Assembly (NCBI RefSeq): GCF_900101335.1 | Contig: NZ_FNKA01000002.1 | Coordinates: forward strand, 620,001-684,000 | Source: Quadrisphaera sp. DSM 44207 | Lineage (GTDB): Bacteria; Actinomycetota; Actinomycetes; Actinomycetales; Quadrisphaeraceae | Length of the DNA: 64,000 nt | Reading direction: 5' to 3' | Shown: positions 1-64,000 of the stretch, piece by piece | How positions within the stretch are numbered: the first letter of the stretch is position 1 | Layout of the letters: each line of letters begins with the position of its first letter | Made by a program: the position numbers and the translations under genes | Notes under the pieces: model-generated | Told to the model about the DNA's origin: nothing | Seen by the model: only the letters and a program-made list of their open reading frames with translations | Database searches by the model: none

Positions 1-358
1 TGGCGCTGGAGCCGCGGATGCAGAAGCCGTCCGTGACCGGCTTGTACTCGATCTTGTTGCCGTTGGTCAGCTTGCCCAGCCCGACGAGGACGGTCTGGCC
101 CGTCGCGGAGACGTCGACGTAAGCGGAACCCGACGTGACCGGGTAGCTCTGCGAGTCGACGAAGGCGGTCTCGACCGTCGTCGCCACCGTGCGGATGTCC
201 GACTTGATGCTGGAGTCGACGGCCTTCTGGCGCTGGTTGAGGAAGACCGGGACGGCGATCGCGGCGAGGATGCCGATGATGATCATGACGACGAGGAGCT
301 CGATCAGGGTGAAGCCCTGGTCCTTCTCCTCCATGGACGTGCGGACGCGAGCGAGCAC
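1..358 (-). CDS. Type IV pilin (prepilin), 3' end beyond window
   Basis: Structural subunit of a type IV pilus or pseudopilus, made as a prepilin with an N-methylation/cleavage site. The reverse strand reads VLARVRTSMEEKDQG, then FTLIELLVVMIIIGILAAIA. That is the class III signal: Gly before Phe, Glu at mature position 5, and a roughly 20-residue hydrophobic helix. The globular part begins VFLNQRQKAVDSS and continues to the window edge, so the C-terminus is missing. The GTG at 358 is chosen because AGGGGAG lies 6 bases upstream; an in-frame ATG at 334 would still keep a short leader. It lies downstream of the pilT-pilC-HDOD operon but has its own promoter-like element at 420-445. The family and processing motif are certain; whether it is the major or a minor pilin cannot be told. 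Confidence 0.93.
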   Translation of the reverse strand, partial: MLARVRTSMEEKDQGFTLIELLVVMIIIGILAAIAVPVFLNQRQKAVDSSIKSDIRTVATTVETAFVDSQSYPVTSGSAYVDVSATGQTVLVGLGKLTNGNKIEYKPVTDGFCIRGSSA

Positions 359-419
359 CTTCTGCTCCCCTTCGTGAGGACGAGGGCCCGCTCTGGGCGC
401 GGCCCGTGACACCTGGACC

Positions 420-445
420 ATCGGAACGGCGCGGTGGACCTTGAG
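420..445 (-). promoter_or_regulatory. WhiG/FliA-like promoter of the pilin gene
   Basis: Read on the minus strand, CTCAAG (445-440) is followed after 14 bases by TCCGAT (425-420), about 60 bases before the pilin start. It is the weakest of four such elements in this cluster: one base differs in the -10 box and the spacer is one base short. It resembles the sigma-28-type actinobacterial motif CTCA(A/C)-N15/16-GCCGAA and WhiG TAAA-N15-GCCGATAA, both recalled rather than searched. Confidence 0.5.
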
Positions 446-518
446 CCGCGACCCGCCCGGCCGGCTAGCGCTCACCCGATCGGCGCAGGCGCCGAGCCGA
501 GGTGCCGGGCCGGACGCC

Positions 519-1337
519 TCACCACTGCGAGTCAGCGATCCCGTCCCGGATCCGCGGCAGCAGCGCCGCCAGGCGCTCGTCCGGCACCGCTCCCGCGGAC
601 ACGGCCACCACGGACGGCGGCGCCGCGGCGGCGTCGAGCAGCCCGCCGGCGATCGCGGTGCCGGTGCGCAGGCACAGCGCCCACGGCGAGGCGCCCGGGA
701 CGTCGCGGTCGACCTCGTGCAGGGCCCGGGCCATCTCGCGCGGGAACGTCCACGCCGACAGCGCCGCCGCGGAGACCTCGGTGTGCCGGACGCCGTACCG
801 CTCGGCCTCGGCGGCCAGCAGCTGCGCGCGGCCGCCGTCGGCGACCTCCGGCAGCGCCAGCAGCTCGGGGTAGCCCTCGGGGTCGTGCTGGCACAGCACC
901 GCCTGCCCGATGGAGGAGAGCAGGCCGAGGCAGAAGGACTCCGCGGTCGGCAGGCCGAAGCAGCCGGCGAGCTCGCCGCACGCGACGGCGGTGGTCTTCG
1001 ACCGCGTCCAGAAGTCCGCGGGCAGCACCGACTCGTCGTCCGCGCCCGCCGCCGCGACCGCGGCCATCGTGCGCACGGTGGTGAAGCCCACGACCGTGAC
1101 GGAGAACGCGACGGTGCGCACCCTGCCGCCGAGGCCGTAGTAGGCGCTGTTGGCCAGGCGCATGAGGCGCGCCGACAGCGTGGCGTCGGCCACGAGGACG
1201 TCGGCCAGCTCCTTCGCGCCCACGCCGTCGTCGTCCGTCATGGCCACGACGCGGGCCGCCACGGGGCGGCGCGCCGCCAGGGAGTCGACGGTGCCCAGCA
1301 GCTCGTCCAGCGCCGCTCCCGCAGCGGTGCGGGTCAC
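519..1337 (-). CDS. HDOD-domain signalling protein
   Basis: A 272-residue HDOD protein, a degenerate HD-fold domain used in bacterial signalling and motility control without known catalysis. The signature is clear: TLSARLMRLANSAYYG around residues 48-63, followed by VRTVAFSVTVVGFTTVRTM, the helix that in HDOD families carries the conserved turn. A long alpha-helical C-terminal half follows. The GTG start overlaps the pilC stop (GTGA), so it is translationally coupled to the pilus assembly genes. That points to a role in pilus function or its regulation. No output domain (GGDEF, EAL, kinase) is fused to it. The partner is unknown. Confidence 0.85.
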   Translation of the reverse strand: MTRTAAGAALDELLGTVDSLAARRPVAARVVAMTDDDGVGAKELADVLVADATLSARLMRLANSAYYGLGGRVRTVAFSVTVVGFTTVRTMAAVAAAGADDESVLPADFWTRSKTTAVACGELAGCFGLPTAESFCLGLLSSIGQAVLCQHDPEGYPELLALPEVADGGRAQLLAAEAERYGVRHTEVSAAALSAWTFPREMARALHEVDRDVPGASPWALCLRTGTAIAGGLLDAAAAPPSVVAVSAGAVPDERLAALLPRIRDGIADSQW

Positions 1338-2554
1338 TGGATCTGGTCGAAGATGGTGAAGATCGGCAGGTACATCGCGATGATCATCCCGCCGACGACG
1401 GCGCCCAGGACGGCGATCATGATCGGCTCGATGAGGCTCGTCAGCGCCTCGGTCGTCGCCTCGACCTCGGCGTCGTAGAAGTCGGCGACCTTCTCCAGCA
1501 TGGTGTCGGTGGCCCCGGTGTCCTCGCCGACGGCGAGCATCTGCACGACCATCGGGGGGAAGACCCCGTGCCGGGCCAGCGGCGCGGCCATCGACTCGCC
1601 GCGGCGCACGCTGTCCTGCACGTCGCGGGCGGCCCGCTCGAGCACGAGGTTGCCGGCGGTGCCGCCCACGATGTCCAGGCTCTGCAGGATCGGCACCCCC
1701 GAGCGGATCATGGTGCCGAGGTTGCGGCAGAACCGGGCGACGGCGACCTTGCGGAACAGCGGCCCGAAGACCGGCACGCGCAGCACGAGCGGGTCGACGA
1801 CCGAGCGCACGCGGTGGTGGTGGCGCACCCGCCGCCAGACCACCAGCCCGACGGCGGCGAGGACGACGAGCAGGGGCGCGCCGACCTTCATCAGGCCCGA
1901 GAGCCACACCAGCAGGCGCGTCGGCGCCGGCAGCTCTCCGCCGAGCGAGGCGAACATCGAGGCGAAGATCGGGACGATGAACAGCAGCATCCCGACCACG
2001 GCGAGCAGGGCGATGACGAAGACGACGACCGGGTAGGTCATCGCCGACTTCACCTTCCCGCGCAGCTTGACCTCGGCCTCGAAGTTGGCGGCCACCGACT
2101 GCAGCGTGGAGTCCAGGAACCCGCCGACCTCGCCGGCGCGGCACATGTTCATCATCAGCGGCGGGAAGACGCGGGGGTGCTTGGCCAGGGCGACGGACAG
2201 GGACTGCCCGGTCTCGACGTCCTGGCGGACGCTGGCGAGCACCCCGGCGAGGGCCTTGTTCTCGGTCTGCGCGGCGAGGATGGTCAGCGCGCGCAGCAGC
2301 GACAGCCCCGAGTCGATCATCGTGGCGAACTGCCGCGACATCACCGCGAGGTCCTTGAGGGAGACCGAGCGGCCGAAGGGCAGGGTGATCTCGCGGTTGA
2401 GGCCCGTGCCGGCCACCGCCACCGACAGCGGGGCGTGGCCGAGCTGGCGCAGGCGGGCGACGAGCGCGGCCTGGTCGGTGGCCTCCATGCGACCGGTGAC
2501 GACCTTGCCGGCGCGGTCGCGCACGGTGTACTCGAACGTCGTGGTGGTGGCCAT
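1334..2554 (-). CDS. pilC: Type IV pilus inner-membrane platform protein PilC
   Basis: Polytopic platform protein that couples the PilB/PilT motors to pilin assembly. The 406-residue protein has the GspF/PilC layout: a soluble N-terminus (FEYTVRDRAGKVVTGRMEA), a first T2SSF domain beginning FATMIDSGLSLLRAL around residue 75, a membrane helix near 175-200 (VVVFVIALLAVVGMLLFIVP), another near 225-245, a second T2SSF domain with FCRNLGTMIRSGVPILQSL, and a C-terminal membrane helix (PIMIAVLGAVVGGMIIAMYL). The ATG at 2554 lies 26 bases after the pilT stop, so the genes should share a transcript. Length is normal for the family. Assignment to pilus rather than type II secretion rests on the neighbouring pilT. 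Confidence 0.93.
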   Translation of the reverse strand: MATTTTFEYTVRDRAGKVVTGRMEATDQAALVARLRQLGHAPLSVAVAGTGLNREITLPFGRSVSLKDLAVMSRQFATMIDSGLSLLRALTILAAQTENKALAGVLASVRQDVETGQSLSVALAKHPRVFPPLMMNMCRAGEVGGFLDSTLQSVAANFEAEVKLRGKVKSAMTYPVVVFVIALLAVVGMLLFIVPIFASMFASLGGELPAPTRLLVWLSGLMKVGAPLLVVLAAVGLVVWRRVRHHHRVRSVVDPLVLRVPVFGPLFRKVAVARFCRNLGTMIRSGVPILQSLDIVGGTAGNLVLERAARDVQDSVRRGESMAAPLARHGVFPPMVVQMLAVGEDTGATDTMLEKVADFYDAEVEATTEALTSLIEPIMIAVLGAVVGGMIIAMYLPIFTIFDQIQ

Positions 2555-2580
2555 GCGTGCCGTCCTCTCCCGCGCCCTGC

Positions 2581-3840
2581 TCAGGACCGGCCGGTCATGC
2601 GGGTGAAGTCCTCGACGTGGTGGCACTTCTCGAGGCCGTGGGCGGGCGAGATCCGCCCCGTGCGCACGAGGTCGGCCAGGTGCTGGTCGAGGGTGTGCAT
2701 GCCGTGCTGGGCCCCGGCCTGCATCGCCGAGTAGATCTGGTGGGTCTTGCCCTCGCGGATGAGGTTGCGGATCGCGGGGGTGGCGACCATGACCTCGGTG
2801 GCGACCACGCGCCCGGAGCCGTCGGAGGTCTTGCACAGCGTCTGGCTGACGACGCCCTGGATCGCGCCGGCCAGCTGCACGCGCACCTGCTCCTGCTGCT
2901 CGGGCGGGAAGACGTCGATGACGCGGTCGACGGTCTGCGCGGCGTCCTGCGTGTGCAGCGTCGCGAAGACCAGGTGGCCGGTCTCGGCGGCGGTCAGGGC
3001 CACCGACATCGTCTCCAGGTCGCGCAGCTCGCCGACGAGGATGATGTCCGGGTCCTGGCGCAGCACGTGCTTCAGAGCGCTGGCGAAGGACTTCGTGTCC
3101 TCCCCCACCTCGCGCTGGTTGACCAGGCACGACTTGTGGCGGTGGAGGAACTCGATCGGGTCCTCCACGGTCATGATGTGGTCGCGGCGGGTGCGGTTGG
3201 CCAGGTCGACCAGGGCGGCCAGCGTCGTGGACTTGCCCGAGCCGGTCGGTCCGGTCACGAGCACGAGCCCGCGCGGCAGCCCCGCGAAGGCGGCGACGGC
3301 GCCGGGCACGCCGAGCTCCTCCAGCGGCTTGATCTCGAAGGGGATCACGCGGAAGGCGGCGCCGACGGACTCGCGCTGGCGGTAGAGGTTGACGCGGAAG
3401 CGGGCCCGGCCCGGCAGGGCGAAGGCGAAGTCGAGCTCGAGGGCGTCCTCGAACCGCTCCCGCTGCTTCTGGGTGAGCATCGCGAACAGCACGCGCTGCA
3501 GCACGGGAGCCGTCAGCGGCGGGTGGCCGGGCAGCGTCGTCAGCTCGCCGTTCAGGCGCACGGTCGGCGGCGCGCCGGTGGTCAGGTGCAGGTCGGAGGC
3601 GCCGGCGTCCAGCATCTGCGCGAGGACCCCGGGCAGGTCGACGTCGTCCGCCTGCACGCGCTGCTCGGTCGTGGCGCGGGCGTAGGCGTCGGCCGGCGCC
3701 GCGGGCGCCGGCTGCGCGAGCACGGGCGCGAGCACGGGCGCGAGCACGGGCGCGAGGCCGGGCTGGTGCGGCACGGGCAGGGGCGCCAGCGGAACGGACG
3801 GCACGCCGCTCGGGCGCGCGTGCTCACCTCGGTGGTCCAC
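2581..3840 (-). CDS. pilT: Pilus retraction ATPase PilT
   Basis: Hexameric ATPase that depolymerises type IV pili and powers twitching. In the 419-residue protein an Ala/Pro-rich N-terminal tail of about 70 residues precedes the PilT core. That core has a PAS-like N-domain (DLHLTTGAPPTVRLNGEL), Walker A GPTGSGKST near residue 200, the Asp box (VEDPIEFLHRHKSCLVNQREVG), Walker B (DPDIILVGELRD) and the His box (TGHLVFATLHTQDAAQTVDR). GELRD instead of GEMRD is a minor variant. The GTG start has GGAGGAGG 5 bases upstream. Three exact 12-base repeats encode an LAPV-type stretch in the tail. No pilB-type assembly ATPase is visible in the window. A sigma-28-like promoter lies 45 bases upstream. Confidence 0.95.
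   Translation of the reverse strand: MDHRGEHARPSGVPSVPLAPLPVPHQPGLAPVLAPVLAPVLAQPAPAAPADAYARATTEQRVQADDVDLPGVLAQMLDAGASDLHLTTGAPPTVRLNGELTTLPGHPPLTAPVLQRVLFAMLTQKQRERFEDALELDFAFALPGRARFRVNLYRQRESVGAAFRVIPFEIKPLEELGVPGAVAAFAGLPRGLVLVTGPTGSGKSTTLAALVDLANRTRRDHIMTVEDPIEFLHRHKSCLVNQREVGEDTKSFASALKHVLRQDPDIILVGELRDLETMSVALTAAETGHLVFATLHTQDAAQTVDRVIDVFPPEQQEQVRVQLAGAIQGVVSQTLCKTSDGSGRVVATEVMVATPAIRNLIREGKTHQIYSAMQAGAQHGMHTLDQHLADLVRTGRISPAHGLEKCHHVEDFTRMTGRS
3721..3756. repeat. 12-bp tandem repeat, 3 copies, in pilT
   Basis: Three exact copies of cacgggcgcgag sit inside the N-terminal tail of PilT, where the minus-strand product reads as repeated LAPV. Being in frame, copy-number changes would lengthen or shorten the tail by four residues. 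Confidence 0.85.
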
Positions 3841-3884
3841 CGGTGCCTCCTCCAGCGGAGGGCGTTCGCCTCCGACGGGTCTTC

Positions 3885-3911
3885 ATCGGCCGGTAGCGGG
3901 CCGGTCTTGAG
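3885..3911 (-). promoter_or_regulatory. WhiG/FliA-like promoter of pilT-pilC-HDOD
   Basis: Minus-strand CTCAAG (3911-3906), a 15-base spacer, then GCCGAT followed by GAAG (3890-3885). The -10 box ends 45 bases before the pilT GTG, leaving room for a leader with the strong Shine-Dalgarno. Identical boxes and spacing recur upstream of the DUF1059 gene and, with one change, the EAL gene. Confidence 0.65.
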
Positions 3912-3914
3912 AGC

Positions 3915-3953
3915 GCGACGGCTCCGGTCCCCTGGAGGGGCCGGAGCCGTCGC
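3915..3953 (-). terminator. Hairpin terminator after the DUF1059 gene
   Basis: A 13-base perfect stem (gcgacggctccgg / ccggagccgtcgc at 3915-3927 and 3941-3953), extended by an inner cccc-gggg stem. It lies 55 bases downstream of the DUF1059 stop and directly upstream of the pilT -35 box. There is no T-run, as is usual in such GC-rich genomes. Confidence 0.7.
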
Positions 3954-4007
3954 GGGCGCTGAGCGCTGCAGGTGCTGCGGATGGTGCGGGTGCTGCGGGT
4001 GCTGCGC

Positions 4008-4190
4008 TCAGGCGGGGCTGGCGGTGCGGATGCGCGCGCGCACGGCGCCCAGCAGCTCCGGGCTGACCTCGGGAACGCCGTGCGCCTCGGCGGCGTGGGC
4101 ACCGACGCGCAGGAGGAGGAGCTCCTCGGTCGGCTCGGCGAACGCGGCGTCGCAGCCGGGGACGACGTCCCCGCAGGCGAACAGCTTCAT
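4008..4190 (-). CDS. DUF1059 small protein
   Basis: A 60-residue soluble protein beginning MKLFACGDVVPGCDAAF, the characteristic start of the DUF1059 family, with Cys at positions 6 and 13. A His-containing helix (VGAHAAEAHGV) occupies the middle. The function of the family is not established. The ATG at 4190 has GGAGGAGG 6 bases upstream. The gene stands alone between the EAL gene and pilT, but its promoter motif matches that of its motility neighbours, suggesting co-regulation. Family membership is recalled from the N-terminal motif. Confidence 0.85.
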   Translation of the reverse strand: MKLFACGDVVPGCDAAFAEPTEELLLLRVGAHAAEAHGVPEVSPELLGAVRARIRTASPA

Positions 4191-4237
4191 CGGTTCCTCC
4201 TCCTGGCCCGGACGCGGCGTCCGGCTCCCGGCGGTGG

Positions 4238-4264
4238 ATCGGCCGGGCCGCGCCCGGGCTTGAG
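4238..4264 (-). promoter_or_regulatory. WhiG/FliA-like promoter of the DUF1059 gene
   Basis: Minus-strand CTCAAG (4264-4259), 15-base spacer, GCCGAT (4243-4238), ending 47 bases before the ATG. Both hexamers and the spacing are the same as at pilT. Confidence 0.65.
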
Positions 4265-4329
4265 CGCCGCTGCGCCGAGCGGGTCAGCGGGCGCGCGGGC
4301 GTGCGGGCGCGTGGGCGTGCGGGTGCGGC

Positions 4330-5472
4330 TCAGGCCTGGCCCGTGCGGGCGAGGTGGAGGACGACGTCCTCCATGAGCACGACGCCGGTGCACAGCCCGC
4401 GCGGGTCGACGACGACCACGGGGTCGAAGCGCTGCTCCGGGCGGCGGCTCATGGCCCGGCGGGCCACCTCGGTGACCGGCTCGGAGGGGTGGCAGCGCAG
4501 GGTGACGAACACGCGGCGCGCGCCGCCGGGGTGCTGCAGCAGCACCTGGGCGGGTGAGCCGTCGGTGTGCACCAGCACGGTCGCCTCCGCCGCCGCGTCG
4601 GCGGCGGGCGGCGAGGCGAGCGGGGCCTGCGCGACCGGGCGCACCAGCGGCGCGAGCGCGTCCTGCAGGACGACGCGATCGGCCAGCTCCCGCACGCGCG
4701 CGCGCACCGCCGGGTCGAGGGCGGCCATGACGGGGGCCGGGCGCCCGAGCAGGTAGCCCTGCGCGAGCGGGATGCCGAGGCCGACGAGGGCGGTCAGCTC
4801 GCCCTCGGTCTCGACGCCCTCGGCGAGCAGCCAGGCGTCGAGGCGGCCCGCGTAGCTGCCGAGCAGCTCGACCAGGGCCGCCTTGACCGGGTCGGTGTCG
4901 AGGGAGGAGACCAGCGCCCGGTCGACCTTGACGATGTCGGGGCGCAGCTGCGCCAGCTGCAGCAGGCCCGAGTAGCCGGTGCCCGCGTCGTCGAGGGCCA
5001 CCATGGCGCCGAGCTCGCGCACGCGGGCGACGCCCTCGCGCACCCGCGGCAGGTCGGTGTACGGCACGTGCTCGGTCAGCTCGACCACGAGGCGCTGCAG
5101 CCCGCCGCGGCGGGCGGCGAGGTCCTCGACCAGCTGGCGCCAGCCGTCCTCGACCCACCGCTCGGGCCCGGTGTTGACGGTCAGGAACGTCGAGCCGGGC
5201 AGGACGTCGAGCAGCTGCACGGCGCGCTCGAGCACGACGGCGTCGAGCGCGCCGCCGAGGCCGCCGGCCTCCGCGGCGGCGAAGACGGCGTCCGGGGGCG
5301 GGGCGTCGGGCCCGAAGCGCGAGAGCACCTCGTACCCGGCGACGGCGCCGCGGGCGAGGTCGGCGATGGGCTGCACGTGCACGCCGAGGCACCGGGGGTG
5401 CTCCAGGACGCGCGCGACGACGTCGAGCGGGTCCGCGGTGCGGCGGGGCCTGACCTGGCGCACGGCGCCCAC
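4330..5472 (-). CDS. EAL-domain cyclic-di-GMP phosphodiesterase
   Basis: Probable enzyme hydrolysing the second messenger c-di-GMP. The EAL core carries the expected residues: YEVLSRF (EVL for EAL), VNTGP (Asn), LVVELTEH (Glu), ALDDAGTGYSGL (Asp-Asp), IVKVDRALV (Lys), LAEGVE (Glu) and QGYLLGRP (Gln). The metal ligands and catalytic Lys therefore look intact. The last 85 residues (from about VLVHTDGSPAQ to VVVVDPRGLCTGVVLMEDV) resemble a CBS-like module. The frame is open to a GTG at 5496, but that codon lies only 9 bases below the -10 box. The GTG at 5472, with GGAG 8 bases upstream, is preferred; a leaderless start at 5496 is possible. A role in pilus-based motility is inferred from position and promoter. 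Confidence 0.88.
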   Translation of the reverse strand: MGAVRQVRPRRTADPLDVVARVLEHPRCLGVHVQPIADLARGAVAGYEVLSRFGPDAPPPDAVFAAAEAGGLGGALDAVVLERAVQLLDVLPGSTFLTVNTGPERWVEDGWRQLVEDLAARRGGLQRLVVELTEHVPYTDLPRVREGVARVRELGAMVALDDAGTGYSGLLQLAQLRPDIVKVDRALVSSLDTDPVKAALVELLGSYAGRLDAWLLAEGVETEGELTALVGLGIPLAQGYLLGRPAPVMAALDPAVRARVRELADRVVLQDALAPLVRPVAQAPLASPPAADAAAEATVLVHTDGSPAQVLLQHPGGARRVFVTLRCHPSEPVTEVARRAMSRRPEQRFDPVVVVDPRGLCTGVVLMEDVVLHLARTGQA

Positions 5473-5505
5473 CCCCTCCCGCTCCAGCCGGTGCACGGTG
5501 GTGGT

Positions 5506-5532
5506 GTCGGCAGGCGGGCCCGGGCCCTTGAG
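5506..5532 (-). promoter_or_regulatory. WhiG/FliA-like promoter of the EAL gene
   Basis: Minus-strand CTCAAG (5532-5527), 15-base spacer, GCCGAC (5511-5506). The site differs from the pilT and DUF1059 promoters by one base. Transcription would begin near 5500, almost at the most upstream GTG (5496). Confidence 0.6.
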
Positions 5533-5575
5533 CGCCCCGGGCGGCGCGGTCCGGCGCCCGGGGGGCGCGCGCCGC

Positions 5576-6439
5576 TCAGCGGGAGCGGGCGGCGAGCTCG
5601 TCCTCGCCGGCGCGGCGCATGACCTCCAGCGGCGCCTCGTGCCCGGTCATCATGCGCACCTGCTCCCCGGCCTGGTGCAGCAGCATCGCGAAGCCGCTGA
5701 CGACGGCGCCCCCGCGCGCCGACCACGCGCGGGCGAGCGCCGTCGGCCACGGCGCGTAGACGACGTCCAGCAGCACGCCCGCCCCCGCCGCGCCCGCGCT
5801 GGGCCGCGACAGCTGCGCGGCCAGGTCGTCGGCCGCGCCGGCGGGCACGGTGGAGACCACCAGCTGCGCGCCGAGCGCGCGGTGCGCGCGCTCCCACGGC
5901 GCGACGTCGAGGGCGACCCCGAGGCGGTCGGCGACCTCGTGCAGCGCCGCCGCCCGCAGCGGCGAGCGCACGTGGACGGTCGGCTCGCGCACCCCGAGCA
6001 CGCGCAGCGCGGCCAGGGCGGACGCCGCGGTGGCGCCGCCGCCGAGCACCGCCGCCGAGGTGGCGCGCTGCACGCCGGCCTCGCGCAGCGCCGCGACGAG
6101 GCCGTGCACGTCGGTGTTCTCCCCGCGCCAGCGCAGCCGCTGGCCCGGCTCCGGCATCGGGCCGGGCATCGGCAGCAGCGTGTTGACCGCCCCGACGGCC
6201 GCGGCCAGGGGCGAGACCTCGTCGAGCAGGGGCAGCGCCACCTGCTTGAGCGGCATCGTCAGCGACAGCCCGCCCCACTCGACGTCCAGGGAGGCCAGCA
6301 GGGGCGCGAGCTCGTGCTCCTGCACGTCCAGCGCCGAGTAGCGCCACCGGCCCACCAGGCCCAGCGCCGCGTACGCCGCCGTGTGCAGCACCGGCGACAG
6401 CGAGTGCGCGACCGGATGGCCCAGGACGGCGGCCCTCAC
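5576..6439 (-). CDS. aroE: Shikimate dehydrogenase
   Basis: NADPH-dependent reduction of 3-dehydroshikimate to shikimate in aromatic amino acid synthesis. The 287-residue protein starts MRAAVLGHPVAHSLSP, the substrate-binding signature. It has the catalytic Lys in SLTMPLKQV (about residue 67), the paired Asp in ENTDVHGLV, and a nucleotide-binding turn written AVLGGGATAAS instead of the usual GAGGA. The GTG start lies 7 bases after the mltG stop, the conserved mltG-aroE order of actinobacteria. Length is normal. An insertion of a few residues (MPGPMPEPGQRLRWR) precedes the ENTD motif. Confidence 0.93.
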   Translation of the reverse strand: MRAAVLGHPVAHSLSPVLHTAAYAALGLVGRWRYSALDVQEHELAPLLASLDVEWGGLSLTMPLKQVALPLLDEVSPLAAAVGAVNTLLPMPGPMPEPGQRLRWRGENTDVHGLVAALREAGVQRATSAAVLGGGATAASALAALRVLGVREPTVHVRSPLRAAALHEVADRLGVALDVAPWERAHRALGAQLVVSTVPAGAADDLAAQLSRPSAGAAGAGVLLDVVYAPWPTALARAWSARGGAVVSGFAMLLHQAGEQVRMMTGHEAPLEVMRRAGEDELAARSR

Positions 6440-6446
6440 GGCCGGC

Positions 6447-7574
6447 TCAGCCCTGCGGGTTCTCGCGCAGCCACTGCTGGAACTGCCGGACGTTGCGCTG
6501 GTGCTCCTCGCCCGTGACCGCGAACAGCGTCTCGCCGGTGTCGGGGTCGACGACCACGAAGTACCGCCAGTCGCCGGGCGTCGGGGAGAGCACCGCGCGC
6601 AGCGCCGCCTCCCCCGGGTTGTTGATCGGCCCCGGTGGGAGCCCCGAGTGCAGGTACGTGTTGTACGGGGAGGGGTTGGCGCGGTCCTGCGCCGTGGTGG
6701 TGATGCCGGACTTGCCGTTGGCGTAGTTGACGGTCGTGTCCAGCTGCAGCGGGGTGCCGTCGGCGAGCCGGTTCTCCAAGACCCGGGCGACCCTGCCCAT
6801 GTCGTCCGTCGTGCTGGCCTCGGCCTGCACGAGGCTGGCCCTGGTCAGGACGCCGTGCCGCTGATCGGCGGGCACGCCGAGGGAGTCCAGCGCCTCCCGC
6901 GAGCGCGCCACCATCGACTGCAGCACCTCCAGGGCGCTCACGTCGAGGTCGTAGTCGTAGGTGGCGGGGAACAGGTGGCCCTCGACGACGCCGCCGGCCT
7001 CCGGCGGCAGGCCGAGGGCGGGGTCGGCGGCGGCGGCCTCGTAGTCGGCGACGGGGATGCCGGTGGCCTCGGCGAGGCGCTCGTAGGTGCGGGCCGCGGT
7101 GAAGCCCTCGGGCACCGTGACGCGGAAGGACTGGCGCGAGGCGGGGTCGAGCAGCAGCGCCATGGCGTCCCGGGCGCTCATCTGCCGGCGCAGCTCGTAC
7201 GTGCCAGGCTGGATCGTCGCGGCGCGCGGCTCGTCGGCGGCGGCCTCGACGAAGGCGCCGGCGGTCTTGACCACGCCGGCCTCCTCCAGCACGCGCCCGA
7301 TGGTGCGCCCGCTGGCCCCGGCGGTCACCTGCACCCGCACCGCCTCGGTGCCCGCGCCCTCGTAGTCGTCGGGCTCGGTCAGCTGGGCGACGACGTCCCG
7401 CAGCTGGGCCGAGGCGAGGTACGTGCCGCCCCCGACGACGAGCAGGCACACCAGCAGCACGGCCAGGGTGCGCAAGCGCCGGCGACGGCGCTGGGAGCGG
7501 CGGCGCTCCTGCGACCGGCGACCCGACCGGGTCGGCGGTGCGCTGGGCAGGTCCTGCAACGACAGGCCGCTCAC
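6447..7574 (-). CDS. mltG: Endolytic murein transglycosylase MltG
   Basis: Membrane-anchored enzyme that cleaves nascent peptidoglycan strands and ends their elongation. The 375-residue product has a basic cytoplasmic tail (RRSQERRRSQRRRRRLR), one membrane helix (LAVLLVCLLVVGGGTYL, about residues 35-52), a LysM-like region and the YceG catalytic domain. That domain has LTRASLVQAEA, where the Glu aligns with the catalytic Glu, followed by VARVLENRL, the PSPYNTYLHSGLPPGPINNPG signature and WRYFVVVDPDTGETLF near the C-terminus. The GTG at 7574 has GGGAGG at good spacing; another GTG 9 bases upstream would sit on the Shine-Dalgarno. It lies between ruvX and aroE as in other actinobacteria. Confidence 0.92.
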   Translation of the reverse strand: MSGLSLQDLPSAPPTRSGRRSQERRRSQRRRRRLRTLAVLLVCLLVVGGGTYLASAQLRDVVAQLTEPDDYEGAGTEAVRVQVTAGASGRTIGRVLEEAGVVKTAGAFVEAAADEPRAATIQPGTYELRRQMSARDAMALLLDPASRQSFRVTVPEGFTAARTYERLAEATGIPVADYEAAAADPALGLPPEAGGVVEGHLFPATYDYDLDVSALEVLQSMVARSREALDSLGVPADQRHGVLTRASLVQAEASTTDDMGRVARVLENRLADGTPLQLDTTVNYANGKSGITTTAQDRANPSPYNTYLHSGLPPGPINNPGEAALRAVLSPTPGDWRYFVVVDPDTGETLFAVTGEEHQRNVRQFQQWLRENPQG

Positions 7575-7641
7575 GCCGCCCACCTCCCTCGTGCTCGTCC
7601 GCGCCGGACGCGGCGGGCAGCCGCCCGGCCCTGCTCCGGCC

Positions 7642-8130
7642 TCACTCGGGCGCTCCCCCCGGCGCCGCCGCGGGCTCCACCAGAGAGCCCGGTGCCCGCC
7701 CCGACGCCCGCTCGGCGTCCAGGGCCGTCTGCAGCACGAGCACCGCTGCCACCTGGTCCACGACCTCCCGGTGCCGGCGTCCCCGCCGGCCCGAGGCCGT
7801 GAGCACCTGGTGCGCACCGACGGTGCTCAGCCGCTCGTCGACGAGCCGCACCGGCAGCGGTGCGACCCGGCGGGCCACGGCTGCAGCGTAGCCGCGCGCG
7901 GCGGCCGCCGCTGGGCCTTCGCGACCCGAGAGGGACAGCGGCAGCCCGACGACGACCTCCACGACGTCCCGCTCGGCGGCCTCGGCGGCGATGCGCTCGA
8001 CGTCGGAGCCGCCGCGCGCGTCGCGGGCGAGGGTCTGCAGGGGCGTGGCCACGAGGCCGTCGACGTCGCTGAGGGCCAGGCCGACGCGCACCGAGCCGAC
8101 GTCGACGCCGAGGCGCACGCCCCTCCTCAC
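7642..8130 (-). CDS. ruvX: YqgF/RuvX RNase H-fold nuclease
   Basis: Putative Holliday-junction resolvase-like or pre-16S rRNA processing nuclease; the physiological role of the family is still debated. The 162-residue protein begins VRRGVRLGVDVGSVRVGLALSD, the first RNase H-fold strand with catalytic Asp. It contains VVVGLPLSLSGREG, VRLVDERLST (Glu) and a C-terminal DQVAAVLVLQTALD (Asp). The GTG at 8130 follows alaS by 29 bases. A strong AGGAGG immediately inside the gene would be too close to serve the next GTG (8118). It belongs to the alaS-ruvX-mltG-aroE unit. Confidence 0.88.
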   Translation of the reverse strand: MRRGVRLGVDVGSVRVGLALSDVDGLVATPLQTLARDARGGSDVERIAAEAAERDVVEVVVGLPLSLSGREGPAAAAARGYAAAVARRVAPLPVRLVDERLSTVGAHQVLTASGRRGRRHREVVDQVAAVLVLQTALDAERASGRAPGSLVEPAAAPGGAPE

Positions 8131-8159
8131 GAGCCGCCGCTCCTCACGAGCCGGTGGCC

Positions 8160-10841
8160 TCACGAGCCGGTGGTCGCCGCGACCGCCGCGCGCACGGCCT
8201 GCAGCGCGGCCGGCAGCGCGGTGGCGTCGGAGCCGCCGCCCTGCGCGACGTCGTCCTTGCCGCCGCCGCCGCCGCCGAGCGCCTGGGCGGCCGCCCGCAC
8301 GAGGGCCCCCGCCCTCACGCCCGCGCCGCGCCCGGCGGCCGTGGTCGCCACGACGACGACCGGGCGCTCCCTCGCGACGCCGACCAGCGCCACGGCGGCC
8401 GGGCGGGAGTCCCCCAGCCGCCCGCGCACGTCGAGCGCGAGGGCGCGCAGGTCGTCGGCGGAGGCGACCGGGCCCGCGTCGGCGGCCACGAGCGCGACGC
8501 CGCCGACGTCCTCGGCGCTCGCGGCCAGGGACGCCGCCCGCGCGAGCACCTGCGCCGTGCGCAGCGCCGCCAGCTCCCGGTCGGCCTCGCGCAGCTGCGC
8601 GAGCAGCTGGCCGACGCGGTCGACGACGTCGTCGCGCTGGACCTTCAGCAGCCCGCTCACCTGCTGCACGAGGTCGCGCTCGCGGGCGAGGTAGCGGAAG
8701 CCGTCCATGCCGACGGCGGCCTCGATGCGCCGGGCGCTGGCGCCGACCGAGGACTCCCCCGTCACCACCAGGGGGCCGATCTGGGCGCTGGAGGACACGT
8801 GCGTGCCCCCGCACAGCTCCCGCGACCAGGGGCCGCCGATGTCGACCACGCGCACCCGCTCCCCGTACGTCTCCCCGAACAGGGCGAGGGCGCCCTCGGC
8901 GCGCGCCTGCTCCAGCGGCATCTCCCGCACGTCGACGGGCAGGTCGTCGCGCACGGCGCGGTTGGCGACGTCCTCGACGTCGGAGCGCTGCTGCGGGGCG
9001 AGCGCGCCCTTCCACGAGAAGTCCAGGCGCAGGTAGCCGGGCCGGTTGAAGGAGCCGGACTGCAGGGCCTGCGGCCCGAGGACCTCGCGCAGCGCGGCGT
9101 GCACCACGTGCGTGCCCGAGTGCGCCTGGCGGGCGTCGCGGCGCCAGTCCGGGTCGACCTGCGCGAGCACCCGCTCGCCGGTGGCCAGCTCGCCCTCCAG
9201 CACGCGCGCCTGGTGCACGACGAGGCCCTTGAGGGGGCGCTGGACGTCGAGGACCTCCGCGCGCCCGCCGTCCCAGGTGATCGCGCCGGCGTCGGCGTCC
9301 TGGCCGCCGGACTCCGCGTAGAACGGCGTGCGGTCCAGGACCACCTCGACCACGCGGCCCGCGCCGGCCGCGGGCACCGGCGCGCCGCCGTCCAGCACGC
9401 CCAGGACGGTGGACTCGGTGCTCAGCGTCGTGTGCGCGAGCCACTCGGTCAGCCCGTGCTCGGTGAGCAGGTCGCGGTAGGCGCTGGTGTCGGCCCGGCC
9501 GCCGCGCTTGGCGACGGCGTCGGCGCGCGCCCGCTCCTTCTGCGCCCGCATCAGCTCGCGGAAGCCGTCGGCGTCGACCTCCACGCCCTGCTCGGCTGCC
9601 ATCTCCAGGGTGAGGTCGATCGGGAAGCCGTACGTGTCGTGCAGCTGGAAGGCGCGCTCGCCGCTCAGCCGGGGGTGCTGGGCCCGCTCCTCCTTGGCCT
9701 CGCGCACCGCGACGTCGAGGATCGTCGTGCCGGCGGACAGGGTGCGCAGGAAGACCTCCTCCTCGGCCGCGACGACGGAGGCGATGCGCTCCCAGTCGGT
9801 GAGCAGCTCGGGGTAGGAGCGGGACATCACGTCGCGGGAGACGGTGAGCAGCTCGGGCAGCACCGGCTCGCCGACGCCCAGCAGGCGCATGGCGCGCACG
9901 GCGCGGCGCAGCAGGCGGCGCAGCACGTAGCCGCCGCCCTCGTTGGTGGGCGTGACGCCGTCGCCGACGAGCATCAGGCCCGCGCGCACGTGGTCGGCGA
10001 CCACGCGCAGCCGCACGTCGGCGGCCGGGTCGGCGCCGTAGCGGGCGCCGGCCAGCTCGGCGGCGCGGCGCAGCACGGGCGCGACCTCGTCGATCTCGTA
10101 GAGGTTGTCCACGCCCTGGAGCAGGTACGCCACCCGCTCCAGGCCCATGCCGGTGTCGATGTTCTTCGCCGGCAGCTCGCTGACGATCGCGAAGTCCTCC
10201 TTGGACCGCACGTCGGCGAGCTGGTACTGCATGAAGACGAGGTTCCAGATCTCCAGGTAGCGGTCCTCGTCGACGACGGGGCCGCCCTCGCGCCCGTGCT
10301 GGGGGCCGCGGTCGACGTAGATCTCGCTGCACGGGCCGCCGGGGCCGGCCGCGCCGGTGTGCCAGTAGTTGTCCTTGCGGCCGCGGCGCTGGATCCGCTC
10401 GCCCGGCAGGCCGGCGACCTTCCGCCACAGCTGCTCGGCCTCGTCGTCGTCCTCGTAGACCGTGACCCAGATCGTGTCGGGGTCGAAGCCGTACCCGCCG
10501 TCGTCCTGGGAGCCCGTCACGAGCTCCCAGGCGTAGCCGATGGCCCCCTCCTTGAAGTAGTCCCCGAAGGAGAAGTTGCCGTTCATCTGGAAGAACGTGC
10601 CGTGGCGCGTGGTCTTGCCGACCTCGTCGATGTCGAGGGTGCGCACGCACTTCTGCACGCTCGTGGCGCGCGGGTACGGCGGGATCTGCTGCCCGGTCAG
10701 GTACGGGATGAAGGGCACCATGCCGGCGACCGTGAACAGCAGCGCCGGGTCGGGGCTGACCAGCGACGCGGACGGGACCACGGTGTGGCCCTGCTGCTCG
10801 AAGTAGCGCAGCCAGCGGCGGCGGATCTCAGCGGTCTCCAT
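8160..10841 (-). CDS. alaS: Alanyl-tRNA synthetase
   Basis: Charges tRNA-Ala and clears mischarged Ser/Gly. The 893-residue protein has the full architecture. The class II catalytic core covers about residues 1-240 (GHTVVPSASLVSPDPALLF, HGTFFQMNGNFSFGDYFKEG). The tRNA-recognition region follows. The editing domain has zinc-site motifs HSGTHVVHA and CGGTHV, and a DHHA1/C-Ala tail ends in a Gly-rich stretch (GGGGGGKDDVAQGG). The ATG at 10841 is preceded by AGAGG. The frame is open for 51 bases further upstream, but that extension has no family resemblance. Gene order DUF948-DUF6167-alaS-ruvX is typical. Confidence 0.97.
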   Translation of the reverse strand: METAEIRRRWLRYFEQQGHTVVPSASLVSPDPALLFTVAGMVPFIPYLTGQQIPPYPRATSVQKCVRTLDIDEVGKTTRHGTFFQMNGNFSFGDYFKEGAIGYAWELVTGSQDDGGYGFDPDTIWVTVYEDDDEAEQLWRKVAGLPGERIQRRGRKDNYWHTGAAGPGGPCSEIYVDRGPQHGREGGPVVDEDRYLEIWNLVFMQYQLADVRSKEDFAIVSELPAKNIDTGMGLERVAYLLQGVDNLYEIDEVAPVLRRAAELAGARYGADPAADVRLRVVADHVRAGLMLVGDGVTPTNEGGGYVLRRLLRRAVRAMRLLGVGEPVLPELLTVSRDVMSRSYPELLTDWERIASVVAAEEEVFLRTLSAGTTILDVAVREAKEERAQHPRLSGERAFQLHDTYGFPIDLTLEMAAEQGVEVDADGFRELMRAQKERARADAVAKRGGRADTSAYRDLLTEHGLTEWLAHTTLSTESTVLGVLDGGAPVPAAGAGRVVEVVLDRTPFYAESGGQDADAGAITWDGGRAEVLDVQRPLKGLVVHQARVLEGELATGERVLAQVDPDWRRDARQAHSGTHVVHAALREVLGPQALQSGSFNRPGYLRLDFSWKGALAPQQRSDVEDVANRAVRDDLPVDVREMPLEQARAEGALALFGETYGERVRVVDIGGPWSRELCGGTHVSSSAQIGPLVVTGESSVGASARRIEAAVGMDGFRYLARERDLVQQVSGLLKVQRDDVVDRVGQLLAQLREADRELAALRTAQVLARAASLAASAEDVGGVALVAADAGPVASADDLRALALDVRGRLGDSRPAAVALVGVARERPVVVVATTAAGRGAGVRAGALVRAAAQALGGGGGGKDDVAQGGGSDATALPAALQAVRAAVAATTGS

Positions 10842-10952
10842 GGCACCTCTCCGCGGGGTGTGGGGTGGTCTGCGGGGCGCGCGGGCCGGCACGGGGGTCG
10901 CTCGCCGGCGCTGGTCCCCGGCGGCGCTCGCGGCGCCTCGCGCGGACGGGCC

Positions 10953-11288
10953 TCAGCGCCTCGGCGCCGCCGGGCCCTGCAGCCGCGAGCGGGCGCTGCG
11001 CTCGTCCGTCGCGCCGGTCTGGCCCGTCGTGCCGGTGTCGTCCGTCGTGCCGGTGTCGACGCCGAGGGCGGCGCGCAGCTCCGCCTCGCGCTCGGCCATG
11101 GCCTCGCGCACCACGGCCACCGCCTCGCGCAGGCGCCCGGACGGCGGCCGGGCGCCTGCGCGGCGGCCGGCGGCGGGAGTGCGGCCGGCGGCGGGGGTGC
11201 GGCCGGAACGGGCGGTGCGGCCGAGCGCGAGGGAGCCGGCCGCCGCACCGACCGCGGCGCCCGCGCCGAACCACAGGGCCGGGCGCAC
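10953..11288 (-). CDS. DUF6167-type conserved small protein
   Basis: A 111-residue protein starting VRPALWFGAGAAVGAAAGSLALGR. That gives a short Gly/Ala-rich N-terminal membrane helix, a repeated TPAAGR stretch, then an amphipathic helix (LREAVAVVREAMAEREAELRAALG). Position between the DUF948 gene and alaS is where actinobacteria carry a DUF6167 gene; the family name is assigned mainly on this basis. The GTG start follows the DUF948 stop by 3 bases, indicating one operon. Function unknown. The Thr/Asp/Gly-rich tail is low-complexity. Confidence 0.72.
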   Translation of the reverse strand: MRPALWFGAGAAVGAAAGSLALGRTARSGRTPAAGRTPAAGRRAGARPPSGRLREAVAVVREAMAEREAELRAALGVDTGTTDDTGTTGQTGATDERSARSRLQGPAAPRR

Positions 11289-11291
11289 GGC

Positions 11292-11669
11292 TCAGGCCCC
11301 CTCGCGGGTGCGCCCGGCGCCCGGGCGCCGGCCCGACAGCGCCTGGCGCACGCCGTACGTGAACGCGGCGACGCGCACCAGCGGCGAGCCCACCGCGGCG
11401 GCCAGCAGCGACGTCAGGGCCGTCACGTTCGTCGTCAGCTGCGCGGCGTTCGACGTGATCGTGTCGAGCTTGCCCATCTGGTGGTTCGCCTGGCCGACGG
11501 TCGCCGTGACCTCGCCGATCAGCGGCACGGTGGACTCCGAGAGCCCGCGGATCGTCGCGCGCGCCTCGTCGAGGACCCGGCCGAGCTTGAGCAGCGGCAC
11601 CGCGAGCAGGCCGACCAGCACGACGAACGCGAGGGCGGCGAGCAGCCCCGCGACGTCTCCGACGGACAT
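11292..11669 (-). CDS. DUF948 membrane protein
   Basis: A 125-residue protein with one N-terminal membrane helix (VAGLLAALAFVVLVGLLAVPLLKLG, about residues 5-30). A long helical region of the DUF948 type follows (ATIRGLSESTVPLIGEVTATVGQANHQM), predicted to form a coiled coil outside or along the membrane. Function is unknown. The ATG at 11669 has AGGAGG 4 bases upstream. It heads the DUF948-DUF6167 pair upstream of alaS. The frame is open further upstream, but that stretch is the reverse of the DUF559 remnant and shows no coding signal on this strand. Confidence 0.85.
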   Translation of the reverse strand: MSVGDVAGLLAALAFVVLVGLLAVPLLKLGRVLDEARATIRGLSESTVPLIGEVTATVGQANHQMGKLDTITSNAAQLTTNVTALTSLLAAAVGSPLVRVAAFTYGVRQALSGRRPGAGRTREGA

Positions 11670-11729
11670 GGCCCTCCTCAGCTGCGGCCGTGGACCCGCG
11701 AACCCTACCGCGCGGGCCCGCGCCCTCCC

Positions 11730-11783
11730 GGCGCCGCAGCCGAGCCCGGCGCCGCAGCCGAGCCCGGCGCCGCAGCCGAGCCC
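11730..11783. repeat. 18-bp tandem repeat, 3 perfect copies
   Basis: Three exact head-to-tail copies of ggcgccgcagccgagccc lie in the spacer between the DUF948 gene and the DUF559-like remnant. They are not inside any gene called here. Confidence 0.85.
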
Positions 11784-11819
11784 GTCGCCGTGCGGCCGCG
11801 CAGGCCCGCCCCGCGGAGG

Positions 11820-12128
11820 GGCCTCGGGCCGCTGCGCAGCGCGCCGGCGGACGGCGACGCGGTGGAGGCGGACGGCGTCCTGGTCACCTCTCCGGTGCGG
11901 ACGGCGTTCGACCTCGCCCGGGCGGCGCCGTCCGTGCACGCCGGGGTGGCCGCCGTCGACGCCCTGCTGCGCTCACCGGTCGGGCTGGGCCTGGACGAGC
12001 TGGCCGCTCACGCCACCGCACACCGCCGCTGGCGCGGAGTGCCGCGGGCGCTGGTGCGGCGCCTGCGCAGCGGCCTGGACCACGCCCGACGCACCAGCGC
12101 GCGCAGCGACGACCGCGCGTGGTGGGTG
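11820..12128 (+). pseudogene. Remnant of a DUF559/AbiEi-like gene
   Basis: Plus-strand frame reading PLRSAPADGDAVEADG, then VLVTSPVRTAFDLAR, VAAVDALLRS, LGLDELAAHATAHRRWRGVP and RALVRRLRSGLDHA. This matches the middle of actinobacterial DUF559/AbiEi-like proteins, which carry a (V)TSPxRTAxDLAR motif before a helical linker. The winged-helix N-terminus and the nuclease-like C-terminal domain are both absent. Neither other plus frame continues it, and no plausible start with a Shine-Dalgarno exists. It is interpreted as a decayed gene beside the MFS gene; family resemblance is from memory. The rest of the 11670-12314 gap shows nothing besides the 18-bp repeats. Confidence 0.55.
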
Positions 12129-12314
12129 CCGACGTCCGCCTCGCGCGCCCGAGCCCGCCGTCGCCCGTTCCGCTCTCGCCGCTCTCGCCGGGTGCTGGGT
12201 CGCGGGGGACACGCCCGTCGCGGTGCGCCGGAACCCAGCACTCGGCGGGATCCGGCGCGCCCCGGGCGGCGGTGCCGCTGGCCCGGACGGCGCGGCGCGC
12301 GGCACCCTGCTCCG

Positions 12315-13676
12315 GTGACGTCGTCCCCCGCCACCGACCGCAGCACCGCCCCGTCCGCTCCTGCGCGCGCCACGGGCTGGCGCCACCCCGCCTGGCTCGT
12401 CGCCGCGGTCGCCTTCGTCGCCCTCGTGGGCGCCGCGGGGTTCCGGGCGGCGCCCGGGGTGCTGATGGTGCCGCTGGAGGCGGAGTTCGGGTGGCCGCGC
12501 TCGGTGCTGTCCGCGGCCGTCGGGGTCAACCTCGTGCTGTTCGGCCTGACGGCGCCGTTCGCGGCGGCGCTGATGGACCGGTTCGGGATCCGGCGCGTGA
12601 CCGCGTGCGCCCTGCTGCTGGTGGCCCTCGGCAGCGGCGGCGCCGTCCTGATGAGCGCGCGCTGGCACCTGTTCGTGCTGTGGGGCGTCCTCGTCGGCCT
12701 CGGCACCGGCTCGATGGCCCTGGTCTTCGCGGCCACGGTCGCGCAGCGGTGGTTCGTCGCCCGCCGCGGCCTGGTCATGGGCGTGCTGACGGCGGGCAGC
12801 GCGACGGGCCAGCTGGTCTTCCTCCCGGTCGCCGCCTGGCTCGTGGAGGCCTCCGGGTGGCGCGCGGCGTCCCTGGTGATCGCGGGCGCCGCGCTGGCCG
12901 TCGTCCCGCTGGTGGTGCTCGTGCTGCGCGACCGGCCCGCCGACGTGGGCGCGCGCCCCTACGGCGACGACGGGACGGCGGGCGGCGCGGCGGGCGGCGC
13001 GGCGGGCGCCGGGAGCACCCCGGCGCCCGAGACCGTTCCGCACGCGGCCGGCCAGCGCGCTCCCGGCCCGGCCGGCACGGCCCTCGACGCCCTGCGCGGC
13101 GCGGCCCGCACGCGCGCCTTCTGGGCGCTCGCGGTCGGCTTCGCGATCTGCGGCGCGAGCACGAACGGGCTCGTCGCCACCCACCTGGTGCCCGCGGCGC
13201 ACGACCACGGCATGGCGGCGACGACCGCGGCCGGCCTGCTCGCGGTGGTGGGGGTCTTCGACGTCGTCGGCACCATCGCCTCGGGGTGGCTGACCGACCG
13301 GTTCGACCCGCGGGTGCTGCTGGGCGCCTACTACCTGCTGCGCGGGGCGTCGCTGTTCGTGCTGCCGTCGCTGCTGGACGACGCGCTGCACCCCAGCGTG
13401 CTCGTCTTCGTCGTCGTCTACGGCCTGGACTGGGTGGCCACCGTGCCGCCGACCGTGGCCCTGTGCCGGGAGCTGTTCGGCGAGCGAGGCACCGTGGTCT
13501 TCGGGTGGGTCTTCGCCGCGCACCAGCTCGGTGCGGCGGCCGCGGCGTCGGCTGCCGGCGCGGTGCGCGACGCCACGGGCGCGTACACCCTCGCCTGGGT
13601 CGGCGCCGGCGCGCTGTGCGGGGTGGCCGCCGTGCTCAGCCTGCGCGTGGCCCGGTCGACGCCGGCCGCGGCCTGA
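12315..13676 (+). CDS. MFS transporter (12 helices)
   Basis: A 453-residue major facilitator of the monocarboxylate/oxalate-formate-antiporter-like type; the substrate cannot be told. Twelve hydrophobic segments are visible: six up to about residue 210 and six after a Gly/Ala-rich central loop (about 215-255). Motifs include GVLMVPLEAEFGWPRS after helix 1 and the loop 2-3 motif MDRFGIRRV, repeated as LTDRFDPRVL in the second half. The GTG at 12315 (VTSSPATDRS) is chosen because the first helix follows 30 residues later; no strong Shine-Dalgarno is present. It is convergent with rpsD across a 38-bp palindrome and interrupts the usual rpsD-DUF948 neighbourhood, so it is probably an insertion. 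Confidence 0.85.
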   Translation: MTSSPATDRSTAPSAPARATGWRHPAWLVAAVAFVALVGAAGFRAAPGVLMVPLEAEFGWPRSVLSAAVGVNLVLFGLTAPFAAALMDRFGIRRVTACALLLVALGSGGAVLMSARWHLFVLWGVLVGLGTGSMALVFAATVAQRWFVARRGLVMGVLTAGSATGQLVFLPVAAWLVEASGWRAASLVIAGAALAVVPLVVLVLRDRPADVGARPYGDDGTAGGAAGGAAGAGSTPAPETVPHAAGQRAPGPAGTALDALRGAARTRAFWALAVGFAICGASTNGLVATHLVPAAHDHGMAATTAAGLLAVVGVFDVVGTIASGWLTDRFDPRVLLGAYYLLRGASLFVLPSLLDDALHPSVLVFVVVYGLDWVATVPPTVALCRELFGERGTVVFGWVFAAHQLGAAAAASAAGAVRDATGAYTLAWVGAGALCGVAAVLSLRVARSTPAAA

Positions 13677-13685
13677 GCCGCACGC

Positions 13686-13723
13686 GGAAGGGCCCCGCAC
13701 GCTCGAGCGTGCGGGGCCCTTCC
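13686..13723. terminator. 38-bp perfect palindrome, bidirectional terminator
   Basis: Two 19-base arms with no loop (starting ggaagggccccgcac, centre ctcgag) lie between the convergent MFS and rpsD stops, 10 and 16 bases from them. The perfect symmetry would terminate transcription from both sides. Confidence 0.8.
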
Positions 13724-13738
13724 GGGTGAGCGGGTGCC

Positions 13739-14365
13739 TCAGCGGGCGTAGTGCTCGACCACCTTCTGCACGTCGCAGGTGATCGGCACCTCCTCGCGGG
13801 CCGGGCGGCGGGTCAGGGTGACGCGCAGCTCGGGCAGCGCCACGTCGAGGTACTTGGGCAGCTGCGGCAGCACGTCGCGGTGCGCGCCGGCGGCCGCCAC
13901 CTGGAACGGCGTGGTCTGCGCGCTCTTGGGGTGCACGGAGACGACCTGGCCCGGCTTCACGCGGAAGGACGGGCGGTCCACGCGCACGCCGTCGACGAGG
14001 ATGTGGCGGTGCACGACCAGCTGGCGGGCCTGCGCGATGGTGCGGGCCAGGCCGGCGCGCAGGACGATCGCGTCCAGGCGCATCTCCAGCAGCTCGACCA
14101 GCACGTCGCCGGTGCGGCCGGGGGAGCGGCGGGCCTCGTCGAAGACGCGGCGCATCTGCGCCTCGCGGATGCCGTACTGCGCGCGCAGCAGCTGCTTCTG
14201 GCGCAGCCCGAGGGCGTACTCGCTCTCGGTGCGGCGGCGGGCGCGGCCGTGCTCGCCCGGCGGGTAGGGACGCACCTCGAAGTAGCGCGCGGCCTTGGGG
14301 GTCAGCGGCACGCCCAGCGCGCGGGAGAGCCGGACGGTGCGACGGTTACGACCCGAGTGGGACAA
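13739..14365 (-). CDS. rpsD: 30S ribosomal protein S4
   Basis: 16S rRNA-binding primary assembly protein, 208 residues, the normal length. It reads [21 protein letters not shown], then PYPPGEHGR, the S4 domain ([31 protein letters not shown]) and ends [16 protein letters not shown]. No zinc Cys cluster is present, as in other actinobacterial S4 of this type. The start is inferred to be TTG at 14365 ([13 protein letters not shown]), because GAGGAGAACCG directly precedes it and the next upstream starts add a non-homologous leader. Usual neighbours rarA and DUF948 flank it, the latter now separated by the MFS insertion. Confidence 0.93.
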
Positions 14366-14546
14366 CGGTTCTCCTCGTGGGTGCGGGCGTTCGCGCTCGA
14401 CGTCCCGGGCGGGAGGCGGAGCGGCGACTGACACGGGCCACCAGCGACGGGGCTGGAGCCGGCTGGTCCGGGCGGACGGCGGCGGGCGCCGTCCAGGACC
14501 GGTGGTCGAGTCTACCGGAAGCGGGCGCGTCCCCCGGACGCGATGA

Positions 14547-15947
14547 TCACCGGCGGGCGCGCAGCAGCGCGCGGATGCGCTCCAGGCGCGAGCGCACGTC
14601 GCGCTCGAACCCGCGGTCGGTGGGCGCGTAGTACTCGCGGCCGTCGAGGTCGTCGGGCAGGTGCTGCTGCGCGGCGACGGCGTGGGGGGCGTCGTGGGGG
14701 TACCGGTAGCCCCTGCCGTGCCCGAGCGCCGAGGCGCCCGCGTAGTGGGCGTCGCGCAGGTGCGCCGGCACGGGCCCGCCGCGGCCCGCGCGCACGTCGG
14801 CGACGGCGGCGTCGATGCCGAGGTGGGCGGCGTTGGACTTCGGGGCGGTCGCCAGGTGGACGACGGCCTGCGCCAGCACGATGCGCGCCTCCGGCATGCC
14901 GATCATCGCGACGGCCTGCGCCGCCGCGACGGCCGTCTGCAGGGCGGAGGGGTCCGCCATCCCGACGTCCTCGCTGGCCGAGATCACGAGGCGGCGGGCG
15001 ACGAAGCGGGGGTCCTCCCCCGCCTCGAGCATGCGGGCGAGGTAGTGCAGCGCCGCGTCGACGTCCGAGCCGCGCAGCGACTTGATGAGGGCGCTGGCGA
15101 CGTCGTAGTGCTGGTCGCCGGCGCGGTCGTAGCGCACGGCGGCGACGTCGAGCGCGCGCTCGGCGTGCGCCAGCGACACGGTCGCCGGGCCCCCGGCGCT
15201 GGCGTCGTGCTCGTCCAGGGCCACCCCCGCCGCGGCCTCCAGCGCCGTCAGCGCGCGGCGGGCGTCGCCGCCGGACACGCGCACCAGGTGGTCCAGGGCC
15301 TCCGGGGAGAGCTCCACCTCGCCCGCGAGGCCGCGCTCGTCGGCCACCGCCCGCTGCAGCAGCACGCGGACGTCGTCGCCGGTCAGCTCGCGCAGGGTCA
15401 GCAGCAGGGAGCGCGAGAGCAGCGGCGCGACGACGGAGGAGGAGGGGTTCTCCGTGGTCGCCGCGATCAGGACCACCCACCGGTCCTCGACGCCGGGCAG
15501 CAGGGCGTCCTGCTGGGCCTTGGTGAAGCGGTGGATCTCGTCGAGGAAGAGCACCGTGCGCCGCCCGTGGAGGTCGCGCGCGTCGCGGGCCTCCTCCACG
15601 ACGCGCCGGACGTCGCGCACGCCGGCGGTGACGGCCGACAGCTCGGCGAACCGCCAGCCCGCGGCCCGCGAGACCACGTGCGCCAGCGTCGTCTTGCCGG
15701 TGCCGGGCGGCCCCCACAGCACCACGGACGCCGGCCCGGCCCGGCCGTCACCGCCCTCGACGAGGCGGCGCAGGGGCGCCCCCGGCGCGAGGAGGTGCTG
15801 CTGGCCGACGACGTCGTCCAGCCCCCGCGGGCGCATGCGCACCGCGAGCGGCGCGCGGGCACCGGCGCGCGAGGACGACGAGGACGACGAGGACGACGAG
15901 GACGACGAGGACGAGACCTCGTCGTCGGCGGTGAACAGGTCGGCCAC
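14547..15947 (-). CDS. rarA: Replication-associated recombination protein RarA (MgsA)
   Basis: AAA+ ATPase of the clamp-loader/RuvB clade acting at stalled replication forks. In the 466-residue protein: [15 protein letters not shown], Walker [10 protein letters not shown], Walker [17 protein letters not shown], sensor 1 [11 protein letters not shown], and Arg finger/sensor 2 in [13 protein letters not shown]. The C-terminal MgsA domain follows ([39 protein letters not shown]). The GTG start gives [11 protein letters not shown], followed by a run of 15 serines before the core. The polyserine is encoded by a 9-bp tandem repeat and is unusual for the family. Confidence 0.95.
15871..15915. repeat. 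9-bp tandem repeat encoding the RarA polyserine run
   Basis: Four exact copies of gaggacgac followed by a near-complete fifth. On the minus strand this reads TCG/TCC serine codons. Slippage would change the tract in steps of three serines without shifting the frame. Confidence 0.88.
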
Positions 15948-16018
15948 GGCGCCAGGGTGGCACGCGGGGCCGCGTCCGCCGGCGGGTCGGTGTCGGCGCC
16001 TCCTGGCACAGTTGGCGC

Positions 16019-16066
16019 GTGGTCGAGCCCGTCGTCGAGCCCGTGGTCGAGCCCGTGGTCGAGCCC
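16019..16066. repeat. 12-bp tandem repeat, 4 copies
   Basis: Four units of gtggtcgagccc (the second with one substitution) at the very start of the hydrolase gene encode repeated VVEP. Since several units begin with GTG, the true start codon is ambiguous. Confidence 0.85.
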
Positions 16067-16981
16067 GTGCGCGAGGACGGCTGGGCGTCGCGGCCCCTGC
16101 CCGCGGCACAGGACCTCGGCGACGGCTCCCGCGTGGTGCGGGCCGCCGTCTACGCCGCCGTGCCGGGCTACCGCCCGCTCGAGGTCGACCTGCACACGGC
16201 CGGCGACGCGCCCGCCGACGGCCGCGGCCGCCCGGTGCTGCTGTGGGTGCACGGCGGCGGGTGGCGCGGCGGCGCCCGGGACGACCTGCCGACCGTCCTG
16301 CGCGAGGTCGACGTGCACCGCGCCGTCGCCGAGCACGGCTACCTCGTGGCGAGCATCGACTACCGACTCTCCGCCGAGGCCCCCTTCCCCGCGCAGCTGC
16401 ACGACGTCAAGGCCGCGCTGCGCTGGCTGCGGCACCGCGCCGACGACCTGGGCGCGGACGCCGACCGGATCGCGGTGTGGGGCGAGTCCGCGGGCGCTCA
16501 CCTGGCCGCCCTCGCGGCGCTGACCCCCGACGCCGAGGACCCGTACCTGGAGGGCGCGGTGGGCGTGCGCGGGCCGAGCAGCGCCGTGAGCGCGGCCGTG
16601 GCGTGGTACCCGGTCACGGACTTCGCGACCCTGGTCGAGCAGGACCGCGCGAGCGGCGTGGAGCTGCCGCAGGACCTGGCGCAGCTGCCCGAGTCGGCGC
16701 TGCTCGGCGCACCGGCCGCCGAGGTGCCGCTGGTCGCCCGCTCGGCCAGCCCCGTGCACCACGTCTCCGCCGGTGCGCCGCCGCTGCTGGTGCAGCACGG
16801 CACGGCGGACCGCGTGGTGCCCGTCGCGCAGTCCGACGAGCTCGTCGAGGCGCTGCGCGAGCTCGGCGCCCCCGTGGAGTACCACCGCGTCGAGGACTAC
16901 GACCACTGCTTCGACGGGCACCCCGAGCCCGCGCGGCTGGTCGAGCCGGTGCTCGCCTTCCTCGACCGCCACCTGGCGTAG
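16019..16981 (+). CDS. Alpha/beta hydrolase (esterase/lipase-like)
   Basis: A 320-residue hydrolase of the BD-FAE/HSL-related type. It has the oxyanion-hole motif [10 protein letters not shown] near residue 77, the nucleophile elbow VWGESAGAH (Ser near 161), and a C-terminal acid/His pair ([10 protein letters not shown] and the His in [10 protein letters not shown]). No signal peptide or membrane segment is seen, so it is probably cytosolic. It is divergent from rarA, and its stop overlaps the GTG of the MMPL gene (TAGTG), suggesting coupling. The start is uncertain: there is no Shine-Dalgarno at 16019, and an internal GTG near 16067 would remove the VVEP repeats. Substrate unknown. Confidence 0.85.
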
Positions 16982-19215
16982 TGCTCGCCCGCACCGGGCG
17001 GGTGGTGGCGCGCCACCCGCTGCTCGTCCTCGCGCTGTGGGGCCTGTTCGTGCTCGGCGCGGGCGGCGCCGCCGTGGGCGCGTTCGGCAACCAGGGGCTG
17101 TTCGCGCGCCTGCAGAGCGGTCCGGTGCAGGTGCCCGGGGAGGCCCAGGAGGGCCGGGAGCTGCTGGCCGAGCAGGTGCCGGACTCGCGCCGGGTGCTGC
17201 TGCAGCTGGCGGGCGTGGACCCGGCGTCCCCGCAGCTGCAGCAGCTGCTCGCCGGCGCCGCCGCCGACCTCGCGGCCCTCGACGGCGTCACGCGGGTCGC
17301 CGCGCCGCTGCCGGGCGCCGGCGCTGCCGGCTCGGCGCTCGTCTCCGCCGGCGGCGACGCCGTCCTCGTCACCGCCGAGCTCGACCCGGCGCTGCCGACG
17401 GCGCGCGCCGACGAGGTCGCGGCGGCCGTCGGCCAGCGCCTGCAGGCGCTGGCCGACGACGCGGCCGCGCAGCTGCCGGGGGCGAGCGGGGCGGTGGGCA
17501 GCGTCGAGGGGCTCGTCTCCGCGATCTCGGGGCAGGTGGAGGAGGACCTGCGCACGGGCGAGGCCGTCGCGCTGCCGGTGAGCCTGCTGGTCATGGTGGT
17601 GGTCTTCGGCGGGTTCCTCGCCGCCGGCGTGCCCGTGGTGGGCGCCGCGGTCTCCATCGCCGGTGGGCTCGGCGCCCTGCTCGCCTTCTCCTCCGTCATC
17701 GACCTCGACGCCTCGGTCGTCAACGTCGTCTCGGTGCTCGGCCTGGGGCTGTGCATCGACTACGGGCTGCTGATCGTCTCCCGCTACCGCGAGGAGCTGA
17801 GGGCCGCGCGCACCGCCGCGCCCGAGCGCCCGCACCCGCGCCGCACCCGCGACCGGGCGCTGGAGCGCACCCTGGCCACCGCGGGGCGCACGGTGCTCTT
17901 CTCCGCGGTGACCATCGCCGTCAGCCTGTCGGGGCTCCTCGTCTTCGGCGCGGAGGTGCTGCGCTCGATGGGCCTGGCCTCGGTCTCCGTCGTGGTGCTC
18001 GCGCTGCTCGTGGCGCTGACGCTCGTCCCGGCGCTGCTCGCGCTCGGCGGCGCCCGCCTGGCCCGCCCCGGGGCCGTCACGCGCCTGCCCGGCCTGGGCG
18101 CCGTGGCGCGCCGCCTCGGGGACGTCTCCCCCGAGGACGGCCGGTTCGCGGCGCTGGCCCGCCGGGTGCAGCGCCGGCCGTGGCTGGTGCTCGGCGGCGT
18201 CACCGCGGTGCTGCTGGCCGCGGGCGCGCCCGTGGCCTCGGTGCAGCTGCGCTCGGACGGCGTGCAGCTGCTGCCGGCGTCCTCCCCCGAGCGGCGGTTC
18301 TTCACCGACCTCGCCGAGCGCTTCCCCGCCGCGACCTCCCCCGCGGTCACCGTCGTCGCCGACGCCCCGCTGCAGCAGGTGGCCGCCTGGTCCGGGCGGG
18401 TCGCCGACCTGCCCGGCGCGGCCTCCGTGGACCCGCCGGAGCAGGCGGGCGACCTCGTCACCCTCGGCGTGCGCGTCGACGGCGACCCCCTCGGCCCGGA
18501 GGCGCTGCAGCTGGTGGCGGACCTGCGCGAGCAGGAGCCCGGGTTCCCCACCTGGACGACGGGCCAGGCGGCCAGCGTCGTGGACTTCACCGCCGACCTC
18601 GCCGGCCGCGCGCCGTGGGCGGTGGGCCTGGTGGTGGTGGCCACCACGGCGCTGCTGTTCCTGCTCACCGGCTCGGTCCTCGTGCCGGCCAAGGCCCTCG
18701 TCGTCAACGCGCTCTCGCTCGGGGCCTCCCTCGGCGCGGTGGTGTGGATCTTCCAGGAGGGGCACCTGGAGGGACCGCTGGGCTTCACGTCCACCGGCGG
18801 CCTCGAGGCGTTCGTGCCCCCGCTCGTGCTGGCCTTCGGCTTCGGGCTGGCGATGGACTACGAGGTCTTCCTCCTCGCGCGCATCCTCGAGGCGCGCGAG
18901 GAGGGCCTGGGGAACGACGCCGCCGTCGTCGCGGGCCTGCAGCGCTCCGGGCGCATCATCACCTCGGCGGCGCTGATCATCGTCATCGTCTTCTCCGGCT
19001 TCGTGGCCGGTGACCTGCTGGCCATCAAGGAGGTCGGCCTCGCGCTCGCCGTGGCCGTGGCGGTCGACGCCACGCTCGTGCGGATGCTGCTCGTGCCCGC
19101 CACCATGACGCTGCTCGGCCGCTGGAACTGGTGGGCCCCGGCGCCGCTGCGGCGCCTGCACGAGCGCGTCGGCGTCACCGAGCACGCGCCGGTGCCCGCC
19201 CGCCCCCCGGGATGA
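16981..19215 (+). CDS. MMPL/RND-family membrane transporter
   Basis: A 744-residue transporter of the MmpL/RND superfamily. Two repeats each contain one helix, a large extracytoplasmic loop and a bundle of helices: the first helix in RHPLLVLALWGLFVLGAGG, a porter-like loop of about 150 residues, then helices from about 195. The essential Asp-Tyr pairs of the transmembrane centre are present, GLCIDYGLLIVSRYREE in half one and FGLAMDYEVFLLARILE in half two. Such proteins export lipids or act as multidrug pumps; the substrate here is unknown. It starts at the GTG overlapping the hydrolase stop. No membrane fusion partner is nearby, which is normal for this family. Confidence 0.9.
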   Translation: MLARTGRVVARHPLLVLALWGLFVLGAGGAAVGAFGNQGLFARLQSGPVQVPGEAQEGRELLAEQVPDSRRVLLQLAGVDPASPQLQQLLAGAAADLAALDGVTRVAAPLPGAGAAGSALVSAGGDAVLVTAELDPALPTARADEVAAAVGQRLQALADDAAAQLPGASGAVGSVEGLVSAISGQVEEDLRTGEAVALPVSLLVMVVVFGGFLAAGVPVVGAAVSIAGGLGALLAFSSVIDLDASVVNVVSVLGLGLCIDYGLLIVSRYREELRAARTAAPERPHPRRTRDRALERTLATAGRTVLFSAVTIAVSLSGLLVFGAEVLRSMGLASVSVVVLALLVALTLVPALLALGGARLARPGAVTRLPGLGAVARRLGDVSPEDGRFAALARRVQRRPWLVLGGVTAVLLAAGAPVASVQLRSDGVQLLPASSPERRFFTDLAERFPAATSPAVTVVADAPLQQVAAWSGRVADLPGAASVDPPEQAGDLVTLGVRVDGDPLGPEALQLVADLREQEPGFPTWTTGQAASVVDFTADLAGRAPWAVGLVVVATTALLFLLTGSVLVPAKALVVNALSLGASLGAVVWIFQEGHLEGPLGFTSTGGLEAFVPPLVLAFGFGLAMDYEVFLLARILEAREEGLGNDAAVVAGLQRSGRIITSAALIIVIVFSGFVAGDLLAIKEVGLALAVAVAVDATLVRMLLVPATMTLLGRWNWWAPAPLRRLHERVGVTEHAPVPARPPG

Positions 19216-19246
19216 GGCCGCCGGGGAGGCGACGTACCGTCGAGCG

Positions 19247-20629
19247 GTGACACTGCCCACCACCCTCGGCGCCCTGCGCGCCAGCGGCCACGTCGCGCGG
19301 CCGGTCAAGGACGAGCTGCGCGAGAACCTGCTCGCGGCCATGCGCGAGGGCCGCGACCGCTTCCCCGGCATCGTCGGCTTCGACGAGACCGTGCTGCCCG
19401 AGCTCGAGCGCGCCCTGCTGGCCGGCCACGACGTCGTCCTGCTCGGCGAGCGCGGGCAGGGCAAGACCCGCCTGATCCGCTCCCTCGTGGGCCTGCTCGA
19501 CGAGTGGACGCCCGTGATCGAGGGCTCCGAGCTCGGCGAGCACCCCTACGAGCCCATCACCCCCGCGTCGCGGCGCCGCGCCGAGCAGCTCGGCGACGAC
19601 CTGCCCGTGGCGTGGCGGCACCGCAGCGAGCGGTACGCGGAGAAGCTCGCCACCCCCGACACCAGCGTCGGCGACCTCATCGGCGACGTCGACCCGGTGC
19701 GCATCGCCGAGGGCCGCACCCTCGGGGACCCGGAGACCATCCACTACGGCCTCGTCCCGCGCACCCACCGCGGCATCGTGGCGGTCAACGAGCTGCCCGA
19801 CCTGGCCGAGCGGATCCAGGTCTCCCTGCTGAACGTGCTCGAGGAGCGCGACGTGCAGGTGCGCGGCTACACCCTGCGCCTGCCCCTGGACGTCCTCGTC
19901 GTCGCCAGCGCCAACCCCGAGGACTACACCAACCGCGGCCGGATCATCACGCCGCTGAAGGACCGCTTCGGCGCGGAGATCCGCACCCACTACCCGCTGG
20001 ACCTGGCCGACGAGGTCGACCTCATCGCGCAGGAGGCGCACCTGGTCGCGCACGTGCCCGACCACCTGCTCGAGGCGGTGGCGCGCTTCACGCGCGCGGT
20101 GCGCGACTCCCCCGCCGTCGACGCGCGCTCCGGGGTCTCCGCGCGCTTCGCCGTCGCGGCCGCCGAGACGGTCGCCGCGGCCGCGCTGCGCCGCGCGACG
20201 CTGACGGGCGACGAGCCGGTCGCCCGCGTCGGGGACCTCGACACCGTCGTCCCGACCCTGCGCGGCAAGGTCGAGTTCGAGGCGGGCGAGGAGGGCCGGG
20301 AGCTGGAGGTGCTCGCGCACCTGCTGCGCACCGCGGTCGCGGAGGTCTTCCGCGCCCGCCTCGGCGGCGCGGACCTGTCGGGCTTCACGGCGCTGGTCGC
20401 GGACGGCGGCAGCGTCACCACGGGCGAGCTGGTCACCTCCCGCGAGCTGCTCGGGCAGGTCGGCACCGTGCCGGGCCTGGCCGTGGTGCTCGAGCGCCTC
20501 GGCGTCGGGGACGCCCCCACGCCGGCGCTGGCGGCGTCCGGGGTGGAGACCGTGCTGGAGGGCCTGCACCTGACCCGCCGCCTGGGCAAGGACGCGGTCG
20601 CCGGCGGGCGCACCGTCTACGGCGGCTGA
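19247..20629 (+). CDS. MoxR/Mg-chelatase-type AAA+ ATPase
   Basis: A 460-residue AAA+ protein of the magnesium-chelatase BchI/MoxR group. It has a modified Walker A GERGQGKTR (about residue 70), RGIVAVNELPDLAERIQ corresponding to Walker B and the helix-2 insert, sensor VVASANPEDYTNRG, and the Arg-finger region LKDRFGAEIRTHYP. The C-terminal lid (SGVSARFAVAAAETV) matches the MoxR pattern. Such ATPases pair with VWA proteins as metal-insertion or protein-remodelling machines, and a VWA gene follows 11 bases later. The substrate is unknown. GTG start 31 bases after the MMPL gene. Confidence 0.88.
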   Translation: MTLPTTLGALRASGHVARPVKDELRENLLAAMREGRDRFPGIVGFDETVLPELERALLAGHDVVLLGERGQGKTRLIRSLVGLLDEWTPVIEGSELGEHPYEPITPASRRRAEQLGDDLPVAWRHRSERYAEKLATPDTSVGDLIGDVDPVRIAEGRTLGDPETIHYGLVPRTHRGIVAVNELPDLAERIQVSLLNVLEERDVQVRGYTLRLPLDVLVVASANPEDYTNRGRIITPLKDRFGAEIRTHYPLDLADEVDLIAQEAHLVAHVPDHLLEAVARFTRAVRDSPAVDARSGVSARFAVAAAETVAAAALRRATLTGDEPVARVGDLDTVVPTLRGKVEFEAGEEGRELEVLAHLLRTAVAEVFRARLGGADLSGFTALVADGGSVTTGELVTSRELLGQVGTVPGLAVVLERLGVGDAPTPALAASGVETVLEGLHLTRRLGKDAVAGGRTVYGG

Positions 20630-20640
20630 GCGGAGGCGTC

Positions 20641-22803
20641 GTGGCGGACGACAGGGCCGAGGACAGGGCCGAGGACAGGGCCGGGGGCAGGGCGGGCCGG
20701 CCCGGCCGGGGTCCCGGGCGCGGCTTCCGGTACGGGGCGTGGAGCGGGGGCGAGGACCCGCTCGCGCCGCCCTACGACGTGCGCGCGGCCGTCGACGCCC
20801 TCGGGCGCTCGGTGATGGAGGGCCGCAGCGCCTCCGACGCCCTGCGCGACCTGCTGCGCCAGGGCCCGGAGGGGCGGCGGCGCGGGGGCCTGGACGACCT
20901 CGCCGAGCGCGTGCGGCGCCGCCGCGAGCAGCTGCGCCGCTCCGGGGACCTCGCCGGCCCCCTGCGGCAGGCCCGCGAGCAGCTGGACGCCGCCCTCGCC
21001 GCCGAGCGGGAGGAGCTCGCGGAGCGCACCCCGGACAGCACCGGCCAGGAGGCCGCCGACGACGCCCGTGCCCGCGAGTCGCTGCTGGAGGGGCTGCCGC
21101 GCAGCACCGCGGGCGCCGTGCAGGAGCTCGCCTCCTACGACTGGCAGTCGCAGGAGGCGCGCGCGGCGTACCAGCGGGTGCTCGACGCGCTGCGCGAGCA
21201 GGTGCTGCGCGCGCACCTGCCGGGCCTGGGCCAGCAGGGCCAGGGCGGCCAGCAGGGTCAGCGGGGTCAGCAGGGCCGGGGCGGCGAGGCCGAGGCGGGC
21301 GAGGGCGGCGAGGGGCAGCGGGGCGGTGCGGCGTCCGAGGACGTCAAGGAGCTGCTCGGCGACCTCAACGCGCTGCTGGCGAAGCACGCGCGCGGACAGG
21401 ACGCGCCCGAGGACTTCGAGCGGTTCATGGCGAAGCACGGCGACGCCTTCCCCGAGCAGCCCCGCGACGTCGACGAGCTGCTCGACGCCCTGGCCCAGCG
21501 CGCCGCGGCCGCCCAGCGGCTGCTGCGCTCGATGAGCGCCGATCAGCGCCGGGAGCTCGCGGCGCTGATCCGGGCGGCGCTGGCGGACGCCGACCTGGGC
21601 GCGGAGATGGCGGCGCTGCAGCAGCACCTGCAGGACCTGCGTCCGGGCGCCTTCGGGCCCGGCCGCCGGGAGCGCTTCACCGGCGAGGAGCCGATGGGCT
21701 TCGACGAGGGCACCGGCGCGCTGTCCGAGCTGGCCGACCTCGACGCCCTCGCGGACCAGCTCGCGCAGGACGGTCCCGGCTCGACGCTGGACGACGTCGA
21801 CGTCGAGGCCGTCGAGCGGCAGCTCGGGCCCGGCGCGGCCGCCGACGTCGAGGCCCTGAAGGAGCTCGAGCGCGAGCTGCGCCGCCAGGGCTGGCTGTCG
21901 GGCGCGTCGTCCGGGCACCTGGCGCTGACGCCCAAGGCGATGCGCCGCCTCGGCCAGAGCGCGCTGGGCCGGGTCTTCGCCGACCTGCGCTCCACCCGCC
22001 GCGGCGACCACGACGAGCGCGCGGCGGGCACGGCCGGGGAGCCGACCGGCACCTCCCGCGAGTGGCGCTTCGGCGACGAGCAGCCCGTCGACGCCGTCGC
22101 GACGGCCCGGCGGGCCGTGCTGCGCACCGCGGCCGCCGGTGGCCTGGACGCCGCCCGCGCCGACCGGGGCGTGCGCCTGGGCGCCGAGGACTTCGCCGTC
22201 GTCGAGACCGAGCGGCGCGGCTCGGCCGCCGTCGCGCTGTGCGTGGACCTGTCGTGGTCGATGTACGCCGAGGGCCGGTGGGCGGCCATGAAGCAGACCG
22301 CCCTGGCCCTCGCCCACCTGGTCGCCACGCGCTACCCGCAGGACGCGCTGCAGGTCATCGGCTTCGACCGGGTCGCCCGCACCCTGACCACCGCCGAGCT
22401 CGCCGCCGTCGAGCCGGCGTGGATGCAGGGCACGAACCTCCAGCACGCCCTGGCCCTGGCGCGCCGCCACGTCGGGCGCCACCCGTCCTCGGAGCCCGTG
22501 GTGCTCGTGGTCACCGACGGCGAGCCCACCGCGCACCTGGAGGACGACGGCGGCGCGTTCTTCGACTGGCCGACGACGCCGGAGACGCTGCGGCGCACCC
22601 TGACGGAGGTCGACGCGATGACGCGCTCGCGCGTCGCCGTCAACACGTTCGTGCTCGGGGAGGACCCGGGGCTGCGCCGCTTCGTCGACGCGATCGCGCG
22701 CCGCAACGGGGGCCGGGTCTTCGCGCCGTCGCCGGACCGGCTCGGCGAGTTCGTCGTCGGCGACTACCTGCGCTCGCGCGCCTCGCGCCGCCGGGCCGGC
22801 TGA
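20641..22803 (+). CDS. VWA-domain partner of the MoxR-type ATPase
   Basis: A 720-residue protein with a disordered Arg/Gly-rich N-terminus containing a DRAE repeat. Long helical segments follow, interrupted by a Gln/Gly-rich linker (GLGQQGQGGQQGQRGQQG) at about 197-215. The C-terminal von Willebrand A domain (about 535-715) has a complete MIDAS: DLSWS, Thr in QGTNLQHAL, and VVTDGEPT. By analogy with the BchI/BchD and MoxR/VWA pairs it should bind the preceding ATPase and recruit a target through Mg2+-dependent contacts; this is inference. The GTG at 20641 has GGAGG 5 bases upstream. A double hairpin follows the stop. Confidence 0.88.
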   Translation: MADDRAEDRAEDRAGGRAGRPGRGPGRGFRYGAWSGGEDPLAPPYDVRAAVDALGRSVMEGRSASDALRDLLRQGPEGRRRGGLDDLAERVRRRREQLRRSGDLAGPLRQAREQLDAALAAEREELAERTPDSTGQEAADDARARESLLEGLPRSTAGAVQELASYDWQSQEARAAYQRVLDALREQVLRAHLPGLGQQGQGGQQGQRGQQGRGGEAEAGEGGEGQRGGAASEDVKELLGDLNALLAKHARGQDAPEDFERFMAKHGDAFPEQPRDVDELLDALAQRAAAAQRLLRSMSADQRRELAALIRAALADADLGAEMAALQQHLQDLRPGAFGPGRRERFTGEEPMGFDEGTGALSELADLDALADQLAQDGPGSTLDDVDVEAVERQLGPGAAADVEALKELERELRRQGWLSGASSGHLALTPKAMRRLGQSALGRVFADLRSTRRGDHDERAAGTAGEPTGTSREWRFGDEQPVDAVATARRAVLRTAAAGGLDAARADRGVRLGAEDFAVVETERRGSAAVALCVDLSWSMYAEGRWAAMKQTALALAHLVATRYPQDALQVIGFDRVARTLTTAELAAVEPAWMQGTNLQHALALARRHVGRHPSSEPVVLVVTDGEPTAHLEDDGGAFFDWPTTPETLRRTLTEVDAMTRSRVAVNTFVLGEDPGLRRFVDAIARRNGGRVFAPSPDRLGEFVVGDYLRSRASRRRAG

Positions 22804-22807
22804 GCGC

Positions 22808-22836
22808 CGGTCAGCCGCGCCCGCGCGCGCTGACCG
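22808..22836 (+). terminator. Hairpin after the VWA gene
   Basis: 8-base stem cggtcagc / gctgaccg around a GC-rich 13-base loop, starting 5 bases after the stop. It is the first of two consecutive hairpins. Confidence 0.5.
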
Positions 22837-22843
22837 CGTGATC

Positions 22844-22895
22844 CTACCCGCACCCCGGCCCGGGCGCGCGCGTGCCCGGGCCGGGGTGCGGGTAG
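22844..22895 (+). terminator. 22-bp perfect hairpin between VWA and hemerythrin genes
   Basis: Perfect 22-base arms (beginning ctacccgcaccccgg) around an 8-base loop of alternating GC. It ends 9 bases before the hemerythrin ATG, so besides terminating the VWA transcript it could sequester that gene's ribosome-binding region. Confidence 0.7.
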
Positions 22896-22904
22896 GGCCG
22901 GGGC

Positions 22905-23627
22905 ATGTCACCAGCACCGCAGGGCGGCCTGCGCTCGGTCGCCGAGCAGTCCCAGGACGAGCAGGGCGGCCCGCGCAGCATCCTGGCGCGCCAGCAGGCG
23001 GACCACGTCGACTTCCACCGCTTCCGCCGGGCGTTCGACGCCGAGAGCGACCCGGACGCCCGCGGGCGGATCATGGCCGAGCTCGCCGAGCGGGCCCTGC
23101 GGCACGCCTTCGCCGAGGAGACCGTCCTCTTCCCGGCCTACCGCCGCTCCTTCCCCGGCCCGGACGGCGACGAGCTGACCGCCCACATCGAGGGCGACCA
23201 CCAGGAGATCAACGACCTGCTGACCCAGCTGCAGGACGCCGATCCCCGCTCGCCCCGCTACGAGGGGCTGGCCCGGCGGGTGTTCGCCGCGATCGACGAC
23301 GACGCCCGCCACGAGGAGGACGTGCTGCTGCCCCGGCTGCAGCAGCGGGTCAGCGCAGACGAGCTGCGGGCCATCGGCGACGCGTGGGAGGCGTCGCGCG
23401 AGGCGTCCCCGACGCGCCCCCACCCGAAGATCTCCCGGCGCCCGCCGTGGAACGCCCTGGCGGCGCTGGGGCTGTCGGTCAGCGACCGGGTCAAGGACGT
23501 CGTGGACGACGTCGCCCCCCGCGGCACGGCGCGGCGCGCGGCGGGGCGCTGGGCGCTCGCCGGGACCGCCGGGCTGGCCGCGGCCACCGCGCTCGGCGCC
23601 GGCGCGAGGGCCTTCAGCCGCCGCTGA
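22905..23627 (+). CDS. Hemerythrin HHE-domain protein
   Basis: A 240-residue protein with a four-helix hemerythrin-like domain that binds a di-iron centre, with possible roles in O2, NO or iron sensing. The ligand pattern is present: HVDFHRFRRAF, LRHAFAEETVLFPAY, LTAHIEGDHQEINDLL and ARHEEDVLLPRLQ. The C-terminal 80 residues carry a basic linker and a Gly/Ala-rich hydrophobic segment (WALAGTAGLAAATALGAGA) that might associate with membrane. The ATG at 22905 follows the 22-bp hairpin by 9 bases. Monocistronic and convergent with aspS. Physiological role unknown. Confidence 0.9.
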   Translation: MSPAPQGGLRSVAEQSQDEQGGPRSILARQQADHVDFHRFRRAFDAESDPDARGRIMAELAERALRHAFAEETVLFPAYRRSFPGPDGDELTAHIEGDHQEINDLLTQLQDADPRSPRYEGLARRVFAAIDDDARHEEDVLLPRLQQRVSADELRAIGDAWEASREASPTRPHPKISRRPPWNALAALGLSVSDRVKDVVDDVAPRGTARRAAGRWALAGTAGLAAATALGAGARAFSRR

Positions 23628-23656
23628 CGCCCCGTCGTCGTGCCCTCCTCCATCCT

Positions 23657-23716
23657 CTCGTCGTGATCTTGCAGTTCCGGACCGACCGCGGTCCGGAACT
23701 GCAAGATCACGACGAG
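23657..23716. repeat. 27-bp-stem palindrome (REP-like) between convergent genes
   Basis: Perfect 27-base arms (23657-23683 and 23690-23716) around a 6-base loop. The core is gatcttgcagttccgga and its complement. It lies between the hemerythrin stop and the aspS stop. It can act as a bidirectional terminator, but the length and AT-containing core differ from the pure-GC hairpins elsewhere in the window and suggest a dispersed repeat family. Confidence 0.7.
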
Positions 23717-23730
23717 GAGGGTGGGGCCGG

Positions 23731-25614
23731 TCAGGTCGAGGCTGGGGCGCTCGCGGCGACCGGCTGCTCCGGACCACCCGCACCACCCGAACCACCCGTC
23801 CCGCCCGCACCACCCGGCCTCGGGCCGCGCGCCGGGACGGCGCCCGGGACGGCGTCCACCCCGGCCTCGGCGCGCTGCTGCCCGGTGATCGGCGCCGGCG
23901 CACCGGTCAGCGGGTCGTAGCCGCCGCCGGACTTGGGGAAGGCGATCACCTCGCGGATGGAGTCCGCGCCCGCCAGCAGCGCCGTGATCCTGTCCCAGCC
24001 GAACGCGATGCCGCCGTGCGGCGGGGCGCCGTAGGAGAAGGCGTCGAGCAGGAAGCCGAACTTCTCCCGCGCCTCGGCCTGCGACAGGCCCAACACGGCG
24101 AAGACCCGCTCCTGCACGGCGCGGTCGTGGATGCGGATCGAGCCGCCGCCGATCTCGTTGCCGTTGCAGACGATGTCGTAGGCGTGGGCGAGGGCGTGCT
24201 CGGGGTCGGTGTCGAAGGTGCCCGTCGACTCCGGCTTGGGCGAGGTGAACGCGTGGTGCACCGCCGTCCACGTGCCGGTGCCGACCGCGACGTCGTCGCT
24301 CTCGTCGGCGCGCTCGAACAGCGGCGCGTCGACGACCCACACGAACTGCCACGCGGTGGGGTCGATCAGGTCGCAGCGCCGGCCGATCTCCAGGCGCGCC
24401 GCCCCCAGCAGCGCGCGGGCGGACGAGCGCGGGCCGGCGGCGAAGAAGACGCAGTCCCCCGGGACGGCGCCCACGTGCTGGGCCAGGCCCTCGCGCTCGG
24501 CCGGCGAGAGGTTCTTGGCCACGGGACCGGACAGCGCGCCGTCCTCCCCGACGAGCACGTAGGCCAGGCCGCGGTGCCCGCGCTGCTTGGCCCACTCCTG
24601 CCAGGCGTCGAGCTGCTTGCGCGGCTGGCTCGCCCCGCCCGGCATCACCACCGCGCCGACGTAGGGCGCCTGGAAGACCCGGAACGGGGTGTTGGCGAAG
24701 TAGCCGGTGCACTCCACCAGCTCGACGCCGAAGCGCAGGTCGGGCTTGTCGGAGCCGTAGCGGGCCATGGCCTCGGCGTACGTCAGGCGCGGGATCGGGG
24801 TGTCGAGGGTGTGGCCGACCAGCGCCCACAGCGCCACGAGGACCTCCTCGGCGAGGGCGATCACGTCGTCCTGGCCGACGAAGCTCATCTCCACGTCGAG
24901 CTGGGTGAACTCCGGCTGCCGGTCGGCGCGGAAGTCCTCGTCGCGGTAGCACCGCGCGATCTGGAAGTACCGCTCCAGGCCGGCGACCATGAGCAGCTGC
25001 TTGAACAGCTGCGGGCTCTGCGGCAGCGCGTACCAGGAGCCCGGCGCCAGGCGCGCCGGCACGAGGAAGTCGCGCGCGCCCTCGGGCGTCGAGCGCGTCA
25101 GCGTGGGGGTCTCCACCTCCACGAACCGGTGGGAGGCGAGCACCTCGCGGGCGGCGCGGTTGACGTCGCTGCGCAGCCGGATCGCGGCGGCGGGCCCGGG
25201 ACGGCGCAGGTCCAGGTAGCGGTAGCGCAGCCGCACCTCCTCCCCCGGCGCGCGCTCGCCCTGCTCACCGGCCGCCTCGATCGGGAAGGGCAGCGGCGCG
25301 GACTCGGACAGCACGACCAGCTGCGCGGCGTCCACCTCCACCTCGCCGGTGGGCAGCGCCGGGTTCTCGTTGCCGACCGGGCGCAGGCGCACCGCCCCGA
25401 CGACCTGGACGCAGTACTCGTTGCGCAGCCCGTGCGCGCCGGAGGACTCCAGCACCTCGTCGCGGACGACGACCTGGACGACGCCCGAGGCGTCGCGCAG
25501 GTCCACGAACGCCACGCCGCCGTGGTCCCGGCGCCGCGCCACCCACCCGGCGAGGGTGACGCTGCGGCCGTCGTGGTCGGCGCGCAGGGTGCCGGCCTCG
25601 TGGGTGCGGAGCAC
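23731..25614 (-). CDS. aspS: Aspartyl-tRNA synthetase
   Basis: Class II synthetase charging tRNA-Asp (and tRNA-Asn if non-discriminating). The 627-residue bacterial-type protein has an OB-fold anticodon domain ([23 protein letters not shown]), motif 2 ([19 protein letters not shown]), the bacterial GAD insertion (about 290-410) and motif 3 ([15 protein letters not shown]). A C-terminal tail of roughly 35 Gly/Pro/Ala-rich residues ([14 protein letters not shown]) extends past the conserved [15 protein letters not shown] end. The GTG at 25614 (VLRTHEAG) has AAGGA 7 bases upstream. Divergent from the SAM-IV-controlled gene. Confidence 0.96.
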
Positions 25615-25709
25615 GCGGTGGTCCTTCCGGGGGGATGCAGCGCGCCGGGGTCCAGGTCCGGCGCGGGGACGTCGACAGATCGTAGTGGCCGGCGCTAGCG
25701 TCGGTCCCA

Positions 25710-25828
25710 GGTCACGAGCGCCAGCGCGAACCCCCGGGTGGCTGGCCGGCAACCCTCCTCCGCGGCGGGGTGCCCCGGGTGATGACCGGGGCGCGACCCG
25801 GCACCGGCTGGGCGCGTCAAGCGCGGAC
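25710..25828 (+). ncRNA. SAM-IV riboswitch
   Basis: The leader of the MetE-like gene carries the SAM-IV consensus: ggtcacgagcgccagcg at the 5' side, ctggccggcaacc, the S-box core ggggtgcc with gggtgatgacc, and the distal caagcgcgg that forms the SAM-IV pseudoknot. P1 pairs ggtca (25710-25714) with tgacc (25783-25787). Recognition is from conserved core sequence and order of elements, not from a covariance search. S-adenosylmethionine binding would reduce expression of the downstream methionine gene, whose ATG is 60 bases further on. Confidence 0.9.
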
Positions 25829-25888
25829 GACGCCCGTCGGCCGTGTCGTCGACGCCGCCTGCGCGGCGTTCCGCACGAGGAGCACGCC

Positions 25889-27046
25889 ATGAGCACGAGC
25901 ACCACCGACCGGCTCACCCCCACGACCGTCGCCGGCGCGACCTCGACCGCGCACGTGCCACCGTTCCCGGCCGACCACGTGGGCAGCCTCCTGCGCCCGC
26001 CCGCCGTTCGCGAGGCGCGCGCCCGCGCGGCCGCCGGGCGGATCGGCGCCGAGGAGCTGCGCGCCGTCGAGGACGAGGCCGTGCGCGAGGTCGTGCGCCG
26101 CCAGGGCGAGGTCGGCCTGCGCGTGGCCACGGACGGGGAGCTGCGCCGCCACTACTGGCACGAGGACTTCGTCTTCTCCCTGGGCGGGATCGAGCCGGAC
26201 CAGGCGTTCTCGGTCCCCTTCGTCGGCCAGGACGGCCAGCGCATCGACGTCCCCCTGACGTCGGCGCGCGCCAGCGGGCGGGTGCACCTGGCGGAGACCG
26301 TCTTCGCCGACCACCTCGCCTTCCTGCAGCGGGCCGTGGCCGAGGCCGGCACCGGCGCGACGCCGAAGCTGACGATCCCCTCGCCCAACCACGTCCACAA
26401 CGCGTTCGCGCCGCTGCGGTACGAGGACGTCTACGACGACGAGGAGCAGCTGCGCGCCGACGTCGCCGCCGCCTACGCCGAGCAGGTGCGGCGCGTGCAC
26501 GCCGCCGGGCTGACCTACCTGCAGGTCGACGACGTGAGCCTGACCTTCTTCGGCGACGAGCAGTACCGCGGGCGCGGCGAGGAGCTGCTGGGCGGCTTCA
26601 TCGCCCAGTTCAACGCCGCCCTGGCCGGGCGCCCCGAGGGCCTGACGGTGGCCACGCACCTGTGCCGCGGCAACTTCCGCTCCGCCTGGGCGCTGTCGGG
26701 CGGGTACGACGTGGTCGCCGACGCGCTGTTCAACACCCTCGACGTCGACGGGTACGTCCTCGAGTTCGACGACGCCCGCTCCGGCTCCCTCGACGTGCTG
26801 CGCCTCCTGCCGCCCGGCAAGCGCGTCGTCCTCGGGTTCGTCACGACCAAGACGCCGCGGCTGGAGGGCCGCGACGCCCTGCTGCGCCGGATCGAGGAGG
26901 CCGCCCGCTACGCGCCGGTCGAGCAGCTGGCGCTCGGCACGCAGTGCGGCTTCTCCTCCACCGAGGAGGGCAACGACCTCACGCAGGAGCAGCAGTGGGC
27001 GAAGCTGCGCCAGGTCGTGCAGGTCGCCGAGGAGGTCTGGGGCTGA
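25889..27046 (+). CDS. MetE-like (single-domain) cobalamin-independent methyltransferase
   Basis: A 385-residue protein corresponding to the C-terminal catalytic half of MetE, related to YxjG/YxjH and core-MetE proteins. It should transfer a methyl group to homocysteine; the methyl donor is not determinable. The likely zinc ligands are His257 and Cys259 (THLCRGN), Glu in YVLEFDD, and Cys353 (GTQCGFSS). The start region has [12 protein letters not shown], typical of the family. The ATG at 25889 has GAGGAG at 7 bases. SAM-IV control upstream supports a role in methionine supply. A hairpin follows at 27062. The N-terminal half of full-length MetE is absent. Confidence 0.9.
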
Positions 27047-27061
27047 CGCCCCCGGCCGGGT

Positions 27062-27098
27062 GTGCGGTCCCGCCGCGCGGGGGACGGCGGGACCGCAC
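27062..27098. terminator. 14-bp hairpin, bidirectional terminator
   Basis: Perfect arms gtgcggtcccgccg and cggcgggaccgcac around a 9-base loop, between the convergent MetE-like and aldo/keto reductase genes. Confidence 0.75.
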
Positions 27099-27109
27099 GC
27101 CCTGCCCGC

Positions 27110-28102
27110 TCACCAGCGGTCGTGCACGTGCTCGCGGACGCTCTGGTCGTAGACGCGCTCCAGCTGCGCGAGGACGTCGGCGCCCAGCGGCGCCAGGTCG
27201 GCCGCGGCGGCGTTCGCCCGCGCCTGCCGCGGGTTGCGCGCCCCCGGGATCACGGAGGTCACGCCCGGCTGGTCGAGGATCCACCGCAGGGCCAGCGCGG
27301 ACGTCGGCACGTCCTGCTCGGCGGCCAGGGCGGCGACCTCCTTCGCCGCGGCCACCCCGACCTCGTAGGGGACGCCGGCGAAGGTCTCGCCCACGTCGAA
27401 CGCCTCGCCGTGGCGGTTGTAGCTGCGGTGGTCGTCCGCCGCGAAGGTCGTGCCCTCGTCGTACGTGCCCGTCAGCAGCCCGCTCGCCAGCGGCACCCGC
27501 GCCAGGATCCCCACCCCGGCCTCCCGCGCCGCCGGGAGCACCCGCTCCAGCGGCTTGCGCCGGAACGCGTTGAGGATGATCTGCACGCTCGCCACCCCGG
27601 GCCGGGCGATGGCCGTCAGCGCCTCCTCGACGGTCTCCACCGAGACCCCGTAGGCGGCGACCGCGCCGTCGGCGACCAGCTGGTCGAGGGCGTCGAAGAC
27701 GGCGTCCGCGCCGTAGACGGGCGTGGGCGGGCAGTGCAGCTGCACCAGGTCCAGGGTCTGCGCGCCGAGGTTGCGCCGGCTGCGGTCGACCCACGCGCGC
27801 AGGTTCTGCGCCGTGTACTGCTCGGGCACGTGCGGGTCGGCGCGGCGCCCGGCCTTCGTGGCGACGAACGGGCGGTCCGCCTCCGGCAGGTCGCGCAGGA
27901 ACCGCGCGATCAGCTGCTCGCTGCGGCCGTCGCCGTACACGTCCGCGGTGTCCAGCAGGGTGACCCCCGCCTCCACCGCGGCGTGCAGGGTGGCCAGGGC
28001 GTCGTCCTCGGAGACCTCGCCCCAGTCACCCCCCAGCTGCCAGCAGCCCAGTCCGACGACGCTGACGGCGCGGCCCGTGCGGCCGAGGGTCCTCTGCTCC
28101 AC
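27110..28102 (-). CDS. Aldo/keto reductase
   Basis: A 330-residue NADPH-dependent oxidoreductase with a TIM-barrel fold. It starts VEQRTLGRTGRAVSVVGLGCWQLGG. Family signatures visible: catalytic Asp-Tyr in LLDTADVYGDGRSEQLI, the catalytic Lys region FVATKAGR, DLVQLHCPP with the active-site His, and the C-terminal cofactor motif SVIPGARNPRQARANAAA. The GTG at 28102 follows the MmuM stop by 11 bases, so they are probably co-transcribed. Substrate unknown; nothing in the sequence ties it to methionine metabolism apart from the neighbour. Confidence 0.9.
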   Translation of the reverse strand: MEQRTLGRTGRAVSVVGLGCWQLGGDWGEVSEDDALATLHAAVEAGVTLLDTADVYGDGRSEQLIARFLRDLPEADRPFVATKAGRRADPHVPEQYTAQNLRAWVDRSRRNLGAQTLDLVQLHCPPTPVYGADAVFDALDQLVADGAVAAYGVSVETVEEALTAIARPGVASVQIILNAFRRKPLERVLPAAREAGVGILARVPLASGLLTGTYDEGTTFAADDHRSYNRHGEAFDVGETFAGVPYEVGVAAAKEVAALAAEQDVPTSALALRWILDQPGVTSVIPGARNPRQARANAAAADLAPLGADVLAQLERVYDQSVREHVHDRW

Positions 28103-28113
28103 GCCCAGCGACC

Positions 28114-29046
28114 CTACGCCGGAGCCACCCGGGCGGCGATCCCAGCGACCTGGTCCGGGCCGACGCGGCAGCACCCGCCCACCAGCCGCGCGTCGTGGGC
28201 GACCCAGGTGTCCACGCCGTCCGCCACGGGCGCCGCCGCACCGCGCCAGCGCCGCGCCCGCGCGTCCCAGACCTCCCCGCTGTTGGGGTAGACCACGGCC
28301 GGCAGGTCGCACGCCGCGACCGCGACCGGCACCAGCGCGGCGGCGTCCTGCGGCTCGCAGCAGTTGACCCCGACCGCGAGGACCCCGGGCACCCCGCGCG
28401 CCAGCGCGAACGCGTCGGCCGCCGCCTCCCCCGCCCGGGTGCGACCGCCGGCGCACGTCAGCGACAGCCACGCCGCGGGGCCGCTGCTGCTCGCGCCCTC
28501 GAGGTCGGCCAGCTCCGCGAGCAGCGCCTCGGCCTCCGCCGCGCCGGGCACCGTCTCCAAGGCCAGGACGTCGGCGCCCGCCGCCGCGAGCACCTGCAGG
28601 CGCCGCCGGTGCCACGCGCGCAGCTGCCGCACCGACAGCGCGGTGTCGCCGCGGTACTCCGAGCCGTCCCCGCGCGCCGCGCCCCAGGGGCCGACCGACG
28701 CCGCGACCCACCGCGGCCGCTCGTCCCCGCTGGCCCCGGCGTGCTCCGCGACGGCCCGGCGCGCGAGCTCGACGCTGCGGCGCAGCAGGACGTCGACCTC
28801 CTCCGGCCCGACCCCGACCGCCGCGAGCCCGTCGTAGGAGACCTGGTAGGAGCTGGTGATGAGCACCTCCGCGCCCGCGGCGAGGAAGTCGCGGTGCGCG
28901 GCGACGACGGCCTCCGGGTCCTCCAGGAGCAGCCGCGCGGACCACAGGTGCGAGGACAGGTCGTGCCCGTGCGCCTCCAGCTGCGTGCCCAGGCCCCCGT
29001 CGAGGACGAGCGGGCGGTGCGCCACGGCCGCGGCGAGCGTCTGCAC
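28114..29046 (-). CDS. mmuM: Homocysteine S-methyltransferase (MmuM-like)
   Basis: Transfers a methyl group from S-methylmethionine or SAM to homocysteine, giving methionine. The 310-residue protein has the S-methyltransferase barrel: VLDGGLGTQLEAHGHDLSSHLWSA is written at the N-terminus, ITSSYQVSYDGL follows, and the three zinc Cys are in GVNCCEP and VGGCCRVGP near the C-terminus. The ATG at 29046 opens an mmuM-AKR pair. With the SAM-IV gene nearby it makes this a small methionine-salvage neighbourhood. No S-methylmethionine permease is adjacent. Confidence 0.92.
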   Translation of the reverse strand: MQTLAAAVAHRPLVLDGGLGTQLEAHGHDLSSHLWSARLLLEDPEAVVAAHRDFLAAGAEVLITSSYQVSYDGLAAVGVGPEEVDVLLRRSVELARRAVAEHAGASGDERPRWVAASVGPWGAARGDGSEYRGDTALSVRQLRAWHRRRLQVLAAAGADVLALETVPGAAEAEALLAELADLEGASSSGPAAWLSLTCAGGRTRAGEAAADAFALARGVPGVLAVGVNCCEPQDAAALVPVAVAACDLPAVVYPNSGEVWDARARRWRGAAAPVADGVDTWVAHDARLVGGCCRVGPDQVAGIAARVAPA

Positions 29047-29397
29047 CGGCCCACTGTACGGACGGCGCGCATGCTGTTACGTCACGTAGGTGGCGCGGTA
29101 CAGCGAGTAGTCCGGACGTCGCGGAACCGTTCGCTTCGGTTGATCCGCCGGGCCAGGTTCGCTGGAACGATGCGGATCAGCCACGCCGCCGACTGTTGGG
29201 ATCGGGCCCCGGCACATCTCACTGATTCGTCATTGATATTTTTACCTACGCTGTGGTAACAGCGATGGGCTCGATCGACCATCGACCTGTGCCTCTTATG
29301 AGGTGACGGCTCTGCATCCACGAACCGCTTGACGCCGCGAGATCCCGGTGGAAGGGTCCACTCACGGCAACGTGGCCGTTCGACGAGGGGAATCCCG
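29047..29397. other. Gene-free, AT-richer spacer at the left edge of an islet
   Basis: About 350 bases without a convincing gene. Composition is visibly less GC-rich than the surroundings, including a gatattttta run near 29235. A small inverted repeat ttacc...ggtaa (29241-29258) might be an operator, but this is weak. No transposase, tRNA or direct-repeat boundary was seen. Confidence 0.5.
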
Positions 29398-30258
29398 GTG
29401 AAGGACTTCATCCGTAAGGGTGTTCTAGCAACGTCCTTGATGGCGATGGTGGCATCCGGCGTGGCCTTGGCCCCCGGGGCCGCCGCTGAGCCCGACGACA
29501 CAACGCTCAAGCAGATCGAGAAGGCGACAGCGGTCGCGGAGAAGAAGTTTCCGATCAAGTCGGTCGACACCGATGTCACGGTCGAGACGGATCACGCAGA
29601 GGCGTCCGCTCGCATCACAGCCCCTGCGGGCGCAGCGGTCAGTCTCGCCGCCGGTGACCCGGCTGACTCTGTGGTCGTGGAGCATCCCGACGGGGCGCAG
29701 GTGATCAGTCTCCTGCGCTCCGGCGAGTCACGCGCCACGTTCGACCTGGATCTTCCTCCCGGTACGACGCTGTCCAGGTCGGGGCAGGGCTTCGAGGTGG
29801 TCGTGGACGAGGACATCGTGGTGGGCCAGGTGCAAGCACCATGGGCCATCGATGCCAACGGAAGAGCGTTGACGACCAGTTTCGCCTACGACGGTGACAA
29901 GCTGGTGCAGTCCGTGGACACCGCGGGGGCCGCCTTCCCGATCACCGTCGACCCGCGAATTTCCATCGGCATCTATATCTACGTGCGGTACTCTCGTGCT
30001 GAGGTGCGCACCCAGGCCGGCCAAAACACAGTCACATTCGTAGGATCGCTGGCAGCGGCAACATGCGGCCGACTGCTCAACTGGTTCCTCGCAGGAGCGT
30101 GCGCAGGGGCCATCGGGGCGGTCGGGAACTCGCTGAACAACGCCTTCTCTGCCGCGAAGGCGGAGAACAAGTGCATGGAGATCAGGTTCAGCCATCCGAT
30201 TCCTGTCGTCGCAGGATGGCGGCGTTACAGCACGAGCCCGACCTGCCACAGCTCCTGA
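29398..30258 (+). CDS. Secreted protein of unknown function with four Cys
   Basis: A 286-residue exported protein not assignable to a characterised family. A signal peptide is clear: basic VKDFIRKG, hydrophobic VLATSLMAMVASGVALA, cleavage after PGAAA at residue 30. Residues 31-60 are charged and helical, and 61-190 look beta-rich. At 146-186, QAPWAIDANGR ... ITVDP resembles a module in many actinobacterial secreted proteins (recalled, unverified). The C-terminal 100 residues contain a hydrophobic Gly/Ala-rich segment (228-246) and Cys at 223, 235, 259 and 283, enough for two disulfides. The GTG has GAGGGG 7 bases upstream. Codon and base use differ from neighbours, suggesting transfer. The next gene, 14 bases away, is a small membrane protein. 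Confidence 0.75.
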   Translation: MKDFIRKGVLATSLMAMVASGVALAPGAAAEPDDTTLKQIEKATAVAEKKFPIKSVDTDVTVETDHAEASARITAPAGAAVSLAAGDPADSVVVEHPDGAQVISLLRSGESRATFDLDLPPGTTLSRSGQGFEVVVDEDIVVGQVQAPWAIDANGRALTTSFAYDGDKLVQSVDTAGAAFPITVDPRISIGIYIYVRYSRAEVRTQAGQNTVTFVGSLAAATCGRLLNWFLAGACAGAIGAVGNSLNNAFSAAKAENKCMEIRFSHPIPVVAGWRRYSTSPTCHSS

Positions 30259-30272
30259 CGGGAAGTGAGACC

Positions 30273-30482
30273 ATGTTGAGCAGCTACGGGCGCTCGCCCT
30301 GGAAGGCCGACGTCACTGGGACCCTTGCGGCACTGATCGTCCTGATCATCATACGTCCACCCCTGGTCACAGCTGTCGTCGCCATGGTGGGGGTGATCGT
30401 GATGCTGGGTCTGATCCATGCGTGGAGCTGGTGGAGGCAGCACGAACAGACGCGGGCCGAACCAGTCGACTTCCACAGTTGA
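30273..30482 (+). CDS. Small two-helix membrane protein
   Basis: A 69-residue protein with two predicted membrane helices (about 15-28, TGTLAALIVLIIIR, and 31-50, LVTAVVAMVGVIVMLGLIHA) joined by a tight Pro-Pro turn. A Trp-rich interfacial segment (WSWWRQ) and a short charged tail follow. The ATG at 30273 has GGAAGTGAG upstream and lies 14 bases after the secreted-protein stop, so both are on one transcript ended by the hairpin at 30489. No homologue is recognised. Size and pairing would suit an accessory or immunity-type partner, but that is conjecture. Confidence 0.65.
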   Translation: MLSSYGRSPWKADVTGTLAALIVLIIIRPPLVTAVVAMVGVIVMLGLIHAWSWWRQHEQTRAEPVDFHS

Positions 30483-30488
30483 CCACCT

Positions 30489-30531
30489 GCCGTGGGGGCC
30501 CTTGCCGTACTGGTGCGAGGGCCCCCTCGGC
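30489..30531. terminator. Hairpin terminator closing the secreted-protein operon
   Basis: 14-base arms (gccgtgggggccct / agggccccctcggc) with one T-T mismatch and a 15-base loop, 7 bases after the small membrane protein stop. It faces the convergent phosphotransferase gene. Confidence 0.7.
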
Positions 30532-30621
30532 ATCACCACGGGGCACGGGAGCGACCTGGAACCTCGCAGGCGCTTCGACGCGCCGTCAGGCACAGCCTCT
30601 CCAACCGTCCCTCGGCGACTC

Positions 30622-31539
30622 TCAGGCCCGCGGCGACCCGCTCCTGGCCGAGGCCCACGCCGCGACGCTCGCGAGGGCGTCCGGCCGGTCCCCCTCGCGC
30701 ACCGACGCGTAAAGCACCCACCAGCACTGCACCTGCCACCAGCGCAGGGCATTGAGCGCCGCGAGCAGGTCGGCGTCCGGCGCCGTCCCGGTCGCCGCCG
30801 CGTACGCGCGCACGGCCGCCGCGCCGTCGTGGCGCTGGCTGCGGCCCATCACCGCGAGGTCCCACTCGACGGGCCCGGCGAGGGTGTCCTCGAGGTCGCA
30901 CCACAGGGCCGCTCCCCCCACCAGCAGCAGGTTGCGCGGGTGCGGGTCCCCGTGCAGCGCGCGACGGCCCGGGGTCGCGACGTCCACCTGCGACGCCGTC
31001 TCCGCGGCGTCGCGCGCGCCCTCCAGCAGCGCGCCCAGCAGCGGTGGGGGCAGCCAGCCGCCCGCGACCTCCAGGCACCGGGCGGCGTCGCCCACGGACT
31101 CCTCGAGCCCAGGCAGCTCCTGCCCGAAGCCGGCCAGCGCGTCGTGCAGGGCGGCGAGGGCCGCCGCGACCGCCTCGGGGGCGTCGAAGGGGTGCCCGCT
31201 GCCGTCGGCGGGCACGGCTAGGTGCGGCCACAGGGACATCGCCCAGCCGTCGTGCTCGTGCGGGCCGGCGTCGACGACCTGCGTGGGCGGGACGACGGCG
31301 GCCCCGCGCTCGGCGAGCCACCCGGCGAGGAGCACCTCGCGCGCGAGGGCCTCCGCGGGGCGGGGGCGGGCGCGCGCCGTCATGAGGGCGACGCGTGCGA
31401 CCACCGGCGAGGGCGACAGGTGCACGACCGCGTTGGCGCCCTGGTGCAGGAGCACCGCCTCGCCGTCCGGCAGGCCGAGCCGGCGCCCGACGGCGGCGGC
31501 CGCGTCGACGGCAGCGGCGACGGCAGCGGCCGCGCTCAC
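30622..31539 (-). CDS. Aminoglycoside phosphotransferase-fold kinase
   Basis: A 305-residue APH/choline-kinase-fold protein. The catalytic loop ALHGDPHPRNLLL (Asp as base, Asn as Mg ligand) is present. The Mg-binding motif reads LWCDLEDTLAGPVEWDLA, matching the family's D-x-(D/E)-x-x-x-G-x-x-x-x-D-L-A. The N-lobe has a weak nucleotide-binding region (LHQGANAVVHLSPSPVVARVA). The GTG overlaps the hisS stop (GTGA), so it is translationally coupled to histidyl-tRNA synthetase. The substrate is unknown; proteins like this are often annotated as resistance enzymes without evidence. Confidence 0.85.
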   Translation of the reverse strand: MSAAAAVAAAVDAAAAVGRRLGLPDGEAVLLHQGANAVVHLSPSPVVARVALMTARARPRPAEALAREVLLAGWLAERGAAVVPPTQVVDAGPHEHDGWAMSLWPHLAVPADGSGHPFDAPEAVAAALAALHDALAGFGQELPGLEESVGDAARCLEVAGGWLPPPLLGALLEGARDAAETASQVDVATPGRRALHGDPHPRNLLLVGGAALWCDLEDTLAGPVEWDLAVMGRSQRHDGAAAVRAYAAATGTAPDADLLAALNALRWWQVQCWWVLYASVREGDRPDALASVAAWASARSGSPRA

Positions 31540-32921
31540 CAGCTCGTCGCGACGGCGGGCCGCAGGTCCTGCTCGGGCGGGCTCCACGTGGCGGGGTCGG
31601 CGGGCACCTGCTCGCCCGAGCGGATGTCCTTGACCTCGTGGTCGCCGTCCTCGCCGGGGAACCACACGAAGGGGATGGAGCGCCGGTCCGCGTAGCGGAT
31701 CTGCCGGCCGAGCTTGGCCGCGCTCGGGGAGACCTCGGTCGCGACCCCGCGGGCGCGCAGGGCCGCCGCCACGGCGTCCGAGGCGGCGCGCCGGGCCTCG
31801 TCGACGACGGCCACGACGACCGCGGTGGGCGTCGGGCGGCTGGCGGTGAGCGCGCCGCGGGCCAGCAGCGGGGCCAGGGCGCGCGTGACGCCGAGGGAGA
31901 TGCCGACGCCGGGGTAGGTGTGCCGCCCGTCGGAGGCGAGGGCGTCGTAGCGGCCGCCGGAGCAGATGGAGCCGAGGGACTCGTAGCCGCTCATGCGGGT
32001 CTCGTAGACCGTGCCGGTGTAGTAGTCGAGTCCGCGGGCGACCGAGAGGTCGGCGACGACGCGCACGCGGTCGCTGCGCAGGTCCGCGGTGCCCTCCAGG
32101 ACGGCGACGAGCTCCGCGACACCCTCCTCGAGCAGCGGGTGGCGCACCCCGAGGCCGGCGACGCGGTCGGCGACCGAGGCGTCCTCCGCGGTGGTCGAGG
32201 CGAGGTCCAGGCACGCGGCGGCCTGCTGCTCGGACAGCCCGGCCTCGCGCAGCTGCGCGGCCACGCCGTCGCGCCCGACCTTCTCCAGCTTGTCCACGGC
32301 CCGCATCACGGCCGCGACGGCACCGGCGCCGCCGTCCTCCTCCGCGCCGGGGCCCTCGCCCACGCCCAGGCCGCGGTAGAAGCCCTCGATGAGCTTGCGG
32401 TTGTTCACCTGCAGCCGCACGGGCGGCAGCGGCAGGCGGGCGAGGGCGGCGGCCATCACGCGCGCCATCTCCGCGTCGTGGTGGGGCGCGAGCACGTCCT
32501 GCCCGACGACGTCGATGTCGGCCTGCACGAACTCCCGGTAGCGGCCCTCCTGCGGCCGCTCCCCGCGCCAGACCTTCTGCACCTGGTAGCGGCGGAAGGG
32601 GAACGCCAGGTGGCCCGCGTTCTCCACCACGTAGCGCGCGAACGGCACGGTGAGGTCGAAGTGCAGCGCCAGGGCGTCCTCGTCGCCAGCACCGGCCGGG
32701 CCCTGGTCGGGGTCGGCGTGCAGGCGCCGGACGACGTAGACCTCCTTGTCGATCTCGCCCTTGCGCAGCAGCACCGACAGCGGCTCGACGGCCCGGGTCT
32801 CCACCGACGCGAACCCGTGCAGCTCGAACGTGGCGCGCAGGGAGTCCAGCACGTGCTGCTCGACGACCCGCTGGGCGGGCAGCAGCTCGGGGAAGCCGGA
32901 CAGGGGCGCGGGACGGGGCAT
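31536..32921 (-). CDS. hisS: Histidyl-tRNA synthetase
   Basis: Class II synthetase charging tRNA-His. The 461-residue protein opens with LSGFPELLPAQRVVEQHVLD. It has motif 1 around FASVETRAVEPLSVLLRKG, motif 2 (FRRYQVQKVWRGERPQEGRYREFVQADIDVVG) and the His-specific signature VARGLDYYTGTVYE. Motif 3 and a C-terminal HGTP anticodon-binding domain (PTAVVVAVVDEA...LRARGVATEVSPSAAKLGRQIRYAD) follow. The ATG at 32921 has GGAG 9 bases upstream and follows the metallo-hydrolase stop by 23 bases. The MBL-hisS pair is standard in actinobacteria. Confidence 0.96.
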   Translation of the reverse strand: MPRPAPLSGFPELLPAQRVVEQHVLDSLRATFELHGFASVETRAVEPLSVLLRKGEIDKEVYVVRRLHADPDQGPAGAGDEDALALHFDLTVPFARYVVENAGHLAFPFRRYQVQKVWRGERPQEGRYREFVQADIDVVGQDVLAPHHDAEMARVMAAALARLPLPPVRLQVNNRKLIEGFYRGLGVGEGPGAEEDGGAGAVAAVMRAVDKLEKVGRDGVAAQLREAGLSEQQAAACLDLASTTAEDASVADRVAGLGVRHPLLEEGVAELVAVLEGTADLRSDRVRVVADLSVARGLDYYTGTVYETRMSGYESLGSICSGGRYDALASDGRHTYPGVGISLGVTRALAPLLARGALTASRPTPTAVVVAVVDEARRAASDAVAAALRARGVATEVSPSAAKLGRQIRYADRRSIPFVWFPGEDGDHEVKDIRSGEQVPADPATWSPPEQDLRPAVATSW

Positions 32922-32944
32922 CGAGCGGGTCTCCAGGTCGTTCG

Positions 32945-33664
32945 TCAGGACAGCTGGCGCAGGTACGGGTTGGCGCTGCGCTCCTGCGCGATGGTGGTCG
33001 CGCCGCCGTGCCCGGGCAGCACGAGCCGGTCGTCCGGCATCGGCAGGACGACGTCGCGCAGCGAGCGCTGCATCGCCCCCGGGTCGCCCCCGGGCAGGTC
33101 GGTGCGCCCGATGCTGCCGGCGAACAGCACGTCCCCGCTGAGCACGGTCGACGTCAGCGCGGCGCGCTGCCCCGGGCCCGCGGCGCCGGAGACCTCCTCG
33201 GGCACGTCGTCGAGGACGAAGACGGCCGAGCCCTCGGTGTGCCCGGGCGCGTGCAGCACCTCCAGGCCCAGGCCCGCCAGCTCCAGGTGCTGGCGGTCGG
33301 CGAGGGTGCGCACGTCGTCCGGCTCGCTCCAGCGCGCGGCGTCGCCGAAGCGCGCCTGCAGCATCGCCCGCAGCTGCGGGCCCAGCCCGGCGAGGGGGTC
33401 GCCGAGGCGGTGCGCGTCGTCGGCGTGCACGAGGGCGGGCACGCCGCGCGCGCCGCACACGGGCGCGACGGACCACACGTGGTCGGCGTGGCCGTGGGTC
33501 AGCAGCACGGCGGCCGGGCGCAGGCGGTGCTCGGCCAGCACCGCGTCGAGCCGGTCGACGACGTCGAAGCCGGGGTCGACGACGAGGCACTCCTCGCCCG
33601 CGGCGGGAGCGAGGACCCAGCAGTTCGTGCCCACGACGGAGTCCGGGATCCCGCTGACCAGCAC
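32945..33664 (-). CDS. MBL-fold metallo-hydrolase (glyoxalase II-like)
   Basis: A 239-residue metallo-beta-lactamase-fold hydrolase. It has the binuclear metal motif LLTHGHADH near residue 56, the downstream His in HAPGHTEGS, Asp in LSGDVLFAGSIGRTDLPGG and the final His in VLPGHGGAT. It fits the GloB/persulfide-dioxygenase-like group found upstream of hisS in many actinobacteria; the substrate is not determinable. Divergent from the cyclophilin gene, with an 84-base shared upstream region. Confidence 0.9.
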   Translation of the reverse strand: MLVSGIPDSVVGTNCWVLAPAAGEECLVVDPGFDVVDRLDAVLAEHRLRPAAVLLTHGHADHVWSVAPVCGARGVPALVHADDAHRLGDPLAGLGPQLRAMLQARFGDAARWSEPDDVRTLADRQHLELAGLGLEVLHAPGHTEGSAVFVLDDVPEEVSGAAGPGQRAALTSTVLSGDVLFAGSIGRTDLPGGDPGAMQRSLRDVVLPMPDDRLVLPGHGGATTIAQERSANPYLRQLS

Positions 33665-33748
33665 CCCGGGAGCCTAGCCGTGCCTGCCCCGCAGGCGGCG
33701 CCCGTATGCTGGCGCGCGCTCCACGGGGGGAGCCGAGGAGGAGGACGG

Positions 33749-34576
33749 GTGTCGCCGAGCAAGCGCGAGCGCGAGTACGCGCGACGCCGCCACGCCGAGT
33801 GGCAGCAGCGCCAGGACACCCGCGAGGTGCAGCGCTCCCGCCGGCGCTCGATCGCCCGCCTGGTCGGTGCCGCCGTCCTCGTCGTGGCCCTGTTCGCGGC
33901 CGCCGTCGCCATCGGCACCGGCGGCTCCGGAGACCCGGCGACGAGCGCCGCCGGCGCCTCGCAGGCCGCGGCGTCCAGCGCCCCGCCGGTCGACGCGTGC
34001 CCGGCGCCGACGTCCGCGCCGCCGGCGGAGCCGGTGCAGCTCGACGCCGCGCCCGACCCCTCGGCGGCGCAGGGGCGCACCTGGACGGCGACGATCGCGA
34101 CCTCCTGCGGGGACGTCGTCGCCGAGCTCGACGGCGCCGCCGCCCCCGCCGCCGTCGCCTCGTTCGTCACCCTCGCCCAGCAGGACTTCTTCGCCGGCAC
34201 GCCGTGCCACCGCCTCACCACCCAGGGCATCTCCGTGCTGCAGTGCGGCGACCCCACGGGCACGGGCACCGGCGGCCCCGGCTACACCTTCGGGCCGGTC
34301 GAGAACGCCCCCGCGGACGACGTCTACCCGGCCGGGACGCTGGCGATGGCCCGCCGCGGCGGGGACGCGCAGAGCATGGGCAGCCAGTTCTTCGTCGTCT
34401 ACGAGGACTCCGCCATCCCCAGCGACGCCGCGGGCGGCTACACGGTCTTCGGTCGCGTGACCAGCGGCCTCGACGTCGTCGAGCGGGTGGCCGCCGCCGG
34501 CGACGACGGCAGCAACGGCCCGGGTGACGGCGCCCCCACGACCCCGATCAGCATCGAGCAGGTGACCGTCCAGTGA
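33749..34576 (+). CDS. Membrane-anchored cyclophilin peptidyl-prolyl isomerase
   Basis: A 275-residue PPIase. A basic cytoplasmic N-terminus (KREREYARRRHAEWQQRQ) is followed by one membrane helix (LVGAAVLVVALFAAAVAIG, about 38-56). An Ala/Pro-rich linker then leads to an extracytoplasmic cyclophilin domain (about 110-275) with PCHRLTTQGISVLQCGDP, GTLAMARRGGDAQSMGSQFFVVYED and GYTVFGRVTSGLDVVERVAAAG. Three Cys in the domain could pair outside the cell. The GTG has GAGGAGGA upstream. The stop overlaps the GTG of the DUF349 gene. This ppi gene near rel/hisS is typical of actinobacteria. Confidence 0.93.
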   Translation: MSPSKREREYARRRHAEWQQRQDTREVQRSRRRSIARLVGAAVLVVALFAAAVAIGTGGSGDPATSAAGASQAAASSAPPVDACPAPTSAPPAEPVQLDAAPDPSAAQGRTWTATIATSCGDVVAELDGAAAPAAVASFVTLAQQDFFAGTPCHRLTTQGISVLQCGDPTGTGTGGPGYTFGPVENAPADDVYPAGTLAMARRGGDAQSMGSQFFVVYEDSAIPSDAAGGYTVFGRVTSGLDVVERVAAAGDDGSNGPGDGAPTTPISIEQVTVQ

Positions 34577-36165
34577 GCGAGCAGCCGACCACCCCCCGAG
34601 CCGAGCAGGAGCCGGAGGCCCCTGCCGAGGCCGCTGCCGAGATCCCTGCCGAGCTCTCCGCCGAGGCCCTGGCCGAGGTCGCCGAGGTCGCTGCTCCCGC
34701 CGAGCCGGCCACCCCCGCCGAGGTGCCCGTCGAGCCGGAGGTCCCGACCGAGGCCCCGAGCGAGCCGGCCTCCGCGGCCGCGGCGCCCGCTCCGCGCCCG
34801 GCGCCGCGGCCGCGTCCCGTGCCGCGCCCGCTGCCCAGGCCCGCTCCCGCGCGTCCCGCGCCAGAGGGCGCGGCGGCCCCGGCGCAGGCGCCCGTCGCCG
34901 TGCGCGCCGCGAGCGACCCCACCCCGTGGGGGCGCGTCGCCGAGGACGGCACGGTCTTCGTGCGCACCGGCGAGGGCGAGCGCGCCGTGGGCTCCTTCCC
35001 CGGCGCGAGCGCGCAGGAGGCCCTGGCGCACTTCGGGCGCCGCTACGACGACCTCGTCGCGCAGGTCGACCTCGTCGAGCAGCGCCTGGCCGCCACGGAC
35101 GTCTCCCCCGCCGACGCGGTCGGCACCCTGCGGGGCCTGCGGGCCGGTCTGGCCGACGCGGCCGCCGTCGGGGACCTCGACGGGCTCGCCCAGCGCACCC
35201 GCGACCTCGAGCAGGTCGCCGCCCAACGGCGGGCCGAGGCGGACGCCGCCCGCGAGGCCGCCCGGGAGGCCGCGCGGGCCCAGCGCAGCGGCATCGTCGA
35301 GGAGGCCGAGCGGATCGCCGCGACGGACCCCGCGAAGATGCAGTGGCGCCCCAGCGGCGACCGGCTGCGCCAGCTGCTGGAGGCGTGGAAGGAGCAGCAG
35401 CGCTCCGGCGCACGCCTGGACCGGCGCAGCGAGGAGGAGCTGTGGAAGCGGTTCAGCGCCGCCCGCACGGCCTTCGACCGCGCTCGCCGTGCCTGGTTCT
35501 CCTCCCTGGAGGACGCCAACTCCGCCGCGCGCGCCGCCAAGGAGGCGCTCGTGGCCGAGGCCGAGGCACTGTCGACGTCCACCGACTGGGGGTCGACGTC
35601 GACGGCCTACCGGCGCCTGATGGACCGCTGGCGCGCCGCCGGGCGCGCCTCCCGCAAGGACGACGACGCGCTGTGGGCCCGCTTCCGGGCCGCGCAGGAC
35701 GCCTTCTTCAGCGCCCGCAACGCCGCCCAGGCCGAGGGCGACGCGGAGCAGGGAGAGAACCTCAAGGCCAAGGAGGCGCTGCTCGCCGAGGCCGAGGCCC
35801 TGCTGCCCGTGCAGGACCCCCGCGCCGCGCGCGCCGCGCTGCGCGAGATCCAGGAGCGCTGGGAGGCGGCCGGGAAGGTGCCGCGGGCGGACCTCGGCCG
35901 CGTCGAGCGGCGCATGCGCGCCGTGGAGCAGGCGGTGGCCGACGCCGACCGCGAGCGGTGGCAGCGCTCCAACCCCGAGACCCGCGCCCGCGCGCAGGGC
36001 GCCGTCGAGCAGCTCGAGCGCGTCGTGGCCGACCTCGAGCGGGACGTCGCCGACGCCCGCACCCGCGGGGACGCTCGCGCCGAGCAGCAGGCCACGGCCT
36101 CCCTGGAGGCCCGCCGCCAGTGGCTCGAGGCGGCGCGGCGCACCGCGCAGGAGTTCTCCGGCTGA
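34573..36165 (+). CDS. DUF349 repeat protein
   Basis: A 530-residue protein. The first 110 residues are low-complexity Glu/Pro/Ala (AEAAAEIPAELSAEALAEVAEV, then a Pro/Arg stretch). A conserved DPTPWGRVAEDGTVFVRTGEGER segment follows, then an almost wholly helical region with several DUF349 units (RPSGDRLRQLLEAWKEQQ, WGSTSTAYRRLMDRWRAAGRASRKDDDALWARFRAAQDAFF). Likely a coiled-coil or nucleic-acid/ribosome-associated protein; function is not established for actinobacteria. It is translationally coupled to the cyclophilin gene. A ccggcccgg repeat cluster follows the stop (about 36176-36204). Confidence 0.88.
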   Translation: MSEQPTTPRAEQEPEAPAEAAAEIPAELSAEALAEVAEVAAPAEPATPAEVPVEPEVPTEAPSEPASAAAAPAPRPAPRPRPVPRPLPRPAPARPAPEGAAAPAQAPVAVRAASDPTPWGRVAEDGTVFVRTGEGERAVGSFPGASAQEALAHFGRRYDDLVAQVDLVEQRLAATDVSPADAVGTLRGLRAGLADAAAVGDLDGLAQRTRDLEQVAAQRRAEADAAREAAREAARAQRSGIVEEAERIAATDPAKMQWRPSGDRLRQLLEAWKEQQRSGARLDRRSEEELWKRFSAARTAFDRARRAWFSSLEDANSAARAAKEALVAEAEALSTSTDWGSTSTAYRRLMDRWRAAGRASRKDDDALWARFRAAQDAFFSARNAAQAEGDAEQGENLKAKEALLAEAEALLPVQDPRAARAALREIQERWEAAGKVPRADLGRVERRMRAVEQAVADADRERWQRSNPETRARAQGAVEQLERVVADLERDVADARTRGDARAEQQATASLEARRQWLEAARRTAQEFSG

Positions 36166-36226
36166 CCTCGCTGACCCGGCCGGCCCGGCCGGCCCGGCCG
36201 GCCCGGGGGTCGCGGGTGGGTCCGGC

Positions 36227-37444
36227 TCAGGCGGTCGCGCGCTCGGCGACGAGCCGCACCCCGCTGCGCGGCCGGGTGGGCATGACCGACAGGTCGACCG
36301 TGAGGTCCTGCTCGGGCAGCGCGTGCGGCGTGCGGGCCAGCACCCGCACGGCGGCCGAGAGCACCGCCACCGTCGCGCCCTCGCCGGGGCACCGGTGCCC
36401 GGTCGCGACGTCCCCGCCGCCCTGCGGCACGAGCGCGTCCGGGTCCACGCGCCCGGTGAGGAAGCGCTCGGGGTCGAAGCGGTCGGGGTCGGGCCAGTGC
36501 GCGGGGTCGTGGTCGGTGCCGTGCACGTCGAGGACCACGTAGCCGCCGCGGGGCACGCGCACGCCGAGCACGTCCTGGGCGTGGCGGGCGCGGGCAGCCA
36601 GGGCGGGCACGAACGGGTAGCGGCGCCGCACCTCCTGAGCGAACGCCTCCAGCGCCGCCTCGTCGCCGTCCGCGATGCGCCGGCGCCACTGCGGGTGCTC
36701 GTGCAGCGCCACGGCGGCGAAGGCGACGAACCAGGAGACGGCCACCGTGGGGCGCAGGACGTTGAGCAGCTCCACGCCGGCGGTGCGCGCCGGCAGCAGG
36801 CGGCCGCGCCGGTCGCGCCCCGAGGCCAGCTCGTGCAGGGCGGTGCCCGGCGGCGGCGCCAGGCGGCCGCGCCGGGTGCGCCGCACCAGGCCGGCCGCCC
36901 AGCGGTCCAGGAGCCACCGCTGCACGGCGGCGCGGGGGAACGCCGGCCCCGGCTTGCCGAAGCCGTCGACCACGGTGGCCATCTGCCGGGCGCGGCGCTC
37001 GAGCTGGCGGGGCGCGAGCGGCACCCCCGCCCACGGTACGACGGAGCGGGCGATGACGTGCACGGCCTCGTCGAAGAGGACGACACCGCCGCGCTCGGCC
37101 CAGCCGCGGGCGGCGGAGGACCACTCCCGCTCGGCGCGCCGGCCCAGCCGCGCCACCGGCTCGGGTGCGAGCACCCGCAGCAGCAGCGCCTTGCGGTGGT
37201 GGTGCTCGGCGTCGTCGAGGCCGTGGACGGCGTCCGGGCCGAACAGGACGAGCTTGAGCGGCAGCGGGACCGCGCGGCGCCGCCGCAGGGACCCGTCGTA
37301 GAAGCGCCGCACGCCCTCCGCGCCGCCGACCACGGCGGCCGACCGCCCGAAGACCCGCGCCGGGACGGCGACCCGCCCCGCGCGCAGCCTCCCGGCCCAC
37401 GGGTAGCCCTGGCGCAGCAGTCCCAGCGTGCGGTCCGTCCTCAT
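36227..37444 (-). CDS. CYP152-type fatty-acid peroxygenase (cytochrome P450)
   Basis: A 405-residue P450 with CYP152 features: H2O2-driven hydroxylation or decarboxylation of fatty acids. The heme ligand is Cys352 in ATGHRCPGEG, preceded by DALVPQGGGD as in the CYP152 family. The substrate-carboxylate Arg-Pro pair that replaces the usual acid-alcohol pair is R231-P232 (LLNVLRPTVAV). LDVHGTDHDPAHWPDPDRFDPERF fits the meander of the same family. No ferredoxin or reductase lies nearby, as expected for a peroxygenase. Hydroxylase or OleT-like decarboxylase activity cannot be decided from the sequence. Start at 37444 (MRTDRTLGLLRQGYPW) matches the family's usual N-terminus. Confidence 0.9.
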   Translation of the reverse strand: MRTDRTLGLLRQGYPWAGRLRAGRVAVPARVFGRSAAVVGGAEGVRRFYDGSLRRRRAVPLPLKLVLFGPDAVHGLDDAEHHHRKALLLRVLAPEPVARLGRRAEREWSSAARGWAERGGVVLFDEAVHVIARSVVPWAGVPLAPRQLERRARQMATVVDGFGKPGPAFPRAAVQRWLLDRWAAGLVRRTRRGRLAPPPGTALHELASGRDRRGRLLPARTAGVELLNVLRPTVAVSWFVAFAAVALHEHPQWRRRIADGDEAALEAFAQEVRRRYPFVPALAARARHAQDVLGVRVPRGGYVVLDVHGTDHDPAHWPDPDRFDPERFLTGRVDPDALVPQGGGDVATGHRCPGEGATVAVLSAAVRVLARTPHALPEQDLTVDLSVMPTRPRSGVRLVAERATA

Positions 37445-37544
37445 GACCGGCTCCTACCCCCGCTCGCGCGGGACCACACGAGCGGCCGTCCACAGCCGGG
37501 CCGCGGCGACGGGCCCGGGCGGCGGCGTGCAGCATCCTGGGCGG

Positions 37545-38303
37545 GTGGTCACCCCCTCGCTGCGCTGGCTGCTCGTGCGCGAGCCCGCGCGCACCGCCAC
37601 GGACCCGTTCGTCACCGGCCGCGACGCCCCGCGGGCGGTTCTCGACGCCATGGTGGCGGAGGGGCTGCTGGTCCCGGTCGCGGGCGGCGTGCTGCTGCCC
37701 GCCGACCTCGCCGACGTGCCGGCCGCCCGGGCGGCGGCGCTGGCGCACGTGGTGCCCGCCGGCGGGGTGGTGACCTCCGCGGCGGCGCTGTGGGTGCACG
37801 GCCTGCTGGAGCGCTGCCCGGTCGTCGACGTCCTGCTGCCGCCGGGCGCCGTCGGCGGCTCGCGCCTCGTGCGGCCGGGCGCCCGGCTGCGCGGGGCGCT
37901 CATCGCCCCGGAGGAGGTGGCGCGGCACGGCGCCCTCGCCGTCGCGGTGCTGGCGCGCGCCGCCGCGGACGCCGCCCGGTGGGCCCCGGAGGGCCGGGCG
38001 GTGGGCCTGGTGGTGCGCGCCCTGCGCGCCGGGTGCTCCCCCGACGCCGTGCTGGCGGCCCTGGACCGGCCCTCGCGCGCTCCCGGCACGCGCCGCGGGC
38101 GCCAGGTGCTCGCCGCGGCGCGGGCCCTGGCCGCCGCCCCGGTGCCGTGCGCGGTGCCGGGGCGCTCAGCCCTGCCGGCTCCCCGTCAGCCGGTAGACGT
38201 CGAAGACGCCGTCGACGCGGCGCACCACCGCGAGGACGTGGTCGAGGTGGGTGGGGTCGGCCATCTCGAAGGAGAAGCGGGAGACCGCGACGCGGTCGCG
38301 TGA
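37545..38303 (+). CDS. Orphan AbiEi-like protein, 3' end antisense to rel
   Basis: A 252-residue protein resembling actinobacterial type IV toxin-antitoxin AbiEi-like antitoxins. It has an N-terminal winged-helix region ([44 protein letters not shown]), then [29 protein letters not shown] and a helical C-terminal half. No AbiEii toxin gene is adjacent. The last 46 or so codons (from about 38166) run through the 3' end of rel on the other strand and show no family resemblance, so the original stop may have been lost. The GTG at 37545 is chosen for the following helix. Distant similarity only, recalled from motif layout. Confidence 0.6.
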
Positions 38304-40556
38304 GGTGTGCACGGTCGCCGAGAGGATGTTGACGTGGCTGTCCGACAGCACGCGCGTGATGTCGGAGAGCAGCCGGGAGCGGTCGAGGGCCTCCACCTGG
38401 ATCTGCACGAGGAAGACGCTCGCCGACCTCGGGTCCCACTCCACCTCGACGATGCGGTCCGGCTGCGCGCGCAGCCCCGCCACGTTGCCGCAGTCCTGCC
38501 GGTGCACCGAAACGCCCTGCCCGCGCGTGACGAAGCCGATGATGGCGTCCCCGGGCACGGGCGTGCAGCAGCGCGCGAGCTTGGCCCACACGTCGTCCGC
38601 GCCCTTGACCACGACCCCGGGGTCGCCGGTGCGCGGACGGCGCATCGTGCGGGTGGGCAGGGTGGCCTCGGCCAGGTCCTCCTGGGCGCCCTCCTCCCCG
38701 CCGAGGGCGCTGACGAGCCGCTCGACGACGGACTGCGCCGAGACGTGGTTCTCCCCCACCGCCGCGTACAGCGCGGAGACGTCGGCGTAGCGCATCTCCG
38801 CGGCCAGCCCGACGAGCGCCTCGTGGGACATCAGCCGCTGGATCGGCAGGTGCTGCTTGCGCATCGCCCGGGCGATGGCGTCCTTGCCCTGCTCGATGGC
38901 CTCCTCGCGGCGCTCCTTGGAGAACCACTGGCGGATCTTGTTGCGGGCCCGCGGGCTCTTGACGAACGTCAGCCAGTCGCGGCTGGGGCCGGCGCCCTCG
39001 ACCTTGGAGGTGAAGATCTCCACGACGTCGCCGTTGTCGAGGGCGGACTCCAGCGGCACCAGGCGGCCGTTGACCCGGGCGCCCATCGTGCGGTGGCCGA
39101 CCTCGGTGTGCACCGCGTAGGCGAAGTCCACGGGCGTGGCGCCCGCGGGCAGGCCGATCACCTCGCCCTTGGGCGTGAAGACGAAGACCTCCTGCGCGTT
39201 GATCTCGAAGCGCAGGCTGTCGAGGAACTCGCCCGGGTCCTGGGTCTCCTGCTGCCAGTCGACGAGCTGGCGCAGCCAGGACATGTCCCCCAGGGAGCCG
39301 TCGCCGCTGCCGCGCACGGCGGCGTCCTTGTACTTCCAGTGCGCCGCGACGCCGTACTCCGCGCGCCGGTGCATCGCGTGGGTGCGGATCTGGATCTCCA
39401 CGGGCTTGCCCTCGGGCCCGATCACCGTCGTGTGCAGCGACTGGTACATGTTGAACTTGGGCATCGCGATGTAGTCCTTGAACCGGCCGGGCACCGGGTT
39501 CCAGCGCGCGTGCAGCGCGCCCAGGACGGCGTAGCAGTCGCGGACCGTGTCGACGAGGACCCGCAGGCCCACGAGGTCGTAGATGTCCGTGAAGTCGTGG
39601 CCGCGCACGATCATCTTCTGGTACACGGAGTAGTAGTGCTTCGGCCGGCCCGTGACCACCGCCTTGATCTTGGCGGCGCGCAGGTCGTTGGTCACCTGGT
39701 CGCGCACCGTCGCCAGGTACTCCTCGCGCGCGGGCGCGCGCTCGGCCACGAGGCGCACGACCTCCTCGTGCATGCGCGGGTAGAGGGTGGCGAAGGAGAG
39801 GTCTTCCAGCTCCCACTTGATCGTGTTCATGCCGAGGCGGTGGGCCAGCGGCGCGTAGATCTCGAGGGTCTCGCGGGCCTTGCGCTCCGCGGAGGCGGCG
39901 GGCACGAACTTCCACGTGCGGGCGTTGTGCAGCCGGTCCGCCAGCTTGATCACCAGGACCCGGATGTCCTTGGCCATGGCGACGACCATCTTGCGCACGG
40001 TCTCCGCCTGCGCGGCGTCCCCGTAGGTGACCTTGTCGAGCTTCGTCACCCCGTCGACGAGCATGGCGACCTCGTCGCCGAACTCGCGCCGGATGTCCTC
40101 CAGCGCGTAGCCGGTGTCCTCGACGGTGTCGTGCAGCAGCGCGGCCGCGAGCGTCGGCGGCGTCATGCCCAGCTCGGCCAGGATCGTGGCCACCGCGACC
40201 GGGTGGGTGATGTACGGGTCGCCGCTCTTGCGGCGCTGGCCCCGGTGGGCGCGCTCGGCGACGACGTAGGCCCGCTCGATCAGGGACGCGTCGGCCTTGG
40301 GGTGGTTGGAGCGCACGGAGCTGATCAGCGGCTCGATGGCGGCCGACGACGTGCTCTGGCGGGTCCCCAGGCGCGCGAGGCGGCGGCGGATGCTCGTGCC
40401 CGGCGCCTCGCCGGCGGCCGGGGAGGCAGGGGGCTGGGGGGCGGCGTCGGGACGGGCTTCGGGACGGGCCTCGGAGCGGGCTCCGGGAACGGTCTCGGGA
40501 GCGGGGGCGACACCGGTGGCGGCGCCGGGCGCACCGGTGGCTGTCTCGTCGCTCAT
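38166..40556 (-). CDS. rel: Bifunctional (p)ppGpp synthetase/hydrolase Rel
   Basis: Makes and degrades the stringent-response alarmone. In the 796-residue protein a Pro/Ala-rich N-terminus of about 55 residues precedes the HD hydrolase domain ([37 protein letters not shown]). The synthetase domain follows ([66 protein letters not shown]). The TGS domain ([31 protein letters not shown]) and a C-terminal ACT domain ([24 protein letters not shown]) complete it. Both active sites look intact, so it is bifunctional. Its last 138 bases overlap the plus-strand AbiEi-like frame. Confidence 0.96.
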
Positions 40557-40711
40557 GCCGACCTCCCAGCTCCGGCTCCCGCCCGGGCCCGGAGCACCCA
40601 GTCTACGGCGGGCCGGCCGGCCGCCGGGGCGGCCGCGCGGAGGATCGGCGAGAGGACCAGCGCGCAGGACCAGCGCGCAGGACCGGCGAGGAGGACCGGG
40701 GCGGGAGTGGG

Positions 40712-40757
40712 ACCGCAGGAGGGGACGGCGCCACGTGGCGCCGTCCCCTCCTGCGGT
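40712..40757 (-). terminator. 46-bp perfect palindrome terminator
   Basis: Two 23-base arms with no loop (starting accgcaggaggggac, centre ccacgtgg), 25 bases after the DUF3618 stop and upstream of the rel promoter region. Nearby, a 13-base direct repeat gaccagcgcgcag occurs twice (about 40657-40685). Confidence 0.8.
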
Positions 40758-40781
40758 GCGGCCGCTGGTGCGGCCGGTGCG

Positions 40782-41549
40782 TCAGCGCCGGTTGCCGCCG
40801 CCGGACCTGCCGGAGCCACCCGAGCCACCGGGACCGCCGGAGCGGCCGGGCCCGCCGGAGCGGGCCTGGTCGGCCACCGCGGAGCTGGAGGACCGGGCCT
40901 GGTCGGCCACGGTGCCCGCGGACGAGCGGCCCTCCTCCGCCACGGTCTGCGCCGAGGAGCGACCCTGCTCGGTCACGTTCTGGGCGGCCTCCTGGGCGGT
41001 GGCCCTGACCTGCTGGGCGGCCTCGGTGGCCTGCTCCTTCAGCTGGGAGCCGACCTGCTGGCCCACCTGCTTGGCCTGCTCGGCCAGGGGCTGGGCGTGC
41101 TCCTTGGCCGCGTCGACGGCGCGGGCGGCCAGGCGCTCCTCCTTCTCCGTGGTCGGGATGAGGGAGGAGACGAGCCAGCCCACGCCGAAGGCGAGGAGGC
41201 CGGCGACCAGGGGGTTGCCCTCCGCCTTGCGGCGCACCGTGGTGGCGGCGTCGCTGGCGGTCTCGGCGACGGTCTGCCCCGCACCGGAGACGGTGCCGGC
41301 GACGGACTGGCCCGTGCCGGAGGCGCTGTCCCCGACCGAGTGCAGACTGTGGCGCACCGTGTCGGCGGCCTCCGAGGCCGTGCCCATGACGCGGTCGCGC
41401 ACGCTGGCGACGGCGTTCTTCGCGCCCTGCGTCTTGCGCTGCACCACGCGGGAGGGGCTGACCTTGTCGGTCAGCTCGTCGACGTCGCGGGACAGGTTGC
41501 GGCGGGTGTCCTCGATCTCGTGCGTCAGGCGCTGCGCGTCTTCAGCCAT
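40782..41549 (-). CDS. DUF3618-domain envelope protein
   Basis: A 255-residue protein with the DUF3618 start (LTHEIEDTRRNLSRDVDELTDKVSP) near residue 8. One membrane helix follows (LVAGLLAFGVGWLVSSLIP, about 128-146), then a long helical tail of repeated A/Q/E-rich segments ending in repeated SSAxTVAxxxR units and a Gly/Ser/Arg-rich terminus. Function unknown; such proteins are typical of actinobacterial envelope-stress operons. The ATG at 41549 has GGAGG 8 bases upstream and lies inside the 3' end of the holin-like gene (25-base overlap). Confidence 0.85.
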   Translation of the reverse strand: MAEDAQRLTHEIEDTRRNLSRDVDELTDKVSPSRVVQRKTQGAKNAVASVRDRVMGTASEAADTVRHSLHSVGDSASGTGQSVAGTVSGAGQTVAETASDAATTVRRKAEGNPLVAGLLAFGVGWLVSSLIPTTEKEERLAARAVDAAKEHAQPLAEQAKQVGQQVGSQLKEQATEAAQQVRATAQEAAQNVTEQGRSSAQTVAEEGRSSAGTVADQARSSSSAVADQARSGGPGRSGGPGGSGGSGRSGGGNRR

Positions 41550-41947
41550 TCCGCGTCCTCCTTCAGGGTCTTGGCGGTCAGGTCGAGCTTCGGGTCGACC
41601 CGCTTCAGCTCCTTGCGGCCCCGGGAGGCCAGCACGGCGGCGGCGATGCCCCACAGCGCGGTCACGATCAGCGCCGCGAGCACGATGGGCATCAGGTAGT
41701 CCAGGGCGAAGATGAGCACCCAGGAGAGGAAGAGGAGGGTGAACCAACCGGCCAGGCCAGCGCCGGCGAGCATGCCCACGCCCTTGCCGGCCTTGCCGGC
41801 CTCCTCCTTCAGCTCCGTCTTGGCCAGGGCGATCTCCTGGCGCACGAGGGTGCTCAGGCCGCCGGCGATGTCACCGACGATCTCCCCGATGCTGCGGGTG
41901 GGGGCCTCCTCGTGGGTCCTCAGGGGCTGCGCAGCGGGGTGGCTCAC
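41525..41947 (-). CDS. Phage-holin-family (DUF1469) membrane protein
   Basis: A 140-residue protein with an amphipathic N-terminal segment (IGEIVGDIAGGLSTLVRQEIALAKTELKEEAGKAGKG). Two membrane helices separated by a short turn follow (AGLAGWFTLLFLSWVLIFAL and PIVLAALIVTALWGIAAAVLA), then a basic tail. This is the layout of the actinobacterial putative holin superfamily III/DUF1469. Despite the name it sits in a chromosomal envelope operon with no phage genes. It overlaps the upstream gene by 4 bases and the downstream gene by 25. Confidence 0.88.
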   Translation of the reverse strand: MSHPAAQPLRTHEEAPTRSIGEIVGDIAGGLSTLVRQEIALAKTELKEEAGKAGKGVGMLAGAGLAGWFTLLFLSWVLIFALDYLMPIVLAALIVTALWGIAAAVLASRGRKELKRVDPKLDLTAKTLKEDAEWLKTRSA

Positions 41948-42711
41948 CGCAGACCGCCCGTCGTCGGCGGGAGGACGTCGCCACCGGGGGCGTAGCCGCC
42001 GGTGGCGGGGGTGATGGGCGCCGTGGTGGACGCACCGGGAGCGCCGTGGCCGCCCTGGCCCGCGTACCTCCCCGCAGCGGAGGTCGGCGCGCCGTAGCCG
42101 GTGCCGACCGGGTAGGTCGTCCGGCCCTGGACGCCGCGCGCGTCGGTGTCGGGCTTGTGGGCCTCGCGGGTGGCCCGCGTCAGGCGGCCGGCGACCAGGC
42201 CCGCGGCGGCGGCACCCAGCAGGAAGGCGCCGGGGCGGCGTCGGGCCGTGCGGCGCAGCTGGTCGAGCAGCTCGGCCGGCTCGCGGTCCTGCAGGGAGCT
42301 GCCCACCGTGCGGGTGCGCGTGGCGACCTGGCGGACCAGGTCCGTCGCCGGCCCCTGGCGGGTGCTGCTGTCCGCCATCTCCTGCAGCTCGTCGCCGAGG
42401 TCGCGCAGCAGGCCGACGAGGCGGTCGCGCTGCGTGCGGGACTGGTCGCTGACCTGGCTGCTCAGCTCGCCGAGCAGGTTGCGCGCCTGCGCCTTCGCCT
42501 CGCCGGCGACGTGGGACGCCTCCTCCTTGGCGGTGCCGGCCACAGAGCGGGCCTGGTCGGCGGCGGTGCCCGCGACCGACCGCGCCTGGTCGGCGGCGGT
42601 GCTCGCGGTCTGGCGGGCCTGGTCCTTGGCCGCCCCGGCGGTGCCGGAGCCGGAGCCGGAACCTCCGGCCGCCCCGCCCCCGCCCACCGGGTGCGATGCA
42701 GATGTCGTCAT
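41944..42711 (-). CDS. LEA-like repeat protein with one membrane helix
   Basis: A 255-residue protein. A Gly-rich start is followed by LEA-like imperfect repeats (AADQARSVAGT occurs twice exactly, then AKEEASHVAGEAKAQARN), which predict an amphipathic helix. A conserved central helical region (QRDRLVGLLRDLGDELQEMAD), a membrane-associated segment (GAFLLGAAAAGLVAGRLTRA, about 160-180) and a Gly/Tyr/Pro-rich tail follow. It heads the three-gene envelope operon, and its stop overlaps the start of the holin-like gene. An 8-base inverted repeat (tctcgggt/acccgaga at 42724-42752) precedes it. Function unknown; desiccation or envelope protection is a guess from composition. Confidence 0.72.
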   Translation of the reverse strand: MTTSASHPVGGGGAAGGSGSGSGTAGAAKDQARQTASTAADQARSVAGTAADQARSVAGTAKEEASHVAGEAKAQARNLLGELSSQVSDQSRTQRDRLVGLLRDLGDELQEMADSSTRQGPATDLVRQVATRTRTVGSSLQDREPAELLDQLRRTARRRPGAFLLGAAAAGLVAGRLTRATREAHKPDTDARGVQGRTTYPVGTGYGAPTSAAGRYAGQGGHGAPGASTTAPITPATGGYAPGGDVLPPTTGGLR

Positions 42712-42864
42712 GGGTGTACCTCCGTCTCGGGTGCGGCCGTGTCCTACCCGAGATGGGGGCGATCCATGCAGGCGATGATCGACGGCGCGCGCGTGCGCGA
42801 CGGCCGTGGCCCGGACGGACCCCTCCGCCCTCCGCTGCGTCAGATCGAGCTACCTAGCGTGACA

Positions 42865-43431
42865 CTACGCCCTGTGCTGCAGCACCGCCACGACGTCTCG
42901 CCCCGCCAGGGCCCGGCGGCCCCCGAGGCCGGCGAGCTCGACGAGGAAGCGCAGCCCGACCACCCGGCCGCCCAGCTGCTCCACGAGGCCGGCCGCCGCC
43001 TCCGCCGTCCCGCCCGTGGCGAGGACGTCGTCGACCACGAGGACCCGCTGACCGGGCCGCACGGCGTCCTCGTGCACCTGCAGCTCCGCCTCGCCGTACT
43101 CCAGGGCGTAGCGGCGGGACGCGGTGCGCCGGGGCAGCTTGCCGGCCTTGCGCACCGGCACGAACCCCGCCCCCAGGGCCAGGGCCAGGGGCGTGCCGAG
43201 CAGGAACCCGCGGGCCTCGACGCCGGCGACGACGTCCACGCCGCCGGGCGGGACCGTCCCCGCGAGCGCCTCGACGGTGGCCGCCAGCGCCGACGCGTCG
43301 GCCAGCAGCGGGGTGATGTCGGCGAAGCGGACGCCGGGCCGCGGGAAGTCGGGCACCTCCCGCAGGTGGCGCCGCAGCACCTCGACGTCGACGGGGACGC
43401 CGTCGCCGGCGCGGGCGGCGGGCGCCGTCAC
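42865..43431 (-). CDS. apt: Adenine phosphoribosyltransferase
   Basis: Salvages adenine to AMP using PRPP. The 188-residue protein has VPDFPRPGVRFADITPLLAD at the start of the core, VAGVEARGFLLGTPLALALG, the flexible-loop region KLPRRTASRRYALEYGEAELQVHEDAVRPG and the PRPP-binding motif VLVVDDVLATGGTAEAA. The GTG overlaps the secF stop (GTGA), matching the conserved secD-secF-apt-rel order; the envelope operon has been inserted between apt and rel. An N-terminal extension of about 20 residues is unremarkable. Confidence 0.95.
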   Translation of the reverse strand: MTAPAARAGDGVPVDVEVLRRHLREVPDFPRPGVRFADITPLLADASALAATVEALAGTVPPGGVDVVAGVEARGFLLGTPLALALGAGFVPVRKAGKLPRRTASRRYALEYGEAELQVHEDAVRPGQRVLVVDDVLATGGTAEAAAGLVEQLGGRVVGLRFLVELAGLGGRRALAGRDVVAVLQHRA

Positions 43432-44660
43432 CGGCGCCGTCCTCCGGGCCGGCGCACGGGCTGGCTGCGCTGCCCGCCCGAGGAGCGGCGCAGCACCGGG
43501 CCGGCGCCGTCCGCATCCACCCCGCCGCCCGCGACGCCGTCCGCGACGCCGTCCTCGACGCCGTCCTCGGGGCCGTCCACGCGCTCGAGCACGGCGGTCG
43601 CCGCGCGCGAGGGCGTGCTGCCCGACGCCGCCGCACCGGCCGGGGCACCCGCCTGGCGGCCCGCGCGGGGGCGGCGCTGGCCGCCGGAGGCGCGCAGCTC
43701 GCGCACGCGCCGGGCGTGCTCGGCGATGCGCGGCTCGCGCTCCATCAGCTGCGCGAACAGCGGCGGGGCCAGGAAGATCGAGGAGTAGGCGCCGGCGAGG
43801 ATGCCGACGAACAGCGACAGGGCGATGTCGCGCAGCGTGCCCGCTCCGAGGACGAAGGCGCCGATGAACAGGATCGAGGCGATCGGCAGCAGCGCCACGA
43901 CCGAGGTGTTGATGGAGCGCACCAAGGTCTGGTTGACGGCGAGGTTGACGGCCTCGGCGTAGGTGCGGCGGGTGCCGGTGAGGACGTGCTGGGTGTTCTC
44001 GCGCACCTTGTCGAAGACGACGACGGTGTCGTAGAGGGAGTAGCCGAGGATCGTCAGGAAGCCGACCACGGTGGCGGGGGTGACCTCGAAGCCGCTGAGG
44101 GAGTACACGCCCGCGGTCAGCACCACGTCGTGCACGAGGGCGACCATGGCGGTCACGGCCATCTTCCAGGTGCGGAAGTAGACCGCCAGCACCGCGCCGG
44201 CGAGGAGCAGGAAGATGACCAGGCCCCGGACCGCCTTGTCCGTGACGTCCTGGCCCCACGTGGGCCCCACGAACGAGGAGGTGACCGCCGACGGCTCCAC
44301 GCCGTAGGCCTGCGCGAGGGCGGTGGAGACCTCCTCGGTCTCGTCGGCGTCGAGGCGCTCGGTCTGGATGCGCACCGCGTCGTCGCCGATGGACGACGTG
44401 CGGGGCGGCTCGGCCTCCGGGACGACGGACACGACGGCGTCGGTGCCGGGCGCGCCGTCCGTGGTGCTCACGCCGCTGACCCGGAACTCCGAGCCGCCGC
44501 GGAACTCGATGCCCGGGTTCAGGCCCCGGGTCAGCAGCAGCACCACCGACGCCAGCACGAGCACCGCGGCGACGGCGTACCAGCGCCTGCGCGTGCCGAC
44601 GAAGTCGAAGGAGCGCTTGCCGGTGTAGAGGTCGTTGCCGAAGGCGGCGAAGTCGGGCAC
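43428..44660 (-). CDS. secF: Protein translocase subunit SecF
   Basis: RND-type accessory of the Sec translocon that uses the proton-motive force for late export steps. In the 410-residue protein the first helix is WYAVAAVLVLASVVLLLT (about 28-45), followed by the GIEFRGGSEF periplasmic start, a P1-like domain, then five helices from about 140. Conserved motifs include LVHDVVLTAG, ILGYSLYDTVVVFDKVREN and SINTS. A disordered C-terminal tail of about 100 residues contains GVEDGVADGVAGG repeats. It begins 2 bases after the secD stop. Confidence 0.95.
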   Translation of the reverse strand: MPDFAAFGNDLYTGKRSFDFVGTRRRWYAVAAVLVLASVVLLLTRGLNPGIEFRGGSEFRVSGVSTTDGAPGTDAVVSVVPEAEPPRTSSIGDDAVRIQTERLDADETEEVSTALAQAYGVEPSAVTSSFVGPTWGQDVTDKAVRGLVIFLLLAGAVLAVYFRTWKMAVTAMVALVHDVVLTAGVYSLSGFEVTPATVVGFLTILGYSLYDTVVVFDKVRENTQHVLTGTRRTYAEAVNLAVNQTLVRSINTSVVALLPIASILFIGAFVLGAGTLRDIALSLFVGILAGAYSSIFLAPPLFAQLMEREPRIAEHARRVRELRASGGQRRPRAGRQAGAPAGAAASGSTPSRAATAVLERVDGPEDGVEDGVADGVAGGGVDADGAGPVLRRSSGGQRSQPVRRPGGRRR

Positions 44661-44662
44661 GG

Positions 44663-46633
44663 TCAGCGCTCCTGGGACGGGCGGGCCGGGTGGGCCCCGG
44701 CGGTGGCGTGCTCGGCTGCGCTGCGCCCGGGCCGGCCGTCGACCTGCGGGTCGGGCTGACCGTCCTCGTGCGGCGCTCCTCGCGCGGCCCGCTCGGCGGC
44801 GCGGCGCTCGGCGATGGTCTGGCGGGCCCCGCGCTCGGCGGGGGTGCGCACCCGGCCGCGGCCGGCGTAGGCGACGGTGCGCCCGAGGTGCTCGGCGTCG
44901 AAGCCGGAGAGGCGGTGGCCGCCCCCGAAGAACTTCGTGCGCGCCAGCAGCGCGACCACCGGGTGCGTGAAGAGCAGGACGACGAGCAGGTCGATGAGCG
45001 TGGTCAGGCCGAGGGTGAACGCGAAGCCGCGCACGCCGCCGACGGCGAGGACGTACAGCACGGCCGCCGCGAGGAAGTTGACGGCGTCGGAGATGATGAT
45101 CGTCCGGCGCGCCCGCGCCCAGCCGGTCTCGACCGCGGCGACGAGGGAGCGGCCCTCGCGCACCTCGTCGCGCACCCGCTCGAAGAAGACGATGAACGAG
45201 TCGGCGGTGATGCCGATCGAGACGATGAAGCCGGCGACGCCCGCGAGGCTGAGCCGGTAGCCCTGGTACCAGCTGAGCAGGGTGATCGCGGTGTAGCTCA
45301 GGCCCGCGGCCACGACCAGGCTCGCGACGGTGACCAGCCCGAGCGCGCGGTACTGCGCCAGGGAGTACACGACGACCAGCACGAGGCCGATCAGGCCGGC
45401 GAGGATGCCGCGCTGCAGCTGCTCGGAGCCGAGCACCGCGGAGATCTGCTCCTCCGTCTGCACCGTGAAGGAGATCGGCAGGGCGCCGAACTGCAGCTGG
45501 TTGGCCAGCGTGGTCGCGCTCTCCTGCGTGAAGCCGCCGCTGATCTGCGCCTGGCCGCCGGGGATGGGGCTGTCCACCGACGGGCTGGTGATGACGACCC
45601 CGTCGAGGACGACGGCGAAGCGGTCGCGCGGCGGCTCCAGCGTCGACAGGCGGCTCGTGGCGTCGAGGAAGGCGTCGCCGCCCTCCTCGCTGAGGTCGAG
45701 CTGGACGATCCAGTTGTTCGTCGTCGCGCCCTGGGCGGTGGTCTCCAGGCCCGCGCTGGCGGTGTCGATGTCGGTGCCCTCGACCTCGACGGGGCCGAGG
45801 ACGTACTTGGCCGCGCCGTCGTCGCTGCAGGTGACGATCGGCCGGGTCGGGTCGTCCTCGAGGCTCGTGCCGATGGCGGTGGGGTCGGAGCAGTCGAGGG
45901 CGTCGAGCTGGGTCAGCACCTCCGGGGTCACCCACGCCAGGTCGCTGGGGTCGGCGGGCGCGGCGGGGGCCGCGGGGGCCGCCGGGTCGGCGGGAGCCTC
46001 AGCAGCGGGAATCTCAGCCGCCGGAGTCTCGGCCGCCGGGGTCTCGGCCGCCGGGGTCTCGGCGCCGGTGCCCAGCAGCGCCTGCGGCAGCGCGCTGTTC
46101 GCCGTCTCCTCGGCTGCCGTCTCCTCCGCCGGGGCGGTCTGGGCCGGCGCGCTCTCGGCGGGCGGCTCGACCGCCGGCGTCTCGGGGACCTCGGGCGCCG
46201 CCTCCTCGGCCGCCGGGTCCGGCGCCGCGTCGGCCGGCTGCTCGACGATCACCGGCCGGAAGCGCATCTGCGCGGCCTGGGCGACCAGCGCCCGGGCCTC
46301 GGCCTGCTCGGCCGGGTCTCCGGGCAGGCTCACGACGATGTTGCGCCCGCCCTCGCTGGTGACCTCGGCCTCGGCGACGCCGGAGGAGTCCACGCGCTGG
46401 CGGATGATCGCGATGGCGTCGGCGATGGTCTGGTCGGTGATCTCGCCCTCGCCGGCGGTCACCTCCGGGGTGAGCACGATCTGCGTGCCCCCGGCGAGGT
46501 CGAGCGCCAGGCCCGGCGTCCACTCGGCGTCGGAGAACTGCACGGCGGCCGCCAGGCCACCGGTCGTCGCCGCCACCAGGGCGGCGAACCAGGCGAGCGT
46601 CCGGCGGGCGCGGGACGCGGAGGATCGGGCCAA
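44663..46633 (-). CDS. secD: Protein translocase subunit SecD
   Basis: Partner of SecF. In the 656-residue protein the N-terminal helix (LAWFAALVAATTGGLAAAV) precedes LALDLAGGTQIVLTPEV and the P1 domain. That domain is interrupted at about 130-230 by a long Ala/Pro/Glu-rich insertion with ETPAA repeats. The P1 base follows (FAVVLDGVVITSPSVDSPIPGGQAQISG), then six helices with GVAGFIVSIGITADSFIVFFERVRDEVREG. A C-terminal Arg/Glu tail ends the protein. The insertion makes it longer than many SecD proteins but leaves the core motifs intact. Start ATG 46633. Confidence 0.95.
   Translation of the reverse strand: MARSSASRARRTLAWFAALVAATTGGLAAAVQFSDAEWTPGLALDLAGGTQIVLTPEVTAGEGEITDQTIADAIAIIRQRVDSSGVAEAEVTSEGGRNIVVSLPGDPAEQAEARALVAQAAQMRFRPVIVEQPADAAPDPAAEEAAPEVPETPAVEPPAESAPAQTAPAEETAAEETANSALPQALLGTGAETPAAETPAAETPAAEIPAAEAPADPAAPAAPAAPADPSDLAWVTPEVLTQLDALDCSDPTAIGTSLEDDPTRPIVTCSDDGAAKYVLGPVEVEGTDIDTASAGLETTAQGATTNNWIVQLDLSEEGGDAFLDATSRLSTLEPPRDRFAVVLDGVVITSPSVDSPIPGGQAQISGGFTQESATTLANQLQFGALPISFTVQTEEQISAVLGSEQLQRGILAGLIGLVLVVVYSLAQYRALGLVTVASLVVAAGLSYTAITLLSWYQGYRLSLAGVAGFIVSIGITADSFIVFFERVRDEVREGRSLVAAVETGWARARRTIIISDAVNFLAAAVLYVLAVGGVRGFAFTLGLTTLIDLLVVLLFTHPVVALLARTKFFGGGHRLSGFDAEHLGRTVAYAGRGRVRTPAERGARQTIAERRAAERAARGAPHEDGQPDPQVDGRPGRSAAEHATAGAHPARPSQER
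46001..46060. repeat. 15-bp repeat, 4 copies, in secD
   Basis: Four 15-base units, the last two identical (ggccgccggggtctc), encode the ETPAA/EIPAA repeats of the SecD insertion on the minus strand. Confidence 0.85.
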
Positions 46634-46723
46634 CGAGGTCTCTTCCGTTGCGGGGTGCGGTGCGCGGTGCTGCCGCCGCGCGGTGCGGTGCCGGACGGCG
46701 GTGCGGGACTGCGGGCGAGCGCG

Positions 46724-47173
46724 TCAGCGCCCGGTGCGTCCCGGGCCGTCCGCGTCGCCGAGGGGGGTGGCGCCCGGGGCGTCGGCGGTGGTGCCGGGAA
46801 CCGCAGCGCCGGGGACGGCGGTGCCGGTCGGCCCCGCGGTGGTGCCGGTCCGCGGGCCCGTCGGGTCCCCGACGGCCGCGCCGTCCGCGACAGCTGCGTC
46901 GTCCCCGACGGCTGCGGCGTCCGCGACGACGGCGTCCACCCGGCGGGCGACCGCCTGGCGGGCCCAGGTGGTGCGCACGCCTGGGGCGACCTCGAGCTCG
47001 ACGGTGGTGTCGTGGACGGCCGCGATCCGCGCGTGCAGCCCGGCGGTGGTCATGACCTCCTGGCCCGGGGCCAGGCTCGCCTGCAGGTCGGCCAGCTGGC
47101 GCTGCTGCTTGCGGCCGCGGCTCATGATGAAGAAGAGCAGCAGCAGCGGGAGGAGGAGGATCAGGAGGTCCAT
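46724..47173 (-). CDS. yajC: Preprotein translocase subunit YajC
   Basis: Small membrane partner of SecDF. The 149-residue protein has one N-terminal helix (MDLLILLLPLLLLFFIMSRG) followed by the YajC domain (MTTAGLHARIAAVHDTTVELEVAPGVRTTWARQAVARRV). A low-complexity Gly/Ala/Asp/Thr tail of about 60 residues is not part of the family core. The start is ATG 47173. It sits between ruvB and secD, as usual in actinobacteria. Confidence 0.93.
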   Translation of the reverse strand: MDLLILLLPLLLLFFIMSRGRKQQRQLADLQASLAPGQEVMTTAGLHARIAAVHDTTVELEVAPGVRTTWARQAVARRVDAVVADAAAVGDDAAVADGAAVGDPTGPRTGTTAGPTGTAVPGAAVPGTTADAPGATPLGDADGPGRTGR

Positions 47174-47271
47174 GCGGGAAGCACGTCCTTCCGCGGGTGC
47201 TCGTGGCGCCCCGCGTCGACGGGATCGCCGGTCCACCGGGCCGGACCGGACGCACTCGAACTCTACCCGCG

Positions 47272-48480
<1,209 letters not shown>

Positions 48481-48481
48481 G

Positions 48482-49117
48482 TCAGTGCCTCCCCAGGTGC
48501 CGCAGGGCCGCCCGCAGCAGGGCGGGCAGGTCGAGGGAGGCGGCGCCGTCCGCGCCGGCGGCGCCGTCGGTCGAGCTCACCGCCGCGACGGCGTCCTCCG
48601 CCTGCTTGGCGTTCCAGCCCAGGCCCACGAGGGCCTCGACGACGGGCGAGGGCGCGCGCGGCGCCTCCGTGCGCTGGGCCGGCGGCGCGAGGGCGCCGGC
48701 GGGCACGGGCGTGCTGGGCGGGCCGAGCCTGTCCCCCAGCTCCAGGACGATGCGCTGGGCGCCCTTGCGCCCGATGCCCGGCACGCGGGTCAGCGCCGTC
48801 AGGTCCTCCGCGGCGACGGCGCGGCGCAGCTCCTCCGGCGGGTGCACCGCGAGCGCGGCCAGCGCCAGGCGCGGCCCGACGCCGGAGACGGTCTGCAGCG
48901 TCTCGAACACCTCCCGCTCGTCGGCGTCGACGAAGCCGAAGAGGGTCAGGGAGTCCTCCCGCACCACCAGGCTCGTGGCGAGCTCGGCCTCGGCGCCCGT
49001 GCGCAGCCCCGCGAGCGTGGTGGGGGTGGCCTGCACGAAGAGGCCGACGCCGCCGACCTCGACGACGGCGCCGTCCAAGCGCACCGCGAGGACCCTGCCC
49101 CGCACCGACGCGATCAC
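48482..49117 (-). CDS. ruvA: Holliday junction DNA-binding subunit RuvA
   Basis: Tetrameric junction-binding protein. The 211-residue sequence has the OB-fold domain I ([29 protein letters not shown]), two helix-hairpin-helix motifs ([16 protein letters not shown] and [19 protein letters not shown]), an Ala/Pro-rich linker and a small C-terminal domain III ([22 protein letters not shown]) that contacts RuvB. GTG start at 49117. Length is normal. Confidence 0.95.
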
Positions 49118-49210
49118 CGGCGTCCCCCTCTCGCTGCGCGCTCCCGCGATGGACCGGCCCCGACGCTACCGACCGCTGCCGACAGTACCGAACGGGTGTA
49201 CGAGGAGCGG

Positions 49211-49825
49211 TCAGGCGCGGCCGCGGCGCGCCGCCCGCGCGGCGAGGAGGATGGGCGAGCGGTCGGCCGCCCGCGACGCCTCGGAGGCCGCGCGGGCCCA
49301 CGCGCTCTGCGCCGCGGTCGGGGCGCCGGGGCGCGCGCCGACGGCCCCGGGCGAGGGCGCGCGCCACAGGTGGCACACGGCCAGGGCGAGGGCGTCCGCG
49401 GCGTCGGCCGGGCGCGGGCGCTCGTCGAGCCCGAGGATGCGGGTGACCATCGCGGTCACCTGCTCCTTGCCGGCGCGCCCCTCCCCGGTGACGGCCTTCT
49501 TCACCTCGCTGGGGGTGTGCAAGGCGACCGGCAGGCCCGCGCGGGCCGCCACGAGCATCGCGACGCCGGAGACCTGGGCGGTGCCCATCACGGTGCTGAC
49601 GTTGGACTGGGCGAAGACCCGCTCGACGGCGACGACGTCCGGGCGGTGCCGCTCGACCCACTCGGTCAGGGCGTCGCCGACGGCGAGCAGCCGCTGCTCG
49701 AGGGCGTCCTCGACCGGCGTGCGCACGACGCCCACGGCGACCAGGCCCGCCCGGCGCCCGGTCAGGCCGTCGACGACGCCGAGGCCGCACCGGGTCAGGC
49801 CGGGGTCGATGCCGAGCACGCGCAC
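49211..49825 (-). CDS. ruvC: Holliday junction resolvase RuvC
   Basis: Endonuclease that cuts Holliday junctions. The 204-residue protein starts [20 protein letters not shown] with the first catalytic Asp. It has [21 protein letters not shown] (Glu), [16 protein letters not shown] and the C-terminal [15 protein letters not shown] (Asp pair). An extension of about 45 residues follows the usual end. GTG start at 49825, separated from yebC by 90 bases that carry a 19-base direct repeat. Confidence 0.95.
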
Positions 49826-49855
49826 GCCCCCAGCGTGCCACCGCTGCGGCCCGAC

Positions 49856-49895
49856 GGGGCGCAGAGCGCGCGATACGGGGCGCAGAGCGCGCGAT
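49856..49895. repeat. 19-bp direct repeat between yebC and ruvC
   Basis: Two exact copies of ggggcgcagagcgcgcgat separated by two bases. The second can also pair with the following gcgcccc (49897-49903) to form a hairpin. Located between the yebC stop and the ruvC start, both on the minus strand. Confidence 0.75.
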
Positions 49896-49915
49896 CGCGC
49901 CCCGCGCGGCGCGCC

Positions 49916-50662
49916 TCAGGCGTCGGCCAGCACCTCATCGGGCACCTCGAGGTTGGTGTAGACGTTCTGCACGTCGTCCAGGTCCTCCAGGGCGTCGACG
50001 AGCCTGAGCACCCTGCTCGCCCCCTCGGCGTCCAGCTCGACCTGGGTGGAGGGCACGAAGGAGACCTCGGCGGAGTCGTACTCGATGCCGGCGTCCTGCA
50101 GCGCGGTGCGCACGGCGACGAGGTCGCTCGGCTCGCAGACGACCTCGAACGCGTCGCCGAGGCCGTCGACCTCCTCCGCGCCGGCGTCGAGGACGGCCGC
50201 GAGGACGTCGTCCTCGGTGGTGCCGGCGGCGGGCACGAGCACGAGGCCCCTGCGGCTGAAGAGGTAGGAGACGCTGCCGGGGTCGGCCATGGTGCCGCCG
50301 TTGCGGGTGACCGCGACGCGCACGTCGGAGGCGGCGCGGTTGCGGTTGTCGGTCAGGCACTCGACGAGGACCGCGACGCCGTGGGGCCCGTACCCCTCGT
50401 ACATGATCGTCTGGTAGTCGGCGCCGCCGGTCTCCGCGCCCGAGCCGCGCTTGACGGCGCGGTCGATGTTGTCGTTCGGGACGGAGGACTTCTTCGCCTT
50501 CTGGATGGCGTCGTAGAGGGTGGGGTTGCCCGCCGGGTCGCCGCCGCCGGTGCGCGCCGCGACCTCGATGTTCTTGATGAGCTTGGCGAACATCGAGCTG
50601 CGCTTGGCGTCGACGACGGCCTTCTTGTGCTTGGTGGTGGCCCACTTGGAATGGCCGGACAT
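49916..50662 (-). CDS. YebC/PmpR/TACO1-family protein
   Basis: A 248-residue protein of the YebC family, described as transcriptional regulators and, more recently, as ribosome-associated translation factors. It opens [21 protein letters not shown] and has [51 protein letters not shown] and the acidic LYDAxxE-like C-terminal half. ATG 50662 follows. The length is standard. It lies between pdxT and ruvC, the conserved position. Confidence 0.94.
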
Positions 50663-50747
50663 GCCAGTCCCCCTCGAGGTCGGATCGCGGTCGAGCCTAC
50701 CGCCGCACCCGGCGGCGGCTCCTGGTCGGACGGAGCCGGGACGGGCC

Positions 50748-51359
50748 TCAGGAGGAGCGCACGAGGTCCACGAACAGGCGGTGCACCCGCAGGTCGCCGG
50801 TGATCTCCGGATGGAAGGAGGTGGCCACGAGCGGGCCCTGGCGCACCGCCACGACGCTGCCCGCCGCCGGCCCGGCGGCCACCCGCGCCAGCACCTGCAC
50901 ACCCTCCCCGGCCCGCTCCACCCACGGCGCGCGGATGAAGACGGCGCGCACGGGCCCGTCGTCCAGGCCGGTGAACGGCAGGTCCTCCTCGAAGGACTCC
51001 ACCTGCCGGCCGAAGGCGTTGCGGCGCACGAGGACGTCGAGGCCGCCGAAGGTGCGCTGGCCCTCGATCCCGTCGGCCAGCCGGTCGGCCAGCATGATCA
51101 TCCCCGCGCAGGAGCCGTACACCGGCATGCCGGCCGCGATGCGCTCGCGCACGGGCTCGTGCAGCCCGACCGCGCGCGCCAGCTTGTCCATCGTCGTCGA
51201 CTCCCCGCCCGGGACGACGAGGGCGTCGACGGCGGCCAGCTCCTGCGGGCGCCGCACCCGCACCGCGCGCGCCCCGGCCTCGGTGAGGGCGTGCAGGTGC
51301 TCGCCGACGTCCCCCTGCAGGGCCAGGACGCCGACCACGGGCGCGGAGGCGGTGCTCAC
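50748..51359 (-). CDS. pdxT: Pyridoxal 5'-phosphate synthase glutaminase subunit PdxT
   Basis: Class I glutaminase that supplies ammonia to PdxS. In the 203-residue protein: [31 protein letters not shown], the nucleophile Cys in [32 protein letters not shown] and the His-Glu pair in [19 protein letters not shown] start. Unlike most actinobacteria it is not adjacent to pdxS: six genes intervene (51.4-55.6 kb). Confidence 0.95.
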
Positions 51360-51418
51360 GCCAGGCCCAGCGCCACCGCCGGGCGCCGGATTCCCCGGTG
51401 CGGCGGCAGGATGGCGGG

Positions 51419-52666
51419 ATGGACGACGCGATCGCCGGGCTCGCCGAGCGGGCCGCCGCGCTGGACGACGTCGCGCCCCTGGCCGGCGCGCGCGACGCCT
51501 TCGACCTGCCGGACGGGCTGGTCTACCTCGACGGCAACAGCCTCGGCGCGCTGCCCCGCGCCGTCCCGGCGGCCGTCGCCGACGCCGTGACCCGCCAGTG
51601 GGGGCGCGACCTCGTGGCCTCGTGGAACACCGCCGACTGGTGGGGCGCGCCGACGCGCGTCGGGGACGCCGTCGGGGCGCTCGTCGGCAGCGGCCCCGGG
51701 CAGGTCGTGGTCGGGGAGTCCACGTCGGTGCAGCTGTACAAGGCCTACCTGGCCGCCGCGGCCGCCCGCCCGGGACGGCGCGTGGTGGTCACCGACCCCG
51801 CCAGCTTCCCCACCGACCTGTACGTGCTCGGCGCCGCGGCGCGGCGGGCCGACCTGGAGGTGGTCCTGGCCCCGCCGCCGTCCGTGCCGGGCGTGCTCGC
51901 CCAGCGGCCCGGACAGGTGGCGCTGGTCGCGCTCTCCCACGTCGACTACCGCACCGGGGAGCTGTGGGACCTGCCGGGGCTGACGGCGGCCGCCCACGAC
52001 GCCGGCGCGCTGGCCCTGTGGGACCTGTGCCACTCGGCCGGCGTCCTGGACGTCGGGCTCGACGCGCACGGCGTGGACCTGGCGGTCGGGTGCGGCTACA
52101 AGTACCTCAGCGGCGGCCCCGGCGCGCCGGGCTACCTGCACGTCGCCCGCTCGCTGCAGCCGGCCTTCGAGAACCCCCTCGCCGGCTGGCACGGGCACGC
52201 CGCCCCGTTCGCCTTCGCGCCCGAGTACGCACCGGCCGAGGGGATCGCGCGGGCGCGCACGGGCACCCCGCCGGTGCTCTCCCTGCTCGCGCTCGAGGCG
52301 GCGCTGACCGTCTTCGACGGTGTGGCCGTGGCCGACGTGCGCGCCCGCTCCCTGTCGCTGACGGGCTTCGCGATCGCGTGCCTCGACGCGCTCGTGCCGG
52401 AGCTGGAGCTCGCCACCCCGCGCGAGGAGCACCGCCGCGGCGCGCAGCTGTCGCTGCACTCCCCGCACGCGTACGGCGTCGTGCAGGCCCTGGCCGCCCG
52501 CGGCGTGGTCGGCGACTTCCGCGAGCCCGACCTCGTGCGCCTGGGCTTCGCGCCGCTGTACCTGAGCCACGCCGACGTGCTGGCCGCCGTGGGAGCGCTG
52601 CGCGCCGTCCTCGACGCGGACGAGCACCTGGACCCGGTGCACGCGCTGCACAACCCGGTCACGTGA
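51419..52666 (+). CDS. kynU: Kynureninase
   Basis: PLP enzyme splitting L-kynurenine (or 3-hydroxykynurenine) into anthranilate and alanine. The 415-residue protein has [74 protein letters not shown] (PLP-contacting Asp) and the Schiff-base Lys in [19 protein letters not shown]. The ATG at 51419 is chosen; a GTG 21 bases upstream is an alternative. Divergent from pdxT by 59 bases. No tryptophan dioxygenase or formamidase gene is present in the window, so the source of kynurenine is elsewhere. The stop overlaps the next GTG. Confidence 0.92.
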
Positions 52667-53424
52667 GCGGCGGCGCCCCCACCCCGATCGGCGGCGCCAC
52701 CCCGATCGGCGCGACCACCTCGCTCGGCGCCGTCGTCCGGGACGACGCGGCGCAGCAGCGGCTGGACGAGGCCGACCCGTGGGCGCTGTCCCTCGTCGTG
52801 CGGACCGAGAGGGCGCAGCCGCCGGCGCACTCCGACGTCCTGGCCGCCGCCGCGCGGGCGGTCGCGGCGCTCCTGCTCGACCCCCGCGTCACGGACCCGG
52901 ACGGCGAGCTGCACGAGGCGGTGGCGCGGTGGCGGGCCGGCCGGATCCGCAAGATCGCCCGGCGGGCGCGCGGCACCCGCTGGGAGCGCACCGGCGCCCT
53001 GCCGCACGTGGAGGCGCGGGTCGGCAGCGCCGTCGTGCGGGTCTTCGCGCCGCACCCGCGCGACGCCGCGCCCGCCGAGCTGGCCCCGCTGCAGGTCGGG
53101 GGCCTGGACCTGGCCGACCCGCAGGGCTGGGCGCCGCCGCACGTGCCGCCGTCCGCCCTGACCGTGCGCACCTCCCCCGGCGTGCCGATGACGACGGGCA
53201 AGGCCGCCGCCCAGGTGGGGCACGCCGCGCAGTTGGCCCTCGAGCGCCTCGACCCGGCCGCCGTGGCCGCCTGGCGCGCGGACGGCCTGCCGGTGCGGGT
53301 GGTCACCGGCACCCCGGTGCTGCCGGCGGGCGAACGGGTGGACGTCGCCGACGGCGGGTTCACCGAGGTCGCGCCGGGCACCGTGACCGCGAGCGCCGGC
53401 TTCGAGGGCGGGGAGCGTCCGTGA
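52663..53424 (+). CDS. PTH2-type peptidyl-tRNA hydrolase domain protein
   Basis: A 253-residue protein whose C-terminal 95 residues match the archaeal/eukaryotic-type PTH2 fold: [25 protein letters not shown] carries the conserved Lys, Gln and His of the PTH2 start. A distal region reads [10 protein letters not shown]. The N-terminal 150 residues include [34 protein letters not shown], which may be a second, degenerate domain. Bacterial PTH activity is normally provided by Pth1; this actinobacterial form is uncharacterised. GTG starts overlap at both ends (kynU upstream, TraR/DksA downstream), so the three genes are coupled. Confidence 0.72.
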
Positions 53425-53774
53425 GCGACGTCGAGCAGCAGCTGCGGGAGGCGCTGGCGCGCGCCGACGAGCAGGTCGCGGCCCTGCAGCGCCAGCACGC
53501 CCTCGTCGTCGCGGCATCGCAGGGCTCGAACGCGGACGACGAGCACGACCCCGAGGGCTCGACCATCGCCTTCGAGCGCGCGCAGGTGGCGGCGCTGCTG
53601 GAGCGGGCGCGCCGCACGGGCCGGGACCTCGCGCGGGCGCTGGATCGGCTGCACGACGGCACCCACGGGCGGTGCGAGGTCTGCGGCACCACCATCGCCG
53701 CCGGGCGGCTGCAGGCGCGTCCGGACGCCCGCACCTGCATCGCCTGCGCCAGCGCGCGCGGACGAGGGCGCTGA
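53421..53774 (+). CDS. TraR/DksA-type zinc-finger protein
   Basis: A 117-residue protein with an N-terminal coiled coil (LREALARADEQVAALQRQH), a central helical hairpin (VAALLERARRTGRDLARALDRLHDG) and a C-terminal Cys4 zinc finger (GRCEVCGTTI and RTCIACA). This matches the TraR/DksA layout, whose members bind RNA polymerase in the secondary channel. The Asp-containing coiled-coil tip of classical DksA cannot be confirmed. The GTG overlaps the PTH2 stop. Confidence 0.85.
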   Translation: MSDVEQQLREALARADEQVAALQRQHALVVAASQGSNADDEHDPEGSTIAFERAQVAALLERARRTGRDLARALDRLHDGTHGRCEVCGTTIAAGRLQARPDARTCIACASARGRGR

Positions 53775-53828
53775 CCGCTCGGGCCGGCTGCGCGTGCCGG
53801 AGCGGGAGCGCCGGGCGAGGCTGGGCCC

Positions 53829-54521
53829 GTGACGGCGTCGCAGCACCAGCCCTTCCCCGCGTGGTTCTTCGACCGCGAGGACCCCTCGCCCGATCCCCGC
53901 TTCTACGGCCCGCCGCGCCTCGTCACGCACATCGACGACGGCGCGATCGCCGCCGTGGGCGAGCTGTACGCCGAGCTGGGCGTCGACGGCTCCGCGCCGG
54001 GCCCGCGGCGGGTGCTGGACCTGATGTCCTCGTGGGTCTCGCACCTGCGCACCGCGCCGGCGGAGCTGGTCGTCCTGGGCCTGAACGCCGCCGAGCTGGC
54101 GGCGAACGCGATGGCCACCGAGCGCGTCGTCCAGGACCTCAACGCCGACCCGGCGCTGCCCCTCCCCGACGCTGACGTCGACGCGGTGCTGTGCTGCGTC
54201 TCGATCGACTACCTCGTGCGCCCCGTCGAGGTGCTCGCCGAGGTCGCCCGCGTGCTGCGCCCGGGCGGGCCCGTGGTGATCACCTTCTCGGACCGGTGCT
54301 TCCCGACCAAGGCCGTGCGCGGCTGGTTGGCCGCCGACGACGCCGGGCGGTGCGCGATCGTCGTCGAGTACCTGCGCCGCGCGGGCGGCTTCACCGAGCC
54401 CGAGGTCTCCCGGCGCACCCCGCCGGGCCGCGGCAGCGGCGGGCGCTACCGCGGCGACCCGCTCTACGCCGTGGTGGCGCGGCGGCTGCCGGCGTCCGGC
54501 GCCGCGCCCGCCGCGGGCTGA
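53829..54521 (+). CDS. SAM-dependent methyltransferase-like protein
   Basis: A 230-residue class I methyltransferase-like protein. It has a SAM-binding region RRVLDLMSSWVSHLR, in which the usual GxGxG is replaced by LMSSW as in some actinobacterial homologues. It continues with VVLGLNAAELAANAMA, LPDADVDAVLCCVSIDYLVRPVEVLAEVARVLRPGGPVVITFSDRCFP and a C-terminal HRL-like end. Substrate unknown. It follows the TraR gene by 54 bases and converges with the ABM gene across a hairpin. Confidence 0.82.
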   Translation: MTASQHQPFPAWFFDREDPSPDPRFYGPPRLVTHIDDGAIAAVGELYAELGVDGSAPGPRRVLDLMSSWVSHLRTAPAELVVLGLNAAELAANAMATERVVQDLNADPALPLPDADVDAVLCCVSIDYLVRPVEVLAEVARVLRPGGPVVITFSDRCFPTKAVRGWLAADDAGRCAIVVEYLRRAGGFTEPEVSRRTPPGRGSGGRYRGDPLYAVVARRLPASGAAPAAG

Positions 54522-54538
54522 GGCGTCGGGCGCGGAGC

Positions 54539-54571
54539 CCTGGTCACGACCCGCCCGGAGCGGTGACCAGG
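54539..54571. terminator. 9-bp hairpin between convergent genes
   Basis: Arms cctggtcac and gtgaccagg around a 15-base GC-rich loop, between the methyltransferase and ABM stops. Confidence 0.6.
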
Positions 54572-54590
54572 ACTGCGCGCCCGGTCCCCC

Positions 54591-54908
54591 TCAGGCGATC
54601 CGGCGCATGCGGCGCACGACGAGCGGTCCGTCCAGCAGGTCGCCCATGACGGACACGAACCGCTGCAGGTGCGGCGCCGACAGGTGCGCGTCGAGGTCCT
54701 CGCCGCGCTCCCAGTTCTCGTAGAAGGCGAACTCGGCCGGGTCCTCGATGCTCTGGTGCAGGTCGTAGTTGACGAAGCCCTGCTCCTTCGTCGTGGGCTC
54801 GACCAGGGAGGTCAGGGCCTCGCGCAGCTCGTCCTCCTTACCCGGCTTCGCGCGCATGGTGGCGACGACGGTCAGCAGGTCGCGGCGGCTGTCGGTGGGT
54901 GTGGTCAC
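54591..54908 (-). CDS. Antibiotic-biosynthesis-monooxygenase (ABM) fold protein
   Basis: A 105-residue protein with the dimeric ferredoxin-like ABM fold: LLTVVATMRAKPGKEDELREALTSLV, then EQGFVNYDLHQSIEDPAEFAFYENWERGEDLDAHLSAPHLQRF. This is the pattern of YgiN-like quinol monooxygenases. The His near SAPH is typical. The substrate is unknown. The GTG at 54908 has AGGAG 8 bases upstream; the frame continues upstream without family resemblance. Confidence 0.88.
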   Translation of the reverse strand: MTTPTDSRRDLLTVVATMRAKPGKEDELREALTSLVEPTTKEQGFVNYDLHQSIEDPAEFAFYENWERGEDLDAHLSAPHLQRFVSVMGDLLDGPLVVRRMRRIA

Positions 54909-55064
54909 GCAGGGGCTCCTGGAGGGCGGGACGGCGGCCCGTCGACGGAGCTGGTCGGCGCGGGCGACGACAGCGGCCGCAGGCACGTCGACGGGCCCTG
55001 GCTGGCGTCATCCTGCCGCGGCGCCGCCGGGCCGCAACCGCAGCCCCGCCGGCGCCGCGCCGCC

Positions 55065-55622
55065 TCAGACGTCGGCGAGGAGGGTCGCCAGGTCGACCGG
55101 GACGCCGAGCGCCGCCAGCGGCGCCGTCCACGGCAGGCGGCGCACGGTCGCGTACCCGGCCTCCCCGGGCTCGGTGTGGACGACGACCTCGCGGCGGGGC
55201 AGGTCGAGGACCCAGTACTGCTCGACGCCGGCCTCGGCGTAGACCGGGGGCTTGTGGACGAGGTCGGTGCGCTGCGTCGTTCCGGCGACCTCGATGACGA
55301 GGGCCGCCGTGCTGGGGTGCTCACCGGGCGTGCGGCGCGTGACCGCGAGGTCCGGCTCCGGCTCGGACGCGGTCGTGGCCGCGAGGGGCAGCTGCACCCG
55401 CAGGAGCCACGGGTCGGGCAGCGAGCGGACGAGGTGCTGCGTCAGCACCTGGATCACGTCGGCGTGCTCAGGGCCCTGCGGCACCACCTCGACGAGCACC
55501 CCCTCCAGCAGCTCCACCGGCTCGCCCTCGAGGGCTCCCGTGCCGACCAGCGCGTCGTACAGCGCCCGGGTCATGCGCCAGCGCGGCACCGAGAGGTCGG
55601 CCGAGACGGTCTCCTGCGCCAT
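55065..55622 (-). CDS. Uma2-family (DUF820) PD-(D/E)XK-fold protein
   Basis: A 185-residue protein of the Uma2/DUF820 family, restriction-endonuclease-like in fold. The motif order is visible: VELLEGVLVEVVPQGPEHADVI, EPEPDLAV (Asp), ALVIEVAGTTQRTDLVHK (Glu-x-x with Lys) and VYAEAGVEQYWVLDL. Biological function is unclear; it is abundant in cyanobacteria and actinobacteria and often of mobile distribution. ATG 55622. It is the last gene of the block separating pdxT and pdxS. Confidence 0.85.
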   Translation of the reverse strand: MAQETVSADLSVPRWRMTRALYDALVGTGALEGEPVELLEGVLVEVVPQGPEHADVIQVLTQHLVRSLPDPWLLRVQLPLAATTASEPEPDLAVTRRTPGEHPSTAALVIEVAGTTQRTDLVHKPPVYAEAGVEQYWVLDLPRREVVVHTEPGEAGYATVRRLPWTAPLAALGVPVDLATLLADV

Positions 55623-55640
55623 GGACGGGAGCGTAGACGC

Positions 55641-55677
55641 GCGGCGCCCCGACCGGCTCTGCCGATCGGGGCGCCGC
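55641..55677 (-). terminator. Hairpin terminator after pdxS
   Basis: 12-base arms gcggcgccccga / tcggggcgccgc around a 13-base loop with inner pairing, 21 bases after the pdxS stop and 18 bases upstream of the Uma2 start. Confidence 0.7.
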
Positions 55678-55697
55678 GCAGGGGCGGGAGGGTCAGC

Positions 55698-56633
<936 letters not shown>

Positions 56634-56788
56634 GGGGGGCGACTCCTGGGAGGGCGTGGGGACGGCGGTGCGGCCGCGCCCCCAGTCTAGTGCTCCGTCC
56701 GCGCTCGCGGTGCCGGCGGGAACCCGCTCCTCTACGATGCGGCGACGTGCCGGAGCGCTCCGGACAGCCCGTCCACCCCTGGAGCCGC

Positions 56789-57397
56789 ATGTCCCGCACC
56801 GCGCCCCGCCGCACGCCCGCCCGCGACCTGGCGCTGATCGCCGTCTTCGCCGCGCTGATCGCCGCCCTGGGCCTGCCCGGCGCCTTCCCCGTGCCGGGGC
56901 TGCCGGTGCCGATCACGCTGCAGACCTTCGGGGTGATGCTCGCCGGGGCGCTGCTCGGCGCCCGGCGCGGCGCGCTCGCCGTGCTCGTCCTCCTCGCCCT
57001 CGTCGTGGCGGGCCTGCCGCTGCTCGCCGGCGGGCGCGGCGGCCTGGCCGTCCTCGCCGGCCCGTCGGCCGGCTACCTGCTCGGCTGGCCGGTGGGCGCG
57101 TTCGTCATCGGCGCCCTGCTGGCGCGGCGCCCCGCGCGCGGCGCGTTCTGGTGGACGCTGGTGGCGTGCGTCGTCGGCGGCATCGGCGTCGTGTACGCGT
57201 TCGGCATCCCGGTGCTCGCCGCGCGCACCGACGTCCCGCTGGCCACCGCCGCCGCCGGCAACGCCGTCTTCCTGCCCGGGGACCTGCTCAAGGCCGCGCT
57301 CGCCGCCGCGATCGCCGTCGCCGTGCACCGCGGCTACCCCGTGCTCGACCCGCGGGCGGACGCCGCGTCCGCCCGCGGCCGGGCGGGCCGGGCCTGA
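56789..57397 (+). CDS. bioY: Biotin ECF transporter S component BioY
   Basis: Membrane substrate-binding subunit of a biotin transporter. The 202-residue protein has six hydrophobic segments and the BioY motifs: [48 protein letters not shown] and [17 protein letters not shown] near the C-terminus. ATG 56789 with GGAG 4 bases upstream. It opens an operon whose other members include the matching BioM and BioN, so this is a dedicated (group I) transporter. Divergent from pdxS. Confidence 0.94.
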
Positions 57398-57405
57398 ACG
57401 GAGCG

Positions 57406-58611
57406 GTGCGGGCGCCGTCCGCGTCCCCGGCGGCGGCAGGCCCGCCGGCGGGCCGGCTCGTGGTCGGCGCCGGTGCGGCGGTGCTGCCCGCCGTGCTGGA
57501 CGCCGTGCGCGGCGGCGGGTGGGCCGCGGTCGCCGACCCGGGGTGGCCGGCGCCGCTGCTGGCCCGGGCGCGCGAGCACCTGGCGGCCGCGCAGGAGGAG
57601 GGCCGCCTGCGCGGCGGCGACCTCGTGCTCTTCACCTCCGGCTCCACGGGGCGCCCGCGCGGCGTCGTGCGCACCGCGGCGTCGTGGGACGCCAGCACCG
57701 ACGCGCTCAGCGCCCTGACGGGCATCGGCGCGGACGACGTCGTGTGGCTGCCGGGTCCGCTGTCCTCCTCCCTGTTCCTGCACGGCGCGTGGCACGCCGC
57801 CGCCGCGGGCGCCGGCGCGGTCGCCCAGCCCGCCCCGCCGGAGCGCGCGAGCGCCCTGCACGCCGTTCCGGCGCTGCTCGCCCGCGCGGTGGCCGCCGCG
57901 GAGGGCGGAGCCCTGCCGCGCGTGCGCACGGCCGTCGTGGCCGGTGACGCGCTGGCGCCGGCCCTGCGGGCGCGGGCGCAGGCGCTGGGATGGCGCGTGG
58001 TGGAGTACTACGGCGCCGCCGAGCTGTCCTTCGTCGCCTGGCGCGAAGACGGGCGGGCCGCGATGCGCCCCTTCCCGGGCGTGCGGGTGCGCGCGCGCGA
58101 CGGCGTGCTCCAGGTGCGCTCGCCGTACCTGTCCCGCGGCTACCTGGACCCGGCCGACGACGGGCCGCTGCGCTGGAGCGGGCCCGAGGACGACGGGGAC
58201 GACGGGAGCGCCTGGGCCGGCGTCGGCGACCTCGGCGAGGTCACGGGGGACGGCGGGGTGCTGCTGCGCGGGCGCGGCGGGAGCGCGGTGACCACGGGCG
58301 GGCACACGGTGGTCGTCGAGGAGGTCGAGCGGGCGCTCGCGGGCGCGGACGGCGTCGCGGAGGTCGCCGTGGTCGGCGTGCCCTCCGCGCGGCTGGGCGC
58401 GGTGGTCGCGGCGGTGGTCGTGCCCGCCGACCGCCCGGGCGCGCGCCTGCGGGAGGCCCTGGCGCGCGCGGCCCGGGCGCTGCCGCGCCCGGCGCGCCCG
58501 GTGCGCTGGCACGCCGCCGAGGCGCTGCCCCGCACGGCGGCGGGCAAGGTCGACCGCGCCGCGCTGGCGCAGGCCGTGCGCGCCGGCGCCCTGCCGAGGC
58601 TGGGCCGGTGA
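57406..58611 (+). CDS. AMP-forming acyl-CoA ligase in the biotin operon
   Basis: A 401-residue adenylate-forming enzyme of the ANL superfamily, shorter than long-chain ligases and close in size to MenE-like ligases. Motifs: A3 (VLFTSGSTGRPRGVVRTA), A5 (EYYGAAELSFVAW), A7 (GVGDLGEVTGDGGVLLRGR) and the A10 Lys in RTAAGKVDRAAL. All catalytic residues look intact. The first 35 residues are low-complexity. The GTG at 57406 is 8 bases after the bioY stop. The stop overlaps the thiolase GTG. The substrate acid is unknown; pimelate or a biotin-derived acid is a hypothesis from context. Confidence 0.85.
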   Translation: MRAPSASPAAAGPPAGRLVVGAGAAVLPAVLDAVRGGGWAAVADPGWPAPLLARAREHLAAAQEEGRLRGGDLVLFTSGSTGRPRGVVRTAASWDASTDALSALTGIGADDVVWLPGPLSSSLFLHGAWHAAAAGAGAVAQPAPPERASALHAVPALLARAVAAAEGGALPRVRTAVVAGDALAPALRARAQALGWRVVEYYGAAELSFVAWREDGRAAMRPFPGVRVRARDGVLQVRSPYLSRGYLDPADDGPLRWSGPEDDGDDGSAWAGVGDLGEVTGDGGVLLRGRGGSAVTTGGHTVVVEEVERALAGADGVAEVAVVGVPSARLGAVVAAVVVPADRPGARLREALARAARALPRPARPVRWHAAEALPRTAAGKVDRAALAQAVRAGALPRLGR

Positions 58612-59798
58612 CCCCGGACCCGCGCACCCCCGTCGTCGTCGCGGGCCTGCGCACCCCGATCACCACGGCCGGCCGCGCCCTGGCCGGCACCCCGGTGCAC
58701 GCGCTGGCCGCGCCGGTGCTGCGGGCGCTCGCCGACCGGCTGCCGCCGGACCCGCCCGTGGACGACGTCGTCCTCGGCAACTGCCGAGGACCGGGCGGGA
58801 ACACCGCCCGGGTCGCGGCGCTGGCGGCCGGGCTGGGCGCCGCCGTGCCCGGGCTGACCGTGGACCGCCAGTGCGGCAGCGGCCTGGAGGCCGTGCGCCT
58901 GGCCGCCGGCCTGGTCGCGGGCGGCGCCGGACAGGTCTACCTCGCGGGGGGCGCCGAGAGCGCGAGCACCGCCCCGCACCGCGCCTGGCCGCCGACCGCC
59001 CCGGGCGAGGAGGCGGTGCGCTACACCCGCGCCCCCTTCGCCCCGCCCGGCCACCCCGACCCCGACATGGGCGAGGCCGCCGACGCCCTCGCGCGCCGCT
59101 GCGGCGTCTCGCGCGAGCGGCAGGACGCCTACGCCGCCCGCTCCCACGCGAGGGCGCTGGCCGCCGCCGCGCGCGGGGCCTTCGTCGCCGAGCTCGTGCC
59201 GGTGGCCGGCGCCACCGCCGACGACCGGCCCCGGCGCCTGCACGCGCGGCGCCTGGCGCGCTTCCCGCCCGCCTTCGGGGCGGGCGGGAGCGTGACGGCG
59301 GGCACCTCCAGCGGCGTCAGCGACGGGGCCGCGGCGGTCGCCGTGGTCAGCGAGCGGGTGCGCGCCCGCCTGGGCGTGCCGGGGGCGGCCGTGCGCGCCG
59401 CGGCCGTGGCCGGCGTGGACCCGGCGACCCCGGGCCTGGGTCCCGTGCCCGCGGTGCGGGCCGCGCTGGAGCGCGCCGGCGTCGCCCTCGACGACGTCGG
59501 CGTCGTGGAGGTCGGCGAGGCGTTCGCGGCCCAGGTGCTCGCCGTCACCGACGCCCTCGGCCTGGACCCCCTCGGCGCGGACGCCGAGCGCGTGTGCCCC
59601 GACGGCGGCGCCCTCGCGCTGGGGCACCCGTGGGGCGCCACGGGGGCGGTGCTCGTCGTCCGCCTCCTCGCGCGCCTGCTCGCGCCCGGCGGCCCCCGGT
59701 ACGGGCTGGCCGCGTGCGCGGTCGGCGGCGGGCAGGGCGTCGCCGTGCTCCTCGAGCGCGTCGGCGCGGACGGGGGCGCGGACGGGGGCGGTGGGTGA
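58608..59798 (+). CDS. Thiolase-family enzyme with displaced second Cys
   Basis: A 396-residue thiolase. Nucleophile Cys89 is in TVDRQCGSGLEA, and the conserved His340 is in ALGHPWGATGA. The second catalytic Cys motif, normally C-x-G-G-G, reads GLAACAVGGGQG: Cys370 sits one residue before the usual place, which is Ala371. The codons (tgc gcg gtc ggc) confirm it. The enzyme may therefore have altered activity, for instance acyl transfer without Claisen condensation. Its GTG overlaps the ligase stop and its stop overlaps bioM, so it is fully embedded in the transporter operon. Confidence 0.87.
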   Translation: MTPDPRTPVVVAGLRTPITTAGRALAGTPVHALAAPVLRALADRLPPDPPVDDVVLGNCRGPGGNTARVAALAAGLGAAVPGLTVDRQCGSGLEAVRLAAGLVAGGAGQVYLAGGAESASTAPHRAWPPTAPGEEAVRYTRAPFAPPGHPDPDMGEAADALARRCGVSRERQDAYAARSHARALAAAARGAFVAELVPVAGATADDRPRRLHARRLARFPPAFGAGGSVTAGTSSGVSDGAAAVAVVSERVRARLGVPGAAVRAAAVAGVDPATPGLGPVPAVRAALERAGVALDDVGVVEVGEAFAAQVLAVTDALGLDPLGADAERVCPDGGALALGHPWGATGAVLVVRLLARLLAPGGPRYGLAACAVGGGQGVAVLLERVGADGGADGGGG

Positions 59799-60469
59799 TC
59801 CGCCTGCGCGCGGTGACCCACCGCTACGGCGGGCGCACCGTCCTGGACGGCGTCAGCGCCGACCTGCCCGAGCGCCGCATCGGCCTGATCGGGGCCAACG
59901 GGTCGGGCAAGTCCACCCTGGCGCGCACCCTCAACGGCCTCGTGGTGCCCACCGAGGGCGCCGTGGAGGTCGACGGCCTGGACACCCGCGAGCAGGGCGC
60001 CGCGGTGCGCCGCCGCGTGGGCTTCGTCTTCAGCGACCCGGACGCGCAGATCGTCATGCCCACGGTGGCCGAGGACGTCGCCTTCTCCCTGCGCCGGGCC
60101 CGCCTGCCGCGGGCCGAGGCCGACCGGCGCGTGGCGCAGGTGCTCGAGCGCTTCGGCCTGGCGGGCCTGGAGGACTCCCCGGCGCACCTGCTCTCCGGCG
60201 GGCAGAAGCAGCTGCTCGCGCTGGCCGCCGTCCTCGTCCTGGAGCCCTCCGTGCTCGTGCTCGACGAGCCGACGACCCTGCTGGACCTGCGCAACGCCCG
60301 CCGCATCACGCGCCTGGTCGCCGACCTGCCGCAGCAGGTCGTGCTCGTCACGCACCACCTGGACCTGCTCGACGACGTGGAGCGCGTGCTCGTCCTCGAG
60401 GAGGGCCGGGTCGTCGCCGACGCGCCGCCGGCCGCAGCGGTGGCGGCCTACCGGGCGCTGATGGCGTGA
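59795..60469 (+). CDS. bioM: Biotin ECF transporter ATPase BioM
   Basis: Energy-coupling ATPase (A component). The 224-residue protein has Walker A GLIGANGSGKSTL, Q-loop GFVFSDPDAQIVMPTV, signature LLSGGQKQLLALA, Walker B SVLVLDEPTTLLDL and the switch His in VTHHLDLL. One ATPase gene suggests a BioM homodimer. The GTG overlaps the thiolase stop. The assignment to biotin rests on bioY in the same operon. Confidence 0.9.
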   Translation: MIRLRAVTHRYGGRTVLDGVSADLPERRIGLIGANGSGKSTLARTLNGLVVPTEGAVEVDGLDTREQGAAVRRRVGFVFSDPDAQIVMPTVAEDVAFSLRRARLPRAEADRRVAQVLERFGLAGLEDSPAHLLSGGQKQLLALAAVLVLEPSVLVLDEPTTLLDLRNARRITRLVADLPQQVVLVTHHLDLLDDVERVLVLEEGRVVADAPPAAAVAAYRALMA

Positions 60470-61062
60470 TCGGGCTCTACCGGGAGGGCTCCTCGCCGCT
60501 GCACCGCGCCCCGGCGTGGGCGAAGCTGGCGCTGCTCGCCCTCGGGACGACGCTGCTCGTGGCGGTCGCGACGCCCGCCGCGGTGGGCGTCGGCGCGCTG
60601 GTCGTGGTCTCCCTCGTGGCGCTGGCGCGCGTGCCGGCCGCGGTGGCCCTGGCGCAGGTGTGGCCGCTGCGCTGGATCACGGCGCTGCTCGTGCCCTTCC
60701 AGTGGTGGGCCGGCGAGTGGCGCGCGGTGGTCGTCGTGGTCGGCACGCTCCTGCTCGCCGTCCTCGCCGCGGCGCTCGTGACCCTGACGACGCGGGTCGG
60801 CGACGTCCTCGACGTCCTCGTCGCGCTGCTGCGCCCCGCCCGCCGCCTCGGCGTCGACCCCGAGCGGGTGGCGCTCGTGCTGGCCCTGACGATCCGGTCG
60901 GTGCCGCTGCTGCTGGCGGCCTTCGACGAGGCCCGCGACGCCCGCCGCGCCCGGGGCCTGGAGCGCAGCCCCCGGGCGCTCGTGGTGCCGCTGGTGATCC
61001 GCAGCGTGCGCCACGCGCACCTGCTCGGGGAGGCCCTGACCGCCCGCGGCGTGGACGACTAG
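60466..61062 (+). CDS. bioN: Biotin ECF transporter T component BioN
   Basis: Transmembrane scaffold linking BioY to BioM. The 198-residue protein has four to five hydrophobic segments, the first at LALLALGTTLLVAVATPAAVGVGALVVV. The coupling helix DEARDARRARGLER carries the EcfT Ala-Arg-Gly motif, and a second basic helix follows near the C-terminus (RHAHLLGEALTARG). The GTG overlaps the bioM stop. Convergent with the MOSC gene, their stops overlapping in a shared CTAG. Confidence 0.9.
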   Translation: MIGLYREGSSPLHRAPAWAKLALLALGTTLLVAVATPAAVGVGALVVVSLVALARVPAAVALAQVWPLRWITALLVPFQWWAGEWRAVVVVVGTLLLAVLAAALVTLTTRVGDVLDVLVALLRPARRLGVDPERVALVLALTIRSVPLLLAAFDEARDARRARGLERSPRALVVPLVIRSVRHAHLLGEALTARGVDD

Positions 61063-61553
61063 GACGCGGTGTCCGGGGGGCCTGGGGGGCCCGGGAGCAC
61101 GGCGTCCCCGACGGCGAGGCGGCCGGCGCGCACCACGGTGGCGCGCAGGCCGCCCCGCCCGGCCAGCGCCGCCCGCGCCGGGCCGCCGACCAGCCCGTCC
61201 AGGTAGCGGCACGGCTCGCACGGGCGCTCCCCGCGCAGCAGCGCCCCGCCCACGGCGAACTCGCGCCCGACGAGGGCGTCGAGGTCGACGCCCTCGGTGA
61301 CGGCGTTCCGCCGGGAGGCGCCGCCGCCGAGCGCGACGCCGTGCTCGGCGGCCGCCGCGGCCAGGGCCTCGGCGGCGACCAGCGTGACGTCGTCGCGCAG
61401 CCGCTCCTGGTACGACCAGTGCCCCGTGCCGCGCTGGTAGCGGTCCCCGAGCAGGCCGCCGCCGACCACGGCGTCCGCCCGCGCCACGGCGCGCACCGGC
61501 TGCCCGCCGGCGGCGGCGACGTACAGCGCCACCACGCGCCCGGGCCCCGCCAT
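61059..61553 (-). CDS. MOSC-domain protein
   Basis: A 164-residue MOSC protein, the sulfur-carrier domain of molybdenum-cofactor sulfurases and related hydroxylamine-reducing enzymes. GGLLGDRYQRGTGHWSY, VTLVAAEALAAAAAEHGV, SRRNAVTEGVDLDALVGREFAVGGALLRGERPCEPC and the Cys are consistent with the fold. ATG 61553 overlaps the Nudix stop (TGATG). A stand-alone MOSC protein without NifS-like domain; function not determinable. Confidence 0.86.
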   Translation of the reverse strand: MAGPGRVVALYVAAAGGQPVRAVARADAVVGGGLLGDRYQRGTGHWSYQERLRDDVTLVAAEALAAAAAEHGVALGGGASRRNAVTEGVDLDALVGREFAVGGALLRGERPCEPCRYLDGLVGGPARAALAGRGGLRATVVRAGRLAVGDAVLPGPPGPPDTAS

Positions 61554-62152
61554 CAGCCGCGTCCCCGGCCGAGGCGGCGCACGACGCCGTCCCAGGCGGG
61601 CAGCAGCCCGGCGACGAGCCCCGCCAGGCCCTCGGGGAAGACCTCGACGCCGGCGGCCTCCGCGGCGGCGAGGTCCGCCAGCCGCCACCAGCGCAGCTCG
61701 TCCACGCTCTCCTGCTCCACCGCCGTCCACCCGGCGCGGCTGAGCTCCGGCTCCCGGCCGCCCGGCCCGCCCGCGGGCACCCACGCCAGGTAGATCAGCT
61801 CGTCCTGGCGGCAGGTGCGGGCGTAGAAGTCGAAGACGGCGGTGCGCTCGACCACCGGGCCGACCAGGTCCTCCGCGGCGAGGAGCAGGCCGGTCTCCTC
61901 GGCCAGCTCGCGCACCGCGGCGGCCGCCGGCTCCTCGCCGTCCCCGATGCCGCCCCCGACGGTGAACCACCACGACCGCTGCGGCTGGTCGACGTCGTGC
62001 CCGCGCAGCAGGAGCAGGCGCACCTCGTCCGGCCCGTCGCCGGGGGCGCCGGCGAGCACGAGCACGCGGGCGCCGCGGCGGTGCCAGAGGCCGTCCTCGC
62101 CCCGGGTCCACTCGCGCCAGTAGGGCGCCTCCTGCGCCGGGTCCTCGCTCAC
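61553..62152 (-). CDS. Nudix hydrolase
   Basis: A 199-residue Nudix hydrolase. The box is complete, GGGIGDGEEPAAAAVRELAEETGLLL, with the REU-x-EE-x-GU core. WWRLADLAAAEAAGVEVFPEGLAGLV follows. The GTG start overlaps the LemA-like gene stop, and its own stop overlaps the MOSC start, so three genes are coupled. The substrate, a nucleoside diphosphate derivative, is unknown. Confidence 0.9.
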   Translation of the reverse strand: MSEDPAQEAPYWREWTRGEDGLWHRRGARVLVLAGAPGDGPDEVRLLLLRGHDVDQPQRSWWFTVGGGIGDGEEPAAAAVRELAEETGLLLAAEDLVGPVVERTAVFDFYARTCRQDELIYLAWVPAGGPGGREPELSRAGWTAVEQESVDELRWWRLADLAAAEAAGVEVFPEGLAGLVAGLLPAWDGVVRRLGRGRG

Positions 62153-62745
62153 GTCCCGCTCCCCCGCTCGTTCCCCGGCCCGTCCCGCCCGGGCCCGTCC
62201 TGGTCCGCCGCGTCGAGGGCGGGCGGCTCGTCGTCGATCTCGAACGTGCGCGGCAGCGGCGCCCGCCCGGCCAGGCGGGCCCACCGCACCACCCGCGAGC
62301 TGCGCACCGCCCGCGTCTGCGTGACGGCGTCGTTGTGGAAGCGCCGCGCCAGCACCGCGCGCGAGCACGCCGCCGACAGGTCGGCCAGCAGGCCCCGCCC
62401 TCCCGGGTCGGCGCGCAGCGCCCGCACCGCCGGCGGCGACAGCGCCGCGCGCAGGGCGCGGGAGAGGTCGGACTCCGCGGCCTCGCGCTCCGCGTCGCCG
62501 TCCGCGGCCACGGCCTCGGCGGCGGCGCTGGCGAGGAGCAGGGAGGTGGCGGGGTCGAGCGCCCGCGAGACCGCCAGCTGCTCGGCGGCGCCCGCCCGGC
62601 GCAGCAGCTGCGCGTCGAGGGCCGCGCGGCTGGTCTCCACCCGGTGGTGGAGCCGGTCGAGGCGGGCGGCGTAGGCGGTCAGGGCCCAGGCCAGGACGGC
62701 GAGCACCGCCAGGACGACGAGGGTCGCGACGGCCGTGGGGCTCAC
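62149..62745 (-). CDS. LemA-like membrane protein
   Basis: A 198-residue protein with one N-terminal membrane helix (VATLVVLAVLAVLAWALTAYAA). A helical region with DRLHHRVETSRAALDAQLLRRAGAAEQLA and CSRAVLARRFHNDAV resembles LemA-type proteins. A Pro/Asp-rich tail ends it. Genes of this type lie next to pimA in many actinobacteria. It is coupled to pimA through a GTGA overlap. Function unknown. Confidence 0.75.
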   Translation of the reverse strand: MSPTAVATLVVLAVLAVLAWALTAYAARLDRLHHRVETSRAALDAQLLRRAGAAEQLAVSRALDPATSLLLASAAAEAVAADGDAEREAAESDLSRALRAALSPPAVRALRADPGGRGLLADLSAACSRAVLARRFHNDAVTQTRAVRSSRVVRWARLAGRAPLPRTFEIDDEPPALDAADQDGPGRDGPGNERGSGT

Positions 62746-63965
62746 GGGCCGAGCCAGCGCGAGAGCAGCCGGTGGGCCAGCGGGTCCTCGCGCACCCCGG
62801 CCCGCGCCCCGGCGCGCGCGGCCGGTGCCGCCGCGCCCGCGCCCGTACCCGTGCCCGCCCCCGTGCCCGCCACCGTCTCGTAGACGGCGAGGACCTCCTC
62901 GGCCACGCGCGACCAGTCGTAGCGGCGCACGGCCGCGGACGCGGCCGCGACCAGGGCGCGCCGGCGCGGGACGTCGTCGAGGAGCTCGAGCACCGCGCGG
63001 GCGAGGCCGCGGGGGTCCCCCACGGGCGCGAGCGCGCCGAGGCGCCCGCCGTCCAGGACCCGCCCGAAGGACGGCAGCGCGCTCGCGACGACCGCCGTGC
63101 CCGCGCTCATCGCCTCCAGGAGCACGATGCCGAAGCTCTCCCCGGCCGTCTGCGGGGCGACGTAGGCGTCGACGGAGGACAGCAGCGCCGCCTTGTCCGC
63201 GTCGGAGACGGGGCCGAGCAGCTCCAGGGCGTCCGCGTGCTCCCCGGCGAGCGCCCGCGCCTGCTCCGGGTCCCCCCGCCCGGCCACGAGCAGGCGCAGC
63301 CCCGGACGCGCCGCCCGCAGCGCGGGCAGGGCGGCGGCGAGGACGGCGAAGCCCTTGCGGGGCTCCTCCAGGCGGCCGAGGAAGGCGAGCGTGGGCGCCG
63401 CCGGCGTGCCCTGCCACGACGGGCGCGGGCGGGCGCGGGCGAAGGCGTCGACGTCCACGCCGTTGGGGATCACCACGGCGTCGCCGCCCAGGTGCTCGAC
63501 GAGGGTGCGCCGGGCGTCCTCGCTGACGGCGATGCGGGCGCTGACCTTCTCCAGGCTCGGCAGCACGAGGGGGGAGGCCGCCTGCAGAGCGCGCGAGCGC
63601 AGCTGGGAGGTGTGGAAGGTCGCCACGAGCGGGCCCTCGGCCGCCCACAGGGCCAGCAGGGCGGCGCTGGGGGTGATCGGCTCGTGCAGGTGCAGGACGT
63701 CGAAGCCGCCCTCGGCGAGCCACCGGCGCACCCGCAGGGCGGTGACCGGCCCGAACGTCAGGCGCGCGACCGAGCCGTTGTACGGAACGGCGACCGCGCG
63801 CCCCGCCGGGGCCACGTACGGGGGCACCGGGGTCTCCTCGTCCGCCGGCGCGAGGACGGAGACGTCGTGGCCGCGGGCGATGAGGTGCTCGGCCAGGTCG
63901 CGCACGTGCCCCTGCACGCCCCCCGGCACGTCGAAGGAGTAGGGGCAGACGACGCCGATCCTCAC
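62742..63965 (-). CDS. pimA: Phosphatidyl-myo-inositol mannosyltransferase PimA
   Basis: GT4-family transferase that adds the first mannose to phosphatidylinositol on the inner face of the membrane. The 407-residue protein starts VRIGVVCPYSFDVPGGVQGHVRDLAEHLIARGH and has FDVLHLHEPITPSAALLAL, VATFHTSQLRSRALQ and VVIPNGVDVDAFARARP. The GT4 donor site follows: RLEEPRKGF, then APQTAGESFGIVLLEAMSAGTAVVAS. A low-complexity Ala/Gly/Thr stretch precedes the C-terminal LLSRWLGP. GTG 63965 overlaps the upstream stop. Confidence 0.94.
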   Translation of the reverse strand: MRIGVVCPYSFDVPGGVQGHVRDLAEHLIARGHDVSVLAPADEETPVPPYVAPAGRAVAVPYNGSVARLTFGPVTALRVRRWLAEGGFDVLHLHEPITPSAALLALWAAEGPLVATFHTSQLRSRALQAASPLVLPSLEKVSARIAVSEDARRTLVEHLGGDAVVIPNGVDVDAFARARPRPSWQGTPAAPTLAFLGRLEEPRKGFAVLAAALPALRAARPGLRLLVAGRGDPEQARALAGEHADALELLGPVSDADKAALLSSVDAYVAPQTAGESFGIVLLEAMSAGTAVVASALPSFGRVLDGGRLGALAPVGDPRGLARAVLELLDDVPRRRALVAAASAAVRRYDWSRVAEEVLAVYETVAGTGAGTGTGAGAAAPAARAGARAGVREDPLAHRLLSRWLGP

Positions 63966-64000
63966 GGCGACCTCACGACGCGGCCCGGCGGTCGGCGTCG
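63962..64000 (-). CDS. C-terminal fragment of the gene upstream of pimA
   Basis: The last 12 codons before a TGA that overlaps the pimA GTG; the reverse strand reads RRRPPGRVVRSP and stops. In actinobacteria the gene at this position is patA, the phosphatidylinositol mannoside acyltransferase; too little is present here to identify it. Confidence 0.4.
   Translation of the reverse strand, partial: RRRPPGRVVRSP

Follow-up and report, generated by a model that had tools for sequence, protein, structure and literature searches.

Candidate FliA/WhiG-family promoters of type IV pilus, c-di-GMP, and motility genes in Quadrisphaera sp. DSM 44207

The 64-kb stretch of DNA analyzed here (the window) carries a cluster of type IV pilus genes, interspersed with genes for EAL, HDOD, and DUF1059 proteins, in which four upstream regions contain the same pair of boxes (Table 1). 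This arrangement raises the question of whether these genes belong to a single regulon and, if so, which sigma factor would read its promoters. The reading that we favor, at a probability of about 0.75, is that the pilus, EAL, DUF1059, flagellar, MCP, and diguanylate cyclase genes of this genome constitute one FliA/WhiG-family regulon, with the WhiG-RsiG pair reading and gating the pilus promoters.

Table 1. Predicted promoters and genes of the pilus cluster (window coordinates)
Feature	Position	Strand	Sequence or domain evidence
Pilin gene, putative start to window edge (type IV pilin)	1..358	-	Pfam N_methyl, 7.1e-10; extends past left window edge; start GTG 358 or ATG 332
Pilin-gene promoter, sigma-28/WhiG-type (predicted)	420..445	-	CTCAAG-N14-TCCGAT; PWM 21.9, site itself in training set
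HDOD-domain gene, between pilC and pilin	519..1340	-	Pfam HDOD, 6.9e-36; start codon not fixed
pilC, T2SSF inner-membrane platform protein	1334..2554	-	Pfam T2SSF, 1.9e-66
pilT, T2SSE-family pilus ATPase	2581..3840	-	Pfam T2SSE, 1.6e-45
pilT promoter, sigma-28/WhiG-type (predicted)	3885..3911	-	CTCAAG-N15-GCCGAT; PWM 24.1; counterparts 5' of pilT in many relatives
DUF1059 protein, 60 aa	4008..4190	-	Pfam DUF1059, 9.1e-18; C-X6-C-X18-H-X4-H pattern
DUF1059-gene promoter, sigma-28/WhiG-type (predicted)	4238..4264	-	CTCAAG-N15-GCCGAT; PWM 23.5
EAL-domain protein, predicted c-di-GMP phosphodiesterase	4330..5496	-	Pfam EAL, 4.6e-42
EAL-gene promoter, sigma-28/WhiG-type (predicted)	5506..5532	-	CTCAAG-N15-GCCGAC; PWM 23.7

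Paired boxes in the window, the genome, and related pilT loci

The initial annotation had placed four such sites on the minus strand, with a 14-nt spacer at the pilin gene and 15 nt elsewhere, and had seen no others in the window. All four are present as described, and a search of the 64 kb for CTCAAG-N13-17-KCCGAY returns these four alone; in 100 dinucleotide shuffles, matches average 0.15 and never reach four. The assignments of the pilin, pilC, pilT, DUF1059, and EAL genes are likewise correct according to Pfam (N_methyl, T2SSF, T2SSE, DUF1059, and EAL, respectively). The lone CTCAAG hexamer occurs 12 times in the window, near the chance number (shuffle mean, 9.5), and the information therefore sits in the paired boxes. 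The GCCGAT core of the -10 box, or a one-base variant of it, is present at 4 of 4 sites. At the pilin gene, 61 nt separate the -10 hexamer of the promoter from GTG 358. Upstream of the EAL gene, GTG 5496 lies only 9 nt past the -10 hexamer, so that a leaderless transcript is possible; another GTG, at 5463, follows at 42 nt.

The annotation had also staked its proposal on the motif not being scattered at random over the genome. The genome-wide distribution is not random: with spacers of 14 to 16 nt, there are 23 exact matches versus 5 for the reversed control, and CTCAAG-N15-GCCGAT with at most one mismatch is found 47 times versus 2. Sixteen of the 23 exact sites lie 5' of pilus-cluster, flagellar, chemotaxis-receptor, or c-di-GMP genes, namely, pilM, pseudopilin, pilin, pilT, DUF1059, EAL, four MCP, three GGDEF-containing, flhA, flgB, and second sigma-28 genes; a fourth GGDEF gene has a site with one mismatch. 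Two of these 16, at C2:619804 (pseudopilin gene) and C2:615207 (pilM), lie past the left window edge. Six of the 23 were set aside as uncertain: two have no clear downstream gene (L002 and L013), two precede a gene whose protein is without a Pfam match (L006 and L023), and two are located within longer coding-like frames (L007 and L022). The remaining one of the 23, the VanY site (L008), was left uncounted.

The weight matrix was built from 17 sites of this genome, including L006 and L008 and leaving out L003; the resulting consensus is partly circular, since the training sites were themselves instances of the motif, and strand bias and placement are evidence independent of it. In this genome, the whiG and rsiG loci contain nothing that the matrix scores at 9 bits or more. 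The best T2SSE match of the genome (C3:447606, 427 bits), taken as pilB, was considered as a regulon member and rejected, as its locus, too, is without a site reaching 9 bits.

In 80 pilT loci of other genomes, which are mutually related and include many MAGs, sites of at least 17 bits number 142 in the sense orientation versus 1 in antisense, and 73 of the 80 loci have a sense-strand site. When the sense strands of these loci were Markov shuffled, three runs gave 2, 3, and 0 sites. In 45 of 80 relatives, the 450 bp 5' of the pilT match hold a site scoring 12 bits or more, compared with 0 of 80 in the antisense control and 5 of 80, reaching 14.9 bits, inside pilT. Chance matches in a GC-rich genome, to which the GC-rich -10 box and the position of at least 2 of the 23 exact sites (L007 and L022) inside coding-like frames might point, are thus ruled out by the window shuffles, the reversed pattern, and the antisense control and further countered by the in-pilT and Markov controls; we regard this explanation as having a negligible probability.

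Among the 142 sites of the relatives, with CTCAAG as the -35 box, the spacer is N15 in 129, and the TCAA of this box is one base apart from the TAAA of FliA-type promoters. The -10 frequencies in these sites, which are partly built in by the matrix, are G.86, C.89, C 1.0, G 1.0, A.99, and T.92; the AA extension of the -10 consensus is not kept. That such paired boxes are instead operators of a DNA-binding regulator is highly improbable in view of the near-fixed spacing, the almost uniform direction, and the flagellar -10 consensus GCCGATAA given in PMC8325347, of which GCCGAT forms the core. It also fits poorly with the start codons found 9 to 10 nt past the -10 box in the MCP gene L001, the GGDEF gene L003, and the EAL gene, as in leaderless transcripts.

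Sigma factors and pilus sites across relatives

Quadrisphaera sp. encodes two candidate readers of these promoters, both with PDB matches. Its WhiG scores 277.7 bits against TIGR02479 (cutoff, 189.6) and matches the Streptomyces venezuelae WhiG at 1.3e-112, whereas the flagellar-type sigma-28 (C1:1105993-1106637), encoded ~8 kb from the flgB site, scores 165.8 bits, below that cutoff; the other five TIGR02479 matches in the genome reach at most 113.1 bits. The genome also encodes RsiG (58.1 bits in Pfam RsiG versus a cutoff of 27; 4.6e-11 to PDB 6pfj), and PDB entry 6pfj is the best match for WhiG and RsiG alike. The first c-di-GMP motif of this RsiG, E(X)3S(X)2R(X)3Q(X)3D, is complete; the second keeps E, S, R, and Q, with the final D replaced by A.

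Searches for the sigma factors, FlhA, and RsiG covered 50 of the 80 genomes, among them all 7 with site-less pilT loci; Cellulomonas makes up most of the remaining 30. Of the 50, 45 have a WhiG-class sigma scoring 257 bits or more, 29 have an FlhA match (28 near full length), and 32 have a clear RsiG. Pilus sites accompany the lack of an FlhA match in 17 of the 50 genomes, and every one of these 17 has WhiG (at least 279 bits) and RsiG, which argues that pilus sites need no flagellar FliA. Across three of these genomes, exact matches number 11 genome-wide versus 1 for the reversed control; 7 of the 11 precede pilM (two), pilin genes (two), pilT, a gene recognized by eye as pilin-like, and a gene of the Robl_LC7 family that lies between aroE and pilT. 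WhiG is thus the sigma factor that best tracks the pilus sites across relatives, as judged from genome comparison, although 4 of the 7 site-less pilT loci come from WhiG-bearing genomes.

A flagellar-type sigma-28 reading all of these promoters, those of the pili included, with some other role for WhiG, is an unlikely alternative on these data: all 17 FlhA-less genomes with sites have WhiG, and 16 of them are without a second listed sigma match above 131 bits (the exception is G026, at 156.4). It is in keeping with the motif site 115 bp upstream of the flagellar-type sigma-28 gene itself, with the same motif on flagellar and MCP genes, and with the FliA homologue described within the motility island of Kineococcus radiotolerans (PMC2587704). 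Somewhat more plausible, if still doubtful, is that both sigmas overlap on the same promoters, with no dedicated pilus sigma in the flagellate members. The pilus, flagellar, and MCP sites indeed have one common consensus, WhiG and flagellar sigmas have a common promoter specificity according to PMC8325347, and three FliA-family sigmas are described as operating in Actinoplanes (PMC13293333). Overlap alone leaves unexplained the sites in genomes without a FliA-class sigma or an FlhA match, and it supplements the assignment of the pilus promoters to WhiG more than it contradicts it.

The original proposal of a sigma-28/WhiG-type motile-phase regulon thus holds for promoter likeness, for placement, and for the sharing of sites by pilus and c-di-GMP genes with flagellar and MCP genes. 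As a description, "flagellar sigma-28 regulon" is too narrow: across relatives, it is WhiG that the pilus sites accompany, also in genomes in which FlhA was not detected. RsiG gating, in turn, may not be universal, as the searched genomes of Cellulomonas, Sanguibacter, and related genera retain the sites and mostly WhiG and give no clear RsiG match with this query; the query was the RsiG of this genome alone, so divergent forms may be missed.

EAL, HDOD, and DUF1059 genes of the pilus cluster

pilC was matched by tblastn in all 80 pilT loci of the relatives, and pilT is up to 83% identical to its counterparts. The EAL and HDOD genes were matched in none of the 80 loci (tblastn, E up to 1; pilT as positive control, 80 of 80). 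These loci span at most 6 kb per side, several being ended by contig ends, so that absence of EAL, HDOD, or DUF1059 means absence from the scanned stretch. The C terminus of the EAL protein has a weak CBS match (8e-4), under the Pfam cutoff. The initial account of the cluster did not include the HDOD gene that separates pilC from the pilin gene.

The suggestion that the DUF1059 protein is a motility component is not borne out in general. PF06348 searches of 13 genomes of the family (5 with a match) and 197 of the class (32 with a match), each set including this genome, led to a scan of the regions upstream of 37 DUF1059 genes; six matches listed in the class search yielded no locus and were left out, and for L152, whose flank was truncated at a contig end, the scan covered a wrong stretch. 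Matches of at least 12 bits were found at 3 of the 37: the gene in the window and L158 and L161 (16.7 bits each). The latter two sit within the preceding coding frame, and the window's site is the sole intergenic one, with none at the 36 other genes. In the 80 other pilT loci, tblastn (E up to 1) gave no convincing DUF1059 match, the three recorded having E values of 0.19 to 0.61. The upstream scan and the tblastn search lend no support to DUF1059 as a conserved motility gene, and a literature search pairing DUF1059 with motility found nothing. Judged by this comparison, DUF1059 seems to be a local passenger in the pilus cluster. A C-X6-C-X18-H-X4-H pattern is found in 27 of 30 DUF1059 sequences examined, including this one; a single-sequence AlphaFold model is helical (pLDDT, 84.5; pTM, 0.58), and a PDB sequence search gave two matches, with E values of 0.42 and 0.83.

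A putative c-di-GMP-gated regulon and its known counterparts

The four window sites would thus be promoters recognized by a FliA/WhiG-family (sigma-28) factor, through which the pilus operons and the captured EAL and DUF1059 genes would join flagellar, chemotaxis-receptor, and several diguanylate cyclase genes in one regulon. WhiG most likely reads the pilus promoters. At high c-di-GMP, RsiG would hold WhiG inactive; a fall in c-di-GMP would free WhiG, and pili would be made. The same promoters would also yield the EAL enzyme, and with it a further drop in c-di-GMP and a positive feedback; the GGDEF genes of the regulon would push the c-di-GMP level back.

The FliA and SigD regulons of Escherichia coli and Bacillus subtilis have the same GCCGAT -10 core, with TAAA as the -35 box and flagellar and MCP genes as targets. 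Here, by contrast, the -35 box is CTCAAG, pili are included, and sites occur in relatives without an FlhA match. The closest counterpart is Rubrobacter radiotolerans, in which a WhiG-RsiG-(c-di-GMP) switch is reported to govern type IV pili, with control of pili and of DGC/PDE genes supported by start mapping (PMC8325347). As in that organism, WhiG-family promoters appear to precede pil operons and DGC/PDE genes, and WhiG and RsiG are both encoded. However, RsiG here is of the long, twin-motif form, the predicted regulon adds flagellar genes and MCPs, the EAL and DUF1059 genes lie within the pilus cluster, and the promoters are read from sequence, whereas those of R. radiotolerans are start mapped. 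The zoospore regulon of Actinoplanes missouriensis, with pili and flagella under WhiG-like flagellar sigmas (PMC8325347), similarly has one sigma family for both; Actinoplanes is described there as being without RsiG, which the present genome encodes. With the Streptomyces switch, this genome shares WhiG and a twin-motif RsiG homologue, PDB 6pfj being the best match for both; WhiG-RsiG is reported to control sporulation in Streptomyces (PMC8325347), whereas the sites found here mark pilus, flagellar, chemotaxis, and c-di-GMP genes. Kineococcus and Kineosporia are described as forming zoospores (PMC2587704), and a zoospore link for this strain may be drawn only through its kinship to them.

Precedents for pilus control exist in Rubrobacter, by WhiG-RsiG, and in Actinoplanes, by WhiG-like sigmas (PMC8325347). 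What is new is the breadth of recurrence of the promoter, its link to RsiG of the twin-motif form, and its presence at the gene of a predicted c-di-GMP phosphodiesterase. A promoter code that recurs across families points to a likely sigma factor, a likely anti-sigma factor, and a list of targets. It suggests a place on a pilus switch, too, for the twin-motif RsiG known from sporulation, and it points to species without detected flagellar genes, in which the role of WhiG could be told apart from that of FliA. We give even odds to a broader view, in which the general and probably older job of WhiG in actinobacteria would be a c-di-GMP/RsiG-gated type IV pilus switch for attachment and dispersal, with or without flagella; sporulation in Streptomyces would be a later reuse, and in the present lineage the switch would have been rewired through relocation of a c-di-GMP phosphodiesterase gene to the pilus cluster, behind the same promoter.

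Sigma-28-type sites in the window and in the genome

The initial annotation had proposed that sigma-28-type promoters unite the pilus, EAL, and DUF1059 genes of the window. The four sites behind this proposal, each a pair of CTCAAG and KCCGAY boxes, are all present on the minus strand (see the table) and, as had been claimed, they are the only ones: no other match to CTCAAG-N13-17-KCCGAY occurs in the 64 kb. Shuffled sequences contain 0.15 such matches on average, and none of 100 shuffles reaches four; the single CTCAAG box is found 12 times in the window, which is about the chance number. Pfam matches bear out the annotated identities of the pilin, pilC, pilT, DUF1059, and EAL genes. An HDOD gene that was absent from that list lies between pilC and pilin.

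Promoter sites and genes discussed in the text (positions in the window unless a contig, C1 or C3 of the Quadrisphaera genome G000, or a fetched locus, L119, is named)
Feature	Position	Strand	Property
Pilin site	420-445	minus	-10 hexamer to start codon, 61 nt
pilT site	3885-3911	minus	-10 hexamer to start codon, 44 nt
DUF1059 site	4238-4264	minus	-10 hexamer to start codon, 47 nt
EAL site	5506-5532	minus	-10 hexamer to GTG 5496, 9 nt, or to GTG 5463, 42 nt
HDOD gene	519-1340
DUF1059 gene	4008-4190
Gene taken as pilB	G000:C3:447606-448757		away from the pilus cluster
WhiG gene	C3:642317		277.7 bits to TIGR02479, above cut-off
Flagellar-type sigma-28 gene	C1:1105993		165.8 bits to TIGR02479, below cut-off
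RsiG gene	L119:1129-1677

The 3.2-Mb Quadrisphaera genome contains CTCAAG-N14-16-KCCGAY 23 times, versus 5 times for the reversed pattern; with CTCAAG-N15-GCCGAT and at most one mismatch, the counts are 47 (11 of them exact) versus 2 for the control. The sites are not placed at random, as 16 of the 23 belong to four groups of genes. Six are found in a single pilus cluster, at pilM and a pseudopilin gene (both past the left edge of the window) and at the pilin, pilT, DUF1059, and EAL genes within it. Four more are upstream of genes for methyl-accepting chemotaxis proteins (MCPs), three are upstream of GGDEF-containing genes (one GGDEF, one GGDEF-EAL, and one GAF-GGDEF), and three are upstream of flhA, flgB, and a sigma-28 gene. 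The remaining seven include one upstream of a VanY-type peptidase gene and six that are unclear or lie within frames; a site with one mismatch is also found at another GGDEF gene, which lies in the pilus/aro region. Such a distribution is as expected of a sigma-28 regulon. In three of its genes, those for an MCP (locus L001), a GGDEF protein (locus L003), and the EAL protein (window 5496-5532), a start codon lies 9 to 10 nt past the -10 hexamer, suggesting leaderless transcripts.

The aroE-pilT region and DUF1059

The genes that come after aroE in Quadrisphaera are EAL, DUF1059, and pilT, and every one of these three has its own site. The order in Kineosporia sp. R_H_3 (locus L038) is aroE, pilB (encoding MshEN and T2SSE domains), and pilT; EAL and DUF1059 stand where the Kineosporia strain has pilB. 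No site was found at the gene taken as pilB in Quadrisphaera. At another relative's locus, L068, aroE is followed directly by pilT. The genome that carries L068 (G039; record title “Streptomyces sp. NP160,” in which the genus name may be wrong) has FlhA, and its RsiG is the closest to that of Quadrisphaera (73%, among the 50 genomes searched).

Neither the EAL nor the HDOD protein has a tblastn match in the 80 other pilT loci (best 80 of 409). Inspection of the EAL translation by eye found EVL in place of EAL and the usual catalytic positions kept; because these are kept, the protein is likely an active phosphodiesterase.

The suggestion that the DUF1059 protein is a motility component found no general support. 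The domain is encoded in 5 of 13 genomes of the family and 32 of 197 of the class, with Quadrisphaera counted in both, and among the 37 DUF1059 genes scanned only the one in the window has an intergenic site; in the 80 other pilT loci (best 80 of 409), tblastn gives DUF1059 matches at E values of 0.19 to 0.61 only. The suggestion is best scaled down to a local peculiarity. Among DUF1059 proteins (that of the window and those from loci L120 to L168), 27 of 30 examined contain C-X6-C-X18-H-X4-H, a possible metal site.

Pilus promoters in related genomes

Relatives' pilT loci were fetched by a PilT search, the best 80 of 409 being retained; they come from Kineosporia, Kineococcus, Cellulomonas, Sanguibacter, and Frankiales-type and other MAGs. 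They were scanned with a weight matrix built from 17 Quadrisphaera sites. In 45 of these best 80 loci, the 450 bp preceding the pilT match contain a site that scores 12 bits or more, versus none on the opposite strand and 5 within pilT; at 8 bits, the respective numbers are 46, 4, and 13. Less than 200 bp of contig is available in this upstream stretch in six of the 80 loci. When the loci are taken whole (908,502 bases), there are 142 sense-strand sites of at least 17 bits versus a single one on the other strand, and three sense-strand Markov shuffles yield 2, 3, and 0; at least one such sense site is found in 73 of the 80 loci (best 80 of 409). Because the matrix contains the motif, the base frequencies of these sites are partly built in; it is not the source of the strand bias or of the site positions near pilT and pilin genes. 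The promoter set is real and widely recurring.

WhiG, RsiG, and their probable control of pili

As judged from TIGR02479, structure, Pfam RsiG, and motif matches, Quadrisphaera has genes for WhiG, for a twin-motif RsiG, and for another sigma factor, of the flagellar type. TIGR02479 (cut-off, 189.6 bits) has seven matches in the genome, of which the five besides WhiG and the flagellar-type sigma score at most 113.1 bits. The former matches Streptomyces venezuelae WhiG in the RsiG-WhiG crystal structure at 1.3e-112; the latter, whose gene lies some 8 kb away from the flgB site with a site of its own 115 bp upstream, matches structures of WhiG and of FliA about equally well. The c-di-GMP motif of RsiG, used as a DNA pattern, has three matches in the genome, one of them being ETDLSYTRRLLQGRLD. 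The protein with this sequence has 183 amino acids, a Pfam RsiG score of 58.1 bits (cut-off, 27), and a match to the S. venezuelae RsiG structure at 4.6e-11. When it is aligned with 10 homologues, every row has the same E, S, R, and Q in motif 2, and the last D of this motif is replaced by A in Quadrisphaera and by S in its closest relative (locus L128) and is kept in the other nine rows.

Fifty of the 80 genomes, selected so as to cover all 7 site-less loci, were searched for the sigma factor, FlhA, and RsiG. Of these, 45 encode a WhiG-class sigma that scores 257 bits or more, 29 have an FlhA match (one partial), and 32 have a clear RsiG, plus one weak match, with Quadrisphaera RsiG as the query. 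WhiG is encoded in 41 of 43 site-bearing versus 4 of 7 site-less genomes (Fisher P = 0.016, with kinship ignored). The two exceptions among the former are a MAG and a genome with a partial match of 199 bits, and three of the four WhiG-positive genomes among the latter have a weaker site (15.1 to 15.7 bits) upstream of pilT. No FlhA match was found in 21 of the 50 genomes, 17 of which have sites, and each of these 17 encodes both RsiG and a WhiG that scores 279 bits or more. A single FlhA absence is weak evidence, because many of these genomes are MAGs; the pattern over 17 genomes is stronger. Three of them contain 11 exact genome-wide matches versus 1 for the reversed control. Seven of the 11 are upstream of pilM (2), pilin (2), pilT, a pilin-like gene (called by eye; its only Pfam match is CarboxypepD_reg, as in the Quadrisphaera pseudopilin), and a Robl_LC7 gene located between aroE and pilT. 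The remaining four are either upstream of a 109-aa protein that matches nothing in Pfam, a LuxR-type gene, and a frame of 61 codons, or within an open frame of 587 codons whose coding character is doubtful.

Most likely, the promoters of this regulon would be read by WhiG; those of the flagellar and MCP genes may be shared with the flagellar-type sigma. By analogy with Rubrobacter and Streptomyces, as described in a published study (PMC8325347), RsiG would hold WhiG at high c-di-GMP; a fall in c-di-GMP would free WhiG, pili would be built, and the EAL enzyme, expressed from the same promoter, would deepen the fall. The RsiG-gated reading has the genomes of Cellulomonas, Sanguibacter, and related organisms counting against it: with Quadrisphaera RsiG as the query, no clear RsiG was found in the searched genomes of Cellulomonas, Sanguibacter, and Actinotalea, which retain the sites (loci L049, L050, L056, L059, and others) and mostly WhiG too.

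According to the same study (PMC8325347), start mapping in Rubrobacter radiotolerans found real transcription starts shortly after 12 of the 20 predicted WhiG promoters, among them three of the pil cluster and five that precede DGC/PDE genes, and Actinoplanes, described there as lacking RsiG, transcribes its pili and flagella by WhiG-like sigmas. The PilT matches suggest that Quadrisphaera stands close to Kineosporia and Kineococcus. A possible zoospore link is reasonable for the group, because Kineococcus and Kineosporia make motile zoospores (PMC2587704). A search by title, mostly of literature outside subscription, found no report of WhiG/sigma-28 pilus promoters in Kineosporiaceae or Cellulomonadaceae. 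The regulon is a variant of the known WhiG-type pilus control and a good lead; as far as we have seen, its breadth and its link to the twin-motif RsiG are new.

What the first reader, a model, noticed from the sequence alone, without database searches (positions are those of the whole stretch)
29047..30531. Transferred two-gene islet: secreted Cys-containing protein plus small membrane protein
A segment with visibly lower GC lies between mmuM and the hisS block. It holds a secreted protein whose C-terminal part has a hydrophobic Gly/Ala-rich helix and four Cys, then a 69-residue two-helix membrane protein 14 bases later, then a terminator. The layout of secreted effector plus small membrane partner is like a bacteriocin with immunity protein, but neither resembles a known family strongly. 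This is the best candidate in the window for an undescribed system.
Basis: partly seen in the sequence, partly recalled or inferred. Interest (0 to 1): 0.65.

Follow-up and report, generated by a model that had tools for sequence, protein, structure and literature searches.

The report
Closticin-like secreted toxin with membrane immunity
The two genes look like a secreted antibacterial toxin that is cut from a larger precursor, plus a small membrane protein that protects the producer; they belong to a large, unannotated family that swaps toxin endings behind one shared front part, a part that also occurs in a phage protein annotated as the bacteriocin closticin.

Summary
Gene A (29398-30258, 286 aa: signal peptide, ~155-residue beta-rich domain, 101-residue four-Cys tail) is followed 14 nt later by gene B (30273-30482, 69 aa, two TM helices) and a strong hairpin. 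The pair is the lowest-GC stretch of the window (63.8% vs 77.1 +/- 3.2%).

The bacteriocin-plus-immunity reading is supported. A profile of gene A's middle domain gave 118 distinct members, sporadic among genomes. They share the domain up to an Asp-Pro junction (invariant in the aligned members); after it the C-terminus changes completely: four-Cys (48, incl. ours), DUF2599, DUF4258, EndoU, HNH, phospholipase A2. The downstream gene matches the toxin type: 40/48 four-Cys members have a small TM gene there (random sites 5.7%); nuclease types have soluble partners. Cysteines come and go in pairs. Some loci carry tandem immunity genes of other toxins; the pair also occurs in phage Min1 and on plasmids.

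The shared domain is also in Paenibacillus phage BN12's "putative closticin". Closticin 574 is a 309-aa preprotein releasing a C-terminal 82-aa bacteriocin: the same layout. Verdict: a new variant of a known kind, a closticin-like polymorphic pro-bacteriocin with a distinct, probably membrane-directed toxin domain. Toxicity is untested.

The parts
29385..29390 (+). probable ribosome-binding site (GAGGGG) of gene A
   Evidence: sequence
29398..29487 (+). signal peptide of gene A (residues 1-30, VKDFIRKGVLATSLMAMVASGVALAPGAAA)
   Evidence: sequence (basic n-region, hydrophobic core, AxA end); no signal-peptide program was available
29488..29952 (+). gene A pro-domain (residues 31-185), beta-rich, shared by all family members and by phage BN12 closticin
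   Evidence: alignments A1/A3, model m7df8b03b9536, BN12 profile hit
29950..29955 (+). Asp185-Pro186 junction, proposed processing site
   Evidence: D and P invariant in 18 and in 79 aligned members; the cleavage itself is inferred
29953..30255 (+). gene A toxin domain (residues 186-286, 101 aa), four cysteines at residues 223, 235, 259, 283; model: beta hairpin, four helices, beta hairpin
29398..30258 (+). gene A, secreted closticin-like pro-toxin, 286 aa
30273..30482 (+). gene B, 69-aa two-helix membrane protein, proposed immunity protein
30494..30526 (+). GC-rich hairpin after gene B, possible terminator without T-run

Best explanation
The islet encodes a toxin-immunity pair of a closticin-type polymorphic pro-bacteriocin family. 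Gene A is exported by Sec as a precursor: signal peptide, beta-rich pro-domain, invariant Asp-Pro junction, disulfide-bonded ~101-residue toxin domain. After export the chain is cut at or next to Asp185-Pro186 and releases the C-terminal domain, which acts at the cytoplasmic membrane of related Gram-positive competitors, most likely by inserting its Gly/Ala-rich helices and dissipating the membrane potential. Gene B sits in the producer's membrane as a two-helix hairpin and blocks the toxin there. Shown by sequence analysis: gene structure, swappable C-termini, partner type tracking toxin type, paired cysteines, tandem non-cognate immunity genes, kinship of the pro-domain to a phage closticin. 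Inferred: toxicity, the cleavage site, the membrane target, protection by B. Toxin-immunity pair about 0.85; membrane as the target about 0.65.
For: Modularity: 118 distinct proteins share the domain but have unrelated C-termini, several of them toxin-type domains: phospholipase A2 PF09056 E 1.3e-10, DUF4258 2.9e-7, bacterial EndoU 2.3e-5, DUF2599 2e-17, AHH-like at threshold level. Partner logic: 40/48 four-Cys members and 17/20 DUF2599 members are followed by a small TM gene, against 1/10 of the nuclease types (Fisher 2e-5 and 1e-4) and 5.7% of 2,293 random sites (p 6e-40); nuclease types have soluble partners, e.g. DUF2283 1.7e-11. Disulfides: Cys columns occur in pairs (32 both, 11 neither, 2 split, p 8e-9; a further pair 6/39/0). 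Polyimmunity: in one genus a toxin gene is followed by three tandem two-TM genes homologous to the first-position (cognate) immunity genes of other loci (45-53% identity), and the orphan at L033 matches that of L039 at 82%; at L076 an orphan matches the one of L101 at 57%. Orphan cassette: a four-Cys domain with only the end of the pro-domain plus its own two-TM gene lies behind the complete pair at L003. The four-Cys domain also sits behind a bare signal peptide with a two-TM gene (L170) and, weakly matched, behind PG_binding_1 (L173). Mobility: pairs in phage Min1 gp64-gp65, on Streptomyces plasmids and at the end of a 901-aa DNRLRE protein; GC below the flanks in 91.5% of 118 loci, p 4e-19. 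Known relative: the profile hits phage BN12 'putative closticin' with 77 bits; BN12's tail after ADP is 82 aa and a TM gene follows 14 nt later; closticin 574 is a 309-aa preprotein with a 27-aa signal peptide, processed outside the cell to 82 aa (PMC10888436).
Against: No toxicity or protection has been measured; a closticin-574-like mature peptide of Bacillus altitudinis showed no activity on two indicator strains (PMC10888436). 8 of 48 four-Cys members lack a nearby TM gene by the automatic picker, including the second four-Cys copy in this genome (L018). The modelled C-domain has short helices and no convincing match to a known pore former, and the hydropathy scan finds no clear TM segment in our tail. 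Most phospholipase-type members have no obvious immunity gene, so the domain is not tied to protected toxins only. Immunity proteins show no detectable mutual similarity outside close pairs, so co-variation could not be demonstrated.
Confidence: 0.8

Rival explanations
1. The toxin domain is an enzyme that attacks the outer face of the cell envelope (peptidoglycan precursors or lipids) rather than a membrane-depolarising domain; gene B is still the immunity protein.
For: The model is a compact alpha/beta disulfide protein without a clear TM segment in our tail; two phospholipase-type relatives also have multi-TM partner genes, so a TM partner does not prove pore formation.
Against: No conserved polar catalytic set: across 45 members only the Asp-Pro junction and cysteines are nearly invariant; no fold match to an enzyme stands out.
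Confidence: 0.2
2. Gene A is an ordinary secreted protein whose N-terminal domain is a general pro-peptide or wall-binding module; gene B is a partner for export or assembly, not immunity.
For: The domain also occurs on phospholipase A2-like proteins that mostly lack a TM neighbour, and alone (L051-L053).
Against: The partner changes with the C-terminus, not with the shared domain: soluble for nucleases, TM for four-Cys and DUF2599; tandem arrays of other loci's partner genes make no sense for an export factor.
Confidence: 0.1
3. The pair is a decayed or silent remnant with no present function.
For: A fourth copy in this genome (L081) is interrupted by a stop codon; distribution is sporadic.
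Against: Both window ORFs are intact, with conserved junction and all four cysteines, a ribosome-binding site and 14-nt spacing.
Confidence: 0.05

Closest known systems
Closticin 574 (Clostridium tyrobutyricum ADRIAT 932) and closticin-like proteins such as Paenibacillus phage BN12 gp25
   Same: Precursor layout: signal peptide, long pro-region, short C-terminal bacteriocin (PMC10888436). BN12 gp25 shares the pro-domain (77 bits) up to ADP, and a TM gene follows it.
   Different: Our four-Cys toxin domain shows no sequence match to the BN12 tail (only L045 of the tails matches it, weakly); closticin 574's own sequence could not be compared; the host here is a very high-GC actinobacterium.
CDI ionophore toxins (CdiA-CT) with CdiI, Halvorsen-type ionophore family (PMC11630599)
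   Same: Membrane-acting C-terminal toxin with an immunity protein that is a two-helix membrane hairpin; highly diverged cognate pairs.
   Different: No CdiA carrier and no outer membrane; the modelled toxin domain is an alpha/beta disulfide protein, not a five-helix bundle; activity here is unproven.
Polymorphic toxin systems incl. Rhs/WapA (PMC3482391, PMC12704120)
   Same: Constant N-terminal part, swappable C-terminal toxins, immunity gene downstream, orphan cassettes, polyimmunity loci; the module also ends a DNRLRE-type protein.
   Different: Small single-domain precursor with a plain signal peptide; no Rhs repeats or other known trafficking domain; the shared domain has no Pfam or NCBIfam model.
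TspA/TsaI of Staphylococcus aureus (PMC7456083)
   Same: Secreted membrane-depolarising toxin neutralised by a membrane protein (paper abstract).
   Different: Exported by type VII secretion; no sequence relation tested or claimed.

Membership tests
Closticin-574-type pro-bacteriocin | precursor made of signal peptide, long pro-region and short C-terminal bacteriocin | tested here: met
   286 aa: signal peptide, 155-residue domain, 101-residue tail; closticin 574: 309 aa, 27-aa signal, 82-aa product
Closticin-574-type pro-bacteriocin | pro-domain homologous to that of a protein annotated as closticin | tested here: met
   profile A1, built with the window protein, hits phage BN12 'putative closticin' with 77 bits; Min1 gp64 hits it with E 7e-22
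Closticin-574-type pro-bacteriocin | direct sequence homology to closticin 574 itself, mature domain included | not testable with these tools
   sequence and original paper not held; searches for named homologues found none
Closticin-574-type pro-bacteriocin | extracellular release of an active C-terminal peptide | not testable with these tools
   needs mass spectrometry and an activity assay; Asp-Pro invariance is only suggestive
Polymorphic toxin system | constant N-terminal part with unrelated C-terminal toxin domains | tested here: met
   118 members, at least six unrelated tail classes, several with toxin-type Pfam hits
Polymorphic toxin system | partner gene directly downstream, its type matched to the toxin type | tested here: met
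   TM gene in 40/48 four-Cys members, 1/10 nuclease members, 5.7% of random sites
Polymorphic toxin system | orphan toxin cassettes and polyimmunity arrays | tested here: met
   orphan cassette behind L003; tandem non-cognate immunity genes at L033, L041, L076; not seen at the window locus itself
Polymorphic toxin system | killing of non-immune relatives and protection by the partner | not testable with these tools
   needs experiments
CDI ionophore toxins | five-helix bundle toxin domain on a CdiA carrier | tested here: not met
   model is hairpin, four short helices, hairpin; no CdiA-type carrier domain in the protein

The most novel reading that the evidence does not exclude
The closticin-type pro-domain defines a general polymorphic-toxin platform of Gram-positive bacteria and their phages that is exported by plain Sec, needs no dedicated secretion machine, carries nucleases, phospholipases and membrane-directed domains interchangeably, and includes an undescribed disulfide-stabilised four-Cys toxin class with two-helix membrane immunity proteins.
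Probability: 0.6. Interest if true: 0.75.

Novelty: new variant of a known kind. Interest (0 to 1): 0.6.

Why it matters
Closticin 574 has been treated as an isolated, unusual bacteriocin. If this reading is right, its precursor domain is the carrier of a large family of antibacterial toxins (18% of 396 sampled genomes of the window's order) that no Pfam or NCBIfam model covers, so hundreds of 'hypothetical protein' pairs could be annotated at once. It would give high-GC Gram-positive bacteria a simple Sec-exported weapon system, a new class of disulfide-bonded membrane-directed toxin domains with tiny two-helix immunity proteins, and a source of new protein antibiotics; each pair can be tested with two genes.

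Tried and rejected
Pfam, NCBIfam, PHROGs and PDB sequence searches of both proteins gave only sub-threshold, inconsistent hits; the DUF4010, Imm17, plantacyclin and Bacteriocin_IIc near-hits are treated as chance. Foldseek and VIA-align found no convincing fold for the pro-domain (weak likeness to N-terminal beta-sandwiches of glycoside hydrolases) or the toxin domain (best Z 5.1); weak or missing matches are not evidence for a new fold. Toxin/immunity co-variation (Mantel) was significant only through a few close pairs and vanished in the non-redundant set. An empty insertion site could not be shown because the flanking gene order is not conserved in relatives. Scans of genome contigs and viral contigs with single proteins found no named close relatives, and a pattern from the published closticin-like primer found nothing. 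Profile A2 (toxin domain) in 297 genomes added little beyond known loci; the L172 hit is a frame artefact and L171 a fragment. Toxin-antitoxin (intracellular) reading rejected: gene A has a signal peptide and gene B is a membrane protein. Holin/phage lysis reading rejected for the window: no phage genes were looked for or seen next to the pair (one search covers 26.5-33.5 kb only).

Full report
1. The observation. The stretch 29073-30545 is the lowest-GC part of the window: genes A+B have 63.8% GC against 77.1% (sd 3.2) for windows of equal length. Gene A runs from a GTG at 29398 (GAGGGG seven bases upstream) to 30258 and encodes 286 residues with a signal peptide; gene B runs from 30273 to 30482, 14 nt later, and encodes 69 residues with two hydrophobic helices and a basic tail. 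The tail of A has four cysteines (223, 235, 259, 283). Behind B, 30494-30526 forms a very stable hairpin without a T-run (-40.6 kcal/mol, z -3.4).

2. The family. Protein A finds weak relatives (25-40% identity) in 16 of 99 related genomes. They align up to a motif of the form APWAxDAxGxxxPTxYxxxGxxLxQxVxxxxxxxPVxADP and then diverge completely. A profile of this domain (A1) finds members in 36 of 395 genomes of the class, 71 of 396 of the order and, within the window's family, only in its own genome, which has four copies (lower bounds, as not all candidates were scored in the large scans). From the fetched loci I obtained 118 distinct members after removing duplicates.

3. The tails are swappable toxins. 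Clustering the sequence after Asp-Pro gave 48 four-Cys tails (including ours; one of the 48, L050, is doubtful), 20 DUF2599-type, seven DUF4258- or HNH-type, seven phospholipase-type, three EndoU-type and many small groups. Pfam confirms phospholipase A2 (PF09056, 1.3e-10), DUF4258 (2.9e-7), DUF2599 (2e-17) and, at or just below the curated cut-off, EndoU (2.3e-5); the AHH match of L008 is weak. Neither the shared domain nor the four-Cys domain has a Pfam or NCBIfam model.

4. The partner follows the toxin. With a fixed automatic ORF picker, 40 of 48 four-Cys members and 17 of 20 DUF2599 members have a small TM-containing ORF starting within -35 to +100 nt of the stop, against 1 of 10 nuclease-type members and 130 of 2,293 random sites (5.7%); Fisher p 2e-5, 1e-4 and 6e-40. 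Nuclease-type members have soluble partners: DUF2283 for DUF4258 tails, homologous ~180-aa proteins for EndoU tails. This is what immunity predicts: membrane protein where the toxin acts at the membrane, cytosolic protein where it acts inside.

5. Further signs of a polymorphic toxin system. Cysteine columns occur as pairs (32 both, 11 neither, 2 split, p 8e-9; a second, optional pair 6 both, 39 neither), which indicates disulfides. Behind the pair at L003 lies an orphan cassette, a four-Cys domain with only the end of the pro-domain and its own two-TM gene. At L041 three two-TM genes lie in tandem, homologous to the first-position immunity genes of L036, L033 and L039; the orphan at L033 is 82% identical over 55 residues to the immunity protein of L039; an orphan at L076 matches that of L101 at 57%. 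The four-Cys domain also occurs behind a bare signal peptide with a two-TM gene next to it (L170) and, by a weak match, behind a peptidoglycan-binding domain (L173; PG_binding_1 8.6e-14). Whole pairs occur in phage Min1 (gp64-gp65, 7 nt apart) and on Streptomyces plasmids, once at the end of a 901-aa DNRLRE protein. Members have lower GC than their flanks in 91.5% of 118 loci (p 4e-19), in keeping with mobile cassettes.

6. The known relative. Min1 gp64 hits a protein of Paenibacillus phage BN12 annotated 'putative closticin' (39.5%, 7e-22); the A1 profile hits it with 77 bits up to its ADP, the remaining tail is 82 aa, and a TM gene follows 14 nt later. Closticin 574 is made as a 309-aa preprotein with a 27-aa signal peptide and processed outside the cell to an 82-aa bacteriocin (PMC10888436). 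The published primer for the mature part of a Bacillus closticin-like gene encodes Pro-Asp-Trp-Ser directly after the added start codon, which fits a cut before a Pro; that closticin 574 itself is cut at Asp-Pro is my recollection and was not checked, as the original paper is not held.

7. Structure. The full-length model (pLDDT 73.5) shows a beta-rich pro-domain; the toxin domain alone (pLDDT 82.3) shows a beta hairpin, four short helices and a second hairpin. No solved structure matches convincingly. A membrane target is therefore inferred mainly from the nature of the immunity protein and from the hydrophobic Gly/Ala-rich helices, with the CDI ionophores, whose immunity proteins are two-helix hairpins, as the closest functional analogy (PMC11630599).

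8. Verdict. The pair is very probably a secreted toxin with its immunity protein (about 0.85), of a closticin-like, polymorphic family; action at the membrane is likely (about 0.65), by depolarisation a reasonable guess. It is a new variant of a known kind, with the broader family apparently undescribed in the libraries and papers searched.

Noticed in passing
L018 (G000:C4:35236-35787): Second four-Cys pro-toxin in the same genome; no small TM gene directly behind it, but a ~90-aa multi-helix ORF lies about 500 nt downstream.
   Followed up: partly
L023 (G000:C4:159459-159803): Third copy in the same genome with a DUF4258 tail and a DUF2283 partner 10 nt downstream, a soluble toxin-immunity pair on the same pro-domain.
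   Followed up: yes
L081 (G000:C2:261198-261647): Fourth copy, DUF2599 type, interrupted by an in-frame stop codon shortly after the Asp-Pro junction, so probably a pseudogene.
   Followed up: partly
L143 2572-3628 (Microbacterium phage Min1 gp64-gp65): A phage carries a complete four-Cys pro-toxin with a 61-aa two-helix partner near its lysis genes, annotated only as hypothetical proteins.
   Followed up: yes
L160 1724-4635 (Streptomyces sp. NBC_00829 plasmid): A 901-aa DNRLRE protein ends in the same pro-domain and four-Cys domain, followed by a 58-aa two-helix ORF; links this family to WapA-like surface proteins.
   Followed up: partly
L051, L052, L053: The shared domain occurs almost alone (tail of 4 residues), so it may have a function without a toxin.
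   Followed up: no
L014, L015, L105 and others (DUF2599 class): DUF2599, a Pfam family without function, appears as a toxin-type tail with a small membrane partner in 17 of 20 cases.
   Followed up: partly
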